Part shown: positions 1 to 52,174 of the stretch, in pieces
How positions within the stretch are numbered: position 1 is the stretch's first letter
Layout: every line of letters starts with the position of its first letter
NCBI GenBank assembly: GCA_020720045.1
Contig: DYPH01000024.1
Span: 1,752 to 53,925 of the forward strand
Origin: Sorangium cellulosum
GTDB lineage: Bacteria > Myxococcota_A > Polyangia > Polyangiales > Polyangiaceae
Length of the DNA stretch: 52,174 nt
Direction of reading: 5' to 3'
Translations under genes and position numbers: made by a program
The notes under the pieces: model-generated
Databases searched by the model: none
The model's input: the letters and a program-made list of their open reading frames with translations, nothing else
Told to the model about the DNA's origin: nothing

Positions 1-86
1 GTTTCGCCGAGTCTCCGCTCGGCGCTCACAGTTTCGCCGAGTCTCCGCTCGGCGCTCACAGTTTCGCCGAGTCTCCGCTCGGCGCC
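1..86 (+). repeat. Tandem 30-bp palindromic repeat (about 2.9 copies), in frame with gluQ
   Basis: Copies begin at 1, 31 and 61, and the third diverges after about 86. Each unit holds an inverted repeat, CGCCGAG-TCTCCG-CTCGGCG, able to form a 7-bp stem with a 6-nt loop. The unit is a multiple of three and reads FAESPLGAHS in the frame of the downstream gluQ-like gene, with no stop. It continues off the left edge, so total copy number is unknown. It could be a genuine coding repeat or an end-of-contig assembly artefact. Confidence 0.9.
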
Positions 87-470
87 ACCTACCCGTTTGT
101 GTGTGCCGTGGATGACGGCGACGACGGCATCACGCTCGTCGTCCGCGGGGACGATCTCGTGAGCGCGACCGCCCGCCAGCGCTACCTCCAGCGGCTCCTC
201 GGGCTCCCGGTACCGGAGAAATACCTGCATCTTCCGCTGCTTCGTGGGCCCGATGGCGAGCGTCTTGCCAAGCGGCACGGGGCGCTCACCGTCGCGGCGC
301 TCCGAGCGACCGGGAAGAGCCCCGCCGAGGTCTTGGGGCCGCTGGCGGGGGCGCTTGGGCTCGTCGACGATCGGCGGCCACGGACCCTCGAAGAGATCCG
401 CCGCGTGCTCCGCCCCCGCGAGGCCTGGTTCACGGCGCCGTTACCGCTGGTTTCCGAGCTGTTTCAGTAG
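1..470 (+). CDS. gluQ: Glutamyl-Q tRNA(Asp) synthetase, 3' part (partial)
   Basis: This is the C-terminal part of a GluQ-RS/YadB-type enzyme, which attaches glutamate to queuosine in tRNA(Asp). It is a class I aminoacyl-tRNA synthetase paralogue lacking an anticodon-binding domain. After the repeated N-terminal decapeptides the recognisable sequence starts at YPFVCAVDD, followed by GITLVVRGDDLVSATARQ and YLQRLLGLPVP. A KMSKS-like loop reads GERLAKRHGA and sits at about 246-275. The protein ends soon after, as is usual for this short family, with a stop at 468-470. The frame is open to base 1, so the true start and the HIGH-motif half lie outside or have been displaced by the tandem repeat. 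A start at GTG 99 would leave a catalytically useless fragment. Family identity is fairly sure; whether the gene is intact cannot be judged. Confidence 0.7.
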   Translation, partial: FAESPLGAHSFAESPLGAHSFAESPLGATYPFVCAVDDGDDGITLVVRGDDLVSATARQRYLQRLLGLPVPEKYLHLPLLRGPDGERLAKRHGALTVAALRATGKSPAEVLGPLAGALGLVDDRRPRTLEEIRRVLRPREAWFTAPLPLVSELFQ

Positions 471-471
471 G

Positions 472-879
472 TTAGTGAAGCGCAAGGGCGACGCCGATGG
501 CGATCGCCGCCACCCCGACGAGCACAACGGCCGCCCCGACGGCGAAACTACGCAAGCGCGAGGGTGGCGCAGGCGGCACCGAGGCCGGAAGCGCGCGGGA
601 CGAGACGGTCCCCGAGACGCCAAGGCGGTCGATCGCGGCGGCGCGGGGGGCGCGGAGGTCGAGATCGGTCGGCGCGTGGCCGAGTTCGGCGTGGGCGAGG
701 AGGCGCTCCGGGGCGACGCTCGCGGCATCGTCCGGGGTGGCAAGCGCCTGAACGAGCGCTTCGGCCATGAGCGCGGCGCTCGGGTAGCAGATCAGCAGAT
801 CTACCTGATGGCTGGATTTAGAGACATAAAAACAAGTGCTTGGGCTCATTCGGGAATCGCCGAATGAACCCTTTTGCAT
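472..879 (-). pseudogene. C-terminal remnant of a Ser/Thr protein kinase with a C-terminal membrane helix
   Basis: From about residue 32 the frame reads CYPSAALMAEALVQAL, matching the end of bacterial PknB-like kinase domains (typically R-Y-P-S-A-x-x-L-x-x-A-L). An Ala/Pro-rich linker follows, then one hydrophobic helix, roughly SFAVGAAVVLVGVAAIAIGV, at the extreme C-terminus, as in many myxobacterial kinases. No kinase catalytic motifs (HRD, DFG) precede it. The first 30 residues do not look like kinase sequence, so the gene appears broken near position 785. It converges on gluQ, leaving one base between the stops. It might still be expressed as a small tail-anchored protein, but a decayed kinase is the simpler reading. 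Confidence 0.45.
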
Positions 880-1079
880 GCATAGCGCACGGAGAATTCG
901 CCCTCTGACCCGTCATTTCCGCCTCTCCCACCCCAAAATCCCGCTTCTCCCCCCAAATCCACCCTCTCCAGCCCTCGATTCCTCTCTTTCTCCCCGGAAA
1001 TCCCAAACTCCAGACGCGCGGAAACAGACCCCCTTTCGAGAGCCTGTCCCGCGCTATTTAGTTCGGGAGCTGGTGGCCC
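880..1079. other. Non-coding spacer with strong pyrimidine bias on the + strand
   Basis: No convincing gene. From about 900 to 1045 the + strand is mostly C and T, with runs such as CCTCTCCCACCCC and TTCTCCCCCC and few purines. It lies between the kinase remnant and the 3' end of the transposase gene, so it may be flanking DNA of the transposase unit. Confidence 0.6.
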
Positions 1080-2024
1080 CTACGCCGCCGGCAAACGCAC
1101 GTACACCTCGCGCGCGTACCCGTAGATGAAATGCATCTTCCCCGTCCCCGCGGGGAACGTCACGCGGCGCTTGCCAGCTTTCACGGCCTCTAGCGCGATC
1201 CGGTGCGCCTTCCGAAAGGCCCGCATCTCCGCGATCAATCGCTTCGCCGTCGCCAGATCTCCCGCCGTCGTCAATCGCGGGACGCGCCCGCCAAATTTCT
1301 CGTAGGTCTTCGCGCGGGAATGCGGATTCGTCGCGAGTACCCGGTGCCGCCCCGCGAACCTCCCCGAATGACGGCGCCGCGCCGCCTTGATCTTCTTCGC
1401 AAGATGGGTCGCCACCTGCGTCGCCATTTCGGTCACACTCCCAAACATCTCGACCCCTTCCGTTGGCGCTCCCATGCGGAACGTCGCCGTCGGCGCATTG
1501 GTTTTGTCGTCCTGCGCCAGGTACTCGCGGGGCCGCGTCACAACGGTGGATTTCCCAAAGAGATCTTCCACCGCGGAGATCATGCCCGGCCACTCTTCCG
1601 GCGACGCCACGAGCCCTGCTTCTACCGGATTTGCCATCGCATACGCGATCTTCTCGGCGATCGCGGTCGTGCCTTCGAGGCGGTTGTAGGGGCCGTCCGG
1701 CTTGTCAAAGACGCTCGACGGCAGTCCGTAACGGACCTTCACCGTATCGGCGAGCATCTTGTTCCGTTCTTGAAGGAACATCGAGATCTCGCCCCGTCGG
1801 TCAAACAGTACTTCGTGGATGTGGTTCGACATCACACAAACAGCGATCACCTCGATGCCATACGCCTCCGCGTAGCGCGCCGTCGCGTATTTGTAGAGCT
1901 GTTCGACGCTGGAAGCGTATTTCCCGCCACGGTCGTAGTTCGGCGTGAATTTATGGGCGCGGTCGACGCAGCGCCGTGTGACTTCGTAAAAGGTCCCCGG
2001 GAGGTACTGGTGGGCGTACGACAT
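1080..2024 (-). CDS. REP-associated tyrosine transposase (Y1/HUH, IS200-like RAYT)
   Basis: A 314-aa single-strand DNA transposase of the Y1_Tnp/TnpA_REP family. The metal-binding HUH motif is SNHIH (residues 67-70 region, H68 and H70). The conserved block IAYAMANPVEAGLV supplies the likely nucleophile Tyr128 before the NPV motif. The N-terminus (YLPGTFYEVTRRCVDR) is also typical. The protein carries a basic C-terminal extension of about 160 residues (190-314) beyond the usual 150-200 aa core, as seen in longer myxobacterial relatives. No second transposase or passenger gene is visible and no clean ends could be defined. Family members act on hairpins; two hairpins lie just upstream (2114-2129 and 2174-2190). 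The gene looks intact, so it may be a domesticated RAYT that acts on dispersed palindromic repeats. Confidence 0.88.
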   Translation of the reverse strand: MSYAHQYLPGTFYEVTRRCVDRAHKFTPNYDRGGKYASSVEQLYKYATARYAEAYGIEVIAVCVMSNHIHEVLFDRRGEISMFLQERNKMLADTVKVRYGLPSSVFDKPDGPYNRLEGTTAIAEKIAYAMANPVEAGLVASPEEWPGMISAVEDLFGKSTVVTRPREYLAQDDKTNAPTATFRMGAPTEGVEMFGSVTEMATQVATHLAKKIKAARRRHSGRFAGRHRVLATNPHSRAKTYEKFGGRVPRLTTAGDLATAKRLIAEMRAFRKAHRIALEAVKAGKRRVTFPAGTGKMHFIYGYAREVYVRLPAA

Positions 2025-2316
2025 GCGCGCCGCCCCCAGGCCTCATGCCAACGCGAATTCCGAGTAAATCGGGCCGTTCAGCGGCGGGTAGGGGGTGGCC
2101 CCGCTCGAATTTGCCTGGCCTGGGCCAGGGGGGAGTCGCCAGCAGAGCTCGCCGAAGGAGCGCTTTGGCCCACGTGCATGCGCAATGCACAAACTCCTCC
2201 CCGGAACACCAGCAACCCCGTCCCGGGAGAAACGTCGCTTCCCGGCGGCCGCCGAATCTGCCTGCGGATCCGCCCCAAACCTACGGCCCGCCGCGCACGA
2301 GCGCGCAGTTCCCAAA
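2025..2316. other. Intergenic region upstream of the transposase with two hairpins
   Basis: About 290 bp without a convincing gene. Two inverted repeats are visible: CCTGGC-CTGG-GCCAGG at 2114-2129 and GTGCAT-GCGCA-ATGCAC at 2174-2190. They are candidates for transposase-recognised hairpins or for part of the terminator region of the next minus-strand gene's neighbours. No T-tract follows either one. Confidence 0.5.
2174..2190. repeat. Perfect 6-bp hairpin with 5-nt loop
   Basis: GTGCAT (2174-2179), loop GCGCA, ATGCAC (2185-2190). It lies 150 bp upstream of the HUH transposase start. IS200-like enzymes bind imperfect hairpins at element ends, so this is a plausible recognition site, though that is inference only. 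Confidence 0.45.
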
Positions 2317-4377
2317 CTACCCCCCACACCGCACCATCGGCCCGCCGGTGCTCTCGGTGTTCGCGGTGAACACCACGAGGTCATCCACCGGGGTGGTGCT
2401 CTCGACGGCCACGAGTCGCGCGCCCGGGGAGCCGGAGGGGACCCAGCTTGCGGATGCGTGGCCGCTTCGGGAGGCGACCCAGGCGACTTGCCGGTCGACG
2501 CGATCGCTTGTGACGACCTCGACCAGGCTCCGGTAGACGCCGGCGCTCGTCGGCCCCGCCGCCAGCTTCGTGATCGTGCAGGTCGCCCCCGGCGGCCATT
2601 CGTTGGCGCGCGGCGCGACGTACAGGGGGACCGTCTTCGGCGCGCTCGGCGCCGTGGCGGCTGCGCCGAAGCGGACCGTGTAGCGGAGATCGTAGCGGCC
2701 GCTCGCGAGGTCGAGGGGGAGCGGGAACTCCACGTATTGACTGCCGAAGGCGGCGATCATCGGCGGCGCCACCGGGAGCGCCACCTCGAAGGGGGGCCGG
2801 TTCGCGCCGACGAGCTCGATGCGCAGTGTGGCGGTGAAAATCCCCCGGGAGAAGATCGCCGTCTCGGTGGTATTTCCGAGGAACATCGTCGCCTTCGTGC
2901 CGGCGGTGCCGTCGAAGTTCACCCGCACCGCGAGCTTCGGCTCCGTCCAGGCGAAGGGGAGCGGCGGCCGTGGCGGCGGGAGGAGGTAGGTCTTTACGCC
3001 GTCGAAGGTCGGCCCCGGGGTTCCGCCGAGCGCCTCCAGGTGGCCGATCGCGACCGCCTCGTAGGAGGGCTCCCAGAGCCCCGGGTGGAGGAGAACCGTC
3101 CGGAGGCCGGCGGCATGGAGCTCCTCGAAAATGCTGCGAAGATTGCCGTTGCGGAAGGAGAAGTCGGTCACCCGGGCGGCGCTCGCGAGCATCACGCCGC
3201 TCTCCCCGCCGACGACGGGGCGCTTGTGGACGTTCGCAAAGTACTCGCGCTTCCGCTCCAGGACCTGCCCCACCGGCCCGGTGATCAGTGGCAGCTCCAA
3301 GAGCGCGCCTGCTGACGTGGGGCCGGGGGCGACGGCGTTGTCGCGCACCCAGCCGTAGACCGCCGGCACTTCGGCGAGGGCGACCATCCGGCGGGCCGGG
3401 ATCCCGGCCGGGCGGGTCTCCTCGAGGGCGAGGGTGCCGAAGAGCACGAGCGGGACGACGATCGCGAGGCCGGCTTCGAGGGACTGGGGGGACCGCGTCG
3501 TAAGCCACTGTTTTTGCCGGGGGAGCCAGCGACGGATCCCGCCCGCGTAGCTCGCGAGGTTCGCGAAACCGAGGCCGGCGAGGGCGGCGATGGCGAAGGT
3601 CACCACGAACCAGAAGCGCGACGGCGTCCGCACCGAGGCGAAGCCGGGGAGCTTCATCAGCGCGTCCCAGGGGGCGATGTATTCGACCGCCTCCCAGGTC
3701 ACCCGCGGCCCGAGGGCGAAGACGCCGTAGAGCACCGCGAGCGTCGCCAGCAAAAACGCGTGGATGCGGGCCGGGTCCTTCTCCCGACCGACGAAGGCGA
3801 CCGCCCCGAGCGTAAGCAAGGGGACCGCCGCGAGCACGGCCCGCGATGGGTCGAGGATCGAGAGGGCGCCGACCGCCAGAAACCCGGGAAAAATAAGGAG
3901 CTGGAACGGGCGAACGAGCGTTGCTGCCGGTCCGCGGTCTTGGGAGGTGCCGAAGAAGGCGGCGAGGGCGAGCGTGAGGGCGGTGACCGTCGGGAACGTC
4001 GCACTCTCCCCGCCGAGGCGGTCGCCAAAGGCGCTGCCCCAATGGGCGAGGAACTTCGGCACCGCGAGGAGCTGCTTTGGCGTCGCCGAGTAGCCCTTCA
4101 CCTCATCGAGGCCCCGCTTGATCGCGTAGGCGCCAACGCCCTGAATATACTGCGCATAAATCGGGACGAGCGGCACCGCGGCGACGACGAGCGCTGCCGT
4201 CACCACCGCCAGGAACCGGAGCCGCTTTTTCGGGGCCGCCGTCGCCAGGATCCCGAAGCCGAGAAAAGCGACCGCCGGGGCGACGTAGAGGGCGAGGTTT
4301 GAGCTCGCGGCGAAGGTCTCGAAGATCAGCGGGACGAGCAGAAAGAGCTGACGAAACCGCGGCTTCCGCGCGCCCAA
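2317..4377 (-). CDS. Multi-pass membrane protein, GT-C/YfhO-like, apparently N-terminally truncated
   Basis: A 686-aa integral membrane protein with about eight hydrophobic helices in residues 10-330 and a soluble C-terminal half. The block GALLELPLITGP...YFANVHKRPVVGGESGVM...LRTVLLHPGLWEP is characteristic of large GT-C-like or YfhO-like glycan-modifying membrane proteins, which normally begin with several more helices and an acidic loop. Here the sequence starts in the middle of that architecture. The likely start is TTG at 4375-4377. The same frame runs open upstream (reading RDNLAFRLGARKPRF) as far as a TGA at 4432-4434, inside the preceding gene. It lies directly after the 478-aa membrane gene and is probably cotranscribed with it. 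The enzymatic role is unproven, and loss of the N-terminal catalytic loop may make it inactive. Confidence 0.7.
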   Translation of the reverse strand: MGARKPRFRQLFLLVPLIFETFAASSNLALYVAPAVAFLGFGILATAAPKKRLRFLAVVTAALVVAAVPLVPIYAQYIQGVGAYAIKRGLDEVKGYSATPKQLLAVPKFLAHWGSAFGDRLGGESATFPTVTALTLALAAFFGTSQDRGPAATLVRPFQLLIFPGFLAVGALSILDPSRAVLAAVPLLTLGAVAFVGREKDPARIHAFLLATLAVLYGVFALGPRVTWEAVEYIAPWDALMKLPGFASVRTPSRFWFVVTFAIAALAGLGFANLASYAGGIRRWLPRQKQWLTTRSPQSLEAGLAIVVPLVLFGTLALEETRPAGIPARRMVALAEVPAVYGWVRDNAVAPGPTSAGALLELPLITGPVGQVLERKREYFANVHKRPVVGGESGVMLASAARVTDFSFRNGNLRSIFEELHAAGLRTVLLHPGLWEPSYEAVAIGHLEALGGTPGPTFDGVKTYLLPPPRPPLPFAWTEPKLAVRVNFDGTAGTKATMFLGNTTETAIFSRGIFTATLRIELVGANRPPFEVALPVAPPMIAAFGSQYVEFPLPLDLASGRYDLRYTVRFGAAATAPSAPKTVPLYVAPRANEWPPGATCTITKLAAGPTSAGVYRSLVEVVTSDRVDRQVAWVASRSGHASASWVPSGSPGARLVAVESTTPVDDLVVFTANTESTGGPMVRCGG

Positions 4378-4390
4378 GCGGAACGCCAGG

Positions 4391-5824
4391 TTATCTCGTA
4401 AACACGAGAAAACGGGCCTCCGCGCATCGTTTCAATTCCGTCTCGCGCCCGAACGTTTCATGAATTCTCCGCTCGTCGAGACCCGTGGTCTCGACAGCGA
4501 ATCGAGCGCCAGGGGCAAACTCGAGCCGATCCGGCATCTTGTACGGCGAGAGCCAACGGTACGTCCCAGCGCCTCCGTCGCTCGCCCAATACTTGCCAGC
4601 GACTTCGGTCGCCTCCAATCGCCAAATCATCCAGTATTCACCAACGAAATCCGTCACCCCGCGACTTGCGAGTTCTTGAACACACGGCTTGAGCGGCTCG
4701 GAAAGCACCAGACGAAGGCGAAGCGCGGGACGAAGCGGGGGGTGGATGATAAAGACCTGCGCGCAAATGGCTGCAATGATCCAGCATCCCGGCGCAGCGT
4801 CGAGGACCCATTCACCGGCGATCGCCGTCGCGGCGAGCGTCGCCAGCGCCAAGTACCGGATGGCGCCCGAATTGAAGTCGAAGCCCTGCTGGTCGTGGGG
4901 AATGGCGGCTACCGACGCAATCGGTCCAAGAACGCTTGCTGCGAGAAGTCTTCGTTCACGCTCGTCTGCGCCTCTCCAGCGAAGGTTTGCAACGCCGACA
5001 ACTACTGCAATCTCAAGGAAGACCCCCACGATCACCGGAGCGTATGCCCCGTCGAATAAAAGCCGCCATCCGTCGAGCAGGTACCACAGCCCCAACTTCC
5101 CGACGTGGACTACGGGCTGCGCGAACGCTGGCGGCGGAACGGTTCCGAGAATCGTGCCGAGGTGGTCTGCGAGGAAAGGAGCAGCTGCTCCGACTAGAAA
5201 CGGAACGAGGCACCACGCATCGCGACTGCGCCATCCCCGAACGTTCGCCGCAGCGACGAGCGTCGCCAGCCATGGGATTGCAGCCCGGTCGGACATTGCC
5301 GTTGCCAGACAGACGACCGTCAAAACCCCGAGGGCGCGAACGGAAAATTCTCGCCTCCGCACCAGTTCCGTAGCCAACCAAAAAACGACCAGTGCGGTGC
5401 CGCCGTGGTGACCCGGAACGAACATCCGAACGAAATTTTCTTCCCAGCACGAAAGAAGGACAATGCCGCCGAGCCCGAGGGCCGCTGGTCCCCACGAATA
5501 CCGCGGGCGTTCCGACCGGCGAAAACGGCGCCAGAGCCACGCCCACAACAGCGCGTAGCAGACGGCGAACGCGAAGTGGGCGCGGTGCGCGTTCCCGAGG
5601 AGGAGGCGAAGCGCTGCGTAAACGAACGCATCCGGGAACGTGTTCGGCGCCGGCTGAACGGCACATCCGTGCAAGCTTCGCGTTGAGACAAGATAACGAA
5701 GCGTTCGGTCGAGCCACAGAGAATCTGCATTGAGTGCGGAAGTCGCGCGCGCGCCAATACCAAGCACCGCCACGGCAAGCCCCGTGGCTTCAAGCAGCTT
5801 TTTCTTTTCGCTGAGAATTTTCAT
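4391..5824 (-). CDS. Multi-pass membrane protein, GT-C-like, unknown substrate
   Basis: A 477-aa protein with roughly ten hydrophobic helices. After the first helix it has an extracytoplasmic-type stretch, NADSLWLDRTLRYLV, and then APNTFPDAFVYAALRLLLGN. This resembles uncharacterised GT-C-like membrane proteins that read '(A)DSL..P.L..DL......APYFFPD'. A polar C-terminal tail of about 120 residues follows (WMIWRLEATEVAGKYW and onward). ATG at 5822-5824 is preferred over the adjacent TTG. No strong ribosome site is visible because the terminator of the upstream tRNA gene occupies 5840-5867. The gene ends 13 bases before the TTG start of the next gene. Involvement in polymer or surface glycan assembly is a guess from fold only. 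Confidence 0.7.
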   Translation of the reverse strand: MKILSEKKKLLEATGLAVAVLGIGARATSALNADSLWLDRTLRYLVSTRSLHGCAVQPAPNTFPDAFVYAALRLLLGNAHRAHFAFAVCYALLWAWLWRRFRRSERPRYSWGPAALGLGGIVLLSCWEENFVRMFVPGHHGGTALVVFWLATELVRRREFSVRALGVLTVVCLATAMSDRAAIPWLATLVAAANVRGWRSRDAWCLVPFLVGAAAPFLADHLGTILGTVPPPAFAQPVVHVGKLGLWYLLDGWRLLFDGAYAPVIVGVFLEIAVVVGVANLRWRGADERERRLLAASVLGPIASVAAIPHDQQGFDFNSGAIRYLALATLAATAIAGEWVLDAAPGCWIIAAICAQVFIIHPPLRPALRLRLVLSEPLKPCVQELASRGVTDFVGEYWMIWRLEATEVAGKYWASDGGAGTYRWLSPYKMPDRLEFAPGARFAVETTGLDERRIHETFGRETELKRCAEARFLVFTR

Positions 5825-5839
5825 CAAGCAAAGCAGAAG

Positions 5840-5867
5840 CCCCGGACTCTCTTTCGAAAGTCCGGGG
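5840..5867 (-). terminator. Intrinsic terminator of tRNA-Lys
   Basis: CCCCGGACT (5840-5848) pairs with AGTCCGGGG (5859-5867), a perfect 9-bp stem. On the minus strand it follows the tRNA 3' end by 9 nt and is followed by the T-rich CTTCTGCTTTGCTTG. The tail is imperfect, so some read-through into the membrane-protein genes is possible. Confidence 0.65.
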
Positions 5868-5876
5868 TAGTCGGGT

Positions 5877-5948
5877 GGGCGATCAGGGACTTGAACCCTG
5901 AGCCAATAGATTAAGAGTCTACTGCTCTACCAATTGAGCTAATCGCCC
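5877..5948 (-). tRNA. tRNA-Lys (anticodon CTT)
   Basis: The 72-nt minus-strand gene folds as a complete cloverleaf: acceptor GGGCGAT/ATCGCCC, D arm GCTC/GAGC with AATTGGTA, anticodon stem GTAGA/TCTAT, loop CTCTTAA, and T arm CAGGG/CCCTG with TTCAAGT. Loop positions 34-36 are CTT, decoding AAG lysine codons. The CCA end is not encoded. It stands alone, with its own promoter at 5961-5989 and a terminator at 5840-5867. Confidence 0.97.
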
Positions 5949-5960
5949 GACGTGGGAGCG

Positions 5961-5989
5961 CTTATAAATGGCCCCACTCCCGCGGTCAA
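5961..5989 (-). promoter_or_regulatory. Sigma-70-type promoter of tRNA-Lys
   Basis: On the minus strand the -35 is TTGACC (5984-5989) and the -10 is TATAAG (5961-5966), with a 17-bp spacer. The -10 ends 12 bp before the mature tRNA 5' end. Both hexamers are close to consensus, which suits a strong stable-RNA promoter. Confidence 0.75.
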
Positions 5990-6751
5990 CGCCTTTTTTA
6001 CGACCGTGCGTTTTCTTTTTTCGGCGCGGTCGCATCTATGCGCTTTCGCTGGAAATTTACGCGATCTCACGAGCGCGAACAGGCGTGACCCGTTTGTCTC
6101 CGCCCGGCGAGACGCCGGATCGGAGAACCCGTTTGCAGAGAACTCGGCGGCGACGCTCGTCGAAACCGCTTCAGCCGCCGATCGCGGCGCACAAAAAAGT
6201 GCTCACCGTAGGCATGGTGGCGATTCCCCCGAATCTTCCAGCTCCCCCGAGCTGTCCCCCACACCTACGGTGTTTTCTAGCACCCGCACTCGGAGCGAAC
6301 TCCGCCTGCTGACTCCCACCTGCCTTCAGCGAAGACGACCCACGTGATTCGTGCGTCGTCCCCGCTGGGGGCAGGCCCCCGATCGTGCGTCGGTCGCCGA
6401 AGCGGCCGATTCCCTCAGATCCCCCAACCGAGCTTTCGTGCGCGAGCGACCCACAACCCTGGTGTCTCCGGATCGGAGACCGCATCCCCATCGGGGGCGT
6501 GCAGGTTGGAGGAGGGCCGGTTCGCGCATCGGTCTCCCTTCAGCACACCGCGTGCCAAGAGCGTCCGATTCGAATTCGTCGCGTTTTGTCCCAAAACCGA
6601 TGTTCGGCCAATCGAACACCGCCTGCGGCGTACTCACGCGGCGACCGACTGTTCGATTCATCGAACGTTTCTTGACCACCGTTCATGATTTTTGCTCGCG
6701 ATTCCCAACGGGCCCCGCCGTTCCCGGCCGCTTGGCTGGAACCAAGAGATG
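5990..6751. other. Long non-coding region rich in hairpins
   Basis: About 760 bp with no ORF resembling a protein. Instead there are many strong inverted repeats. CTCCG(C)CCGGCG-AGA-CGCCGG(AT)CGGAG lies at about 6099-6125, and the multibranch element is at 6193-6283. GGGGG-CAGG-CCCCC lies in the 6366-6380 area, GTCTCCG-GAT-CGGAGAC at 6464-6480, and GTTCGAT-TC-ATCGAAC near 6651-6666. The hairpins at 6099 and 6464 share the sequence TCTCCG...GATCGGAGA. No known RNA family (RNase P, tmRNA, SRP, 6S) could be recognised. Confidence 0.6.
6193..6283 (-). ncRNA. Candidate structured RNA with three G-loop hairpins and a U6 tail
   Basis: On the minus strand a stem CACCGTAGG/CCTACGGTG (6264-6272 with 6204-6212) is extended by GTGCT/AGCAC (6279-6283 with 6199-6203). 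It encloses three small hairpins: TGT-GGGGG-ACA, AGCTC-GGGG-GAGCT and GATTC-GGGG-GAATC. Six Ts follow at once (6198-6193), as in an intrinsic terminator. Read on the + strand, the same element has C-only loops and is followed by TTTTCT, so orientation is not certain; the minus strand is favoured by the longer T-tract. No convincing promoter was found. It could also be simply a complex terminator or a palindromic element. Confidence 0.45.
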
Positions 6752-6791
6752 CACAAAACGGAACAGCCCCCGGCGTGCGGCCGAGGGCTGT
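6752..6791 (-). terminator. Intrinsic terminator of the DUF6918-like gene
   Basis: ACAGCCC at 6763 pairs with GGGCTGT ending at 6791, with further GC pairs inside. On the minus strand the stem is followed by TCCGTTTTGTG. It lies 21 bp past the stop of the gene ending at 6813. Confidence 0.8.
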
Positions 6792-6812
6792 CGGGGAAGA
6801 GCGGGCCGGTGT

Positions 6813-7253
6813 TCAGCCGCCGAAACGTTCGATGAGCTTCGCGAGGCGGGGGATCGCCGCCTCGACGTTCTTCTTCGCGCTGCCGCGGAGCTTCTCGTAG
6901 GTCCCCTTCACGACGCCGCTCGACGACCGAGCTGCCTTGCCGTCGGTGATCTTGAGGAGTGCGTCGGCGGCGCGACCGGCGTTCGCCTCGAAGTGGGCGA
7001 CGACCGGTTTCCCGGCCGCCTTGGCTTCGCCGTACAAGGGATCGAGTTCTTTCGCGAATTCGGGGAGGAGGTCAAAAACCACCTTCCGCACGAAGCCGGG
7101 TTTGACCCCCTTCACCGCGCCGTAGCCAGCCTTGATCGCGAGGCCGGAGATCCCGCCTTTGTCGGCGACTTCCTGGTCGATCAGCTCGCAGCAGGCGTCG
7201 ACGACTTGTTCTTTCTTCGCTTCGTCGGTGAGAATTTCGGGGAGGTTGGCCAT
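6813..7253 (-). CDS. DUF6918-like conserved protein
   Basis: A 146-aa soluble protein. ATG at 7251-7253 is chosen because GAGGAA lies 4 nt upstream (CTCGAGGAAACCATG); longer in-frame extensions have no ribosome site. The sequence MANLPEILTDE, then LIDQEVADKGGISGLAIKAGY, PGFVRKVVFDLLPEF and a C-terminal SAKKNVEAAIPRLAKLIERF, matches my memory of DUF6918 proteins, for which no function is established. It has no signal peptide or membrane helix and is predicted helical. It stands alone, with its own terminator, and is divergent from fadI across about 300 bp that contains an operator-like palindrome. Family name is moderately sure; function is unknown. Confidence 0.75.
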   Translation of the reverse strand: MANLPEILTDEAKKEQVVDACCELIDQEVADKGGISGLAIKAGYGAVKGVKPGFVRKVVFDLLPEFAKELDPLYGEAKAAGKPVVAHFEANAGRAADALLKITDGKAARSSSGVVKGTYEKLRGSAKKNVEAAIPRLAKLIERFGG

Positions 7254-7377
7254 GGTTTCCTCGAGCAGTTCGGATGCGTTCGCAGGGGCGGACCACCGCG
7301 GCACCACCAATGGATCGCCGCAAATGGCGGAAACCGACGTCGCCAAACGACGCGATCCCACGCATGCGATCGGCCCT

Positions 7378-7397
7378 AGCACACTTACGCGTGTGCT
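7378..7397. promoter_or_regulatory. Operator-like inverted repeat upstream of fadI
   Basis: Perfect 7-bp arms AGCACAC and GTGTGCT separated by TTACGC. Size and symmetry suit a TetR- or GntR-type repressor site controlling fatty-acid degradation genes, but no regulator gene is adjacent, so the assignment is inferential. Confidence 0.4.
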
Positions 7398-7463
7398 CGC
7401 CGTTTCCTCACCGCCTTCGGCGGTTCCGGATCCGATGCGCCAGCCGCCGGAACTGACCCCGAT

Positions 7464-7491
7464 TTGACGAGCTGCGTTAGCGTGTTAGAGC
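7464..7491 (+). promoter_or_regulatory. Possible fadI promoter
   Basis: TTGACG (7464-7469), 16-bp spacer, TAGAGC (7486-7491). The -35 is good and the -10 is poor. It would give a leader of about 58 nt before the fadI ATG. Confidence 0.3.
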
Positions 7492-7555
7492 CGCCCCCTG
7501 AATAGTCATTCAGTGTCCACCCCCGTGGACGGAGCAGCGACCTCAGGAGAGAGCC

Positions 7556-9007
7556 ATGGCGAAGAAGAGCAAGACGAAGCCCGCCCCCCGAACGGCCCCG
7601 AAGGCGGCGATCGCGCCCGCCGTCGCCGCTTCGCCGACTCTTCCGGAAGTGCCTGCTTCTCCAAGCGTCCGCGTGGCGCGCGAACGGACGGGCGCGCGTA
7701 TCGCCATCGTTGCCGGTCTCCGCACCCCCTTCGCCAAACAGAGCACCGCCTACGCCGAGTTTTCCGCCCAGGACCTCGCCCGTACCGTCGTTTGCGAGCT
7801 CCTGGCGCGCACCTCCATCGACCCGAAAGAGATCGGCTTGTGCGTCTACGGGCAGGTCATTCCGAGCGTGCATGCTCCGAATATTGCGCGTGAAATCGTC
7901 CTCGGGACCGGCATGGCCCCCTCCACCGACGCCTACTCGGTGAGCCGCGCCTGCGCGACGAGCTTCCAGGCCCTCTCCTCGGCCGCCGAAGCGATCGCCT
8001 CCGGCCAGCACACGATCGCCGTCGTTGGTGGCGCCGACAGCGCGAGCGACGTCCCGATCACCGCCAGCCGCCCCCTCGCCCGCGCCCTCGTCGAGCTCAC
8101 CAAAGCCCGCAGCCTCGCCGATCGCTGGCGCATCCTTTCGCGCCTCTCGCCGCGCGATCTCGTTCCGGTCCCGCCGGCCATCAAGGAGCCGACGACCGGC
8201 CTCACGATGGGAGCGAGCGCTGAAATCATGGCGAAAGAGGCCGGAATCTCGCGGGCCGCCCAAGACGCCTTCGCCCACCGGAGCCACCTCCGCGCCGCTG
8301 CCGCCTGGGAGGAAGGGCTCCTCCGGGACGAAGTCATGCACGTCCCCTACGGGCGCGATTTCGCCAAAACGATCGCCCGCGACAACACGGTCCGCGAGCG
8401 CTCCGACCTCGCCAGCTACGCAAAGCTCAAACCGGCCTTCGATCGCGAGTACGGAAGCGTAACTGCGGGAAATTCCTCCCCCTTGACCGACGGCGCCAGC
8501 GCGCTCCTCCTGATGCGCGAAGACGTCGCGAAGGCGCTCGGCTACACGCCCCTCGGTTACCTCCGCAGCTACGCCTACGCCGCCATCGACCCGCGCGGCG
8601 TCGCCCCGACCCCCGGCACCGAGACCCCAGGCAGCTGGATGCTGATGGGGCCGACCCACGCGACGCCGCTCGCCCTCGATCGCGCCGGCCTCACCCTCAA
8701 AGACCTCTCGCTGATCGACATGCACGAGGCCTTCGCCGCGCAGGTCCTCTGCAATGTGCAGATGTTTTCTTCCAAGCTTTACGCCGAGCGTTACCTCGGC
8801 CGCAGCGAAGCGATCGGCGACATCGACGACGCCCGCTTCAACATCCACGGCGGCAGCCTCGCCCTCGGCCACCCCTTCGCCGCAACCGGCGCCCGCATGG
8901 TGACCGGCCTCCTCCGCGCCCTCAAGCGCCAAGGGGGCGGTCTCGGTCTCGCCACCGCCTGCGCCGCCGGTGGCCTCGGAGCCGCTTTCGTCCTGGAGAC
9001 CGAGTGA
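7556..9007 (+). CDS. fadI: Acetyl-CoA acyltransferase (3-ketoacyl-CoA thiolase)
   Basis: A 483-aa thiolase carrying out the last step of fatty-acid beta-oxidation, cleaving 3-ketoacyl-CoA with CoA to acetyl-CoA and a shortened acyl-CoA. The acyl-accepting Cys133 lies in SRACATSFQ. The His motif is [16 protein letters not shown], and the second catalytic Cys is in [12 protein letters not shown] near the C-terminus. The first 45 residues are a Lys/Ala/Pro-rich extension not found in typical thiolases of about 430 aa; the recognisable fold starts at [17 protein letters not shown] 7556 is preceded by AGGAGAGAGCC. The stop overlaps the fadJ start (TGATG), so the two subunits are translationally coupled, as in anaerobic-type FadIJ complexes. 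Confidence 0.93.
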
Positions 9008-11265
9008 TGTTGGAAAAACAGCCGGTTACGACGACGATCCGCGAAGACGGCGTCGCCGTACTGACCTTCGACGCCGCCGGATCGGTCAACATCATCAATC
9101 CGGCCTTCTCGGAGGCCTTTCAAAGGGAGTTCTCAAACGCCCTTTCCGACGCCAACGTCCACGCGATCGTCTTCGCGAGCGCCAAGAAGGATTTCATCGT
9201 CGGCGCCGACGTCGCCTTCCTCGACGCCCTCGTGTTTGCCGACGACGCCGCGCGCCTTGCAAAAGAGCTGGCGACGGGCCTTCTTGCCGTGGCGGGTTCC
9301 TCGAAGCCGGTCGTCGCCGCCGTGAACGGGCAGGCGCTCGGCGGCGGGTTTGAACTGGCGCTGGCCGCCCACGCGATCGTCCTCAGTGACACCGGGAGCG
9401 TCGGCCTGCCCGAGGTGAAACTCGGATTGTTGCCCGGCGCAAATGGGCTCCTTCGCGTCGCGGAACGGGCCGGGCTCGCAGCCGCCCTCGACCTCGGCCT
9501 CAGCGGGCGTACGGTCGGCGCGAAGGCGGCCAAAGCGCTCGGCCTCGTCGCCGCCCTCGCCCCCGCTTCCGTGCTGGTCGACGCCGCCGCCACGTACGCC
9601 CTCGGGCTCGTTGCGAAAAAAGTGGAATCTTCTCATGAGTTTGGCCGAGACATCGTCCGCTTCGCCACCGAGAAGACCGCGCTCGGCCGCGCCCTCGTCT
9701 TCGACAAAGCGCGCAAGGCGACCGCCGCAAAGACGGGGGGCCACTACCCGGCGACGACCCGCATCCTCGACCTCCTCGCGCGCTGGAGCCGCGACGGCTT
9801 TGAAGCGGCCGCCGCCGTTGAGCCGGCCTACTTCGGCGAGCTCGTCGTCTCGGACGCCTCAAAGGCGCTTCGTAGCCTCTTCTTTGCGACGACGGCGCTC
9901 AAGAAAGATCCCGGAATCGCTGCAGACAGTTCTGCAAGGGCAAGACCGATCTCAGGGGTCTGTGTCGTCGGTGCCGGGCTGATGGGCGCCGGAATTGCAG
10001 CAGTTTCCCTCGATGCCGGGCTCGCCGTTCGCCTCGTCGATCGCGACGATGCCGGCATTGGACGCGGCCTCGCTGCGATCAAAAAGCACGTCGATCAGCG
10101 TGTGAAGCGCAAACGAATCTCCCAGGAAGAACGGGCCGCCACGCTCGCGAAGCTCTCCTACGGCGAGGCGCTCCCGCGGACGGCGACCCTCGTGCTTGAG
10201 GCGGTCTACGAAGACCTCCCCCTCAAGCAGGAAGTCCTCCGGCGCGTCGAGCGGGAGCTCCCGAACGCCATCTTCGCGACGAACACCTCGGCGATCCCCA
10301 TCGACGCCATCGCCGACGGTGCATTGCATCCCGAAAATGTCGTCGGGATGCACTACTTTAGCCCGGTCCCGAAGATGCCGCTCCTGGAGGTCGTCCGCGG
10401 GGCGCGCACCTCCGACGAGGCGGTCGCCACCGCGGTTTCCCTTGGAAAAAAGCAGGGGAAGACGGTGATCGTCGTCGGGCGTCCGTCGACGCCGGAGACG
10501 GGGCCCGTCCGTTCGCGACCGCCAGCGAATTTGCTGGCAGCGGCGTCGCGAGAGACGGCGGGCCCACTTCCACGGGGGCCCGGTAGAAGCGAGGCTTTGG
10601 GGGCGAGCTGCTACACGACGCGTGTCCTCGGCGCCTACCTCAACGAAGCGGCGTGGCTCCTCGCCGGCGACGCCACCAGCGCCCCCGTTGCCATCGACGC
10701 CATCGATCGCGCCCTCGTTCAATGGGGCTTTCCCGTCGGCCCCTTCCAGCTCCTCGACGAGGTCGGCATCGACGTCGCCGCGAACGTCGGTGAGGTCCTC
10801 CGCCACGGAAACGCGCCGCGCTTCCAGCCGCCGCCCCCCCTCGCGCGCCTCCTCGCCGATGGCCGGAAGGGGCGCAAGAACGGCCGCGGCTTCTACGACT
10901 ATTCCGAGAAAAAATCGCTCTTTGGCGATCGTTCCTCCCGGCAGAAGCTCGTCGATCCCTCCGTCTACGAGCTGCTCGGGATCGCCACTTTCGATACGCG
11001 GATTCCTCGCGAGGAGCTCCAGATGCGCTGCGCGCTCGCCTTCGTCAACGAGGCGGTCGCCTGCCTCGACGAAGGGATCCTCCACGCGGAGCGCGACGGC
11101 GACATCGGCGCGATTTTTGGACTCGGCTTCCCTGCGTTTCGCGGTGGCCCCTTCCACTACGTCCGGTTCCTCGGAGCCGCCGAGATCGTCGCCCGGCTCC
11201 GCGGTTTTGAGCAGCGTTTCGGCCCGCGTTTCGCTCCGTCGGCGGGCCTGTTGGCCGGCTGTTGA
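9007..11265 (+). CDS. fadJ: Fatty-acid oxidation multifunctional enzyme (enoyl-CoA hydratase / 3-hydroxyacyl-CoA dehydrogenase)
   Basis: A 752-aa FadJ/FadB alpha subunit. The N-terminal crotonase domain (about 1-190) keeps both catalytic glutamates, in GGGFELALAAH and LPEVKLGLLPG. The NAD-binding domain begins at GVCVVGAGLMGAG near residue 319, and the hydroxyacyl-CoA dehydrogenase motif HYFSPVPKMPLLEVV follows. At residues 491-535 (10477-10611) the normal short segment xDGPGF before YTTRVLGAYLNEA is replaced by about 45 Arg/Pro/Ala-rich residues encoded by a palindromic DNA insertion; the frame is preserved. The C-terminal domain ends normally with GLGFPAFRGGPFHY. ATG 9007 overlaps the fadI stop. 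Family is certain; activity of the dehydrogenase half with this insertion is uncertain. Confidence 0.92.
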   Translation: MLEKQPVTTTIREDGVAVLTFDAAGSVNIINPAFSEAFQREFSNALSDANVHAIVFASAKKDFIVGADVAFLDALVFADDAARLAKELATGLLAVAGSSKPVVAAVNGQALGGGFELALAAHAIVLSDTGSVGLPEVKLGLLPGANGLLRVAERAGLAAALDLGLSGRTVGAKAAKALGLVAALAPASVLVDAAATYALGLVAKKVESSHEFGRDIVRFATEKTALGRALVFDKARKATAAKTGGHYPATTRILDLLARWSRDGFEAAAAVEPAYFGELVVSDASKALRSLFFATTALKKDPGIAADSSARARPISGVCVVGAGLMGAGIAAVSLDAGLAVRLVDRDDAGIGRGLAAIKKHVDQRVKRKRISQEERAATLAKLSYGEALPRTATLVLEAVYEDLPLKQEVLRRVERELPNAIFATNTSAIPIDAIADGALHPENVVGMHYFSPVPKMPLLEVVRGARTSDEAVATAVSLGKKQGKTVIVVGRPSTPETGPVRSRPPANLLAAASRETAGPLPRGPGRSEALGASCYTTRVLGAYLNEAAWLLAGDATSAPVAIDAIDRALVQWGFPVGPFQLLDEVGIDVAANVGEVLRHGNAPRFQPPPPLARLLADGRKGRKNGRGFYDYSEKKSLFGDRSSRQKLVDPSVYELLGIATFDTRIPREELQMRCALAFVNEAVACLDEGILHAERDGDIGAIFGLGFPAFRGGPFHYVRFLGAAEIVARLRGFEQRFGPRFAPSAGLLAGC
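10501..10565. repeat. Imperfect palindrome inserted in the fadJ coding sequence
   Basis: Three perfect 6-bp blocks nest around a GAATTT loop: GGGCCC (10501-10506 / 10560-10565), CGCGAC/GTCGCG (10514-10519 / 10545-10550) and GCCAGC/GCTGGC (10521-10526 / 10533-10538). The palindrome is the core of a segment of about 135 bp (10477-10611) that interrupts the protein family alignment in frame. Confidence 0.8.
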
Positions 11266-11275
11266 CTCAGCCGGC
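11254..11275. other. Hairpin spanning the stop codons of two convergent genes
   Basis: GCCGGCTG (11254-11261) and CAGCCGGC (11268-11275) form a perfect 8-bp stem with loop TTGACT. The fadJ TGA lies in the loop, and the stop of the RRM gene lies across the loop edge. The hairpin is symmetric and could serve both transcripts as a bidirectional RNA end or stabiliser. There is no T-tract. Confidence 0.6.
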
Positions 11276-11563
11276 GTGCCGCTTTGCGGGCCGGAAGGGG
11301 GCCTGGACGCCGTCCTTCGCCTTCGCTTCGTTCACCGTAAGCGTCCGACCCCCGTACTGGGTGCCGTGGAGCGCCTGGGCGGCCGCCGCGGCATCGGCGG
11401 CGGTCCGCATGTTCACGAAGGCGAAACCGCGCGGCTTCCCGGTGAGGCGATCGAGAATGATCACCACGTCGTCGACCTTCCGCCCCTCTTCCTCGAAGAG
11501 GGCACGGAGATCGTTTTCATCCGTCGTGAACGGGAGATTTCCCACGTAGAGCTTCGTAGACAT
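11267..11563 (-). CDS. Small RRM-type RNA-binding protein
   Basis: A 98-aa protein consisting of a single RNA-recognition motif. RNP2 reads KLYVGNLPF at the N-terminus and RNP1 reads KPRGFAFVNM near residue 50; a short basic tail follows. Such proteins occur in cyanobacteria and in delta- and gammaproteobacteria, are often cold-induced, and act on RNA in the cytoplasm; the specific targets here are unknown. ATG at 11561-11563 is chosen because AAGGGG lies a few bases upstream and because it places the RRM at the N-terminus. A leader of about 150 bp (11564-11717) separates it from the next minus-strand gene, which might carry post-transcriptional control, though no motif was recognised. It converges with fadJ, with one base between the stops. 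Confidence 0.9.
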   Translation of the reverse strand: MSTKLYVGNLPFTTDENDLRALFEEEGRKVDDVVIILDRLTGKPRGFAFVNMRTAADAAAAAQALHGTQYGGRTLTVNEAKAKDGVQAPFRPAKRHAG

Positions 11564-11717
11564 CGAGAACCCCTTGCGCTGTCGCCGAAAAGAGAGGCGA
11601 TTGAGCGCTGCCAAAAAAGGCATTGATGGGGGCAACGTTACGGGACTCGAGTCGGAAGTTGAGTTAAGACTTGGTCAGAGATTTTCCAACGTTTTTGCAA
11701 TTTTCGGAACGTGTCGG

Positions 11718-12473
11718 TTACGTTTTTTTAATCCTATTTCCCCGCCGGGCGGCCCTGGCGCGAGCGTCAAAAACGAGGCGGAAAATGGTCGGCAGATGGC
11801 GGAGGCGCAGCTTGCTCCGCTCGTCTCCGTAGATCGCACGGACCGGCACCTCACGGACGCGCGCGCCACACACGGCGAGGTGCCCGAGGAGGTCGTTCGG
11901 GTAGCCGAAGCCGGTCCACACCTCGCCCCAGGGCACGCGCGCAGCCATCCGCCGCGACACGGCGGTAAACCCGCACTGGCTGTCCGAAATCGGCGCTCCG
12001 ACCGCCCAGCCGGTGAGGGCAGAAAAGACGCGCCCGCCGAGGTACCGCCCGCGCGGCATCTCTCGGCGGCTCCCATGGCGGAAGCGGTCCCCCTTCACGT
12101 AGTCGGCCTCGTCCCGGAGCACCGGCGTGGCGACGGCGGCGAGATCCTCCGGTGCCATTTGGCCATCGCCGGCCATGACGACGAAGGCATCCGTCTCGGC
12201 ACCGTCGCGTGCAAGTGCCTGAAGATACCCATGAATAATGGCTGCCCCTACGCCACAGTTGCTGGGATGCACGAACACCGAAATACGTGGATCCTGCACC
12301 GAGGCGGCGCGGGCGACCTCGGCGGTCCCGTCGGTGCTCCCATCGTCGACGACGAGAATTTCATCAACAAACGCCGGCATCGTCGCGAGCACAGCTCCAA
12401 GAAAGCGTGCCTCCTCAAAGCAGGGGACGATGACGATGACGCGGGGGCCGGCCCGTTCTCGGTCCTGAACCAT
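11718..12473 (-). CDS. Family 2 glycosyltransferase (dolichol-phosphate mannosyltransferase-like)
   Basis: A 251-aa GT-A fold glycosyltransferase. The nucleotide-sugar binding motif is VVDDGSTDGT, the DxD-like metal region is MAGDGQM, and SDSQCGFTAVSRR resembles the acceptor-binding segment of DPM1/polyprenyl-phosphate glycosyltransferases. No transmembrane helices follow the catalytic domain, so it is the short soluble type that acts at the membrane's cytoplasmic face. It is transcribed away from phoB; the shared upstream region (12474-12638) contains a Pho-box-like half site and a 51-bp repeat. The acceptor is unknown, since no sugar-synthesis genes are near. Confidence 0.85.
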   Translation of the reverse strand: MVQDRERAGPRVIVIVPCFEEARFLGAVLATMPAFVDEILVVDDGSTDGTAEVARAASVQDPRISVFVHPSNCGVGAAIIHGYLQALARDGAETDAFVVMAGDGQMAPEDLAAVATPVLRDEADYVKGDRFRHGSRREMPRGRYLGGRVFSALTGWAVGAPISDSQCGFTAVSRRMAARVPWGEVWTGFGYPNDLLGHLAVCGARVREVPVRAIYGDERSKLRLRHLPTIFRLVFDARARAARRGNRIKKT

Positions 12474-12531
12474 GCGACGCGTCTAGTCGTCTGCGCGCCG
12501 ACGAGGCGCTTTTTCCGCGCCCGCCACCGGC

Positions 12532-12550
12532 CTGTCACAATTCCGCGCTA
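12532..12550 (+). promoter_or_regulatory. Pho-box-like half site upstream of phoB
   Basis: CTGTCACAATT begins at 12532; a Pho box is normally two CTGTCAT-type direct repeats 11 bp apart. The first repeat is good, the second (starting at about 12543) is poor. The position about 105 bp before phoB suits autoregulation. Weak evidence. Confidence 0.3.
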
Positions 12551-12575
12551 GTCGCGCCGCCGTCCGGTTACCTAA

Positions 12576-12626
12576 ACGCGTCCGTCCGCGAAGCGGGAGA
12601 CGGCGCGGAGTTCTCCACAAACGCGT
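12576..12626 (+). repeat. 51-bp palindromic repeat, copy A (phoB leader)
   Basis: The element begins and ends with the self-complementary hexamer ACGCGT. Inside, CCGTC pairs with GACGG and CGC-GAA-GCG forms a small hairpin. It has 45/51 identity with copy B (33885-33935, minus) and 46/51 with copy C (45545-45595). It lies immediately before the phoB ribosome site GGAGGAA (12629-12635), so it is part of the phoB leader in the same orientation. Confidence 0.85.
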
Positions 12627-12638
12627 TCGGAGGAAGTC

Positions 12639-13358
12639 ATGGCAAAGATCGTGGTCATCGAAGATGAAGCCGATATCCGCGCGGTCCTTGAGTTCAACCT
12701 GGCCGACAAGGGGCACAAGGTTGCCGTTGCGGGGACGATCGCCGAAGGCATGCGGCTCGTTGAGCGCCAGAAACCGGACCTCCTCATTCTCGATTTGATG
12801 CTCCCCGACGGCTCCGGTTTGGACCTTTGTCGCACGATCAAGCAGGACGCCGCCCTCCGCACCACGGCCGTCATGATGCTTACCGCAAAAGGCGAAGAGA
12901 TCGACCGGGTTGTCGGCTTTGAACTCGGCGCCGACGACTACGTCGTTAAGCCCTTTAGCGTCCGCGAACTGCTCCTCCGCGTCCAGGCGATCTTGCGCCG
13001 CGGGCAGCCTTCCGAGCCAGAAGCGCGCACGATTCAGTTCGGTGTATTGCGCATCGATCGCGAGGCGCACCGCGTGTGGGCCGCCGAAGAACCGGTCGAA
13101 CTCACCGCCCTTGAATTCAAGCTCCTCGTGACGCTCCACGACCGAAAGAACCGCGTTCAAACGCGAAATGCTCTCCTTTCTGACGTGTGGGGTATCGATG
13201 CCGACATCACGACCCGCACCGTCGACACCCACGTAAAGCGGCTCCGCGAGAAGCTCGGCCCCGCCGGTGACTACGTCGAGACGGTCCGCGGCGTCGGTTA
13301 CCGGTTTGCCCCTTCCCCCGAAGAGGCCGATCCGCGCCGCCGCGGCGACGACGAATGA
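12639..13358 (+). CDS. phoB: Phosphate regulon response regulator
   Basis: A 239-aa OmpR/PhoB-type response regulator. The receiver domain (1-120) has the acidic pair ED at residues 8-9, the phosphoacceptor Asp52 in LILDLMLPDGSG, and a conserved Lys in DYVVKPFS. The C-terminal winged-helix DNA-binding domain (about 135-228) ends with TVDTHVKRLREKLG and ETVRGVGYRF. It is the first gene of a run with phoR, pstC, pstA, pstB and phoU, each overlapping or closely spaced, which strongly supports the PhoB assignment over other OmpR paralogues. ATG 12639 is preceded by GGAGGAAGTC. The leader carries a 51-bp palindromic repeat and a possible Pho half site. Confidence 0.93.
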   Translation: MAKIVVIEDEADIRAVLEFNLADKGHKVAVAGTIAEGMRLVERQKPDLLILDLMLPDGSGLDLCRTIKQDAALRTTAVMMLTAKGEEIDRVVGFELGADDYVVKPFSVRELLLRVQAILRRGQPSEPEARTIQFGVLRIDREAHRVWAAEEPVELTALEFKLLVTLHDRKNRVQTRNALLSDVWGIDADITTRTVDTHVKRLREKLGPAGDYVETVRGVGYRFAPSPEEADPRRRGDDE

Positions 13359-14791
13359 CCGAGCGCGCGTCCAAGAACGCAAATAATAGCAAAATTAGCG
13401 GATTGCGAAGCCCTAGCGACGACACGACCCCCTTCGTCGCCACGCTGATCTCCCTCGCCGCCGGCGCTGCCGTTGGGCTTGTCGCACCCGAACTGCCGGT
13501 CGCCTTTCGTGCCCTCGTCGGCGCCCTCGCCGTTGCCGGGCCGGTCGGCCTCTTCGCCTACCGAAAATCCCGCGCGCGCGCCCTCCACGGCGCGACGATC
13601 GCCCGGGTGCTCGACGACCTCGGCACCCCGAAACGCGGCGGCACCCAAGAGCGCACCACCAGCTTTTTGCCTCGCGGCGGCGAGTGGGGCCCCATCGAAC
13701 GGGTCGTTCAGGAGCTCGCGGGCGATCTCGCGGCGCGCGGCGGCGCGGCACGAAGGGAGCGCCATCTGCTCCGCCGCATGCTCGCCGGCATGCGGGAAGG
13801 GGTGCTTCTCCTCGGCGAGGACCGTCGCGTCGACCGCATGAACGCGGCTTTTCGCGAAATGTTCTATCTCTCTACCGGGGACCCTCAGGGGAAGAGCCTC
13901 CTCGAGCTCATTCGTCATTCTGAGCTAAAAACCCTCGTCGACGATGCCTTCGATGCGCGGGGCGGCGCCGAAGGGGAGATCGACATCGGCGGCCTCTCGC
14001 CGCGCCGCCTTCTCGTCCGAGCGACGTTCATTGAAGGGGTCGGTGTCCTCGCGGTCTTCTTTGATGTCACTGAAATTCGTGCCCTCGAAGCGCTGCGTCG
14101 CGAGTTCGTCGCCAACGTCTCCCACGAACTCCGCACGCCTGTCACCGCCGTCCTTTCGGCGGCAGAGACGGCGCGAATGATCGCCGCCCGGGACCCGGCA
14201 AAGGCGGAGCCTTTCCTGGAAATTATCGAGCGAAATGCGGAGCGCCTTCGGCGATTGATCGAAGATCTCCTCGATTTGTCACGGATCGAATCCAACAAAT
14301 TGAAACTGGTTCCCGAAACCGTGGAACTCTCCTCTTTCTTGCCCATGACGACAGCCCTCTTCAAGGAGCGGGCGACGGCGCGGCGAATCACGCTCACGGT
14401 CACGGTCGGTGCCGGTGTTCGCGTGCGTGCCGATCGACGGGCCCTCGAGCAGGTCGTCACGAACCTCGTCGACAACGCCATCAAGTACGTCCGTGACGGC
14501 GATGAAGTTCGCGTTCTTTCAGAAAAAATAGATGACGACGTGCGCGTTGTCGTCGCCGACAGCGGCGAAGGCATTGCCGCCGAGCACCTGCCCCGCCTCT
14601 TCGAGCGCTTCTATCGCGTCGACGCTGGCCGCTCCCGCGACAAAGGGGGGACCGGCCTTGGGCTCGCCATCGTGAAGCACCTCGCCGAGTCGATGGGGGG
14701 CGCGATTGCGGTGGAGAGCTCCCGCGCCGGGGCGACCGTGCTCGATTTTCCGTCGGGCACCGCCTTCATCGTCACGCTTCCGGCCGGCTAA
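13355..14791 (+). CDS. phoR: Phosphate regulon sensor histidine kinase
   Basis: A 478-aa membrane sensor kinase overlapping phoB by ATGA. Two closely spaced hydrophobic helices lie at about 26-44 and 48-68 with almost no periplasmic loop, as in PhoR. A PAS-like segment follows (about 140-245, EGVLLLGEDRRVDRMNAAF). The H-box FVANVSHELRTP contains His257. The ATPase domain has N-box NLVDNAIKY, G1 DSGEGI, F-box LFERFYRV and G2 GTGLGLAIV. Lack of a periplasmic sensor domain agrees with the model in which phosphate status is passed from the PstCAB complex via PhoU, both encoded just downstream. Confidence 0.92.
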   Translation: MTERASKNANNSKISGLRSPSDDTTPFVATLISLAAGAAVGLVAPELPVAFRALVGALAVAGPVGLFAYRKSRARALHGATIARVLDDLGTPKRGGTQERTTSFLPRGGEWGPIERVVQELAGDLAARGGAARRERHLLRRMLAGMREGVLLLGEDRRVDRMNAAFREMFYLSTGDPQGKSLLELIRHSELKTLVDDAFDARGGAEGEIDIGGLSPRRLLVRATFIEGVGVLAVFFDVTEIRALEALRREFVANVSHELRTPVTAVLSAAETARMIAARDPAKAEPFLEIIERNAERLRRLIEDLLDLSRIESNKLKLVPETVELSSFLPMTTALFKERATARRITLTVTVGAGVRVRADRRALEQVVTNLVDNAIKYVRDGDEVRVLSEKIDDDVRVVVADSGEGIAAEHLPRLFERFYRVDAGRSRDKGGTGLGLAIVKHLAESMGGAIAVESSRAGATVLDFPSGTAFIVTLPAG

Positions 14792-14854
14792 ACGGCAAAT
14801 TTTTCCAAAACGTCACACGCGCCCCTTCGGGAACCTCTTCTCTACCGCACTCCC

Positions 14855-15865
14855 GTGAGTCCCCCCTCCCAACCTCCGTCGACGCCAGGCGCTCCGCCTT
14901 CGCGCCCCTCCGTCCACCGGCGCGTGGCGGGGGAGGACGGTCCGGCGTCGGTTCGCGGCATTCGCGTCGCGGGCGCGGGCCGTGGCCGCCCGTCCGGCAC
15001 GCTTGCGGCCGTCGGCGCGGGGCCTACTCGGCGTGCGGCGGTCGATGAGCGCTTTCGCTATTTTCTTTCGTTCTTTGGACCGCTTGTCGTGCTCGTCCCC
15101 TTCTTGGTGATCGGCATCGCCGTCGTCGGTGTCGCCGCGCCCTCCTCGGCGGCGCCGTCGCCGCTGACGGTGCTCCCGACGGTCGCAGGCGCGCTTGCCG
15201 CCGTCGCGCTTGCCGCCCCGCCGGCCCTCGCCGCAAGCGCCTACGTCACCGTGCTTGGGCCTCGTGCCCTGCGCGGTCCCATGGCCCGCCTTGTTGCGCT
15301 CTCCTCGTCGGTGCCGGCGATCGTCATTGGGGCTTTCGCCTACTTTTCCTTTGCACCGCTCCTTGAAAAGTTCTTTCCCGGATCCCCGCGCGCGACGATT
15401 GGATTTTCGGCGATTTTTGCCCTCGCCATGGCCGTCGCGCCGACGATCGCCAACGTCGGTCGTCGCCTCGCTCTTGCCGTCCCCGGTGCACGTATCGAAG
15501 CGGCGCTCGCCCTCGGCGCGACACGCCGCCAGATCGCCCAGCGGCTCCTCCTCCCCGCCATCGGTCGCGGGCTCGTCGGCGCCCTCTTGATTGCCGTCGG
15601 GAGGGCCGCCGGGGAGGCGAGTGCGATTCTCCTCCTTGTCGTCGCGGCTGGGCCGCCGATGACGCCGATCTCCGTCGACGCCGCCCGTGTCGTCCTCGCG
15701 GGAGGGGGCGCGCTTGGAGGCCTCGCCCACCTGGTTGCTCCGCTGCTTGTCGTCACGTTCGTTGCACAAACGGCTGGCCGCACGCTTGTGGAGGGGACCA
15801 AGCGTCGCCTCGCCGGCGGCCTCGCGCGCCCTGCACTTCCGTCGCCGTGGGGGGTTCGACCGTGA
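14855..15865 (+). CDS. pstC: Phosphate ABC transporter permease PstC
   Basis: A 336-aa inner-membrane permease. A proline/glycine-rich cytoplasmic N-terminal tail of about 65 residues precedes the first helix (FFGPLVVLVPFLVIGIAVVG). The EAA-type loop that contacts the ATPase reads EAALALGATRRQIAQRLLLP, and the following GRAAGEASAILL is typical of PstC/PstA. GTG at 14855 is used; no good ribosome site is visible, so the long N-terminal tail might start later. The reading frame ends in GTGA, overlapping pstA. No periplasmic binding protein gene (pstS) accompanies it in this window. Assignment as PstC rather than PstA rests on gene order. Confidence 0.82.
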   Translation: MSPPSQPPSTPGAPPSRPSVHRRVAGEDGPASVRGIRVAGAGRGRPSGTLAAVGAGPTRRAAVDERFRYFLSFFGPLVVLVPFLVIGIAVVGVAAPSSAAPSPLTVLPTVAGALAAVALAAPPALAASAYVTVLGPRALRGPMARLVALSSSVPAIVIGAFAYFSFAPLLEKFFPGSPRATIGFSAIFALAMAVAPTIANVGRRLALAVPGARIEAALALGATRRQIAQRLLLPAIGRGLVGALLIAVGRAAGEASAILLLVVAAGPPMTPISVDAARVVLAGGGALGGLAHLVAPLLVVTFVAQTAGRTLVEGTKRRLAGGLARPALPSPWGVRP

Positions 15866-16701
15866 GCGGGCCCCTTGCGCACGAGCGCCGCAGCGCGCCG
15901 CCGATCGCGCCGACGGGAAGCCGCCGGCGGTCCCCGCGGAACGGGAACGTGCTCGCCTTCGTCATCCTCGCCGCCCTCCTCGTCCCGTGGCTCGGCGTCG
16001 CTCGGTTTCTGCTCCAGGCGACCGGCGGCGCCCCGCTGCTTCCGAGCCTCGTCGCAAGCTTGCTTGTCACGGGGGCCGGCCTCCTGGTCGCGATTCCGGT
16101 CGCCTGGATTGCGGCGGCATTGGTGTTTGAGTACCCGACAACGCTCGCCGCCCGCACGACGAAATGGGTCGTTGATCTCCTCGCTGGGATTCCCACCTTG
16201 CTCTTTGGAGCCGTCGCGGCCGCGATTTTTCTGCGGATGTCGCCGTCGTTGAAGTCGGTCCCCTTTGGTGCATTAATCCTCGCAGTGTTTCCGGCAGGAT
16301 TTTCGCTACTTCCGCGTCTGTTTCGTGCCTTCCTGCGCGCCTTTGCACGCGTTCCCGGCACCTACCGAGAGGCGGCCCTCTCCCTTGGGGCCTCGCGGGC
16401 ACACACGCTGTTTGCTGTCGTCGCGAAGAGCGCCCGTCGAGACCTCATCGCCGGCGTCTTTGTCGCCGCGGCCCACGGCTTCGGCGAACTCGGGCCGGTC
16501 CTCTTTCTCGGCGTCGACGCCGCGCCGCTCCCGCTCCGTGTTCTCGCCGCCGGCCTTGGAAAAGACCGAGGCGCTGCCGCCGCCGCGAGCCTCGTGCTCG
16601 TCGTCGGGATGCTCACGTTTCAGCTGCTTGCCGCGCTCGCCCAGCGGCCAACCGCCGACCGCGGCGGCCTCGTTTCCCTCTTTCTGGAGCCGCGCTCGTG
16701 A
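15862..16701 (+). CDS. pstA: Phosphate ABC transporter permease PstA
   Basis: A 279-aa permease starting at GTG 15862, which overlaps the pstC stop by four bases; an alternative GTG lies five codons upstream. About six hydrophobic helices are visible. The EAA loop is REAALSLGASRAHTLFAVV, followed by FVAAAHGFGELGPVLFLG, matching the conserved 'GE.aPl' region of PstA where the final transmembrane helices begin. It overlaps pstB by GTGA. Together PstC and PstA form the transmembrane channel for phosphate. The product is slightly shorter than the usual 290-300 aa. Confidence 0.82.
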   Translation: MSGPLAHERRSAPPIAPTGSRRRSPRNGNVLAFVILAALLVPWLGVARFLLQATGGAPLLPSLVASLLVTGAGLLVAIPVAWIAAALVFEYPTTLAARTTKWVVDLLAGIPTLLFGAVAAAIFLRMSPSLKSVPFGALILAVFPAGFSLLPRLFRAFLRAFARVPGTYREAALSLGASRAHTLFAVVAKSARRDLIAGVFVAAAHGFGELGPVLFLGVDAAPLPLRVLAAGLGKDRGAAAAASLVLVVGMLTFQLLAALAQRPTADRGGLVSLFLEPRS

Positions 16702-17489
16702 ACTCCCCCTTCGACTCTGTCCCGGCGCCGCCGCCGCGCGAAAAACTCCGGGCGGAATCGCTCTTTGCGACCCGCGGGACGACGCCGCTCCTTCGGGGAA
16801 TCAATCTCGGAATCCCCGAGAAAAAAGTCACGACTATCATTGGCCCTTCTGGCTGCGGAAAGTCGACGTTTGTGCGGTGTCTCAATCGCATGCACGAGAC
16901 CGAGCCGGGCGCCACGACGCGCGGGAGCGTCCTCCTCGACGGCCGCGACATTTACGCCGACGACGTCGACCCCATTTATCTTCGGCGTCGTGTCGGGATG
17001 GTCTTCTCAAAACCGAATCTTTTTCCTGAGTTGTCCGTTCTCGACAACCTGCTCTTCGGCGTCCGCCTTGCCGGAGAACTCCCCGACGACCTTGGCCCCT
17101 TCGCCGAGCGCCTCCTCCGCCGTGTCGACCTCTGGTCCGAGCTCCGCGGCCGCCTGGAGGAGGGGCCTGAAGAGCTCCCCTACGGTCTCCAGCAGCGCCT
17201 CTGCGTCGCGCGCGCCCTCGCCCTCGGCCCCGAAGTGCTCCTGATGGACGAGCCGTGCAGCGTCCTCGACCCGGTCGCGACCTCCCGCGTGGAGGAACTG
17301 ATCCACGAGTTGGGGGAGGACTACACGCTCGTCGTCGTCACCCACAGCATGCAGCAGGCGGCGAGAATCAGCGATTACACAGCATTTTTTGACCAAGGGG
17401 AGCTCGTCGAGTTCGACGAGACCGACGTGGTCTTCACGAAACCGTCCGACCCGCGCACCGAGGACTACATCACCGGGCGCTTCGGCTGA
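16698..17489 (+). CDS. pstB: Phosphate ABC transporter ATPase PstB with degenerate Q-loop and signature motif
   Basis: A 263-aa ABC ATPase. Walker A is intact (GPSGCGKST, residues 49-57), as are Walker B (VLLMDEPCSVLDP, with the PstB-typical PCS) and the H-loop (VVTHSMQQAARISD). Two essential motifs are abnormal. The Q-loop, normally VFQKPNPFP, reads VFSKPNLFP, with Ser104 replacing Gln. The ABC signature, normally LSGGQQQRLC, reads LPYGLQQRLC (residues 160-169). PstB identity is supported by PIYLRRRVGMVF, QQRLCVARALA and the neighbours. In ordinary ABC transporters these residues couple ATP hydrolysis to transport, so this subunit may be impaired in transport yet still signal through PhoU. 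The start overlaps pstA. Confidence 0.88.
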   Translation: MNSPFDSVPAPPPREKLRAESLFATRGTTPLLRGINLGIPEKKVTTIIGPSGCGKSTFVRCLNRMHETEPGATTRGSVLLDGRDIYADDVDPIYLRRRVGMVFSKPNLFPELSVLDNLLFGVRLAGELPDDLGPFAERLLRRVDLWSELRGRLEEGPEELPYGLQQRLCVARALALGPEVLLMDEPCSVLDPVATSRVEELIHELGEDYTLVVVTHSMQQAARISDYTAFFDQGELVEFDETDVVFTKPSDPRTEDYITGRFG

Positions 17490-17547
17490 TAGCACCGCTG
17501 GTTACACCCTTCCTTCGTCGGCGCTTTTTTTGCCGTTTGAGCAGCCC

Positions 17548-18285
17548 ATGGTCCGAAGCCACATCGACAAAGAATACGACCTCGAGCTCCGAAAGGTGCG
17601 CGAAGGGCTCCTCGTGATGGGGGGTAAAGTCGAGGAAATGCTCGAAGCGAGCATGCGCGCGCTCGTGAAAGGGGACGCCGCCCTCGCGACGAAGACGATG
17701 GCCGCCGACAAGCAGGTCAATAAGCTTGAGATGGACATCGACGAGGCGTGCCTGCGCATCCTTGCCCGCCGCCAGCCGCTCGCCTCGGACCTCCGCTTCA
17801 TCACCATGGCGCTCAAGCTCGTCGTCGACCTCGAGCGCATGGGCGACCTCTGTGTGAACGTCTGTGAGCGCGTCGTCGAACTCGCCGAAGAGGAGCCGTT
17901 GATGCCCTACGTCGAGCTCCTCGCGATGAGTGACGCCACGACCGGGATGGTCCGCGACGCCCTCGACGCCTTCGTCGGCTCCGACGTCGAGCGCGCCCAC
18001 GGCGTCATCGATCGGGACGCCGCGGTCGATGCCTACTACAAGAGCCTGTTTCGGACGCTCTTGACCTATATGATGGAAAATCCACGGAATATTTTCCGTG
18101 CAACCCGCATTCAATCCATCGCGAAGTACCTGGAGCGCGTCGCTGATCACGCGACGAACGTCGCCGAGATGGTCGTCTTTATGGTCCGCGGGAAAGACAT
18201 TCGCCACGGCGGCCGCGTGAAGATGCGCGACGCCATGGATTCGAAGCGCGCCCTCGTCGACGCCGACCGCGACGAAGAAGAGTGA
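17548..18285 (+). CDS. phoU: Phosphate signalling protein PhoU
   Basis: A 245-aa all-helical protein of two tandem PhoU domains. It links the PstCAB complex to PhoR and damps PhoB activation in high phosphate. Characteristic sequence includes SHIDKEYDLELRKVREGLL, ASDLRFITMALKLVVDLERMGD (metal-binding E..D motif) and, in the second half, YLERVADHATNVAEMVVFM. ATG 17548 is chosen because it gives the usual PhoU N-terminus; an open frame further upstream only overlaps pstB in another frame. A 58-bp spacer with a T-run follows pstB. The acidic C-terminal tail (DADRDEEE) is species-specific. Confidence 0.93.
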   Translation: MVRSHIDKEYDLELRKVREGLLVMGGKVEEMLEASMRALVKGDAALATKTMAADKQVNKLEMDIDEACLRILARRQPLASDLRFITMALKLVVDLERMGDLCVNVCERVVELAEEEPLMPYVELLAMSDATTGMVRDALDAFVGSDVERAHGVIDRDAAVDAYYKSLFRTLLTYMMENPRNIFRATRIQSIAKYLERVADHATNVAEMVVFMVRGKDIRHGGRVKMRDAMDSKRALVDADRDEEE

Positions 18286-18331
18286 GCATTTCCCTAGGCA
18301 CGCCGCTGCGTCCCGCGGGCGAGTCCTTGAA

Positions 18332-19696
18332 TTATTTAGAAAACTCGGTACCGGTCGCCGCTTCGAGCGCGAATACCTGCGCCCAAAACTCGGCCATCGC
18401 TTCGTTCAATTCACGATTTGCCGTCGCGTAGGTGCGCTGGGCATCGAGCCAATCCATCAGCGGTGCCGCGCCCCGGTCGTACTGGGCACGTACGACGTCG
18501 AGCGCTTTCTTTCGTGCAGGCAAGAGTTGGTCACGCATCCGCACGACGCGGCTTCGGGCGGCGACGAAGCCTCCGAGGCCTGAATTCACGTCGGCGAGCA
18601 CCGCCGCTTCCGCGCGTGCGAGGCCCCAGGTCGCCGCTTCACCGTCGGCGGCGGCCCGCTCGATTTCCCCTTGGCGCTGCGAAAACACTGGGAGAACCGC
18701 CGTTAGAGCGACGGCGACCGTCGGTGGTTGGATCGACTGAGCGCCGTCGATCCCTTGCTGCTGGTACTGGACGCCGACGGCGACGTCCGGAAAGACCGCG
18801 CGGCGCGCGAGGGCACCGGAGGCCTGGGCGCGTCGACCGGCGGCGGCGGCAACGGCGAGGTCGGGGCGATGGTCGAGGGCGCTCTTGAAGAGGCCCTCTT
18901 GGGTTGCGTTTGCGAGCTCGGCGGGCACCCGAAAATCGAGTTCTGCGGGATCGACCTCCGGAACGGAACCTCCGCGAATACCCAATAGAAACCCGAGGCT
19001 TGCGCGGTTTGCCGCGAGGGTTGCCTTGGCGACGTCTACCTGGGTCGCGGCGTCGAAGTGCTCCGCCTCCACGCGGGCGAGCTCCCCTTCGTTGATCACC
19101 TGGGGGAAGCGCACCTTCGCGAGGGCGGCGGCGCTGGCCATCGAGGCCTCTTGGGTCTCCGCAAACTGGACGGCGCGCATCGCGAGGGCGACCTGCGCGT
19201 AGGCCGCTTTTGTCTGGGCGACGACGATCCGCTCGACGTCTCTTCGCGACGCGGTCGCACCATCGACCGCTGCCCGCGCGACATCCATGCGTAGTGCGCG
19301 CTTTCCGGCGAGCACGTCAAAGAGGAGCCCTTGGTCGGAGGCTCCGACCACGTACTGCCACGGGGAACAGCCGGTACAGCCGTCGGGACGGGTGTATTTT
19401 ACCGCTTTCCCAAAGCCGACGGTAATTGCTGGGTTTTGCAACGTTCCTGCCGTGCGGACGTCCGCTTCGGCGCCACGCCGCTGGGCATCGGCCACCAGCA
19501 CATCAAGGCCGCGCGTCCGAGCCAGTTCGGCCGCCTTGGCCAGCGTCAGCGGGGCTGTCGTGCCGGCCCCCAGACCATCCGCCGAGCGGGCCGGCGGCGG
19601 GTCGGCAAGCGCGCCGTCGGGGGCAAGGACCAAAGCGAGAAAGGTCGCAAGGGGGGCGGCGAAGCAAAGCGGCATTCGAGGCATGGGCCTGCGCAT
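18332..19696 (-). CDS. TolC-like outer-membrane efflux protein
   Basis: A 454-aa outer-membrane factor of the TolC/CusC family, forming the exit duct for tripartite efflux pumps or type I secretion. ATG at 19694-19696 gives a signal peptide (MRRPMPRMPLCFAAPLATFLALVLA, cleaved near GALA-DP). Nearby ATG codons at the fifth and eighth residues are alternatives. Two coiled-coil OEP repeats are visible: LTLAKAAELARTRGLDV to about residue 240, and a second half with HRPDLAVAAAAGRRAQA. The C-terminus reads DAQRTYATANRELNEAMAEFWAQVFALEAATG. No inner-membrane pump or adaptor gene is adjacent. It is divergent from an OmpR-type two-component system, suggesting joint regulation. Confidence 0.87.
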   Translation of the reverse strand: MRRPMPRMPLCFAAPLATFLALVLAPDGALADPPPARSADGLGAGTTAPLTLAKAAELARTRGLDVLVADAQRRGAEADVRTAGTLQNPAITVGFGKAVKYTRPDGCTGCSPWQYVVGASDQGLLFDVLAGKRALRMDVARAAVDGATASRRDVERIVVAQTKAAYAQVALAMRAVQFAETQEASMASAAALAKVRFPQVINEGELARVEAEHFDAATQVDVAKATLAANRASLGFLLGIRGGSVPEVDPAELDFRVPAELANATQEGLFKSALDHRPDLAVAAAAGRRAQASGALARRAVFPDVAVGVQYQQQGIDGAQSIQPPTVAVALTAVLPVFSQRQGEIERAAADGEAATWGLARAEAAVLADVNSGLGGFVAARSRVVRMRDQLLPARKKALDVVRAQYDRGAAPLMDWLDAQRTYATANRELNEAMAEFWAQVFALEAATGTEFSK

Positions 19697-19871
19697 AGTC
19701 GGAGGATCGCTTACGCGCATGAAGCAGTCGTGAATGATTCGTTCGTCCCCCCGAAAATTCCGGAAATGACCGTTTTTCATCGGCTTCGCACGGGCGCTAC
19801 GACTCTGACGACGATATGAAGGTTCCGTTAGGCAGCCACCGGCCGCGAACCTTTGGGCTACGGTCGGCCCC

Positions 19872-20540
19872 GTGAAAGTTCTCGTTGTCGAAGACGATGA
19901 AAAAGTCGGTCGGTTCCTGGTCCGCGTCCTTGGCGAGGAGGGGTACACCGTCGATTTGGTCAAGAATGCCGCCGATGCCATTCGGCAGGGGGGCACCGGT
20001 CTCTACGATCTTCTCGTCGTCGACTGGATGTTGCCCGACGGCGATGGCCTTGAAGTCATTCGCGATCTTCGGAAGTCGGGCGGCATCACCCCCGTCCTGA
20101 TGCTCACCGCGCGCGGCGAGACGAAGGAGAAGGTCATCAGCCTCGACGCGGGCGCCGACGATTACCTCGTCAAACCGTTTGAAGTTGAAGAATTTGTCGC
20201 CCGCGTGCGTGCACTCATTCGGCGTACCCACGGGTTTGCAAAGCTCCGCTGCGGAGACTTGGAAGTCGATCGCGTCGCCCATCGGGTCACGCTCAAGAAT
20301 GAGGCCCTTAACGTAACTACGCGAGAGTACGCACTTCTTCTGCACTTGCTTCACAAGGTAGACAAGGTCTCGACGCGGAGCGAACTCCTCGCGCAAGTGT
20401 GGGAAACGAGCTTTGATCCGGGATCGAATCTCGTAGAGGTCCACGTGAGCCGCCTCCGCGAGAAGCTCGGCGATTGTGCCTGGATGATCGAGACGGTCCG
20501 CGGTGTCGGCTACCGATTGCGCTCCACCCACCCCGGCTGA
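19872..20540 (+). CDS. OmpR-family response regulator (CusR/CopR-like)
   Basis: A 222-aa response regulator. The receiver domain has ED at residues 7-9 and Asp51 as phosphoacceptor in VVDWMLPDGDG, with DYLVKPFEVEE at its end. The DNA-binding winged helix ends VEVHVSRLREKLG and IETVRGVGYRL. The receiver sequence is of the type found in heavy-metal or envelope-stress regulators (CusR, CopR, QseB). GTG 19872 is the start. The gene is followed 3 bp later by a histidine kinase and is divergent from a TolC-like gene. The metal-sensing role is suggested only by this pairing. Confidence 0.9.
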   Translation: MKVLVVEDDEKVGRFLVRVLGEEGYTVDLVKNAADAIRQGGTGLYDLLVVDWMLPDGDGLEVIRDLRKSGGITPVLMLTARGETKEKVISLDAGADDYLVKPFEVEEFVARVRALIRRTHGFAKLRCGDLEVDRVAHRVTLKNEALNVTTREYALLLHLLHKVDKVSTRSELLAQVWETSFDPGSNLVEVHVSRLREKLGDCAWMIETVRGVGYRLRSTHPG

Positions 20541-20543
20541 TTC

Positions 20544-21986
20544 GTGCCCAACTCGGCTTCGGCAAACGGCGCTTCGCGGCGTGGAGCTCCCGGACTTTCG
20601 TTTCGCGCCCGCCTCTTTTATTCGCTGACGGTCCTCCTTGTCGTCACGCTCGGCGGCGCGTTTGCCTCGGTGCATACCGTGGTGTCGCGCTCGGAAATGC
20701 GCAAATTCGATGAGGAATTGCTCGTGCAAGCCCACGAGGAGGCGGTCGGACGCGCCCTCCTCCACGACGAGCACGCAGAAGGGGTCGACGACATTCTCGG
20801 CCCTGGAGAGTCGATCGCCGAGGAGAAGCTGGTCTTCGTCTTCGGCAAAGATGCGAGCCTCCACGCGGCAAACGGATCCGCGAAGGCGTGCACACCGCTC
20901 GCCGAGACCGTCTTCACCCACGAGCGGCGCGAGCCCTTTGACGTCGCCATTTGCGGGCGCCGTATGCGCGCGGTATTTGTCGGTTTTCAGGCCCACGACG
21001 GGGACCGACTCCTCCTCGCGCGCCCCCGAGAAGAGCTCGATCGCGACGCTCGTTACCTCGCCGAGACGATGCTCATCGCGCTTGCGTGTGCCATTGCGCT
21101 CGCCGCGGTCACCGCCTGGCTTGTGGTGCGCGCGCTCACCCGTGACACCGAGCGTATCGGCGAGATTACCCACCGCGTTCAATCGGGGGATCTCTCCGCC
21201 CGCGTCGCATCCCGCTCCAACATCCCCGAGCTCCGCCGGCTCGCCGACGACGTCGACGGCATGATCGCCCGCCTCGCCGCCCTGGTCGTCGCCCAGGAAC
21301 GCTTCATCGCGCATGCCGCCCACGAGCTGCGATCGCCGCTCACCACGCTCTACGGGGAGCTCTCGCTGGCCCTTCGGAAGCCGCGTACTGCGGAAGAATA
21401 TCGAGAGTTTATCGATGAGGCGCTCGCCTCCTCACGGCGACTCAAGGCGCTCGCCGAAGACCTGCTCGCCCTCGCGCGCATCGGCGCCGACGCGACCGGC
21501 GACATCTTGCTCCTTCCGGTCACGATCCGCGCCCTCGTCGCCAACGTCGTGAACGACCTCCGCGCGAGCGCCAGCGCCAAGGGGATCACCGTCGAGGTGG
21601 TGCTACCGGACGCGTCGATCATCGCTCGCGAGCGCGATCTCGAGCGGCTCTTCCGGAACCTCCTCGAGAACGCCCTTCGTCACACCCCCGAAGGGGGCGC
21701 GATTCGCGTCAGCGGCGAAGTGCGCGGCGAAACGGTGATCGTTACCGTCGAAGACAGCGGTGAAGGGGTCCCCGAGACGGAGCGCGAACGGATTTTCGAG
21801 CCCTTCTACCGGGGGTCCAAAACCCGCGGCGAAGAGATGACCGGCACCGGCCTAGGCCTCGCCATTGTCCGCGAAATTGCACGCGTTCATGGCGGTGGAG
21901 TCTCCGTCTCGGCGGCCCGTCCCTTCGCGAACTCGGCGGGAGGCGGCGCGTGCTTCCAGGTTTCGCTCCCCGCCGCAGAGCAGTAA
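20544..21986 (+). CDS. Sensor histidine kinase, partner of the adjacent response regulator
   Basis: A 480-aa membrane kinase. Helix 1 is at about 22-45 and helix 2 at about 183-205, enclosing a periplasmic sensor domain of about 135 residues that contains two cysteines (KACTPLAE and AICGRR). A HAMP domain follows (RALTRDTERIGEITHRVQSGDLSARV). The H-box FIAHAAHELRSPLTTL contains His260. The ATPase domain shows N-box NLLENALRH, G1 DSGEGV, FEPFYRG and GTGLGLAIVREIA. The start follows the regulator stop by 3 bp, so they form one operon. The architecture equals CusS/QseC-type kinases. The ligand is unknown. Confidence 0.9.
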   Translation: MPNSASANGASRRGAPGLSFRARLFYSLTVLLVVTLGGAFASVHTVVSRSEMRKFDEELLVQAHEEAVGRALLHDEHAEGVDDILGPGESIAEEKLVFVFGKDASLHAANGSAKACTPLAETVFTHERREPFDVAICGRRMRAVFVGFQAHDGDRLLLARPREELDRDARYLAETMLIALACAIALAAVTAWLVVRALTRDTERIGEITHRVQSGDLSARVASRSNIPELRRLADDVDGMIARLAALVVAQERFIAHAAHELRSPLTTLYGELSLALRKPRTAEEYREFIDEALASSRRLKALAEDLLALARIGADATGDILLLPVTIRALVANVVNDLRASASAKGITVEVVLPDASIIARERDLERLFRNLLENALRHTPEGGAIRVSGEVRGETVIVTVEDSGEGVPETERERIFEPFYRGSKTRGEEMTGTGLGLAIVREIARVHGGGVSVSAARPFANSAGGGACFQVSLPAAEQ

Positions 21987-21995
21987 GGCGAGGGC

Positions 21996-22604
21996 GTGGC
22001 ACCTCCGTCGGATCCCCCTCCGCTCCTTGCGCGGCGTCGCCTTCTTGTTGGGGTCGGCGGCTTCGTCGTTTTGGGGGGCCTCGCTGCGCTCGCCCTCCAG
22101 CGCCCGTTTCCATCGGACCGCACCCCCGAGGGGGCGTGGCTCCGAATCGCCCTCGCCATCCACAAGCAGCGCCTCGAAGACGCCTTTGCCTATCTGGAGA
22201 CGGAAGCCCAGTGGGCGAGCTTTTCCGTAGGAAAATCGCACGCAAAGGCGTTGTCGCTTGCGCCCTCTTTCCCCGCCGATGAGCAGGCGGCGATCCGTGA
22301 ACGCTACACGCGTTTCGGGAGCCATCCGGACGGCCCCGAGGTCTTCGCCGCCTTTGGCAAAGACCACCAGTTTGAAGCCCGCTTGAAGAAGGATCTCTCC
22401 GGCGTCGGCCACGTCGAAATCGACGGCGAGCGGGCGACGGTCGTCACCGCCCGAGGGACGCGCCACCCCTTCCGCCGCCGCGAAAACGGCATTTGGGGCC
22501 TCACGATTTTCACCGGCGAACTCCTCGCCGAGAGCCGTCGTGCAGCCCGAGATCTCGAAGCGCTCGAAAAGAGTGCTGCCGATTTCGCGCGCCTAAAACC
22601 GTGA
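21996..22604 (+). CDS. Membrane-anchored hypothetical protein
   Basis: A 202-aa protein starting at GTG 21996, nine bases after the histidine-kinase stop and so probably in the same operon. A basic N-terminus (LLARRR) precedes one hydrophobic helix at about 16-35. The remainder is soluble and extracytoplasmic if the positive-inside rule holds, with TPEGAWLRIALAIHKQRLEDAFAYLETEAQWASF and a C-terminal amphipathic stretch. The pattern of a helix followed by a small helical/beta domain resembles NTF2-like or DUF4878-like secreted proteins, but no family could be assigned. Confidence 0.65.
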   Translation: MAPPSDPPPLLARRRLLVGVGGFVVLGGLAALALQRPFPSDRTPEGAWLRIALAIHKQRLEDAFAYLETEAQWASFSVGKSHAKALSLAPSFPADEQAAIRERYTRFGSHPDGPEVFAAFGKDHQFEARLKKDLSGVGHVEIDGERATVVTARGTRHPFRRRENGIWGLTIFTGELLAESRRAARDLEALEKSAADFARLKP

Positions 22605-22605
22605 T

Positions 22606-22995
22606 TCAGTCGTCGTACTCGATGGGCAGTCCGGCGTCTCTCCAGCCCCGTTCAAGCACGCGGCCAAATCCGTCTCGGCGCCCCGCATAGCCGGCCCGGA
22701 ACTCGACCACCTCGGCATAGCCCGCCTCAAGAAGTGCATGGGCCGCTGCGAAGCTCCGTACGCCCTTTTCACAGGCAACAACAATGGTTTGCAAGCGGTT
22801 GGGGAGACGAGCTTCGACCCGCTCTACAAAGTGGAGTGCCTCGGAAGGGACGTTAATCGACCCCACCGGACGGCCTGCTTCAAACTCGTCATCGCTCCGG
22901 ACGTCGAGGTAGACCGCCCCGGCCGCTAGCATCGCGACAACCTCGTCGACGGAGATTCGGCGAAGCGTGTTCAATGGCGATTCTTCTGTACTCAA
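22606..22995 (-). CDS. Rhodanese-like sulfurtransferase domain protein
   Basis: A 129-aa single rhodanese domain. YLDVRSDDEFEAGRPVGSINVP is the N-terminal CH2A-type motif. The active-site loop is ACEKGVRS, with the catalytic Cys in the expected C-x-x-G-x-R-S arrangement. FRAGYAGRRDGFGRVLERGW is the typical C-terminal region. The start is taken as TTG at 22993-22995, just downstream of the HEAT-repeat gene's stop at 23006, implying cotranscription. Such proteins carry persulfide sulfur for tRNA thiolation, detoxification or redox signalling; the partner here is not evident. Confidence 0.85.
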   Translation of the reverse strand: MSTEESPLNTLRRISVDEVVAMLAAGAVYLDVRSDDEFEAGRPVGSINVPSEALHFVERVEARLPNRLQTIVVACEKGVRSFAAAHALLEAGYAEVVEFRAGYAGRRDGFGRVLERGWRDAGLPIEYDD

Positions 22996-23005
22996 TGCAG
23001 TTTCT

Positions 23006-24313
23006 CTACCGGCACACCGGCGTTGCTGCGACCGCCATCCCGGCCGCTTGACGGAGGTCGGCGCGGACGTTTGGGTCCTTGATGGCGGCGAGCTCCTTGC
23101 GCGCCCCTTCGTCGCTGAAACGCCCGAGGGCGAGCGCTGCCGCTTTGGCCGCCTCGATTTGTGCTTCGGTGGCGAGGGGGAGGGCGCCGTCGATCGCCGT
23201 GCGTCGGAGCACCCCGATCGCCTCGTGATCGCAGGCATTTCCGAGGGCGGATGCCGCCGCACCGCGGACCGATCCGTCTTCGTTGTCGTCGCCCACGAGC
23301 GCGCGGAGGCGCGTGCTCGCCGAAGCGGTCTCCGCGATCCCCGACGAAAAGCGGGTCGCGAAGGCCTGAGCCGCGGTGCCGCGGACGCGCGTCGAGCGGG
23401 CCCCGAGCGCCGCCAAGAGGGCCTGATCGACGGCGTCCGACGGGCCCGCGCTGGCGAGGAGGTCGACGGCCCCCACCTGCACAAACGGAAACGGATCGTC
23501 GGTGGCGAGCTTGGCGAGCGCCGATGGCGTCAGGGCGGCGCGCCCCGTCGGATTGAAGCCGCCGCGAAGACTCGCGAGCGCCGTCGCGCGCACCCGCGGA
23601 TTGCTATCGGCAACTGCCGCCACAAGCCCCTCGCAAACGACGTTTGCGCACAGGGCCGCTGCTCGTTCGCGAATCCATGGTTCCGGCGCTTCCTTCAAGA
23701 AGGAATTCAGCTTCTTGCGAGCATCTTCATCGCCGCTGGTCGCCAGTTCGGCGAGGCCTGGTAGCAGCAAATAGCGCGCATCGTCGTCGCCACTGAGCCC
23801 GGCAAACAATCGCATTTTCCCGGCGGAGCCTGCATCTTTCAAATGGCCCAAAAGGGTTCGCGTCGCATCAAAGTTCGCTGCCTCGGTGCTGGACTTGGTT
23901 GCAAACTGCAGCCATGCGGTGGCCGGGTCGGGGGCGCGATCGAGGGCGTGGGCGAGGGCGCTGCGGACGGTCGCGCGTGCTTTTGCATCGCCAGCGCCGA
24001 GGCGAGTCGGGAGCAATTCACGAGCAAGTTCCGGAGCGACGCGTGCCAGGAGAGGCATAGCGCGCGGCGCCGCTTCCGGGTCTTCGCTCGCCTTCGCGAG
24101 GTCCTTCGTGACGCGCTTGCCGCAGCGGCCGACGACCGCTTCTGCCCGGTTCGCCAGTTCTTTGTCCGGCGATGCGAGGGCGCCGATCAGCACGTCGCCG
24201 AGCTCTTCGCAGGGCTTTTCGGTAACCGCCGCCGCAAAGCGCTCCGCGGAAACGGGCGGGGCGCCGGTCAACACACCAGCGAGAGCAAGACCGAGGACGA
24301 CCGAGAGAGCCAT
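23006..24313 (-). CDS. Secreted HEAT-repeat protein
   Basis: A 435-aa protein beginning at ATG 24313 with GGGG just upstream. The N-terminus MALSVVLGLALAGVLTGAPPVSA is a signal peptide, probably cut after SAERF. The rest is built of about 10-12 helical repeats of 35-40 residues, with recurring A-L-x-x-L and R-x-x-A-A-x-A-L patterns (for example IRERAAALCANVV, VRATALASLRGG, VQVGAVDLLASAG, VRGAAASALGNAC). This identifies a HEAT/PBS-lyase-like superhelix. Four or more cysteines are present, as expected for a periplasmic protein. Such scaffolds bind partner proteins; the partner is unknown. Confidence 0.8.
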   Translation of the reverse strand: MALSVVLGLALAGVLTGAPPVSAERFAAAVTEKPCEELGDVLIGALASPDKELANRAEAVVGRCGKRVTKDLAKASEDPEAAPRAMPLLARVAPELARELLPTRLGAGDAKARATVRSALAHALDRAPDPATAWLQFATKSSTEAANFDATRTLLGHLKDAGSAGKMRLFAGLSGDDDARYLLLPGLAELATSGDEDARKKLNSFLKEAPEPWIRERAAALCANVVCEGLVAAVADSNPRVRATALASLRGGFNPTGRAALTPSALAKLATDDPFPFVQVGAVDLLASAGPSDAVDQALLAALGARSTRVRGTAAQAFATRFSSGIAETASASTRLRALVGDDNEDGSVRGAAASALGNACDHEAIGVLRRTAIDGALPLATEAQIEAAKAAALALGRFSDEGARKELAAIKDPNVRADLRQAAGMAVAATPVCR

Positions 24314-24416
24314 TGCCCCTTCGGTACACCGAAATGCGCGCCGAGCCTCGCGCGGTCGACCTTCTATCGGCCGGAATTTGGCCGCCGGCCGGACGGCTGC
24401 GTAGGTAGCGGTCCCG

Positions 24417-25865
24417 ATGCGACATTCGTCTTTGCCCGTTCTGATCCTCGCGTGTGCGCCGCTCTTCGCCGGCGCGGTGGCTTGCAAGGCGGGGGACGCA
24501 AAGACGGTTGAAAATAGCGTAAATTCGGCGCTTTCAGCGACGGGCCTGGCACCCCAAGCACCAGCGACCGCCGCCGCATCGGCGAGTGCGTCGGCGCCAA
24601 CGACCGCGGCCTCCGAGGAAGATGAGCCGAGCATGGACGTCGGCGACGACGCGATCGTCGCCAAGAAGTTCCTCCGCGGGCCGGCTGCCGGCGGCGAGGG
24701 CTGGAAGCTCGACCTCGCCCAACTCCAGCCGGCTGGCGACGAATACGTGACGGCGCTCGCCGCTCCGAGCGCGGGGACCGCTCATCTCACCGTCGATGCA
24801 AGTCTTCAAAAGACCGCGGAAAAACTGCTCGCCGAGTACGAGATCCCCGAGGCTTCCATCGTCCTCGTCCGCCCACGCGACGGCAAAATATTGGTGTATG
24901 CTTCACGCATTGGCACGGGCCGGACGAAACGCGATTTGAACGTCGAAGCGTCGGCGCCGTCGGCGAGCCTCTTCAAGATCGTCACCGGGACCGCCCTCGT
25001 CGATCACGCCGGCCTCGGCCCGGAGACGCCGCAGTGTTGGTCGGGCGGCATGCACCGCATCCAAGAGCGCGATCTTCAAGCCGATCCGAAGCGCGACACC
25101 CTCTGCACGACGCTCGCCGGCGCGATGGGCCACAGCACAAATACCGTCTTCGCGCGGCTCGCCTCCCAGAAGCTCACGCCGACTTCCCTCGGGGAGACGG
25201 CGCGCGCCTATCGCTACGGATCGGCGCTCCCCTTCGACGTGCCTGTGGAGCCATCCGCACTTCAAATTCCGGAAGAAACCTTAGGGTTTGCGCGCACCGC
25301 CGCCGGCTTCTGGAACACGACCTTGAGCCCGCTCCACGCCGCCTGGATCGCGTCGGTCGTCGCCAACGGCGGGGAAGGGGTGCGCCCCTACGTCGTCGCC
25401 TCCCTCGAGAGCGGCGGAAAGACGATGTATACTGCACCGGAGTCGCGACCCCTGGGCCGCATCATCAGCGCGCGTACCGCCGAACAGGTCACGCGCATGA
25501 TGGAAAACACCGTCGCCGAGGGGACGAGCCGCAAGGCCTTCCACGATCCGCGCGGCAAGAGCTTCTTCCCCCAGCTCCCGATCGCCGGAAAGACCGGCAC
25601 GCTAACGGACGAAAAAGCAGGCCGTTTTTATACGTGGTTTTCAGGGTTTGCGCCGAGCCGGCCGACCGCAAATGTGGAGCCGGTCGCGATCGCGGTGCTT
25701 GCCGTCAATGGCGCCAACTGGAAAGTCAAAGCGAACACCGTCGCCCGCGAGGTGCTGCGCGCCTATTTCGCCGGGCAAGACGTCCCCGGAGTGACCGCGC
25801 CGATGGCGGGGAAGGCGAAAGCGACGAAGAACGTCGCCGCGGCGACCACGAAGAAGAAGCACTGA
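24417..25865 (+). CDS. Penicillin-binding transpeptidase domain protein
   Basis: A 482-aa exported class B-type DD-transpeptidase, cross-linking peptidoglycan in the periplasm. The N-terminus has a hydrophobic signal ending AGAVACKAG, possibly lipidated on Cys23, followed by an Ala/Ser-rich linker (50-70). Catalytic motifs are in order: SxxK as SLFK (about 183-186, in SASLFKIVTG), SxN as STN (in GHSTNTVFARLA) and KTG in IAGKTGTL near residue 395. There is no transglycosylase or PASTA domain, and the usual class B dimerisation domain is reduced. The C-terminal tail is Lys/Ala-rich (AGKAKATKN...KKKH). It is divergent from the HEAT gene, with about 100 bp between them. Confidence 0.85.
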   Translation: MRHSSLPVLILACAPLFAGAVACKAGDAKTVENSVNSALSATGLAPQAPATAAASASASAPTTAASEEDEPSMDVGDDAIVAKKFLRGPAAGGEGWKLDLAQLQPAGDEYVTALAAPSAGTAHLTVDASLQKTAEKLLAEYEIPEASIVLVRPRDGKILVYASRIGTGRTKRDLNVEASAPSASLFKIVTGTALVDHAGLGPETPQCWSGGMHRIQERDLQADPKRDTLCTTLAGAMGHSTNTVFARLASQKLTPTSLGETARAYRYGSALPFDVPVEPSALQIPEETLGFARTAAGFWNTTLSPLHAAWIASVVANGGEGVRPYVVASLESGGKTMYTAPESRPLGRIISARTAEQVTRMMENTVAEGTSRKAFHDPRGKSFFPQLPIAGKTGTLTDEKAGRFYTWFSGFAPSRPTANVEPVAIAVLAVNGANWKVKANTVAREVLRAYFAGQDVPGVTAPMAGKAKATKNVAAATTKKKH

Positions 25866-25909
25866 GCGGTTGCCAGGTTTGCGTCCGGTGAAGTAGCGAG
25901 GCGCCCCTG

Positions 25910-26512
25910 ATGAGCAGCGGGCCGCAATCCGGGGAACACCTGAACTCCGTTCGAGAGCGGCGCGGCTGCATCGAGGTCGTCTGCGGCTCGATGTTCAGCG
26001 GCAAGACCGAAGAACTCCTCCGCCGGATCAAGCGGGCACGGCTCGCTAAGCAGCCGGTATTGCTCTTTAAACCGCGGGTCGACAACCGCTACGACGATAC
26101 GAAGGTCGTCACCCACGAGGGGCTCGCCGGCGACGCCGAGCCGGTCGCGACGCCGGCCGACCTCCTCGCGCGTGTGCCTGAGGGGACGGCAGTCGTCGGC
26201 ATCGACGAAGTACAGTTCTTCGACACCGAGATTGTCAACGTCGCGGAAAAGCTCGCGAATGCCGGCGTGCGCGTGATCTGTGCCGGCCTCGACCAGGACT
26301 ACCTCGGTCGCCCGTTTGGGCCGATGCCGGCGCTCATGGCCTCCGCCGAGTTCGTCACGAAGCTCCACGCCATCTGCCAGAAGTGCGGCGGTCTCGCCTC
26401 GCGCTCCCAGCGGCTCGTGGCGAGCGAGGGGCAGCTTTTCGTAGGAGGCGCGGCCGCTTACGAAGCCCGCTGCCGGCATTGCTGGGTCTCCGGCGTCGAA
26501 AAAGGGCGCTGA
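25910..26512 (+). CDS. tdk: Thymidine kinase (type II)
   Basis: A 200-aa thymidine kinase phosphorylating thymidine to dTMP in the salvage pathway. The P-loop is GSMFSGKTEELLRR (residues 26-39). The Walker B-like VVGIDEVQFF supplies the catalytic Glu. The lasso/zinc region has CQKCGG and, near the C-terminus, CRHCW, giving the four zinc-binding cysteines. ICAGLDQDYLGRPFGPMPALMA is the family signature. ATG 25910 is preceded by an AG-rich stretch (TAGCGAGG). All catalytic elements are present and length is normal, with a short N-terminal extension. Confidence 0.95.
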   Translation: MSSGPQSGEHLNSVRERRGCIEVVCGSMFSGKTEELLRRIKRARLAKQPVLLFKPRVDNRYDDTKVVTHEGLAGDAEPVATPADLLARVPEGTAVVGIDEVQFFDTEIVNVAEKLANAGVRVICAGLDQDYLGRPFGPMPALMASAEFVTKLHAICQKCGGLASRSQRLVASEGQLFVGGAAAYEARCRHCWVSGVEKGR

Positions 26513-26551
26513 AGCCCTCTCCCGACGCCGGACTCGCCGTTTCCAAAGCGG

Positions 26552-27877
26552 CTACTCGGTCGGCGTAGCCCCTTCTTCCGTCGCCGCCGCGAGCACGAGG
26601 ACGTTGGTAGGCAAGGTTCGTGTGACGCCGTCGTCAAAGTCGACGGTGGCGCGAACATTGCGACCATTGACGCTCACCGCATCGGTGACGACACCTGGCC
26701 CAAACTTGGAATGAAGGACTCGATCTTCGACGTCGATTTCCTCGGGGCGTCCCGTCGGAGCCTTGAAGGCGAGGGCGGCTGCCGAGCGGACCTCCTGGAG
26801 GCGTTTTGCTGCATCAGCAGAACCATCGTTTGCGCGTTTCATGAGGATATTTACTGCATCGGCCTCACGGCCGAGCGCCTGAAAAAGGGTGGCACGCAGG
26901 AGGTCGTCGGGGAGGTCGTCGAGCCCTTCCAGCTCGCGTAGGGCAGTCTCGTAGGCGCGGCGTTTCCGAAAGATTTCCGCGCGCTTCAATCGCGAAATCG
27001 TGCTCCGTTGAACTCGTGTAAGTTCCGGATGAATCGTGGTTCCGAGGAATACCGTCGCCCCGATATCGACGGCGATGATCTCCCCCGCGTCGTTCGTCGT
27101 CATGTAGGCGCGCTTCTCCTCCTCGGCCGCCTGTGCGTCGGCAACGACGACCGCGAAGTCCTCAAGGGTCTCCTCATCGAGGAGACTCTCGGTCTGCGCA
27201 GCGATGAGCCCACGTAGGTAGCGGGCGTGCATCGCAAACCAGGCGACCGGGATTTTGTAGCCATCCTGGTCGGTTCCGCCGGTGAGTGCGGCGAGGGCAT
27301 CGGCATCTTCCGCCGCCCCCGAGGGGAGCCCGCGGGCGAGGCGAAGTTCCGCGCGAACGGCGAGCGCGGCCGCCCGCTCCGGGAGGGTTGGGTCTTCGAG
27401 GGCGCGGGAAAGGTACCGCTCGGCCTCTTCATTGCGGCGCAGAAAAGCGAGCGAAAATCCGAGCTCTACGGCGTCGGCGCTCGCGAGTGCTTCCGGGATC
27501 GGAACGCCCGGTTGCCGCACCCGACTCTCCAGATCGGGCTGCCTCCGGATCCGTGCCAGCCGCGTCTTCAAGATTTGAAGCGGCGCCGCGAGGGCGTCCC
27601 AGGGCGCGTCGTTTGGAAGGGCCCGCAGCGAATCTGGGGGCGCCTCCTCGATGGCACCGACGAGAATCCATTCGTTTTTCCACGCAAATGTGGCGACCCA
27701 GAAGCTCGTCCCGAGTTCGACGTAGGCGTAGAGGAACTCCCCATCGCTCGTGAGAATTCGCGCCCCCGCCTGCCGCACCTTCCCCGGTCGCTCGAGGGTT
27801 ACGTAGGCCTGCGCGAAGCGTGGAAACGAACGCCGCACCCCCAACGAACCGCGCTCATAGGTTTCGAGAAGCTTCAT
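26552..27877 (-). CDS. TPR-like protein with a C-terminal UvrD/PcrA-type Tudor domain
   Basis: A 441-aa soluble protein of unknown function. The N-terminal 100 residues (RGSLGVRRSFPRFAQAYVTLERPGK) are a beta-rich domain not recognised. Residues about 130-380 are helical with TPR-like pairs such as AFLRRNEEAERYLSRALEDP and RAEIFRKRRAYETALRELEGL. The C-terminus (385-432) reads EDRVLHSKFGPGVVTDAV then ATVDFDDGVTRTL, the small barrel found at the end of PcrA/UvrD helicases and RNA-polymerase-interacting proteins. This suggests interaction with nucleic-acid machinery, but that is inference. No signal peptide. It is the last gene of its strand before tdk. Confidence 0.7.
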   Translation of the reverse strand: MKLLETYERGSLGVRRSFPRFAQAYVTLERPGKVRQAGARILTSDGEFLYAYVELGTSFWVATFAWKNEWILVGAIEEAPPDSLRALPNDAPWDALAAPLQILKTRLARIRRQPDLESRVRQPGVPIPEALASADAVELGFSLAFLRRNEEAERYLSRALEDPTLPERAAALAVRAELRLARGLPSGAAEDADALAALTGGTDQDGYKIPVAWFAMHARYLRGLIAAQTESLLDEETLEDFAVVVADAQAAEEEKRAYMTTNDAGEIIAVDIGATVFLGTTIHPELTRVQRSTISRLKRAEIFRKRRAYETALRELEGLDDLPDDLLRATLFQALGREADAVNILMKRANDGSADAAKRLQEVRSAAALAFKAPTGRPEEIDVEDRVLHSKFGPGVVTDAVSVNGRNVRATVDFDDGVTRTLPTNVLVLAAATEEGATPTE

Positions 27878-27901
27878 CGGGGGCTCAACACCAGCAGGGC
27901 G

Positions 27902-29272
27902 TTACGGGCAGTACCCGGCGTCCGGGCAGCTCCCATCGGCGTTTCGTGGGCGTGTTTGTTTGCAGCCAGCGAGGGCCGAAAAGGTATTTGAAGGGAGAAG
28001 ATCGACCATCGTTGCCGAGTAGGCATGATCGATGCCATCACCGGCGCTGTCGCGGAAGGTCGAGTGGGTGACAAATGGGCTCGTCGGGGCGCCGTAGAGG
28101 GCGAGCGCGGCGTCTTCGTTCTTGCTGAAGGCCCCTTTACCCGCGGGATCGCAATGAAAACTGTTGGCTTGCGAGGGGCCACCGGCGTGGGCGACGGTCA
28201 CGTAGTCGAGGCGACTTGCCGCCGTCGGCGCCGCGCGGAACACGATGCCGCGCCAGCTTCCTGCCGTCGCCGTCGCACCATCAAAGGTGATTGGTGCTGC
28301 CGCAGTGCCGACGGCGATGAGCGTCCCATTCGACGTATCGACGTCCGGACTTGCCGTCGTTCGTCGCGTGTTCAAAAGAACATTTCCGCCGGAAGAAACG
28401 CGAACGTTCACGCCGGGATCGACGGTCCAGGTGACTTCCGGGGCATCTTTCGCCGTCTCGCCGATTGTAAGCGCGCCGATCCGGTAGGGGACTCCGCGGA
28501 CCGGGTAGCGGGTGCTTTCGTCCATCGGCACTGCCGAGTCGACGAAGATTTCGTCGACGCCGTTGCCTGTATAGACGCCGCTCGGGAGGCCCCCCGCGAG
28601 CTTGGCAGTCGCGCGGACCGGTCCCGCCGTTGCGCCAGAAATGGTGAGATTTTGAGAGGATGCGGCGACGGCGGCGTCCCCCCGAAGCGACAGCCCGAAG
28701 GTCGCCGAACCGGCGATCGTGACGTGGTCGGCCAGGAACGCTTCTCGGCGCTTCGCGCCTTCGCCGCGGAGGTCGACCATGCCGAAGGTCGTCGCGCTGA
28801 TCGCGCCGCCGTTTCGGACCGTCGTGTAGGCGAGATCGAGGGTGCCTCCATCGATGTAGAGTGCACCAAATGGCTTTGCCGCGTCGCTTGCCTCAAAGAG
28901 AATCGGCGTCGCGCTAGCTCCTCTTGCAACAAGTTTTCCGCGTACTTGGAGGCTGTATCCCCCCTCGATCTGCACCACCGCGCACGGCTCGACCGTGAGC
29001 GTTGCTGCCGCTTCGACGATCGTCGAGAAGGTGACGACGTGGGGGCTCCCGGCGGCGGTCCACGTCTCGGAGGCGGTGATCGTCGTCCCGGTGTGCGTCG
29101 TCCCTGGGCCGCTGGTCGGCCCACACTGGGGGCTCGCGTCGACGAGCGAGCCATCGGCGCCGCCGTCGGTCGGGGCGCCGGTCGGTTCACTCGAGCAGTG
29201 GACCCCGAAGGCGGCGAGCGGGGCGAACGCCAGGAGGCTTGGGAAAATCCGGAAGAGCTTCATGGCGCGCAT
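27902..29272 (-). CDS. Secreted lipoprotein-like protein, right-handed beta-helix type
   Basis: A 456-aa exported protein. The N-terminus MRAMKLFRIFPSLLAFAPLAAFGVHCSSEP resembles a signal peptide with a weak lipobox (GVHC), followed by a Gly/Asp/Ala linker typical of myxobacterial lipoproteins. The body contains repeated short beta segments such as GALYIDGGTLDLAYTTVRNGG, ADHVTIAGSATFGLSLRG and SRLDYVTVAHAGG, the pattern of a parallel beta-helix (pectate-lyase fold) without recognisable catalytic residues. Paired cysteines occur near the C-terminus. ATG 29272 or ATG 29263 may be the start. It probably lies on the outer membrane or is released; the ligand is unknown. Confidence 0.72.
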   Translation of the reverse strand: MRAMKLFRIFPSLLAFAPLAAFGVHCSSEPTGAPTDGGADGSLVDASPQCGPTSGPGTTHTGTTITASETWTAAGSPHVVTFSTIVEAAATLTVEPCAVVQIEGGYSLQVRGKLVARGASATPILFEASDAAKPFGALYIDGGTLDLAYTTVRNGGAISATTFGMVDLRGEGAKRREAFLADHVTIAGSATFGLSLRGDAAVAASSQNLTISGATAGPVRATAKLAGGLPSGVYTGNGVDEIFVDSAVPMDESTRYPVRGVPYRIGALTIGETAKDAPEVTWTVDPGVNVRVSSGGNVLLNTRRTTASPDVDTSNGTLIAVGTAAAPITFDGATATAGSWRGIVFRAAPTAASRLDYVTVAHAGGPSQANSFHCDPAGKGAFSKNEDAALALYGAPTSPFVTHSTFRDSAGDGIDHAYSATMVDLLPSNTFSALAGCKQTRPRNADGSCPDAGYCP

Positions 29273-29333
29273 TGCACCACGGAGCGGCCGCTGACGATAG
29301 CGGAGGCACCGGTCGTGGGATGTCGCCACTCGG

Positions 29334-29597
29334 TCAGTCGGCGCCCCCGTCGGTAGGGCCGGTGCCGGGGCAGAGGTCGTTCGTCCAGCGGCAGCGCCCT
29401 GCGGTGTTTCGCGAGCAGACGTAGCGACCGGGAGCGCCGTTCGGGCAGGTGAGGGCCGTCGTCGGCTCGGAGCCACATTCGTCTAGCCCACAACTCGCCC
29501 CCGGCAGGGCCGGATCGCTGCACCCCCAACTCCCTGTTAGCGCCCAAGAAATGGCGCCCAAGAGGGCAATGGCAGGTAGACGGGAACGTCGATTCAT
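29334..29597 (-). CDS. Small Cys-rich lipoprotein
   Basis: An 87-aa protein with signal peptide MNRRSRLPAIALLGAISWAL and a candidate lipobox TGSWGC at residue 26. The mature part has eight cysteines in a compact domain, including ASCGLDECG, GRYVCSR and GRCRWTNDLCPG. Domains with GxCxW...CP recur in Polyangiales lipoproteins, though without known function. ATG is at 29595-29597, 4 bp beyond the stop of the metallophosphoesterase gene, which suggests cotranscription. Confidence 0.65.
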   Translation of the reverse strand: MNRRSRLPAIALLGAISWALTGSWGCSDPALPGASCGLDECGSEPTTALTCPNGAPGRYVCSRNTAGRCRWTNDLCPGTGPTDGGAD

Positions 29598-29601
29598 GCG
29601 G

Positions 29602-30411
29602 CTAGAGTTCGGCGACGAGTATCACAACGCGCCCCTCGGTGTTGATGACCGTTTGATTTTCGCCGATCTTCGCCACGCCAGGTGCCGGCCAGGGCGTGTG
29701 CCCGCAGTGGATGAGTGTCGGTCGACGTCCTTGAATTTCTTCGAGGACTTGCGCGTTTCCGTCCCCGTTTGCGTCCTCGGCGGGCCCTTCGTGGAGCACC
29801 AAAAGATCGCAGGCATCGACGATCGGTCGAAGGAGCGCCTGTTGAACCGCCCAAGGCCTCCGTCCACGGCGCTCGGTCGCCCCCGCAATACGACCGACGC
29901 CGCCGAGGACAAAACGACTTTCGGGGATCTCTATCGTCGATCCATCCAAGAAGCCGACGCTTGAATCTTCGGAAAGATTGCCGCAATCATCGTGGTTCCC
30001 AGCGACGCCAGCAACCCATGCAAACCTCTCTGCAAACGCGTTCCAGACAGCGGTGACGGGGCCGTAGCCGCCGCGTTCTTTGCCCGAAAGCGGCGTAAAC
30101 AGGTCCCCCGCGAGGAGGACGCCGAGGCGCTCGGCTCGGGGAATCGCCCCGCGGTCGCCGAGTTCCTCAAGAAACTCGGGGACGGCGAGGCCGAGAAGGC
30201 GATTTGCCCCGGTCTCGGGGTCGGTCACCACCCCTTGGAGATCGCTCGTCAGGATCAACCCGGCGACACACTCAGCAGCGTCCCCAAGGCGCGAACATTG
30301 CCCAATAAATACAGGTAATTCAGCGTACTCGGCGCCACCGCCCCGTGCAGCTCGCCGGTAACCCAGCGAGGCAATCGGCGCCCCCTCCGGTGCTTCCACG
30401 CGAAAGCTCAT
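29602..30411 (-). CDS. Calcineurin-like metallophosphoesterase
   Basis: A 269-aa cytoplasmic metallophosphoesterase. Metal-binding motifs run in the standard order: SDLQG (about residue 56), LAGDLFTP (about 100), AGNHDDCG (about 140), VLHEGP and finally HCGHTPWPAPG. All five metal-ligand positions of the family appear to be present. ATG at 30409-30411 is chosen because it overlaps least with the divergent neighbour; the upstream ribosome site is weak. Substrate may be a nucleotide or protein phosphate. The gene is head-to-head with a tyrosine-phosphatase gene, so both strands here encode phosphatases. Confidence 0.85.
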   Translation of the reverse strand: MSFRVEAPEGAPIASLGYRRAARGGGAEYAELPVFIGQCSRLGDAAECVAGLILTSDLQGVVTDPETGANRLLGLAVPEFLEELGDRGAIPRAERLGVLLAGDLFTPLSGKERGGYGPVTAVWNAFAERFAWVAGVAGNHDDCGNLSEDSSVGFLDGSTIEIPESRFVLGGVGRIAGATERRGRRPWAVQQALLRPIVDACDLLVLHEGPAEDANGDGNAQVLEEIQGRRPTLIHCGHTPWPAPGVAKIGENQTVINTEGRVVILVAEL

Positions 30412-30503
30412 CGCCGCACTTTGGAGCAAAGGGGCTCGCCGAAGGCTACGAAAATTCTAGGAATCCCTCACGCTTCTTTGCGACTTTGCTAGCCCTTGTC
30501 CCG

Positions 30504-30944
30504 ATGGAGACGGCACCCTTGAAGTTCTACGTCTACAGCCGCGCGATGATCGAGGCGATCGCGCCCCACGAAGAACCGCATTTGATCATCTCGGTGACGA
30601 GTGCCCCAGCGGACCAAGCTCGGCTCCGTGCGGGCGCATGGCGTCGTGGTGTCCTGCGATTGAGCTTTCTCGATGCCGATGCCCCCACCGCGGAGATGCC
30701 CGAGGAGCAGCTCTTTTCCAAGGAGCAGGCCGCCGCGGTCTGGTCGTTCGTTGCGAACCGCCCCTCCGACGTGACGCTCATCGTCGTCCACTGCGACGCG
30801 GGGGTCTCCCGATCGGCGGCGATTGCAGCGGCGCTCGCGAAGGTCTTCCTTGGCGATGACACAGAGTTTTTCGGAGGGCGTTACCGGCCGAACCGCCGCG
30901 TCTACCGCGCCGTTTTGGAAGCGGCGCTCGGACCGACGGTTTGA
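30504..30944 (+). CDS. Protein tyrosine / dual-specificity phosphatase-like protein
   Basis: A 146-aa single-domain protein. The phosphatase P-loop is VHCDAGVSRSAAIAAAL, with Cys97 and Arg103 in the HCxxGxxRS arrangement. The upstream segment LRLSFLDADAP supplies an aspartate suitable as general acid. The C-terminus (RYRPNRRVYRAVLEAAL) has the helical end typical of small DSPs related to predicted phage and bacterial protein-tyrosine phosphatases. ATG 30504 is used; an open frame upstream lacks family similarity. It may counter bacterial tyrosine or Ser/Thr kinases, which are abundant in this phylum. Confidence 0.85.
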   Translation: METAPLKFYVYSRAMIEAIAPHEEPHLIISVTSAPADQARLRAGAWRRGVLRLSFLDADAPTAEMPEEQLFSKEQAAAVWSFVANRPSDVTLIVVHCDAGVSRSAAIAAALAKVFLGDDTEFFGGRYRPNRRVYRAVLEAALGPTV

Positions 30945-31038
30945 ATTTGGCGACCGGGCGTCGGGCCCGGTGCCATTCGCCTTACGGCGACCTGTCGTCA
31001 CATGCGCCGTCGGTTCTTTCGGGCTATAGCCGCAACCG

Positions 31039-32256
31039 ATGCATGCACTTCGTTCGCTCGGCCTCTTGCTCGTCGCCCCGCTTGCTGTCGCCGGATGGGT
31101 CGCTTGCGGAGGGACTGAACCGCTGGATACCCTCGAAAATACCAACGGTTCCGATGCGGCCGTCGACGGAAGCGCGACCGACGGCGGGGTGAAGGATTCC
31201 GGGGCGGACGGTGGCACGAAAGACGGTGGTAGCGCCGACAGCAGTGCCGGCGATGCGGGCCCCATCGACGCGGGGCCGCCGAACCCCTACGCGGGCGGCA
31301 CACCGATCGCCGCTCCGGCCGACGCGTGGTCCTACATCCCGATGAACGACCTCATCTGCGGCAATGGATCGACGAGCGGGATCGGGTTCAACCCGTCGTC
31401 CAAACCGAATGCTCCCGTACTTGTTTTCTTTATGGGGGGTGGTGCCTGCTGGAATGCGGCCACCTGCCTCGGCGGCGCCTCTTCGAACCTGACCGACAAG
31501 GTCGGCGAACCGGAAATCATGGCGGACATTCCGCGGATTGATTTGCTCTTCAATCGGAGCGCCGCGACGAACCCGTTCCGCGACGCCAATTTCGTCTTCG
31601 TCCCCTACTGTACTGCCGATATTCATGGCGGTGACTCGGTCAAGACCTACTCGCTCTTGACGAAGAAAATGACCGTCAACCACCACGGCGCGAAGAACAG
31701 CGAAGCGGTGGTGAAGCGCCTCTTGGCGACCTTCCCGACGACGCCGAAGGTCTACGTGACCGGCGCAAGCGGGGGCGGCTACGGCGCGATGATGAACATG
31801 CATCGGTTTCGGACCGCATGGCCGGGCGTACGCATCGATATGCTGAACGATTCCGGCTCCCCGATCCAGCCGAGCGGCTCCTTCTGGGGCGATATGCAGA
31901 GCGCCTGGAATCTCCAGCTGCCACCCGGCTGCACCGGCTGCGACGCTGATGTGTCGAAGATGTTCCCCTATCTGGCCTCGACGATGGGCAATGGGCGCCT
32001 CGCCTTCACAAGCTTTACCCAAGACAAGACGATTCGCGCATTCACCGGGAATCTCATTCCGCAAGATTACGAGAATAAGCTCGTCGCACTCAAAGGCACG
32101 ATGGCCGGCAATCAAAAGGCCTACATCGTCGCCGGGGATTCCCACGTGCTCCTCAAGCAGGATCCGCTCCCGGTCGCGTCGAGTGGCGTCACGCTCCCCA
32201 CCTGGCTCAATCAATTCGCGAGCGACGACCCGGCCTGGGCCCATCAAGGCCCGTGA
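31039..32256 (+). CDS. Pectinacetylesterase-family lipoprotein
   Basis: A 405-aa exported alpha/beta hydrolase of the pectinacetylesterase (PAE/Notum) family. The signal peptide ends in WVACGG, a plausible lipobox, followed by an Asp/Gly/Ser linker (about 27-78). Conserved family sequence includes VLVFFMGGGACWNAATC (oxyanion region), the nucleophile elbow TGASGGGYGAMM with catalytic Ser, and a C-terminal AGDSHVLLK whose His may complete the triad. PTP-like or peptidase motifs are absent. It would deacylate extracellular polymers; the true substrate is unknown. It follows the phosphatase gene on the same strand but after a 94-bp gap. Confidence 0.85.
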   Translation: MHALRSLGLLLVAPLAVAGWVACGGTEPLDTLENTNGSDAAVDGSATDGGVKDSGADGGTKDGGSADSSAGDAGPIDAGPPNPYAGGTPIAAPADAWSYIPMNDLICGNGSTSGIGFNPSSKPNAPVLVFFMGGGACWNAATCLGGASSNLTDKVGEPEIMADIPRIDLLFNRSAATNPFRDANFVFVPYCTADIHGGDSVKTYSLLTKKMTVNHHGAKNSEAVVKRLLATFPTTPKVYVTGASGGGYGAMMNMHRFRTAWPGVRIDMLNDSGSPIQPSGSFWGDMQSAWNLQLPPGCTGCDADVSKMFPYLASTMGNGRLAFTSFTQDKTIRAFTGNLIPQDYENKLVALKGTMAGNQKAYIVAGDSHVLLKQDPLPVASSGVTLPTWLNQFASDDPAWAHQGP

Positions 32257-32351
32257 CGCGGGCGATTTTTCCTCGAACTTCTTGATGAAATCTGCGTAGG
32301 GCGACCAATAAGTTGCCCTTCTTCCCGGTCTCGCTATAGCCCCGCTACCTG

Positions 32352-33146
32352 ATGCTTGCCCCCCTCCTTCGCCGCCTCGCCCCCGTGCTGCTCGCGACGC
32401 TCGCGGTGGCAACCCCCACGGTCGCGGCTGCGAAGCCGGCCAAAGCAGGGGCCGCGAGCGCGCCTCGTGTCGCCAAGACGGCCGCGAAGCCGTCCCTCGA
32501 CCCGCAGCACCTCGACGTCCCCGGGACCGCCGGCGCCTACTTTGTGCCACCCCGCGGCAAGGGCCTTCGCCCGGTCATCATGTACCTGCACGGGCGCGGT
32601 GGAAACCCCGAAGAAGATTGTAAAAAGTGGGCGAAGGTCGCCAGCGCCTACGGCTGGGTCGTCTGCCCGGCGGGGCCGGAAGATCGCGGCGGTGGCTCGC
32701 GGGGCTGGGCGAGCAGCCCGGACGCGGCCCAGAAGGTCATGGACGCCTCGATCGCGACCCTTCGCGGCAAGTACAAAGGGCGCGTACAGACGCGGAACAA
32801 CATCCTCGTCGGCTTCTCGGAAGGGGCGTTTATCGCTCAACAAGTCGGCCTGAAGGACCCGCAAAAGTGGTCGAAGTGGCTCATCCTCGCGGCGAGCGAC
32901 AAGTACTGGCTCGGCACGAGCGACAAGGACCTCGCCGCCGCCCGCGCGAAGATTCGTCGCGTCTACTTGCTTACCGGCGAGAGCGATGGCGTCGTCGAGA
33001 ACACGAAGAGCGTCGGAAAAATGCTGCAAAAAGCGCATGTTCCGGTGAAGGTCAATATCGTCAAGGGGATGGGCCACGAAGTCCCGTCCGACAAGATGAT
33101 TGCAAACTACAAGAAGCCGCTCGCCTGGCTTTCGACGGGAAAGTGA
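32352..33146 (+). CDS. Exported alpha/beta hydrolase (esterase-like)
   Basis: A 264-aa secreted hydrolase. The signal peptide MLAPLLRRLAPVLLATLAVATPTVAAA is followed by a Lys/Ala-rich linker to about residue 50. The oxyanion region is IMYLHGRGGNPEED, the nucleophile elbow is GFSEGAF (Ser), an acidic residue is available in LLTGESDGVV, and the His is in KGMGHEVPS. This order fits the phospholipase/carboxylesterase or dienelactone hydrolase group. Substrate is unknown. Gene is intact and of normal length. Confidence 0.83.
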   Translation: MLAPLLRRLAPVLLATLAVATPTVAAAKPAKAGAASAPRVAKTAAKPSLDPQHLDVPGTAGAYFVPPRGKGLRPVIMYLHGRGGNPEEDCKKWAKVASAYGWVVCPAGPEDRGGGSRGWASSPDAAQKVMDASIATLRGKYKGRVQTRNNILVGFSEGAFIAQQVGLKDPQKWSKWLILAASDKYWLGTSDKDLAAARAKIRRVYLLTGESDGVVENTKSVGKMLQKAHVPVKVNIVKGMGHEVPSDKMIANYKKPLAWLSTGK

Positions 33147-33215
33147 CGCCGCGCCGCTCCCGGCGGCGTCGTTGAAGAACGCGGGCTAGCTCCGATGTGC
33201 TAGCGACGGCTCCCC

Positions 33216-33869
33216 ATGACCGGAGAGCCCGCCTCGAACCCCACGTCTCAGGCGCCCCGTCGCCCGTTCGTCCTTGGAATCGCCGGCGGCTCGGGCTCGG
33301 GAAAGAGCACAATCGCCCGCGAAATTCTTGCTGAATTGCCGCCCGGCGCCGGCGTGCTCCTCGAGCAGGATCACTACTACCGGCCGCTCTCCCACATGGC
33401 GCCGGACGAGCGGGAGCGGGTGAACTTCGATCATCCCGCCTCCCTCGACCTCGAACTCCTCGCCCACCACGTCGACGAACTCGTCGCCGGTCGCCCCATC
33501 GCGCGCCCAAGCTACGACTTTGCGACCCACGATCGCACCGCTCAGGGCGTCCCCATGAAGCCGGCGCCGGTCATTATCGTCGAGGGGATCCTCGTCCTGG
33601 CCGACGAAGGGCTCCGAAAACGCTTTGAAGTTCGAGTGTTTGTCGATACCGATGCCGACATTCGTCTGATGCGCCGGATCCGCCGTGACCTCGAACACCG
33701 GGGGCGCACCTTCGCGCAGGTCCGCAAGCAATACTACGAGACGGTTCGACCGATGCACCTCGCCTTTGTCGAGCCGTCGAAGCGCTTTGCCGACATCATC
33801 ATTCCGGAAGGGGGCCAGAATGCCGTCGCCCTCGATTTCTTGACGAGTCACCTGCGATCGCGTCTTTGA
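33216..33869 (+). CDS. udk: Uridine kinase
   Basis: A 217-aa uridine/cytidine kinase of the pyrimidine salvage pathway. Walker A is GIAGGSGSGKST (residues 21-32). Substrate-binding and catalytic elements include LLEQDHYYRPLS, NFDHPASLD, RPSYDFATH and the lid sequence RLMRRIRRDLEHRGR. VIIVEGILVLAD is the Walker B region. The N-terminus has a short polar extension. ATG 33216 is used. A copy of the 51-bp palindromic repeat starts 15 bp after the stop. Confidence 0.94.
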   Translation: MTGEPASNPTSQAPRRPFVLGIAGGSGSGKSTIAREILAELPPGAGVLLEQDHYYRPLSHMAPDERERVNFDHPASLDLELLAHHVDELVAGRPIARPSYDFATHDRTAQGVPMKPAPVIIVEGILVLADEGLRKRFEVRVFVDTDADIRLMRRIRRDLEHRGRTFAQVRKQYYETVRPMHLAFVEPSKRFADIIIPEGGQNAVALDFLTSHLRSRL

Positions 33870-33884
33870 GAAGAACCGCCCGCG

Positions 33885-33935
33885 ACGCGTTTTCGTAGAA
33901 CTCCGCGCCGTCCCCGGCTTCGCCGACGGACGCGT
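33885..33935 (-). repeat. 51-bp palindromic repeat, copy B (after udk)
   Basis: Reverse-strand copy, exactly 51 bp, bounded by ACGCGT at both ends. Relative to copy A it differs at six positions. Two of these (12 and 20) change the inner hairpin from CGC-GAA-GCG to GGC-GAA-GCC, keeping the pair. It lies between udk and the MshEN/HD-GYP gene, with no other visible signal. Confidence 0.85.
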
Positions 33936-33993
33936 CGCGCCGGCCCCGAAGGGACCGGACCTGTAGGTGGATGCCGCTGGAGACGAAGAAGCC

Positions 33994-35424
33994 ATGGATC
34001 CGAAGATGATGCGCGCGGCCGATCGCCTGTTTCAGGCAAAGGCGCTCTCCCCGACCGAGTACCAGCGGGTGAACCTCGAGGTTCAACGGACCGGGCAACG
34101 CTCGGAAGAGATGCTCCTCGCGCTCGGCATCTTCGATGAGACCCAGCTTCTGCGGTCGCTTTCCAATGTGTATCGTACACGTTTTGTGTCGACGGAGCGC
34201 CTCTCCAAGGCTGATGTCCCCAAAGCGGCCATTGAGTGCGTTCCGCGCCAGCTCGCGGAGACGCGCCTCGCATGTCCCGTGCTCTTTGACGCCGCCTCAG
34301 GGACGCTCGGCATTGCGACCCCCGACGGGGACGACACCCGCCTCGCCGAGGAGCTTCGCGCCGTCGCCGGCGTCAAGAGCGTGCTCCTCATCGTCGCGCG
34401 TCCCGCCGGGGTAAAGGCCGCCCTCGCGAAGCACTACGGTGGCGATCCGCGCGCCTTTGCGGGCCTCCTCGACGGATCGATGGCTCCGCCGGCGCCGGCC
34501 CCACAGGCGGCCTATGGCGCCGCTCCGGCAGCCTTCCTCGATCCGCCCATTCGGCCGGCCGGGGCGGCACCGCAAGTGGTGAATGTCCCCAATGTCCTTG
34601 CAAATATTCCGGCGGCCGTCCTCGCGATGGATCCGTTCGGATCGACGCAAGTCTCGCCGGGCGTCCCCAATTCCCCGGCGCCGAAGCCGGAGGCGATCGC
34701 CCCGCCGACGACGAAGCTCTCGCCGAACGCCCCGGAGCCGCGCAAGACAACCAAGATTGATCGCGCCGACATCGCGCGCGCCGGCGATGCGCCGCAAGCG
34801 ACCGTTCGTGGCGCGGAGGTTCCCCAAGGCATCGACCCGACGACGATGGACGGTGACGGCGTGCTTGCGCTCGTGCAGGCGCTCGTGATGCCGATCGAAG
34901 AGCGCGTAGGCCCCTTCCGTGGACACGCGGCGCTCGTCGCGAAGATCTCGAAAATGCTCGGAGAAGACGCAGGCCTTCCGGCCACCGAGCGCTATGCACT
35001 CCTCCTGGCCGCCTGGCTCCACGACCTCGGTCGCTCGGAGCGCGGGCACCTCACGGCGCGCAGCGTAAGCCGCTCGGAAACGCACGCGCGCGCTGCGCTC
35101 GAAGTCGTCGATGTGCCGCTCAAGCTCCTCGCCGACGTTCCGCTCCCGGAAATGACTCGCCGGACGATTCGCCACGTCTGGGAGCGCGTCGACGGCGAAG
35201 GAATCCCCGACGGCCTCCGCGGCTCCGCGCTTCCGCGGACGGCGCGCATCGTCGCGCTCGCCGATGTGATCGCCGATCTTATGGAAAATCCCGCGAATGA
35301 AGTCGGCCGTCGTCTGAACGCGCAGGAGGCCATTGATCGCATTGAGGCGACGAAGGGGACCGTCTTCGACAGCGCCCTCTTTGACCTCGCACGGGCTCTG
35401 GTGACCAGCGGCCGTCTCCAGTAG
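33994..35424 (+). CDS. MshEN-domain protein with a degenerate HD-GYP-type domain
   Basis: A 476-aa cytoplasmic protein. The N-terminal 130 residues (AADRLFQAKALSPTEYQRV, then LLALGIFDETQLLRSLSNVYRTRFV) form a GspE-N/MshEN domain, known in other proteins to bind c-di-GMP. A Pro/Ala-rich linker (about 160-290) follows. The C-terminal domain (300-475) has the HD-GYP layout: AAWLHDLGR (HD), then IRHVWERVDGEGIPDGLRGSALPRTARIVALADVIADLM. The family signature GYP is GIP, and several of the metal-binding His residues of active HD-GYP phosphodiesterases are missing. ATG 33994 is chosen over GTG 33967 because a purine-rich stretch precedes it. A c-di-GMP sensor without hydrolysis is plausible. Confidence 0.75.
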   Translation: MDPKMMRAADRLFQAKALSPTEYQRVNLEVQRTGQRSEEMLLALGIFDETQLLRSLSNVYRTRFVSTERLSKADVPKAAIECVPRQLAETRLACPVLFDAASGTLGIATPDGDDTRLAEELRAVAGVKSVLLIVARPAGVKAALAKHYGGDPRAFAGLLDGSMAPPAPAPQAAYGAAPAAFLDPPIRPAGAAPQVVNVPNVLANIPAAVLAMDPFGSTQVSPGVPNSPAPKPEAIAPPTTKLSPNAPEPRKTTKIDRADIARAGDAPQATVRGAEVPQGIDPTTMDGDGVLALVQALVMPIEERVGPFRGHAALVAKISKMLGEDAGLPATERYALLLAAWLHDLGRSERGHLTARSVSRSETHARAALEVVDVPLKLLADVPLPEMTRRTIRHVWERVDGEGIPDGLRGSALPRTARIVALADVIADLMENPANEVGRRLNAQEAIDRIEATKGTVFDSALFDLARALVTSGRLQ

Positions 35425-35433
35425 GCTGCCGCC

Positions 35434-35982
35434 ATGAACCGTCTCCTTTCGCTCCTGCTCCTTGGAACCGCTCTTTCCGGCGTCGCCTGCGGCGCGAAGA
35501 AGCCGGCGTCGAGCCCCGACGAGACCGAATCGCCAACCGGCGTGCCGGCGGAAAAGTGGGATACGTCCTCGCAGACCGCCGAAGCGGCAAAGGAACCGGC
35601 GAAAACCGGAAGCGGCGCACCGAAGGTCAACGAGACGGCTTCAAAGAAGGATAATGAGTACGACAAAGAAGCGACGAACGTCGTTCTCAATCGTGCGACT
35701 CGCCAGGTCAAAGACAATTGCGGATTCGCGACCGACGACACCGGCAAGGCGACCGGGCCGTGGGGCAAGCTCGACCTCAAGTTGCTCCTCGGCGCGAACG
35801 GGCATATGCGAACGGTAACTGTTCCTGACCCTTACGCGGGGAAGCCGGTCGGGCGCTGCGTCGAGAAGGCCTTCGCGAATTTGATTTTCCCGCCCTGGTC
35901 CGGCGAAGACACCGAAGTGACATGGCCGGCAGAGGTCGTGAAGCCGGAGCCGAAAGTCGAGCCGAAACCGGCAAAGAAATAG
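35434..35982 (+). CDS. Lipoprotein with AgmX/PglI-type C-terminal domain
   Basis: A 182-aa lipoprotein. The lipobox is LSGVACG, with Cys at residue 19, followed by a long polar linker (20-80). The C-terminal domain (about 85-168) contains QVKDNCGF and later GKPVGRCVEKAFANLIFPPW, the paired-Cys, TonB-C-like arrangement of AgmX/PglI proteins involved in myxobacterial gliding and surface complexes. A Lys/Pro/Glu-rich tail ends the protein. The start lies 9 bp after the preceding stop, so the two genes are probably cotranscribed. Domain recognition is from memory and moderate. Confidence 0.72.
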   Translation: MNRLLSLLLLGTALSGVACGAKKPASSPDETESPTGVPAEKWDTSSQTAEAAKEPAKTGSGAPKVNETASKKDNEYDKEATNVVLNRATRQVKDNCGFATDDTGKATGPWGKLDLKLLLGANGHMRTVTVPDPYAGKPVGRCVEKAFANLIFPPWSGEDTEVTWPAEVVKPEPKVEPKPAKK

Positions 35983-35992
35983 TCGCACCGCC

Positions 35993-37072
35993 TTAGCGGC
36001 GGTCGCTGATGCAGCCGGCCGCTGCCGCTTCGTCGACGACGAGTTCGTAGGCTTCGTTCCGGACGAACGTCCCCGGTTCGCTGCTCGTCGTTCGCTGCTC
36101 GTCCGCCAGCGGCCGATAGTCATCCTGGGCGGTTTCAAAGGCGACGTGGGCCCCCGCGCGCACGAAACCTAGGGTGGCGATCGGGAAATGATCGCCCGCT
36201 TTTCGGAGATAGAGAGGAAGCGGCGACGGGCATTTGAAACCCGCAAATCTGCGCGGCGAATAGTGGCGGCCGGAAAAGCGCCCAAAGCGTCCGTCGGGGG
36301 GACCGGCACGAAGCGACGTGCGTGCGACCCAGCCGCGCCAAAAGCCATCTTTTCGATACACGACCTCGACGTTTGCGCTCCCCTTTCCGTAGGCGGCTAC
36401 CGCGGCCCCTTTCGGGAGGATGGCAACGGCCGGGCCCGTTTCTGTCGCAGAAAGTCTTGTGTCTTCAATGAGTTCGTACCAGGTCGCCAGCACAGGCGGT
36501 CGTGGACGTTCGGAGAAACTGTGCTCGGCGACCCCGACTGCCTCACAGCGGGGCTGCAAAATCGGTGGTGGCCCCACAAAGCTCGGACCGACGACGATTG
36601 GCGCGAGGAGTTGGAACGTCGGCGTTGTCTTCCAGTGGAGATCGACCGCGGAAAATGGGTCGTACACACCGGCAAAACCGAGCGGTTCTTGGGCATGCAA
36701 CGGTACGCCGTCCTCCTCGATTCCGACGTCGAGATCCCAGCCAAAGATGGGAAATACAATCGATGAAGATCGGCCCCCAAGGGTGAGCGTGACCGGCTTT
36801 GGCGTCGTCGCCACGGCGAAGATCTCGCCGCGAAACGCGAGGGGGAGGGGGGCCGTTGTCGCACCGACGAAGCGGCAGCCGGTCGCTGGGACGTGGGCCG
36901 AGGGGATCCCCGCCGACGGCGGATCGTGGCGAAGGGCGGCAGGCCCGACTTCGACCTGCAACGGCGCGCGTTCTGGTCGCATCGGTGGCGGAGAAAGGGC
37001 TCGCTCTCGGCAACTCGTGCCAATTGGATTTAACAAAAACAGTATCTTGAGACGTGACCGGCGCGCGCTCAT
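35993..37072 (-). CDS. Hypothetical exported protein, possible SH3-like region
   Basis: A 359-aa protein of unknown function. The N-terminus MSARRSRLKILFLLNPIG is basic then hydrophobic, and GTSC at residues 18-21 could be a lipobox, though the match is poor. The body is rich in beta-type sequence with many aromatic residues (IFGWDLDVGIEEDG, DLHWKTTPTFQLLAPIVVGPSFVG). A segment ETGPAVAILPKGAAVAAYGKG...WVARTSL resembles bacterial SH3 domains. No enzyme motif is visible. It is 6 bp downstream of the CLC gene on the same strand, suggesting an operon. Confidence 0.6.
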   Translation of the reverse strand: MSARRSRLKILFLLNPIGTSCRERALSPPPMRPERAPLQVEVGPAALRHDPPSAGIPSAHVPATGCRFVGATTAPLPLAFRGEIFAVATTPKPVTLTLGGRSSSIVFPIFGWDLDVGIEEDGVPLHAQEPLGFAGVYDPFSAVDLHWKTTPTFQLLAPIVVGPSFVGPPPILQPRCEAVGVAEHSFSERPRPPVLATWYELIEDTRLSATETGPAVAILPKGAAVAAYGKGSANVEVVYRKDGFWRGWVARTSLRAGPPDGRFGRFSGRHYSPRRFAGFKCPSPLPLYLRKAGDHFPIATLGFVRAGAHVAFETAQDDYRPLADEQRTTSSEPGTFVRNEAYELVVDEAAAAGCISDRR

Positions 37073-37078
37073 CGCCCC

Positions 37079-38350
37079 TCAGAGATCGCGTAACGCAGTC
37101 ACGCGTGCGAGGCGCGCGCCGCTCTTGAGGCGGGAAATTCGTTGCGCCGGGTAGATGCTCCGGGAACCGGTCAGCAAAAACGCGACGACGCAGACGACGA
37201 AAGCGTGGGGGAGGATCGGGCCGCCGAGAAGCTCAACAGCCATCACCGTCAGCGCAATTGGGCTGTTTGACGCGGCCGCAAAGACGGCGGCAAGGCCGAC
37301 CCCCGCCGCAAGTTCCGTCGGAACGCCCAACAGCGGCGCGCAGAGGTTCCCCAGCGCCGCGCCGACGTAAAACAGCGGGGTGACCTCGCCCCCTTGGAAC
37401 CCCGCCCCGAGCGTCACCGCCGTCGCCACGAGCTTGGCGATAAAGGTGTAGGATGCAAGGTTTGGATCGTGGAAGGCGCGCAGGATCGTCGGTACGCCTA
37501 ACCCAAGGAATTCGCTCGTCCCGCTCAGCTTCCAGAGCAGCACAATCGCCACGCCGCCGGCGGCCATGCGGAGTGGCAACCGCGGGAGGAGTCGTGTCGC
37601 CTGCTTCTTGATGACGTGGAGGAGTTCGATGAACGCGATCGTCGTCAGCGCGACGAGACCGGCAAAAAGTACCCATTTTCCAAGTAAAATCGGGGTCATC
37701 GGCACGGTCGCTACCTGCGGGTAGCTGCTGTGGGTGATGCCGAGGGCGCGGGTCGTAAAGTCGCCGACGTAGGCGGCAAGGAGCGTCGCGCCTACGGCTG
37801 CGTAGTTCGGACGGCCGATCACCACGAATTCCATCGCGAAAATGGCGCCCGCGAGCGGCGTTCCGAAGACCGAACCAAAGCCGCCCGCGACCCCCGCGCT
37901 CAGGAGCGCATGGCGTAACTGCGCCTGCTTGGGGACGCGGCTCGCGACGGCATCGGCGAGGGCACCCCCCATCTGCACGGCGGTCCCCTCGCGGCCGGCG
38001 CTCCCCCCAAAAAGATGCGTCAGCACCGTCGCCAAAAGGACCATCGGCGCAAGCCGCAGCGGGATTGGTGCCGGTTGCTCGGCGCTACCCCGTTCACCGC
38101 TTGTCGCGAAGAGCGCGTCGATCACCAGGTTATTTCCTGGCAGGATCGACGTTCCGTAGCGCTCGTAGATGGCGCCGATCGCGAGGCCAGCGACGGGAAG
38201 CGTGTAGATGATCCCTTCGTGGGCCTCGCGAAACACGGTTGCGCGGTCGAGGAGCGCCAAGAAGAGCGCGGAGGCGGTGCCACAAAGCGCGCCGACGACC
38301 GCAGCGAGCGGGAGCGCAGTCAGTGGCGACAGGCGAGGGGGCACGGCCAT
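37079..38350 (-). CDS. CLC-family anion channel/antiporter, fluoride (CLC-F)-like
   Basis: A 423-aa membrane protein with about ten to eleven helices. CLC signatures are SAGREGTAVQMGGAL (residue Glu as gating glutamate), GSVFGTPLAGAIFAMEF and GAGFQGGEVTPLFYVGAALG. The first selectivity-filter motif, GSGIP in chloride CLCs, is GNNLVID here; an Asn at this place is a mark of the CLC-F fluoride/proton antiporter subgroup. The protein is shorter than E. coli ClcA (473 aa) and lacks cytoplasmic CBS domains. No fluoride riboswitch (crcB motif) could be recognised in the short upstream spacer. Ion preference is inferred. Confidence 0.82.
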   Translation of the reverse strand: MAVPPRLSPLTALPLAAVVGALCGTASALFLALLDRATVFREAHEGIIYTLPVAGLAIGAIYERYGTSILPGNNLVIDALFATSGERGSAEQPAPIPLRLAPMVLLATVLTHLFGGSAGREGTAVQMGGALADAVASRVPKQAQLRHALLSAGVAGGFGSVFGTPLAGAIFAMEFVVIGRPNYAAVGATLLAAYVGDFTTRALGITHSSYPQVATVPMTPILLGKWVLFAGLVALTTIAFIELLHVIKKQATRLLPRLPLRMAAGGVAIVLLWKLSGTSEFLGLGVPTILRAFHDPNLASYTFIAKLVATAVTLGAGFQGGEVTPLFYVGAALGNLCAPLLGVPTELAAGVGLAAVFAAASNSPIALTVMAVELLGGPILPHAFVVCVVAFLLTGSRSIYPAQRISRLKSGARLARVTALRDL

Positions 38351-38409
38351 TGGAGGGCGGTTGTACCGTGGTCTCGGCCTTCGCTCTTCGAATTTGTCGC
38401 CCGCGTCGT

Positions 38410-39774
38410 TCAGAGGTCGTCGATGAAATAATCTTTCAACTTGTACAAGAGAGCGCGATGACTGATTTCGAGCAGTTCTGCCGCGCGTGTGCGATTCCCT
38501 CTGGTCTTCACAAGGGCCCGCCGAATGAGAATTTGCTCGACGGCAGCGACCGTCTTCTTGATGGAGAGCTCCCCCGAGGCGAGCTGCACCTGCACCGGAT
38601 CGAGCGCTTGCCGGAGCCTTTCTGGGAGGTCATGGAGCTCAATACAATCGCCTTCCGCGAGGACCATCGCCCGCTCAATCGTATTTTCGAGCTCGCGGAC
38701 GTTCCCCGGCCAGCCGTACTCGAGGAGCAGCCGTTGCGCCTCAGAAGAGAGCCCGCGGAGCTTCGTCCCGAGGCGCTCGTTGTTTCGGGCGAGGAAGTGG
38801 TCGACGAGCACCGGGATGTCCTCTCGGCGGTCCCTAAGCGGCGGGATCGGCAGCGAAAGCACGTGAATTCGGTAGAAGAGATCTTCCCGAAAGCGGCCCG
38901 CTTTTGCATCGGCGGCGAGGTCGCGATGGGTCGCGGCGATCACACGGACGTCGACCTTGATGTCCTTGCTGTCGCCGAGGCGACGAATCGTCTCTTCCTG
39001 CAAGACACGGAGGAGCTTTACTTGCAGAAGGAGCGGCAGTTCTCCGATTTCATCGAGGAAAAGCGTTCCACCTGAGGCCTCTTCAAAGAGGCCACGTCGG
39101 TCCGAACTGGCATCCGTGAAAGCCCCTTTCTTGTGGCCAAACAGCTCGCTTTCGAGGAGGTTCTCCGGGATCGCTCCACAATTGATAGCAACAAAAGGTT
39201 TGTGTTTTCGAGGGCTACGGTCGTGAATGGCTCGCGCAACAAGCTCTTTGCCGACGCCGCTTTCCCCGTTTACAAGGACGGTAGTCTTAAAGTCGGCGAC
39301 TTTGGCGATCGTCCGAAAGACCTCTTTCATCGGTGCGCTCTTCGCGAGGATCGACTGAAAGGTGTGCTCGCTCTCTACCTGGGCCCGGAGCTTCCGATTT
39401 TCGCGACGGAGCGACTCGCGTTCCTCGGCCTTCTTGAGGACAAGGAGCATTTCATCCTGTTTGAAAGGCTTCTGGATGTAGTCGTAGGCCCCCGCCTTCA
39501 TCGCCTCAAGGGCGAGGTCGACGCTGCCGTAGGCGCTCATGACGATGACCGTCGCCCGGTGCCCCTTCGCCTGAAGGGTGCCGAGGAGGTCGAGGCCGCC
39601 CACCTTCGGCATGCGCACGTCGGTCAGGACGACGTCGGGGTCGAAACGATCGAGCTGGGCGATCGCCTGCTCGCCATCTTCGGCGGTCTCGACCTCGTAG
39701 CCGTTTTTCCGGAGGAGCGTCCGGAGCACGAGGCGAATGTTCTCTTCATCGTCGACGACCAAAATACGGCGCAC
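38410..39774 (-). CDS. NtrC-family sigma-54-dependent response regulator
   Basis: A 454-aa response regulator. Receiver domain: acidic VVDDEEN and phosphoacceptor Asp52 in [16 protein letters not shown]+ domain (about 130-370): Walker A GESGVGKE, sigma-54 contact loop [13 protein letters not shown], Walker [14 protein letters not shown], and the arginine-finger region [22 protein letters not shown]. The C-terminal Fis-type HTH reads [32 protein letters not shown] 39774 is chosen because GAGG lies about 5 nt upstream (GCGAGGTCCCGTG); a TTG four codons earlier is weaker. No cognate histidine kinase is adjacent. The short spacer to the CLC gene (59 bp) suggests possible cotranscription. Confidence 0.93.
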
Positions 39775-39896
39775 GGGACCTCGCAAATCTTTGCGTAGAC
39801 CCTATCCGCTTTTCCAGAACCTGCACAGAAACGTTGCAGTTCACTCCGCATACTTTTCCATGTGCCGCTTCTTCCCGCGCGAGATAGCGTCGCTGC

Positions 39897-41090
39897 GTGC
39901 ATTTCGGAATTGATCGCCTCCCGACGGAAACGAAACTCGTGGCGCGCCTCCGCGAAGGGCGCTTCGGCCTCCTCGCACACCCGGCGTCGGTCGACGGGCG
40001 CTTTCGCCACCTCCGCCACCTCCTCCACGGCCTCGGCGCGGCGCCAGCGATCGTGTTCGGCCCCGAGCACGGCTACGGCGGCGAGGCGCAGGACATGATT
40101 GGCGTCGACGACTCACGGGACGCGTACGGTACGCGGGTCGTAAGTCTTTATGGTGAGGACTTTTCAGCGCTTACGCCCAGTGCCAGCGACATCGAGGGCC
40201 TCGATCTCGTCCTGTGCGACCTCCAAGACGTCGGCGCGCGGTACTACACGTTCGTCTGGACGGCGCTCCTCATGCTTCGAGCCTGCGCTGCCCGAGGGAT
40301 TCCCTTGGTGGTCCTCGATCGCCCCAACCCACTCGGCGGTGTCTTGCGCGAGGGTGCGTTCCCAATTTCTGAACCCTTTCATTCATTTGTCGGTCTTGAG
40401 CCGCTCCCCGTGCGCCACGGCTTCACCCTCGGGGAGATTCTCAAAATCCGCGCTCACGAGGAAAAGATCGACCCGGCGCTCCTCGAGGTAATCGCCGTCG
40501 ATGGCTGGGACCGGGAAAAGAGCGCCTACGGCGATGCAGCGCTCCGGGGGCGCTGGGTCCTCCCGTCACCGAACATGCCGACCCCGGAAACGGCGCTCGT
40601 CTACCCCGGTGGCTGCCTCCTCGAAGGGACGAACCTCTCCGACGGCCGCGGCTGCACGCGCCCTTTTGAGATCACCGGCGCCCCCTGGCTCGACGGCGAA
40701 GCGCTCGCAAAAGCGCTTTCTGAGTCAGGACTTCCAGGCTTTTTTGCTCGCCCGATGGTCTTCCAACCGACCTTCCACAAGCACGCCGGGATCCTCTGCG
40801 GCGGCGTGCAAATTCATGTGACCGACCCCGTCCACTTTCGCCCCTACGCGACCTACCTCGCGCTCATCGCCTTCGCGGCCCAAGCACATCCCGATTCGTT
40901 CCGTTTTCGTACGGAACGCTACGAATTTGTGGACGATATTCCCGCGTTCGATCTCCTCACCGGCACCGACAAGGCGCGCGCCGCCATTCTCGCCGGTGAG
41001 CCCCCACGCGAGATCGCCGGCCATTTTTCGCAAATTTCTCCGGCAAGTGCCGCTCGCCTCGGAGGCTGGCTCGACGTGGTCGGTGCGTGA
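39897..41090 (+). CDS. NamZ-like exo-beta-N-acetylmuramidase (DUF1343)
   Basis: A 397-aa DUF1343 protein. The family includes NamZ (GH171), which removes terminal MurNAc from peptidoglycan fragments during cell-wall recycling or predation. Conserved motifs are FGLLAHPASV, VFGPEHGYGGEAQD, CDLQDVGARYYTFVWT, LDRPNPLGG, SPNMPTPETALVYPGGCLLEGT and GRGCTRPFEI. No signal peptide is visible, so it looks cytoplasmic. GTG 39897 is the start. A hairpin with weak T-tail lies at 41094-41117 just past the stop, and a candidate sRNA follows on the same strand. Confidence 0.88.
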   Translation: MHFGIDRLPTETKLVARLREGRFGLLAHPASVDGRFRHLRHLLHGLGAAPAIVFGPEHGYGGEAQDMIGVDDSRDAYGTRVVSLYGEDFSALTPSASDIEGLDLVLCDLQDVGARYYTFVWTALLMLRACAARGIPLVVLDRPNPLGGVLREGAFPISEPFHSFVGLEPLPVRHGFTLGEILKIRAHEEKIDPALLEVIAVDGWDREKSAYGDAALRGRWVLPSPNMPTPETALVYPGGCLLEGTNLSDGRGCTRPFEITGAPWLDGEALAKALSESGLPGFFARPMVFQPTFHKHAGILCGGVQIHVTDPVHFRPYATYLALIAFAAQAHPDSFRFRTERYEFVDDIPAFDLLTGTDKARAAILAGEPPREIAGHFSQISPASAARLGGWLDVVGA

Positions 41091-41093
41091 CGG

Positions 41094-41117
41094 CATCGCG
41101 ATTTCTGCAAATCGATG
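41094..41117 (+). terminator. Weak hairpin after the NamZ gene
   Basis: CATC...GATG and GATTT...AAATC form a two-part stem (41094-41117) with loop CTGC and a two-base bulge, followed by TTGCTTGG. It may be a weak terminator for the NamZ gene. Confidence 0.4.
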
Positions 41118-41209
41118 TTGCTTGGCGCCGAACTTTCGCGGGGAAACGGCAATAACTTCGTGGTTTTCGCGAATATTTTCCTCGAGGCACGTTTTTTTCG
41201 CGGAAAGAC

Positions 41210-41238
41210 TTGCCTCCCGCGCCGCCTTGCCATAGGGT
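41210..41238 (+). promoter_or_regulatory. Promoter of the candidate sRNA
   Basis: TTGCCT (41210-41215), a 17-bp spacer and TAGGGT (41233-41238). AT-rich runs at 41172-41198 lie directly upstream, as in an UP element. It predicts a start near 41245. Confidence 0.55.
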
Positions 41239-41244
41239 CAGCAT

Positions 41245-41356
41245 CAGTTCACGGGAAACCGGTGAACGCTCTTCAAGAGCTCGTGCGCCTCCCTCCCCCC
41301 AACCGCGCGAGCTCGCCGTGCCCGAAGGCCTCTGGTCTTTGGGCACGGTTCTTTTG
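41245..41356 (+). ncRNA. Candidate small regulatory RNA with a C-rich loop
   Basis: A transcript of about 110 nt is predicted from the promoter at 41210 to a strong terminator. Hairpin 1: GTTCACGG-GAAA-CC(G)GTGAAC (41247-41267), a GNRA-type tetraloop. Hairpin 2: an 11-bp stem of GAGCTCGTGCG (41277-41287) with CGCGCGAGCTC (41304-41314), one G-U pair, whose 16-nt loop is CCTCCCTCCCCCCAAC. The loop contains CCUCC, complementary to Shine-Dalgarno sequences. Hairpin 3 is the terminator. No ORF or known RNA family is recognised. C-rich-loop sRNAs elsewhere inhibit translation at ribosome sites; a similar role here is inferred. Confidence 0.6.
41317..41355 (+). terminator. Strong intrinsic terminator of the candidate sRNA
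   Basis: A 14-bp stem with loop TCT: 41317-41330 pairs with 41334-41347, with two G-U pairs. It is followed by GTTCTTTT. On the opposite strand no T-tract follows, so it works in the + direction. Confidence 0.85.
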
Positions 41357-41387
41357 TGCGCCCGAATTTCGTGGCCGCCGGACCGGG

Positions 41388-41418
41388 AAAAAAGCGCGCG
41401 CCCCTTTGACAGGCGCGT
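41388..41418 (-). terminator. Intrinsic terminator of the 41480-42490 gene
   Basis: On the minus strand CGCGCC at 41412-41417 pairs with GGCGCG at 41397-41402, followed closely by six Ts (41393-41388). It lies about 60 bp downstream of the gene's stop. Confidence 0.7.
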
Positions 41419-41479
41419 ACCGTCGCTGCCGCGCCACGGCGTTGGAACCAACCGCGTCGCCAGGCCCTTCGACAGGAGC

Positions 41480-42490
41480 CTACTTTTCGAGCTCTTCGGC
41501 GAGATAACCGAGGATGATCTCGTCCAGGCTCTTGTCGCGCAGGATCGCTTCCGACGCCTTTGACACCGCGCGCTTTGCGCCCCGAAAAATCTCCGCCGGT
41601 CGTGCCGGAGAGGGGCGCGGAGGCGTCGACTTTGTCCGCGGTCCTGGGCGATTGCTCGCGCGTTTGTTTTCCTCTTTGTTGGCCCGCGGCGGCTCGCTCG
41701 GTGGGACGAGGCTCCGGTAGCGCGCACTCTGCGGAAGTTCCTTCGAAAATGCCGTCTTGGGTGGCGGCGGACGATCGCCGAGGGCCAGCTCGTTGCGGCC
41801 GAGAGCGGGCGGCAAATTGGGCGACGAAGATCGACGCGTCGATGGAGCATTTTCTGCAGCGGCCGCTGACGCCATCAATGGGGGAAGCACCGGTGAAGAC
41901 GGCGGGTCTTCCAGCGGGAACGCATGACCCGGTTTCGGCTCCGGTGCCGCTTCGGGGGAGACAACGGGCTTGACCTGCGTCGGCACCGCTTCCGACATCG
42001 GAATACCCGACATCGGGGGCGCCTCGTCGAGGGTGATCGCAGGGATCACGAGCTTCGGGCGCGCCTCCGGGGCGACGCCGATGATCGTCGCCCCTTCTCG
42101 TGAGGACGGCGGCGGCGTCGGCACCCGAGGAGCTTCCGCCCGCTTTGTGCCAGGTACCACGCTCGCGACCGGCTCGGTCATCGCCTCCGGCGCTTTCGCG
42201 ATCGGCTTGCCTTCAATCGCATCATCAAAGGTCCCATCGCGCAGAGCGATAAATATCGCCTTGTGCTGCTCCTTCATGATTTTTCGAACGATATCAGCCA
42301 CATCGCTTGCTTCGACATGCTCGGCATAGCTCTTCTTGACCGATTTAAGGATGCGCCCGCCATCCATGAAAAGGTGCGTAATGACGTGCGGCTTCGCCAG
42401 CCCGCTGTCTTCCGTTTGAATATGGAAGACGCGACCTTTGTGCCGAACGTTGTTGTTGTAGCCGACGAGCGGCGATGGCGCCTTGGCCAT
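41480..42490 (-). CDS. Conserved myxobacterial protein with structured ends and disordered middle
   Basis: A 336-aa protein without signal peptide. The N-terminal 100 residues are highly patterned: LVGYNNNVRHKGRVFHIQTEDSG, then THLFMDGGRILKSVKKSYAEH and IMKEQHKAIFIALRDGTFDD. I recognise this block as a conserved hypothetical domain in Myxococcota. Residues 110-290 are Pro/Ala/Ser-rich and disordered. The C-terminus SEAILRDKSLDEIILGYLAEELEK is a conserved amphipathic helix. The layout suggests a cytoplasmic adaptor with a folded domain, a flexible linker and a docking helix. Function is unknown. It has its own terminator at 41388-41418. Confidence 0.75.
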   Translation of the reverse strand: MAKAPSPLVGYNNNVRHKGRVFHIQTEDSGLAKPHVITHLFMDGGRILKSVKKSYAEHVEASDVADIVRKIMKEQHKAIFIALRDGTFDDAIEGKPIAKAPEAMTEPVASVVPGTKRAEAPRVPTPPPSSREGATIIGVAPEARPKLVIPAITLDEAPPMSGIPMSEAVPTQVKPVVSPEAAPEPKPGHAFPLEDPPSSPVLPPLMASAAAAENAPSTRRSSSPNLPPALGRNELALGDRPPPPKTAFSKELPQSARYRSLVPPSEPPRANKEENKRASNRPGPRTKSTPPRPSPARPAEIFRGAKRAVSKASEAILRDKSLDEIILGYLAEELEK

Positions 42491-42699
42491 GAAACCTTTC
42501 GGGATTTCGGAAGCGGGTCCCTCCGAAAATCAGGAGCGTGGCTACGAGAGACCGCGAGCGTAGCCTCTCAAGAGAGGAGATGCTTCACCGCGACGCGAAA
42601 GCGTATCACGCAGTTGCGTTCGTCGACCACCGTCGCACGCATCGCGACCGACTCCGGTGGGCGCTTGTGTGTGTGCGGTTCGGCTGTTAGCGCAGCACG

Positions 42700-44475
42700 T
42701 TGGCGCTCCGCTCGAACTCCCTCGACGCGCCACCCCCTCCTCGCTTGGAATTCGTCTACGGCGTCCTGCTGGTAAGCATCCTCATATTCATCCACGAATT
42801 CGGGCATTTCGTATTTGCGAAGCTCTTCGGGGTGAAGGTGCTCACCTTTTCCATCGGCTTCGGGCCGAAGCTTTTGCGCGTTCGCGGCAAAGAGACCTCG
42901 TACTGCCTCGGGATCCTGCCCTTTGGCGGCTTCGTGAAAATGCTCGAAGAGGCACGGGGGAAGGAGACGATCCTCCCGGAGGATCGCCACCGGACCTTCG
43001 AAGCGCAGGCGGTCTGGAAGCGAATTCTCATCGTTCTCGCCGGCCCGGCGATGAACTTGCTCTTTCCGATCCTCCTCTACACCACCGTCTATTTGGAGGA
43101 CCGGGAGCTCTCGCCACCGGTCGTCGGTGCCGTCGAACCGGGGATGCCCGCCGACGGCAAGTTGCTCCCCGGGGATGTCATCACTGCGGTGGATGGGGTC
43201 GCCATCGATACGAGCGTCGCCCTCCAGGAGGCGATCGCCCACAAGGCGGGCAAGAGCGTAAAAGTTACGGTAAATCGGGATGATAAGCCGCTTGATGTCT
43301 TCCTCGTCCCGAAGGACGAGTCGGTCGTTCTTGAGCCGAGGGATCTCGATCTCGTCGAGCACGTCGCGCGGATAGGTGTATCCCACAAGTTTGTTGCGCC
43401 GGTCATTGGCGTGCCGGCTACCGACTCCCCCGCCTACCGGGCCGGCCTCCGAACCTTCGATCGCGTCACTGCCGTCAACGGCCGCAAACTCGAGCGCTTC
43501 GTCGACCTCATCACGCTCCTTTCGGCGAACCGCGGCGACACCATCCAGGTGACCTACCTGCGGCCTCGCGGCGCCCCGGAGGCGTTAGGTGGCGTGTCAG
43601 ACATTGCCGTGTTTGATCCAGGGGTCGTCACCCTCACGCCTTTGCCGAAAGACCCAGAAGCCAAGGAAATTGACCATGTTGCGCGGGAGCGCGACGTCCT
43701 GCTTCGCGAAGGGATCGAGGGTGCAGAGATGTATGCAGCACTCGTCCCCGAAGGCTCTTCCGAGTGGCAAGCGGGTCTTCGTCCCGGCGACCGCCTACGA
43801 ACCCTCGACGGACAGGCGGTTGATCGCTGGAAGAGTGTGCAATTTGCACTCAAAAACCACCCGGAAGATCGCCACGAACTTGGCTGGACCCGCGACGGTG
43901 AAGCGCTCTCGGGGACGTTCACGATGCGGAAAGAGACCTGGCACGACGAGGCCGGGGTCCGCCGGGACCGTTACGTCTTCCGAACGACGAACTGGCAGTC
44001 CTTCGCCATTGAAAAATTCGTCAAAAACCCCGGACGTATTACCTACGCGCTCACAAGGGGCCTTCGGGAAACGGGGCGAGTCGTCCAATTCATCGTCGTC
44101 GGCTTTCTGAGGATTTTGCAGGGAAAAGTCAGTATCGCGACCGTTAGTGGTCCGATTGCGATGTTTGATGTCGCCGGTGAAGCAGGTATCCGTGGGACGA
44201 CCTACTTCCTTTGGGCGATGGCGCTCGTCTCCGTCAATCTCGGCCTTGTGAACCTACTACCGGTACCGGTCCTTGACGGAGGACACCTCCTCTTCTTCCT
44301 CTGGGAGGGGATCTCCCGCCGCCCGCTTTCGCGCCGCGCGCGCGAAATTGCCAGTCTTCTCGGGATGATCCTGTTGATCGGCCTCGCCGTCCTTTCGATC
44401 AAGAACGACGTCGCCCGCCGTTGGGATGCCGTTGGCAGGACCTTCCGCGAGACGATGGATCACAAGCTCAAGTAG
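42700..44475 (+). CDS. rseP: Site-2 (RseP-type) intramembrane zinc metalloprotease with three PDZ domains
   Basis: A 591-aa inner-membrane protease. The active-site motif HEFGH is at 32-36 in helix 1. The second catalytic motif, LLPVPVLDGGH, is near residue 525. Between them lie three PDZ domains at about 140-205, 232-298 and 352-418, each with an A-G-L..GD-like core; E. coli RseP has two. RseP cuts anti-sigma factors and cleaves remnant signal peptides. TTG 42700 is used; TTG 42745, which gives the short N-terminus usual in the family, is an alternative and neither has a clear ribosome site. Gene order here does not include the usual dxr/cdsA neighbours. Confidence 0.88.
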   Translation: MALRSNSLDAPPPPRLEFVYGVLLVSILIFIHEFGHFVFAKLFGVKVLTFSIGFGPKLLRVRGKETSYCLGILPFGGFVKMLEEARGKETILPEDRHRTFEAQAVWKRILIVLAGPAMNLLFPILLYTTVYLEDRELSPPVVGAVEPGMPADGKLLPGDVITAVDGVAIDTSVALQEAIAHKAGKSVKVTVNRDDKPLDVFLVPKDESVVLEPRDLDLVEHVARIGVSHKFVAPVIGVPATDSPAYRAGLRTFDRVTAVNGRKLERFVDLITLLSANRGDTIQVTYLRPRGAPEALGGVSDIAVFDPGVVTLTPLPKDPEAKEIDHVARERDVLLREGIEGAEMYAALVPEGSSEWQAGLRPGDRLRTLDGQAVDRWKSVQFALKNHPEDRHELGWTRDGEALSGTFTMRKETWHDEAGVRRDRYVFRTTNWQSFAIEKFVKNPGRITYALTRGLRETGRVVQFIVVGFLRILQGKVSIATVSGPIAMFDVAGEAGIRGTTYFLWAMALVSVNLGLVNLLPVPVLDGGHLLFFLWEGISRRPLSRRAREIASLLGMILLIGLAVLSIKNDVARRWDAVGRTFRETMDHKLK

Positions 44476-44482
44476 GAATCCT

Positions 44483-45517
44483 TCAGTAGCCGTCGTGCCC
44501 TTCGGCGGCGCGCGCCTTGCCTCGGTGAATCCGAAAGAGCATCGCAAACCAGAACATGGCGAGCGGGATTCCAACCAGGAAGACCGGCGCAATGGATGCG
44601 AGGCTCTCCTGCGGAGCCGCCGCTGAGAGATCTAGATTGGGACCTTCGCCGGTGCTCCGTAGAAAGACGGGGAAGAGGCCGGCTGCGATACCGGCAAGCG
44701 ACGCGCCGAGGAATACGTTTGACGCGAGAAATCTCTCGAGTGGCGAGCCCTCTTTCCGGAACAACACGCCGAGGCCCGCCGCCGCAAACAGCGGGAAGAG
44801 GACGATCCACGGGCGCGACCGGAAGGCCTGCTGGAGTGCCGGCTGGACGATCAACGTCGCCCCGAAAAGCGCGATCGCCCCAGCGATGATGACCGGCAGG
44901 AGGAGCGTTGCGATGCGAGCCGAGCGGGTCGCGACCGCTCCTTCCGTCTTCCAGACGAGGAAGCGGGCCCCGTGGTGGGCGAGCGCGGCCACCGTGAAGA
45001 GGCCGACAGAAACCGTGTAGATATCGAGGGTTCCTGCCTGGCGACCCGGCCAAAACGTCCCAAAGAGGGGGAGGGTAAACCAGCCGTCGGCATCGAGGGG
45101 GACGCCGCGAATGATGTTTCCGAGGGCCGCCCCGAGGACGAGCGCGATGCCGCCCGACGCAAGGACAAAGAGACTATCGAGGAAGCTCTTGAAGAGTGGT
45201 TCGTCGCCGTGGTGGCGAAGCTCAATAGCAATGCCTCGAAGGATCAATCCCCATACTAGAAGGAATATTGCGAGGTAAAAACCGGAGAGTCCCGCCGCGA
45301 GGACGGCGGGAAAAAAGGCAAACAGGACGCCGCCGGCCGCAAGGAGCCAGACTTCATTGGCATCCCAATAGGGGCCGATGGCGGCGAGGAGGGTGCGTCG
45401 CTCGCGTTCGTCACGGGCGACGATGCGGTGGAGAATGCCGGCACCGAGATCGAAGCCGTCGAGGAGCGCAAAGGCGGCCAAGAAACTGACAGCGAGGAAA
45501 AATCCGAGCTCACGCAT
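44483..45517 (-). CDS. cydB: Cytochrome bd-type quinol oxidase subunit II
   Basis: A 344-aa integral membrane subunit. The family start MRELGFFLAVSFLAAFALLDGFDLGAGIL is typical, with DGFDLG, followed by PYWDANEVWLLAAGGVLFAFFP and a C-terminal PVFLVGIPLAMFWFAMLFRIHRG. About eight helices are visible. The ATG at 45515-45517 overlaps the cydA stop by eight bases, so translation is coupled. Its ribosome site, GGGAGAGG, partly falls inside the 3' arm of a long hairpin (45527-45568). Confidence 0.92.
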   Translation of the reverse strand: MRELGFFLAVSFLAAFALLDGFDLGAGILHRIVARDERERRTLLAAIGPYWDANEVWLLAAGGVLFAFFPAVLAAGLSGFYLAIFLLVWGLILRGIAIELRHHGDEPLFKSFLDSLFVLASGGIALVLGAALGNIIRGVPLDADGWFTLPLFGTFWPGRQAGTLDIYTVSVGLFTVAALAHHGARFLVWKTEGAVATRSARIATLLLPVIIAGAIALFGATLIVQPALQQAFRSRPWIVLFPLFAAAGLGVLFRKEGSPLERFLASNVFLGASLAGIAAGLFPVFLRSTGEGPNLDLSAAAPQESLASIAPVFLVGIPLAMFWFAMLFRIHRGKARAAEGHDGY

Positions 45518-46952
45518 GGGGCACCTCTCCCGCTTCGCGGACCGACGCGGCCGTCCGCGGAGCGGGAGACGGCGCGGAGTTTTTAACAAACGCGTCGTGC
45601 GACGTCGCTGTGGTGGCCACCGGACCGTGGTTGATCATCTTGAAGAGCAGGTAAAGGAACGCGAGCCCGAGCACGAAGTAGAGTCCGCAGAACCCGAGCA
45701 GCGTAAAGAGCGTGGAACCTGCATGAACCTTAGGGCTTGCCCCATCCGCCGTTCGAAAGAGGCCATACACAATCCACGGTTGTCTCCCGAGTTCGGCGGT
45801 CATCCAACCGGCGGTTGTCGCAATGTAGGGTGCCGGGAAGGTAAGGAGATGGGCCCAGAGTATGCTCGTCGTCTGAAAGAGCCGCTTGCGCCACAAAAGA
45901 AGGTTTGTGAGGGCAAACAGGCCGATCTGAAGCGTCCCGATTCCTGCCATCAGGTGAAACGCGTAATAGAGCGCCTCGATGTTTGTAGGCCTCTCATTCT
46001 CCGGGAATGCATCGAGTCCGCGGACGTCGGCGTGAAAAGTCCCGTACGCGAGAAACGAGAGTGCACCCGGAAGGACAATTGGGTTATCTAGCCGCTTTTC
46101 TTTCACGTTTGGCTGCCCGATCAATGCCAGCGGAGCTGCGGCGCCGCTGTCGAAGCGCCCCTCCATCGCGGCAAGCGTCGCCGGTTGGTGCTTCGCGACC
46201 ATCTTCGCGTGGAGGTCGCCGGTCGGAAAGGCGACCAGGATGGAAGCGACGAGGCCAACGCGCGCCGCCAAAGCGAGCGATCGCTCCGCATGGGGCCGCG
46301 CCCGCGATCGCTCGGGTGCCGTTGAGTCGCGCAGGAGCCAGAGCGCCGAGATAGCGGCGACGACGAAGCTCGCCGTGACGACGCTCGCTACCATGGTGTG
46401 TGCATATTGCACCAATCCCCATGGGTTGAACAGGAACGTCGGAAAGCTCGCCATGCGTAGCCGGCCGTTCGCCATGAACGCGTGCCCGACCGGATGCTGG
46501 AGAAAGGCGTTGGTCGTTACGATGAAATAGCCCGACAGCCAAGAGCCGACGAACAATGCGCAAGATGTTGCAAAATGCATCGCCTTGGACAGGCGCTTTT
46601 CGCCAAAGACGAGCAGACCGAGAAAGGCGCTCTCGAGCATGAACGCGAAGAGGCCCTCCATCGCGAGGGTCTGCCCGACGACGCCTCCCGACCATCGCGC
46701 GAAGGCACCCCAGTTCGCAGCTAGTTGAAATTCCATCGGAAGTCCGGTCACGACTCCGAGGGCGAAATTGAGTCCGAAGACCTTCGTCCAGAAGCGAGCC
46801 GTCTCCCGATCGATGGCATCCTCGCTCCGATGGGCCCGTCGCCACAGGATCACAAGGAGGAGCGCAAGGCCCATTGTGAGTTGAGGAAATAGGTAATGAA
46901 AAATGATCGTAAATGCGAATTGAATGCGGTGCCAAAATAGGGGATCGCTCAT
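45510..46952 (-). CDS. cydA: Cytochrome bd-type quinol oxidase subunit I (short Q-loop)
   Basis: A 480-aa membrane subunit binding hemes b558, b595 and d. The quinol oxidase reduces O2 without pumping protons; low-O2 and stress respiration are typical roles. Conserved parts include RIQFAFTIIFHYLFPQLTMGL (axial His), FNPWGLVQYAHTMVAS (second His) and GRQPWIVYGL. The Q-loop region between helices 6 and 7 is short, as in the cyanide-insensitive type. ATG 46950-46952 begins MSDPLFWHRIQF. The last 17-20 codons are supplied by the 51-bp repeat copy C, read in frame as KNSAPSPAPRTAA. The C-terminus extends beyond the last helix (LYLLFKMINHGP). Confidence 0.92.
   Translation of the reverse strand: MSDPLFWHRIQFAFTIIFHYLFPQLTMGLALLLVILWRRAHRSEDAIDRETARFWTKVFGLNFALGVVTGLPMEFQLAANWGAFARWSGGVVGQTLAMEGLFAFMLESAFLGLLVFGEKRLSKAMHFATSCALFVGSWLSGYFIVTTNAFLQHPVGHAFMANGRLRMASFPTFLFNPWGLVQYAHTMVASVVTASFVVAAISALWLLRDSTAPERSRARPHAERSLALAARVGLVASILVAFPTGDLHAKMVAKHQPATLAAMEGRFDSGAAAPLALIGQPNVKEKRLDNPIVLPGALSFLAYGTFHADVRGLDAFPENERPTNIEALYYAFHLMAGIGTLQIGLFALTNLLLWRKRLFQTTSILWAHLLTFPAPYIATTAGWMTAELGRQPWIVYGLFRTADGASPKVHAGSTLFTLLGFCGLYFVLGLAFLYLLFKMINHGPVATTATSHDAFVKNSAPSPAPRTAASVREAGEVPHA
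45527..45568 (-). promoter_or_regulatory. Long hairpin at the cydA end covering the cydB ribosome site
   Basis: A 16-bp stem with one mismatch (45527-45542 against 45553-45568) and a 10-nt loop. On the minus-strand transcript its 3' arm ends in GCGGGAG, immediately followed by AGG and GTGCCCCATG, so the cydB Shine-Dalgarno is partly sequestered. The near arm is a partial inverted copy of the 51-bp repeat. Confidence 0.6.
45545..45595 (+). repeat. 51-bp palindromic repeat, copy C (in frame inside the cydA 3' end)
   Basis: Exactly 51 bp; differs from copy A at positions 6, 16, 38, 40 and 41. The inner hairpin here is CGC-GGA-GCG. It lies in the + orientation, opposite to cydA transcription, and is read in frame without a stop. 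Confidence 0.85.
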
Positions 46953-47048
46953 CACAGACCTCAGACGTGACCTTTTGGGGATCGGCGCGCGGGAATCAAG
47001 GGGCCCGGAGCACTTTCGCAAGGCACCGCGGGCGGAAGGGAATGCGCA

Positions 47049-47088
47049 ACATTCGCGCGTTCGCGGGTGGCACCGCTCCGGCGAATGT
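47049..47088. promoter_or_regulatory. Inverted repeat between cydA and the TIG gene
   Basis: ACATTCGC (47049-47056) and GCGAATGT (47081-47088), arms 8 bp with 24 bp between. It may be an operator in the divergent promoter region or an RNA hairpin. No regulator is known. Confidence 0.3.
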
Positions 47089-47201
47089 GCTTTCGAACCG
47101 GCAGACGACCTGCCCGACCCGTAACTGGTCCGGCGCTCGACGCGGAACTGTGGCATCGTGCCCCGTGCTCGCGGTGGTCTCTCCGCAGCCCCCGGAACTT
47201 C

Positions 47202-49268
47202 ATGAAACTCTGGACCCCCTTCCTCGTCGCCCTCCCGATCGCCCTTGTTTACGCCTGCTCGGGCAGCGACACCCCGGACACCGACTCGGGGACGCCCGAC
47301 GCCACGGAGGTCGACGCGACCAAGCCGGCTGATGCCGGTCGCGACCGTGAGCAAGCCGACGTGAAGGACCCCGATCAGGCGGAAGTCCCCGTTGTTTCTT
47401 CAATTACGCCGACGAAGGCGCTCGTTGGCAGCCAAGCTGTCGACGTGGTCGTCATCGGAAGAAACTTCGTTCCGCGAACGATTCTCCAGCTCGAAGGGGC
47501 GCCGCTCGTCACGCGCTTCCAGAGCACGACGCAGCTTTCTGCGACGATTCCGGCCTCCGCCTTCGCAAAGACAGGGACGCTCCACATTTCGGCAGGCACG
47601 AGCCCTCCCGGTGGAGGGGCAAGCAATGAGCTCACTGTTGCCGTGGAGAATCCGGCCCCTTCGCTGACGGCGATCACGGTTCCGTCGCCGCCCTCCGTGC
47701 TCGTCGGGGCCAACGACACGCCCATTGAAGTGCAAGGGGCGAACTTCGTTGACGGCTCCGTTCTTTCGTTTGCCGGTACCGACCTGCCGACGACGTTCTC
47801 CTCCGCGTCGAAACTCACGGCGGTCGTCCCGAAGGCGAAGCTCGCAAATTCGGGCACCTTTCCGGTGACGGTGCGGACGCCGGCGCCCGGTGGAGGGACG
47901 AGTTCTTCGATCTCCTTCACGGTGGCGAATCCGCAAGTCTCCATCACCTCCGTGACGCCTACGTCGATGAAGCTCGGGGACCCTCAAACCCAGATCCTCG
48001 TCAAAGGATCAGGCTTTGTTTCTCAGAGCGCGGTCTCCCTCAATGGAACGCCCGTCGTAACAACCTTCGTCGACGGCACGACGCTCACGGCGCTGGTCCC
48101 TGTCCAGGCCCAGGCCGGTCAATTCCCGATCGTGGTTCAGAATCCCGCCCCCGGGGCGAGCGTCAGCCAGGCGAAGCTCTTCACGGTCGAGTACCCGGTT
48201 CCGACGGTCACGACCGTCTCGCCGAACAACGCTGTCGCAGGCGGAGCCGCCGTCGCGATCACCGTAACGGGAGCTAAATTTTACGCAAATTCGCAGATTT
48301 CTATCGATGGCAATGCGCTGCCGACGACCTTCGTCGACGCCACTACCCTTCGCGCGACCATCCCTTCGGCGTCGCTGAACGGCGCAAAGACGATCGCCGT
48401 CCGTGTGGTCAATCCGGCTCCGGGCGGCGGCGCTTCGACGGCGCTGAACTTCGTCGTCGGGAACGCGGTGCCGACGATTGCGTCCTTGAACCCGTCTGGC
48501 GTCACCATCGGGCAAAAGACGACGGTCACCGTGAACGGGGACAAATTCGTCGCGGGCGCCCAGGTCCTCCTGAACAATGTCCCGCAGACGACGACGGTGC
48601 TCTCCACTCAGCAGGTGTCGTTCTCGATCACCTGGCCTACACGCGGTGCCGTCCCCGTCGCCGTTCAGAATCCTGCTCCTGGCGGTGGCCTCTCCAACAC
48701 CCTCAACTTGGGCGTCGGCTGTGACACTTCCGGCGTGGAGGTTGTGCTCAATGGTTACGACCCAATCTCGGTCAATACCAACTTTGATCAGCAGGGGCGC
48801 AAGGCAAGCTTCGACGGCAATATGCCTCAAAAATGTGACGCCACCGCGAACGCGGTCGTACCGACGATCAATGCCAACTTCACCCAGCCTGTTCGCGCGG
48901 TTGTCGTTCAGAACGTGACCGGATCCTTCATGGATCTCACGACCTGGGCCGTCTGCGCGGGCGTGAAAGACGACGCCTACCTCGCCGTGTACCGCCGCGC
49001 GACGGTCCCGACCGCTTACGCCAACCGGCGCGCCTGCGAGGGGTACGTCTCCGAGGGGTACGACCTCAACGCCGGCTCCGCCTCGTACCAGTCGCCGGAG
49101 CGGGGCCCGGCGCTCTTCTGCCCCGGTTTTACCAAGGCAAACGGCGGGCAGGTTCGTCTCGATGTCTGCGAAAAGGCTGTGATTTATCTCCAAGCCTTCG
49201 AATACCAAGGGGCGAACGGCTTCACCGTTCCCGCCACGCTGAAGATCAAGGGTGAACAGGTTCCATGA
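47202..49268 (+). CDS. Lipoprotein with five IPT/TIG immunoglobulin-like repeats
   Basis: A 688-aa exported protein. ATG 47202 gives a signal peptide ending VYACSG (lipobox, Cys19). A short acidic linker follows. Residues about 60-500 contain five consecutive IPT/TIG domains of 85-90 residues, each opening with a pattern such as SITPTKALVGSQAV or SVTPTSMKLGDPQT and closing with a PAPGGG-type turn. The C-terminal 170 residues (CDTSGVEVVLNGYDPISV onward) are a distinct domain with several cysteines and no recognised family. Such stalks act in adhesion or surface recognition. The start of rsmB overlaps its stop by four bases, an unusual pairing. Confidence 0.85.
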   Translation: MKLWTPFLVALPIALVYACSGSDTPDTDSGTPDATEVDATKPADAGRDREQADVKDPDQAEVPVVSSITPTKALVGSQAVDVVVIGRNFVPRTILQLEGAPLVTRFQSTTQLSATIPASAFAKTGTLHISAGTSPPGGGASNELTVAVENPAPSLTAITVPSPPSVLVGANDTPIEVQGANFVDGSVLSFAGTDLPTTFSSASKLTAVVPKAKLANSGTFPVTVRTPAPGGGTSSSISFTVANPQVSITSVTPTSMKLGDPQTQILVKGSGFVSQSAVSLNGTPVVTTFVDGTTLTALVPVQAQAGQFPIVVQNPAPGASVSQAKLFTVEYPVPTVTTVSPNNAVAGGAAVAITVTGAKFYANSQISIDGNALPTTFVDATTLRATIPSASLNGAKTIAVRVVNPAPGGGASTALNFVVGNAVPTIASLNPSGVTIGQKTTVTVNGDKFVAGAQVLLNNVPQTTTVLSTQQVSFSITWPTRGAVPVAVQNPAPGGGLSNTLNLGVGCDTSGVEVVLNGYDPISVNTNFDQQGRKASFDGNMPQKCDATANAVVPTINANFTQPVRAVVVQNVTGSFMDLTTWAVCAGVKDDAYLAVYRRATVPTAYANRRACEGYVSEGYDLNAGSASYQSPERGPALFCPGFTKANGGQVRLDVCEKAVIYLQAFEYQGANGFTVPATLKIKGEQVP

Positions 49269-50656
49269 GTGACTCCTCTCGCGCGGCAGGCTCCGCCCCT
49301 CTTTCCGGCGGAGCGCCGCGGCGTGGCGCCCCCACCGCACGCAGTGTGGCGGCTCAAGTCCTCCAGCGAGCCTTTCGGGACGGAGCCTTTGCGGCCGCCG
49401 CCCTCGATGCTGCCTTGGAACGGGAGCTCGCCTTCGACAGTCGCGATCGCGGTCTCGCGACCGAACTCGTCTACGGCGTGCTCCGCACCCGGCCGCTCCT
49501 TGAAGCGCGCCTCTCCCGCCACCTCGCGAAGCCCTTCGAAGCGCTCCCCGACGATGCAGCCGCCCACCTGCTCATCGCCGGGTATCAGGTTCTTTTTCTT
49601 GACCGAATCCCGGCATTTGCGGCTGTCAATGAGGCCGTCGACCTCGTCAGCGCCCGCTACGGAAAGAAGGGGCTCGCGGGGGTCGCCAATGCGGTTCTTC
49701 GCCGCCTTGCGGAAGAAGGGCGCCTCGATGAGGCGGCTCGGCGCAGCGCCGTCGCTGCGAGCTTCCCGGAGTGGCTCGTTTCCAGCTTGACCGCCTCCCT
49801 CGGGGCTGAGGCGGGGCAGGCGTTCTTGGCGTCGACGCTCGACGTCCCGCCGGCCGGCCTTCGCGTCCTGGTCGGCCACGACCGTGCCGCCGTCGCAAAG
49901 GACCTCGCGGAGGCGCTGCCGACGGCAAATGTGCGCCTCGCGCCGCTCGCCGTGCATGGAATCCTGATTGATCATGCGGGGGATCCGGCACGGATTCCCG
50001 GGTTTTCGACGACGTTCACCGTGCAAGAAGAAGGGTCCCAGCTCGTGGCGCTCGCCGTTGGTGCCAAGCCGGGCGAAAAGATCCTCGACGCCTGTGCGGG
50101 GCGTGGTCACAAGACCGCAGTCCTCCTCGATGCGGTCGGCCCCTCCGGCGCCGTCTATGCCTCGGATGTTCATCCGAAAAAGCTCGAGCGGCTTGCGCGG
50201 ACGGTCCTTGCAGAATGCAAGATTCCTGTCGCCGGCACCTTCGCCGTCGACCTCGCGATCGGCCCGGCGACGATCCCCGGCGACCTCGACGCCGTCCTCG
50301 TCGACGCCCCCTGCTCCGGGGTCGGCACGCTTCGCCGGCGCCCCGATCTCCTCCTCCGCCGTGATGCCGCCCGCCTCGACGAACTGGCTGCCCTGCAGCG
50401 GAAAATCCTGGCGACGTCAGCGACCCGCGTCCGTTCCGGAGGCCGCTTGATCTTTGCCGTTTGTTCGGTTCTGCGGGACGAAGCCGAGGCGGTCCTTGAA
50501 GACTTCCTCGCCTCGGAAGTGGGTGCAGGTTACATGCAAACCCCCTTCGCCGATCCAACGATCGACGCCCTCGCCGCCGGGGCCCCCACGCTCCGGTTGC
50601 TCCCGACCGTCCATGGGACCGACGGCTATTTCGTCGCTTCGCTCCGCCGTCGCTGA
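49265..50656 (+). CDS. rsmB: 16S rRNA (cytosine-967-C5) methyltransferase RsmB
   Basis: A 463-aa enzyme methylating C967 of 16S rRNA with S-adenosylmethionine. The N-terminal NusB-like RNA-binding domain (about 20-160) contains ELVYGVLRTRPLLEARL and AVNEAVDLVSARYG. The catalytic domain has the SAM motif ILDACAGRGHKTAVLLD, DAPCSGVGTLRRRPD with the catalytic Cys, and VCSVLRDEAEAV near the C-terminus. All key residues are present. It overlaps the preceding lipoprotein gene by ATGA, so translation is coupled even though the functions are unrelated. Confidence 0.94.
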   Translation: MSDSSRAAGSAPLSGGAPRRGAPTARSVAAQVLQRAFRDGAFAAAALDAALERELAFDSRDRGLATELVYGVLRTRPLLEARLSRHLAKPFEALPDDAAAHLLIAGYQVLFLDRIPAFAAVNEAVDLVSARYGKKGLAGVANAVLRRLAEEGRLDEAARRSAVAASFPEWLVSSLTASLGAEAGQAFLASTLDVPPAGLRVLVGHDRAAVAKDLAEALPTANVRLAPLAVHGILIDHAGDPARIPGFSTTFTVQEEGSQLVALAVGAKPGEKILDACAGRGHKTAVLLDAVGPSGAVYASDVHPKKLERLARTVLAECKIPVAGTFAVDLAIGPATIPGDLDAVLVDAPCSGVGTLRRRPDLLLRRDAARLDELAALQRKILATSATRVRSGGRLIFAVCSVLRDEAEAVLEDFLASEVGAGYMQTPFADPTIDALAAGAPTLRLLPTVHGTDGYFVASLRRR

Positions 50657-50808
50657 AGCGCAATATTTTCGCGTCTCGCATCGAAGGCGCGTGGATATTG
50701 CAACGCACAAATCTTGAGACTAGGTTCGCGCCGGTTCGGCCGCGTCGGTACGCGGCACTTCCCGAGATTTGGTGTGGGGCGAAGCGCGCCCTGAAGGATG
50801 AGAGCGAG

Positions 50809-52092
50809 ATGGCCATCGACGTCACGTTGCCCCAGCTCGGCGAGAGCGTGTTCGAGGGGACGATCACTAAGATCCTCGTCAAAGTCGGGGATGTGGTGAA
50901 GAAGGACCAGGCCCTCCTGGAAGTCGCGACCGACAAGGCCGACAGCGAGCTCCCGTCGCCGGTCGCCGGTCGTGTCCTCGAGATCCTCGCCCAGGTCGAT
51001 CAGGTCCTCCCGGTCAATACGGTTCTCGTCCGCATGGAAGCGGGGGACTTTCCCGCCACCGCCGCTGCTCCCGTCGCCGCCCCCGTCGCTGCGCCGGCCG
51101 CCGCCGCTCCGCTCGCCACCCCGAGCGCACGTCAGGCTGCTCGCGAGCATGATGTGAATCTTGCTGCGGTTTCTGGCTCCGGCGATCACGGTCGCATCGG
51201 TCAGGACGACGTCCTCCGCGCCGCTAGCGCCCCGGCTCCGGCCCCCGTTGCCGCTCCGGCTCCCGTCGCCGCTCCGGCGATGCCCCAGGCGCGCGCCCAG
51301 CAGCTCGCGGCGACGATCAACACTGGCGGCGGTTTCCCCGTCCCCGGCGTCGGCTACGGCGCCTTCAAGGTGCCGGCCTACCGGGAGCAGCCCGGCGACA
51401 AGGTCGTCCCGTTTACCCGTCGCCGGCGCATCACCGCCGACCACATGACCTACTCGAAGTTCACCTCGCCCCACGTGGTGACGGTGGCCGAGGTCGACCT
51501 CCACAAGGTCTCGAAGGTCCGTGAGGCGAACAAGGACCGTTACAAGAAAGAGGGTCTTTCCCTCACGATGCTCGCGTTCGTCGTGCAGGCGTCCGCCCGC
51601 GCCCTCCGTGAGAACCCGACGATGAACGCCCGCGTCCTCGACGACGCCTACGTCGAGTTCAAGGACATCAACATCGGTGTCGCCGTCGACAGCCCCGACG
51701 GCCTCGTCGTCCCGGTCGTCCGCCGCGCCGACGAACTCGGCATCCGCGGCATCGTCCGCGGCATCGACGACGTCGCCAAGCGCGCGAAGACCGGAAAAAT
51801 CACGATTGACGACCTCTCCGGAGCGACGTTCAGCGTGACGAACCCCGGTTTGAAGGGGAACCTTTTCGGCGGCGCCGTGATCAGCCAGCCGAACGTCGGC
51901 ATCCTGCGTATGGGCGAGATCCAGAAGCGCGTTGTCGTCGTCGAGGGGCCGGACGGGGAAGACCAGATGGCGATCCATCCGGTCATGTACCTTGCACTTT
52001 CCTACGACCATCGCATTGTCGACGGCGTCGCAGCGAACTCCTTCCTCTGGCGGGTCACCGAGATCCTCGAGAAGGCCGACTTCGAGGTCTGA
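50809..52092 (+). CDS. 2-oxoacid dehydrogenase complex E2 (dihydrolipoamide acyltransferase)
   Basis: A 427-aa E2 subunit. An N-terminal lipoyl domain carries the lipoylated Lys in ATDKADSE (residue about 43). Ala/Pro-rich linkers flank the E3/E1-binding domain (SARQAAREHDVNLAAVSGSG). The catalytic domain ends with SYDHRIVDGVAANSFLWRV, with catalytic His and Asp. ATG 50809 is preceded by GAAGGATGAGAGCG. Sequence is closest to SucB (2-oxoglutarate) or BkdB (branched-chain) E2; without E1 genes in the window the substrate cannot be fixed. The gene ends before a terminator at 52111-52150. Confidence 0.88.
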   Translation: MAIDVTLPQLGESVFEGTITKILVKVGDVVKKDQALLEVATDKADSELPSPVAGRVLEILAQVDQVLPVNTVLVRMEAGDFPATAAAPVAAPVAAPAAAAPLATPSARQAAREHDVNLAAVSGSGDHGRIGQDDVLRAASAPAPAPVAAPAPVAAPAMPQARAQQLAATINTGGGFPVPGVGYGAFKVPAYREQPGDKVVPFTRRRRITADHMTYSKFTSPHVVTVAEVDLHKVSKVREANKDRYKKEGLSLTMLAFVVQASARALRENPTMNARVLDDAYVEFKDINIGVAVDSPDGLVVPVVRRADELGIRGIVRGIDDVAKRAKTGKITIDDLSGATFSVTNPGLKGNLFGGAVISQPNVGILRMGEIQKRVVVVEGPDGEDQMAIHPVMYLALSYDHRIVDGVAANSFLWRVTEILEKADFEV

Positions 52093-52110
52093 TCCCTCCT
52101 TTCGAGGAAA

Positions 52111-52150
52111 AAGAAACCCGGTTCCCTCTTTCGAGGAGACCGGGTTTCTT
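52111..52150 (+). terminator. Intrinsic terminator of the E2 gene
   Basis: AAGAAACCCGGT (52111-52122) pairs with ACCGGGTTTCTT (52139-52150), a 12-bp perfect stem followed by GTTGCC. A short CCTC...GAGG pair lies inside the loop. Confidence 0.85.
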
Positions 52151-52174
52151 GTTGCCTCAAAGGGGCCTTCCAGA

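Follow-up and report, generated by a model that had tools for sequence, protein, structure and literature searches.

The window, by which we mean the whole analysed stretch of 52,174 nucleotides, belongs to a 6.3-Mb draft genome (G000) placed in Polyangiales, Myxococcota, and it almost certainly encodes, judging by sequence comparison, a short regulatory RNA that is common to about a dozen related bacteria. The reading that we favour, and that we hold to be probable, is that of a trans-acting, base-pairing small RNA (sRNA) of about 110 nt, with its own promoter and terminator, in which a C-rich loop would be the seed for G-rich mRNAs. The features of the locus are the following.

39897-41090 (+): exo-beta-N-acetylmuramidase gene of the NamZ type, 5' of the sRNA and outside it (Pfam PF07075 and PF20732)
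41190-41209 (+): T-rich, UP-like stretch upstream of the promoter; the same at 20/20 positions in G000 and in G001, a second genome from this genus
41210-41238 (+): promoter-like pair TTGCCT - 17 nt - TAGGGT, read by eye, -35-like at 41210-41215 and -10-like at 41233-41238
41245-41356 (+): putative small RNA gene, with both transcript ends predicted
41247-41267 (+): hairpin H1, from the fold; 8/8 model pairs change on both sides, 84% of cells paired
41277-41314 (+): hairpin H2, from the fold, an 11-bp stem presenting the C-rich loop; both sides altered in 8/11 pairs, 96.7% of cells paired
41288-41303 (+): C-rich loop of H2, CCUCCCUCCCCCCAAC, 16 nt with a CCUCCC core inside; proposed seed
41315-41356 (+): hairpin H3 plus U-run, intrinsic terminator from the terminator scan; 12/14 pairs change on both sides
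41480-42490 (-): gene of a RomY N-terminal-domain protein (NCBIfam NF053858, 8.4e-34), with the sRNA at its 3' end

Three hairpins make up the fold of the RNA 41245-41356 (-60.3 kcal/mol; z = -6.9), and none of 200 shuffles equals it. In this fold, the stem of H3 proper spans 41315-41349 and the U-run follows. A sequence-only reading of this DNA had proposed a candidate small RNA here, with a 17-nt-spaced promoter and an upstream AT-rich run, three hairpins, a 14-bp intrinsic terminator and, in the central hairpin, a 16-nt loop made almost only of C and U and containing CCUCC and CUCCC. Selection, covariation, the terminator and the strand assignment all lend strong support to the candidate. 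Each of the parts just listed was recovered in the sequence, the terminator scan giving H3 16 pairs instead of 14. We also scanned 0.91 Mb of the same genome for a C-rich-loop hairpin with a following terminator: this custom scan returned the 41245-41356 site and two weak ones, and no second arrangement of comparable strength, while Markov-simulated copies gave 0-1 per copy.

We infer transcription in part from the promoter-like pair, which is weak by consensus and whose details are not kept across the sRNA family. A simple sigma-70 consensus scan did not report it because TAGGGT is far from TATAAT. By visual inspection only, the arrangement is sigma-70-like and no -24/-12 element was seen. 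G001 shares 94% identity with the window over 41210-41244, and a similar TTG-17 arrangement lies upstream of the Labilithrix-type members of the family and of G035.

Selection, covariation and family range

The element is under selection and its flanks are not. Indeed, in G001, 111 of the 112 aligned element positions are the same (99.1%), with in addition a 2-nt CC insertion in the loop, whereas the flanking intergenic DNA of G000 and G001 shows 81% and 76% identity on the two sides (element and promoter against flanks, p = 7e-9). A plain DNA search of 97 relatives gave, besides the window, only two real matches, in G001 and G035; seven others look like chance GC-rich coding similarity.

A first covariance model, built on three sequences, was run on 108 genomes of the family and found seven new members (E 3e-9 to 8e-6), and the member of G029 was first spotted by its position beside a RomY-like gene. 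A second model, built on 11 sequences, added G128 as well as two weaker members, G050 and G048, which score about 32 bits each and have a visible C-loop stem and terminator. The sRNA family thus has 14 members, of which 12, the one in the window among them, are confident and 2 are probable; all of them lie within one family of Polyangiales, some in genomes named Labilithrix. No convincing member was found outside this family by covariance search of 184 genomes from the order, 379 from the phylum and 318 from the class, with strict filters that may miss diverged ones, and a phage collection gave no match to the element. In a pattern scan of genome contigs, 4 of the 12 matches were real members and the remainder poly-C runs. 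The weak covariance matches L044-L070, most of L081 and L085-L104 were judged by eye to be coding or bare terminators. Separately, L080 (G069), L083 (G099) and L086 (G125) are intergenic hairpin elements of 28-34 bits that have either no C-rich loop or no terminator; they are possibly distant relatives or chance, and were excluded from the family as doubtful.

The compensatory changes on which the sequence-only reading had staked its proposal are present in the relatives. Over the 14 sequences, 91.7% of the pair cells hold standard pairs and 28 of the 33 pairs change on both sides, while slid controls reach 33-51% paired with 6-11 pairs changing on both sides, and none of 500 shuffles does as well; over 11 sequences, the corresponding values are 92.7% of cells and 22/33 pairs. 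As the model guided the alignments, these figures lean towards the structure; even a plain alignment of the window with G035, though, had shown compensatory changes in all three helices. Moreover, G-U wobbles outnumber A-C mismatches (35 vs 5 in the 14 sequences), and the H3 stem is followed, in every one of the 14 members, by 5-7 T within the next 7 nt; both observations assign the RNA to the + strand. Because it is conserved, covarying and strand-resolved, the element at 41245-41356 is not a product of chance.

The C-rich loop and its proposed partners

The accessible C-rich loop is kept while the stems covary, which is the mark of the trans-acting C-rich-loop sRNAs. Its length ranges from 12 to 23 nt, its flanks vary by lineage and the U shifts position, and CCUCCC is kept in 13 of the 13 loops inspected. 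The product of the shuffle probabilities for this core, 6.5e-8, is overstated, as lineages were treated as independent. A core kept amid varying flanks is the pattern that a pairing seed would show. According to the mechanism that we propose, the rigid, GC-rich stem of H2 would hold the loop of 12-23 nt single-stranded, and its CCUCCC core would pair with selected mRNAs at G-rich, GGGAGG-like stretches, some of which would lie at ribosome-binding sites. We infer this pairing, as well as the direction of the regulation, through which the translation or the stability of the target mRNAs would be altered. Experiments on Pxr, NfeR1 and PmaR, described below, provide precedents for a C-rich loop that acts as a seed. 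H1 and H3 would shield the ends of the RNA, H3 also stopping transcription, and the pairing would need neither Hfq nor ProQ. Hfq was not found in the 17 genomes searched for it, nor ProQ in the 10 searched, and positive controls were found; the draft state of some of these genomes weakens the two negatives.

A narrower form of this reading is that of a strict anti-Shine-Dalgarno sRNA, the loop of which would mimic the 16S rRNA tail and block GGAGG ribosome-binding sites as alpha-r14 RNAs do. The anti-Shine-Dalgarno function, already put forward from the sequence alone, is plausible but only in part supported, as the CCUCC(C) core is present and kept in all the loops inspected. In a 0.91-Mb sample with crude first-ATG starts, GGAGG stands upstream of 2.8% of first ATGs vs 1.4% at internal ATGs, so that it is enriched about 2-fold, and GGGAGG about 4-fold for an absolute frequency of 0.6%; these are small counts, and such frequencies would imply a small regulon. 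Against this form, target prediction at start regions, advised by the earlier reading, gave the real loop no advantage over scrambled C-rich loops: its start-site preference is -1.01 kcal/mol, compared with -0.94 +/- 0.14 kcal/mol for scrambled loops of the same composition. Since scrambled loops favour starts equally, the loop may pair with G-rich mRNA stretches generally. In addition, no GGAGG was found just before the start codon in the start regions of the RomY-like genes, the neighbours of the sRNA. For these reasons the strict form seems possible but rather unlikely. As a side observation, the rarity of GGAGG before first ATGs in this 0.91-Mb sample, with its crude starts, suggests that strong Shine-Dalgarno sites may be of little importance in this lineage.

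The loop might instead be bound by an RNA-binding protein, the RNA being then a protein-binding or protein-titrating one. Hairpins bound by proteins likewise have the shape of a stiff stem with one conserved loop, and with Hfq and ProQ not found, another protein may handle the RNA. We nevertheless hold this to be distinctly unlikely, as no candidate protein was identified and as a loop length of 12-23 nt with changing flanks is more readily reconciled with base pairing than with a fixed protein site.

Genomic setting

The element is intergenic, between the NamZ-like gene on the + strand and the RomY-like gene on the - strand. A NamZ-like gene also lies 5' of the sRNA in G001, G129 and G048. 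Of the 12 confident members, 11 have a RomY-like gene beside the sRNA, which lies just 3' of this gene in either orientation. In seven members (G000, G001, G029, G106, G112, G128 and G129) the two are convergent, in four (G035, G110, G113 and G114) the sRNA directly follows the RomY-like gene on its strand, and in G105, G048 and G050 the neighbours are other or unseen. Since both orientations occur, the element is not the UTR of one gene, and this free orientation argues for the sRNA as its own transcription unit. It could still be proposed that the element has no independent function and only supplies the NamZ-like or RomY-like gene with a terminator and a processed 3' UTR, which would suit the four same-strand members and the quality of H3 as a terminator. 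This proposal is very unlikely: besides the seven convergent members and those with different neighbours, a promoter-like pair stands between NamZ and the element, and a terminator accounts neither for the conservation of the C-rich loop nor for the covariation in H1 and H2.

The adjacency of the RomY-like gene does not thereby make it a target of the sRNA. The window genome encodes two RomY N-terminal-domain proteins, at 41480-42490 and at G000:C103:524-946; many relatives likewise have two, the second being often of 450-700 aa.

Other C-rich-loop RNAs

As the sequence-only reading had found no named family for the element, so did the scan of Rfam 15: no family matched at gathering score and nothing meaningful appeared up to E = 10, the best sub-threshold matches, mir-769, SNORA52 and MH_s10, being all unrelated. 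The element most likely represents, by analogy, a new family that would work like the known C-rich-loop sRNAs and that is a member of neither Pxr nor alpha-r14.

To our knowledge, myxobacteria have few described small RNAs, of which Pxr is the best studied. It gates multicellular development via its C-run loop, and its direct targets are largely uncharacterised. Pxr of Myxococcus xanthus resembles the RNA described here in several respects, since it comes from Myxococcota, measures about 110 nt, has three stem-loops with a C-run in a loop and a terminator-like third hairpin, and operates in an organism with no Hfq; a single C-to-A change in its loop inactivates it (PMC5568312, PMC5684412). It differs in that its C-run is in hairpin 1 and not, as in every member here, in hairpin 2 of the model, perhaps in its predicted sigma-54 promoter, and in its neighbours, pxrK being named with pxrR and the gene lying between pxrR and pxrA (PMC5568312, PMC5684412), where we find NamZ-like and RomY-like genes. 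At the window locus, an NtrC-like gene does exist at 38410-39786, past NamZ on the opposite strand, and the Pxr placement, directly downstream of the NtrC-like pxrR with pxrA opposite, is not found. The Pxr sequence that we compared and folded was assembled from the primers and probe in PMC5568312, the position numbers of which disagree slightly; it folds likewise and its terminator, like that of our element, ends in UUCUUUU, and no similarity to our element was noticed beyond the terminator tail. Pxr is reported only from Cystobacterineae, whereas the model searches of phylum and class returned no member outside one Polyangiales family, and thus a diverged member of the Pxr family is extremely unlikely.

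The alpha-r14 RNAs of alphaproteobacteria share with our element the three hairpins, an unpaired anti-Shine-Dalgarno motif containing CCUCC and diverging stems; one of them, NfeR1, silences ntrB through its anti-Shine-Dalgarno seeds independently of Hfq (PMC10746234). In these RNAs an identical CCUCCUCCC motif is carried by each of the three hairpins, in contrast to the single, variable C/U loop with CCUCCC found here on H2 only; together with the other phylum and the missing Rfam match, this sets our element apart from alpha-r14. PmaR of Agrobacterium also has a stem with a single-stranded C-rich loop, which binds targets directly, and a loop mutant loses binding (PMC6234868); it is one spoon-like hairpin from another phylum with targets mostly outside ribosome sites, and no homology with it is claimed. 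Staphylococcal RsaA and its relatives, in unrelated hosts, contain C-rich unpaired sequences, and RsaA is reported to pair with a Shine-Dalgarno sequence (PMC3961350); likewise, sX13 of Xanthomonas, another unrelated host, is listed for its C-rich loops (PMC3771888).

We suggest, quite tentatively, that Myxococcota, which seem to have no Hfq, repeatedly evolved unrelated sRNAs whose C-rich loops, borne on rigid stems, serve as chaperone-free seeds, namely the present family, Pxr and a triple-C-loop element, the present sRNA being a conserved regulator near a RomY-like gene. A second, unrelated and well-conserved C-loop RNA family, in Polyangiales, would offer an independent system for studying how sRNAs reach their mRNAs with neither Hfq nor ProQ, in a genome that seems poor in strong Shine-Dalgarno sites.

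The triple-C-loop element is a separate intergenic one from another Myxococcota family, found at L094/L197 (G203), L198 (G211) and L199 (G195). It consists of three C-rich-loop hairpins (about GATCCCCCCCTCAC, TTCCCCCCCCAGG and TTCTCCCCCCCAGG) and a terminator, after TTGACC-17-TATCTT, and it is strongly conserved within its genus, with a layout that resembles that of alpha-r14.
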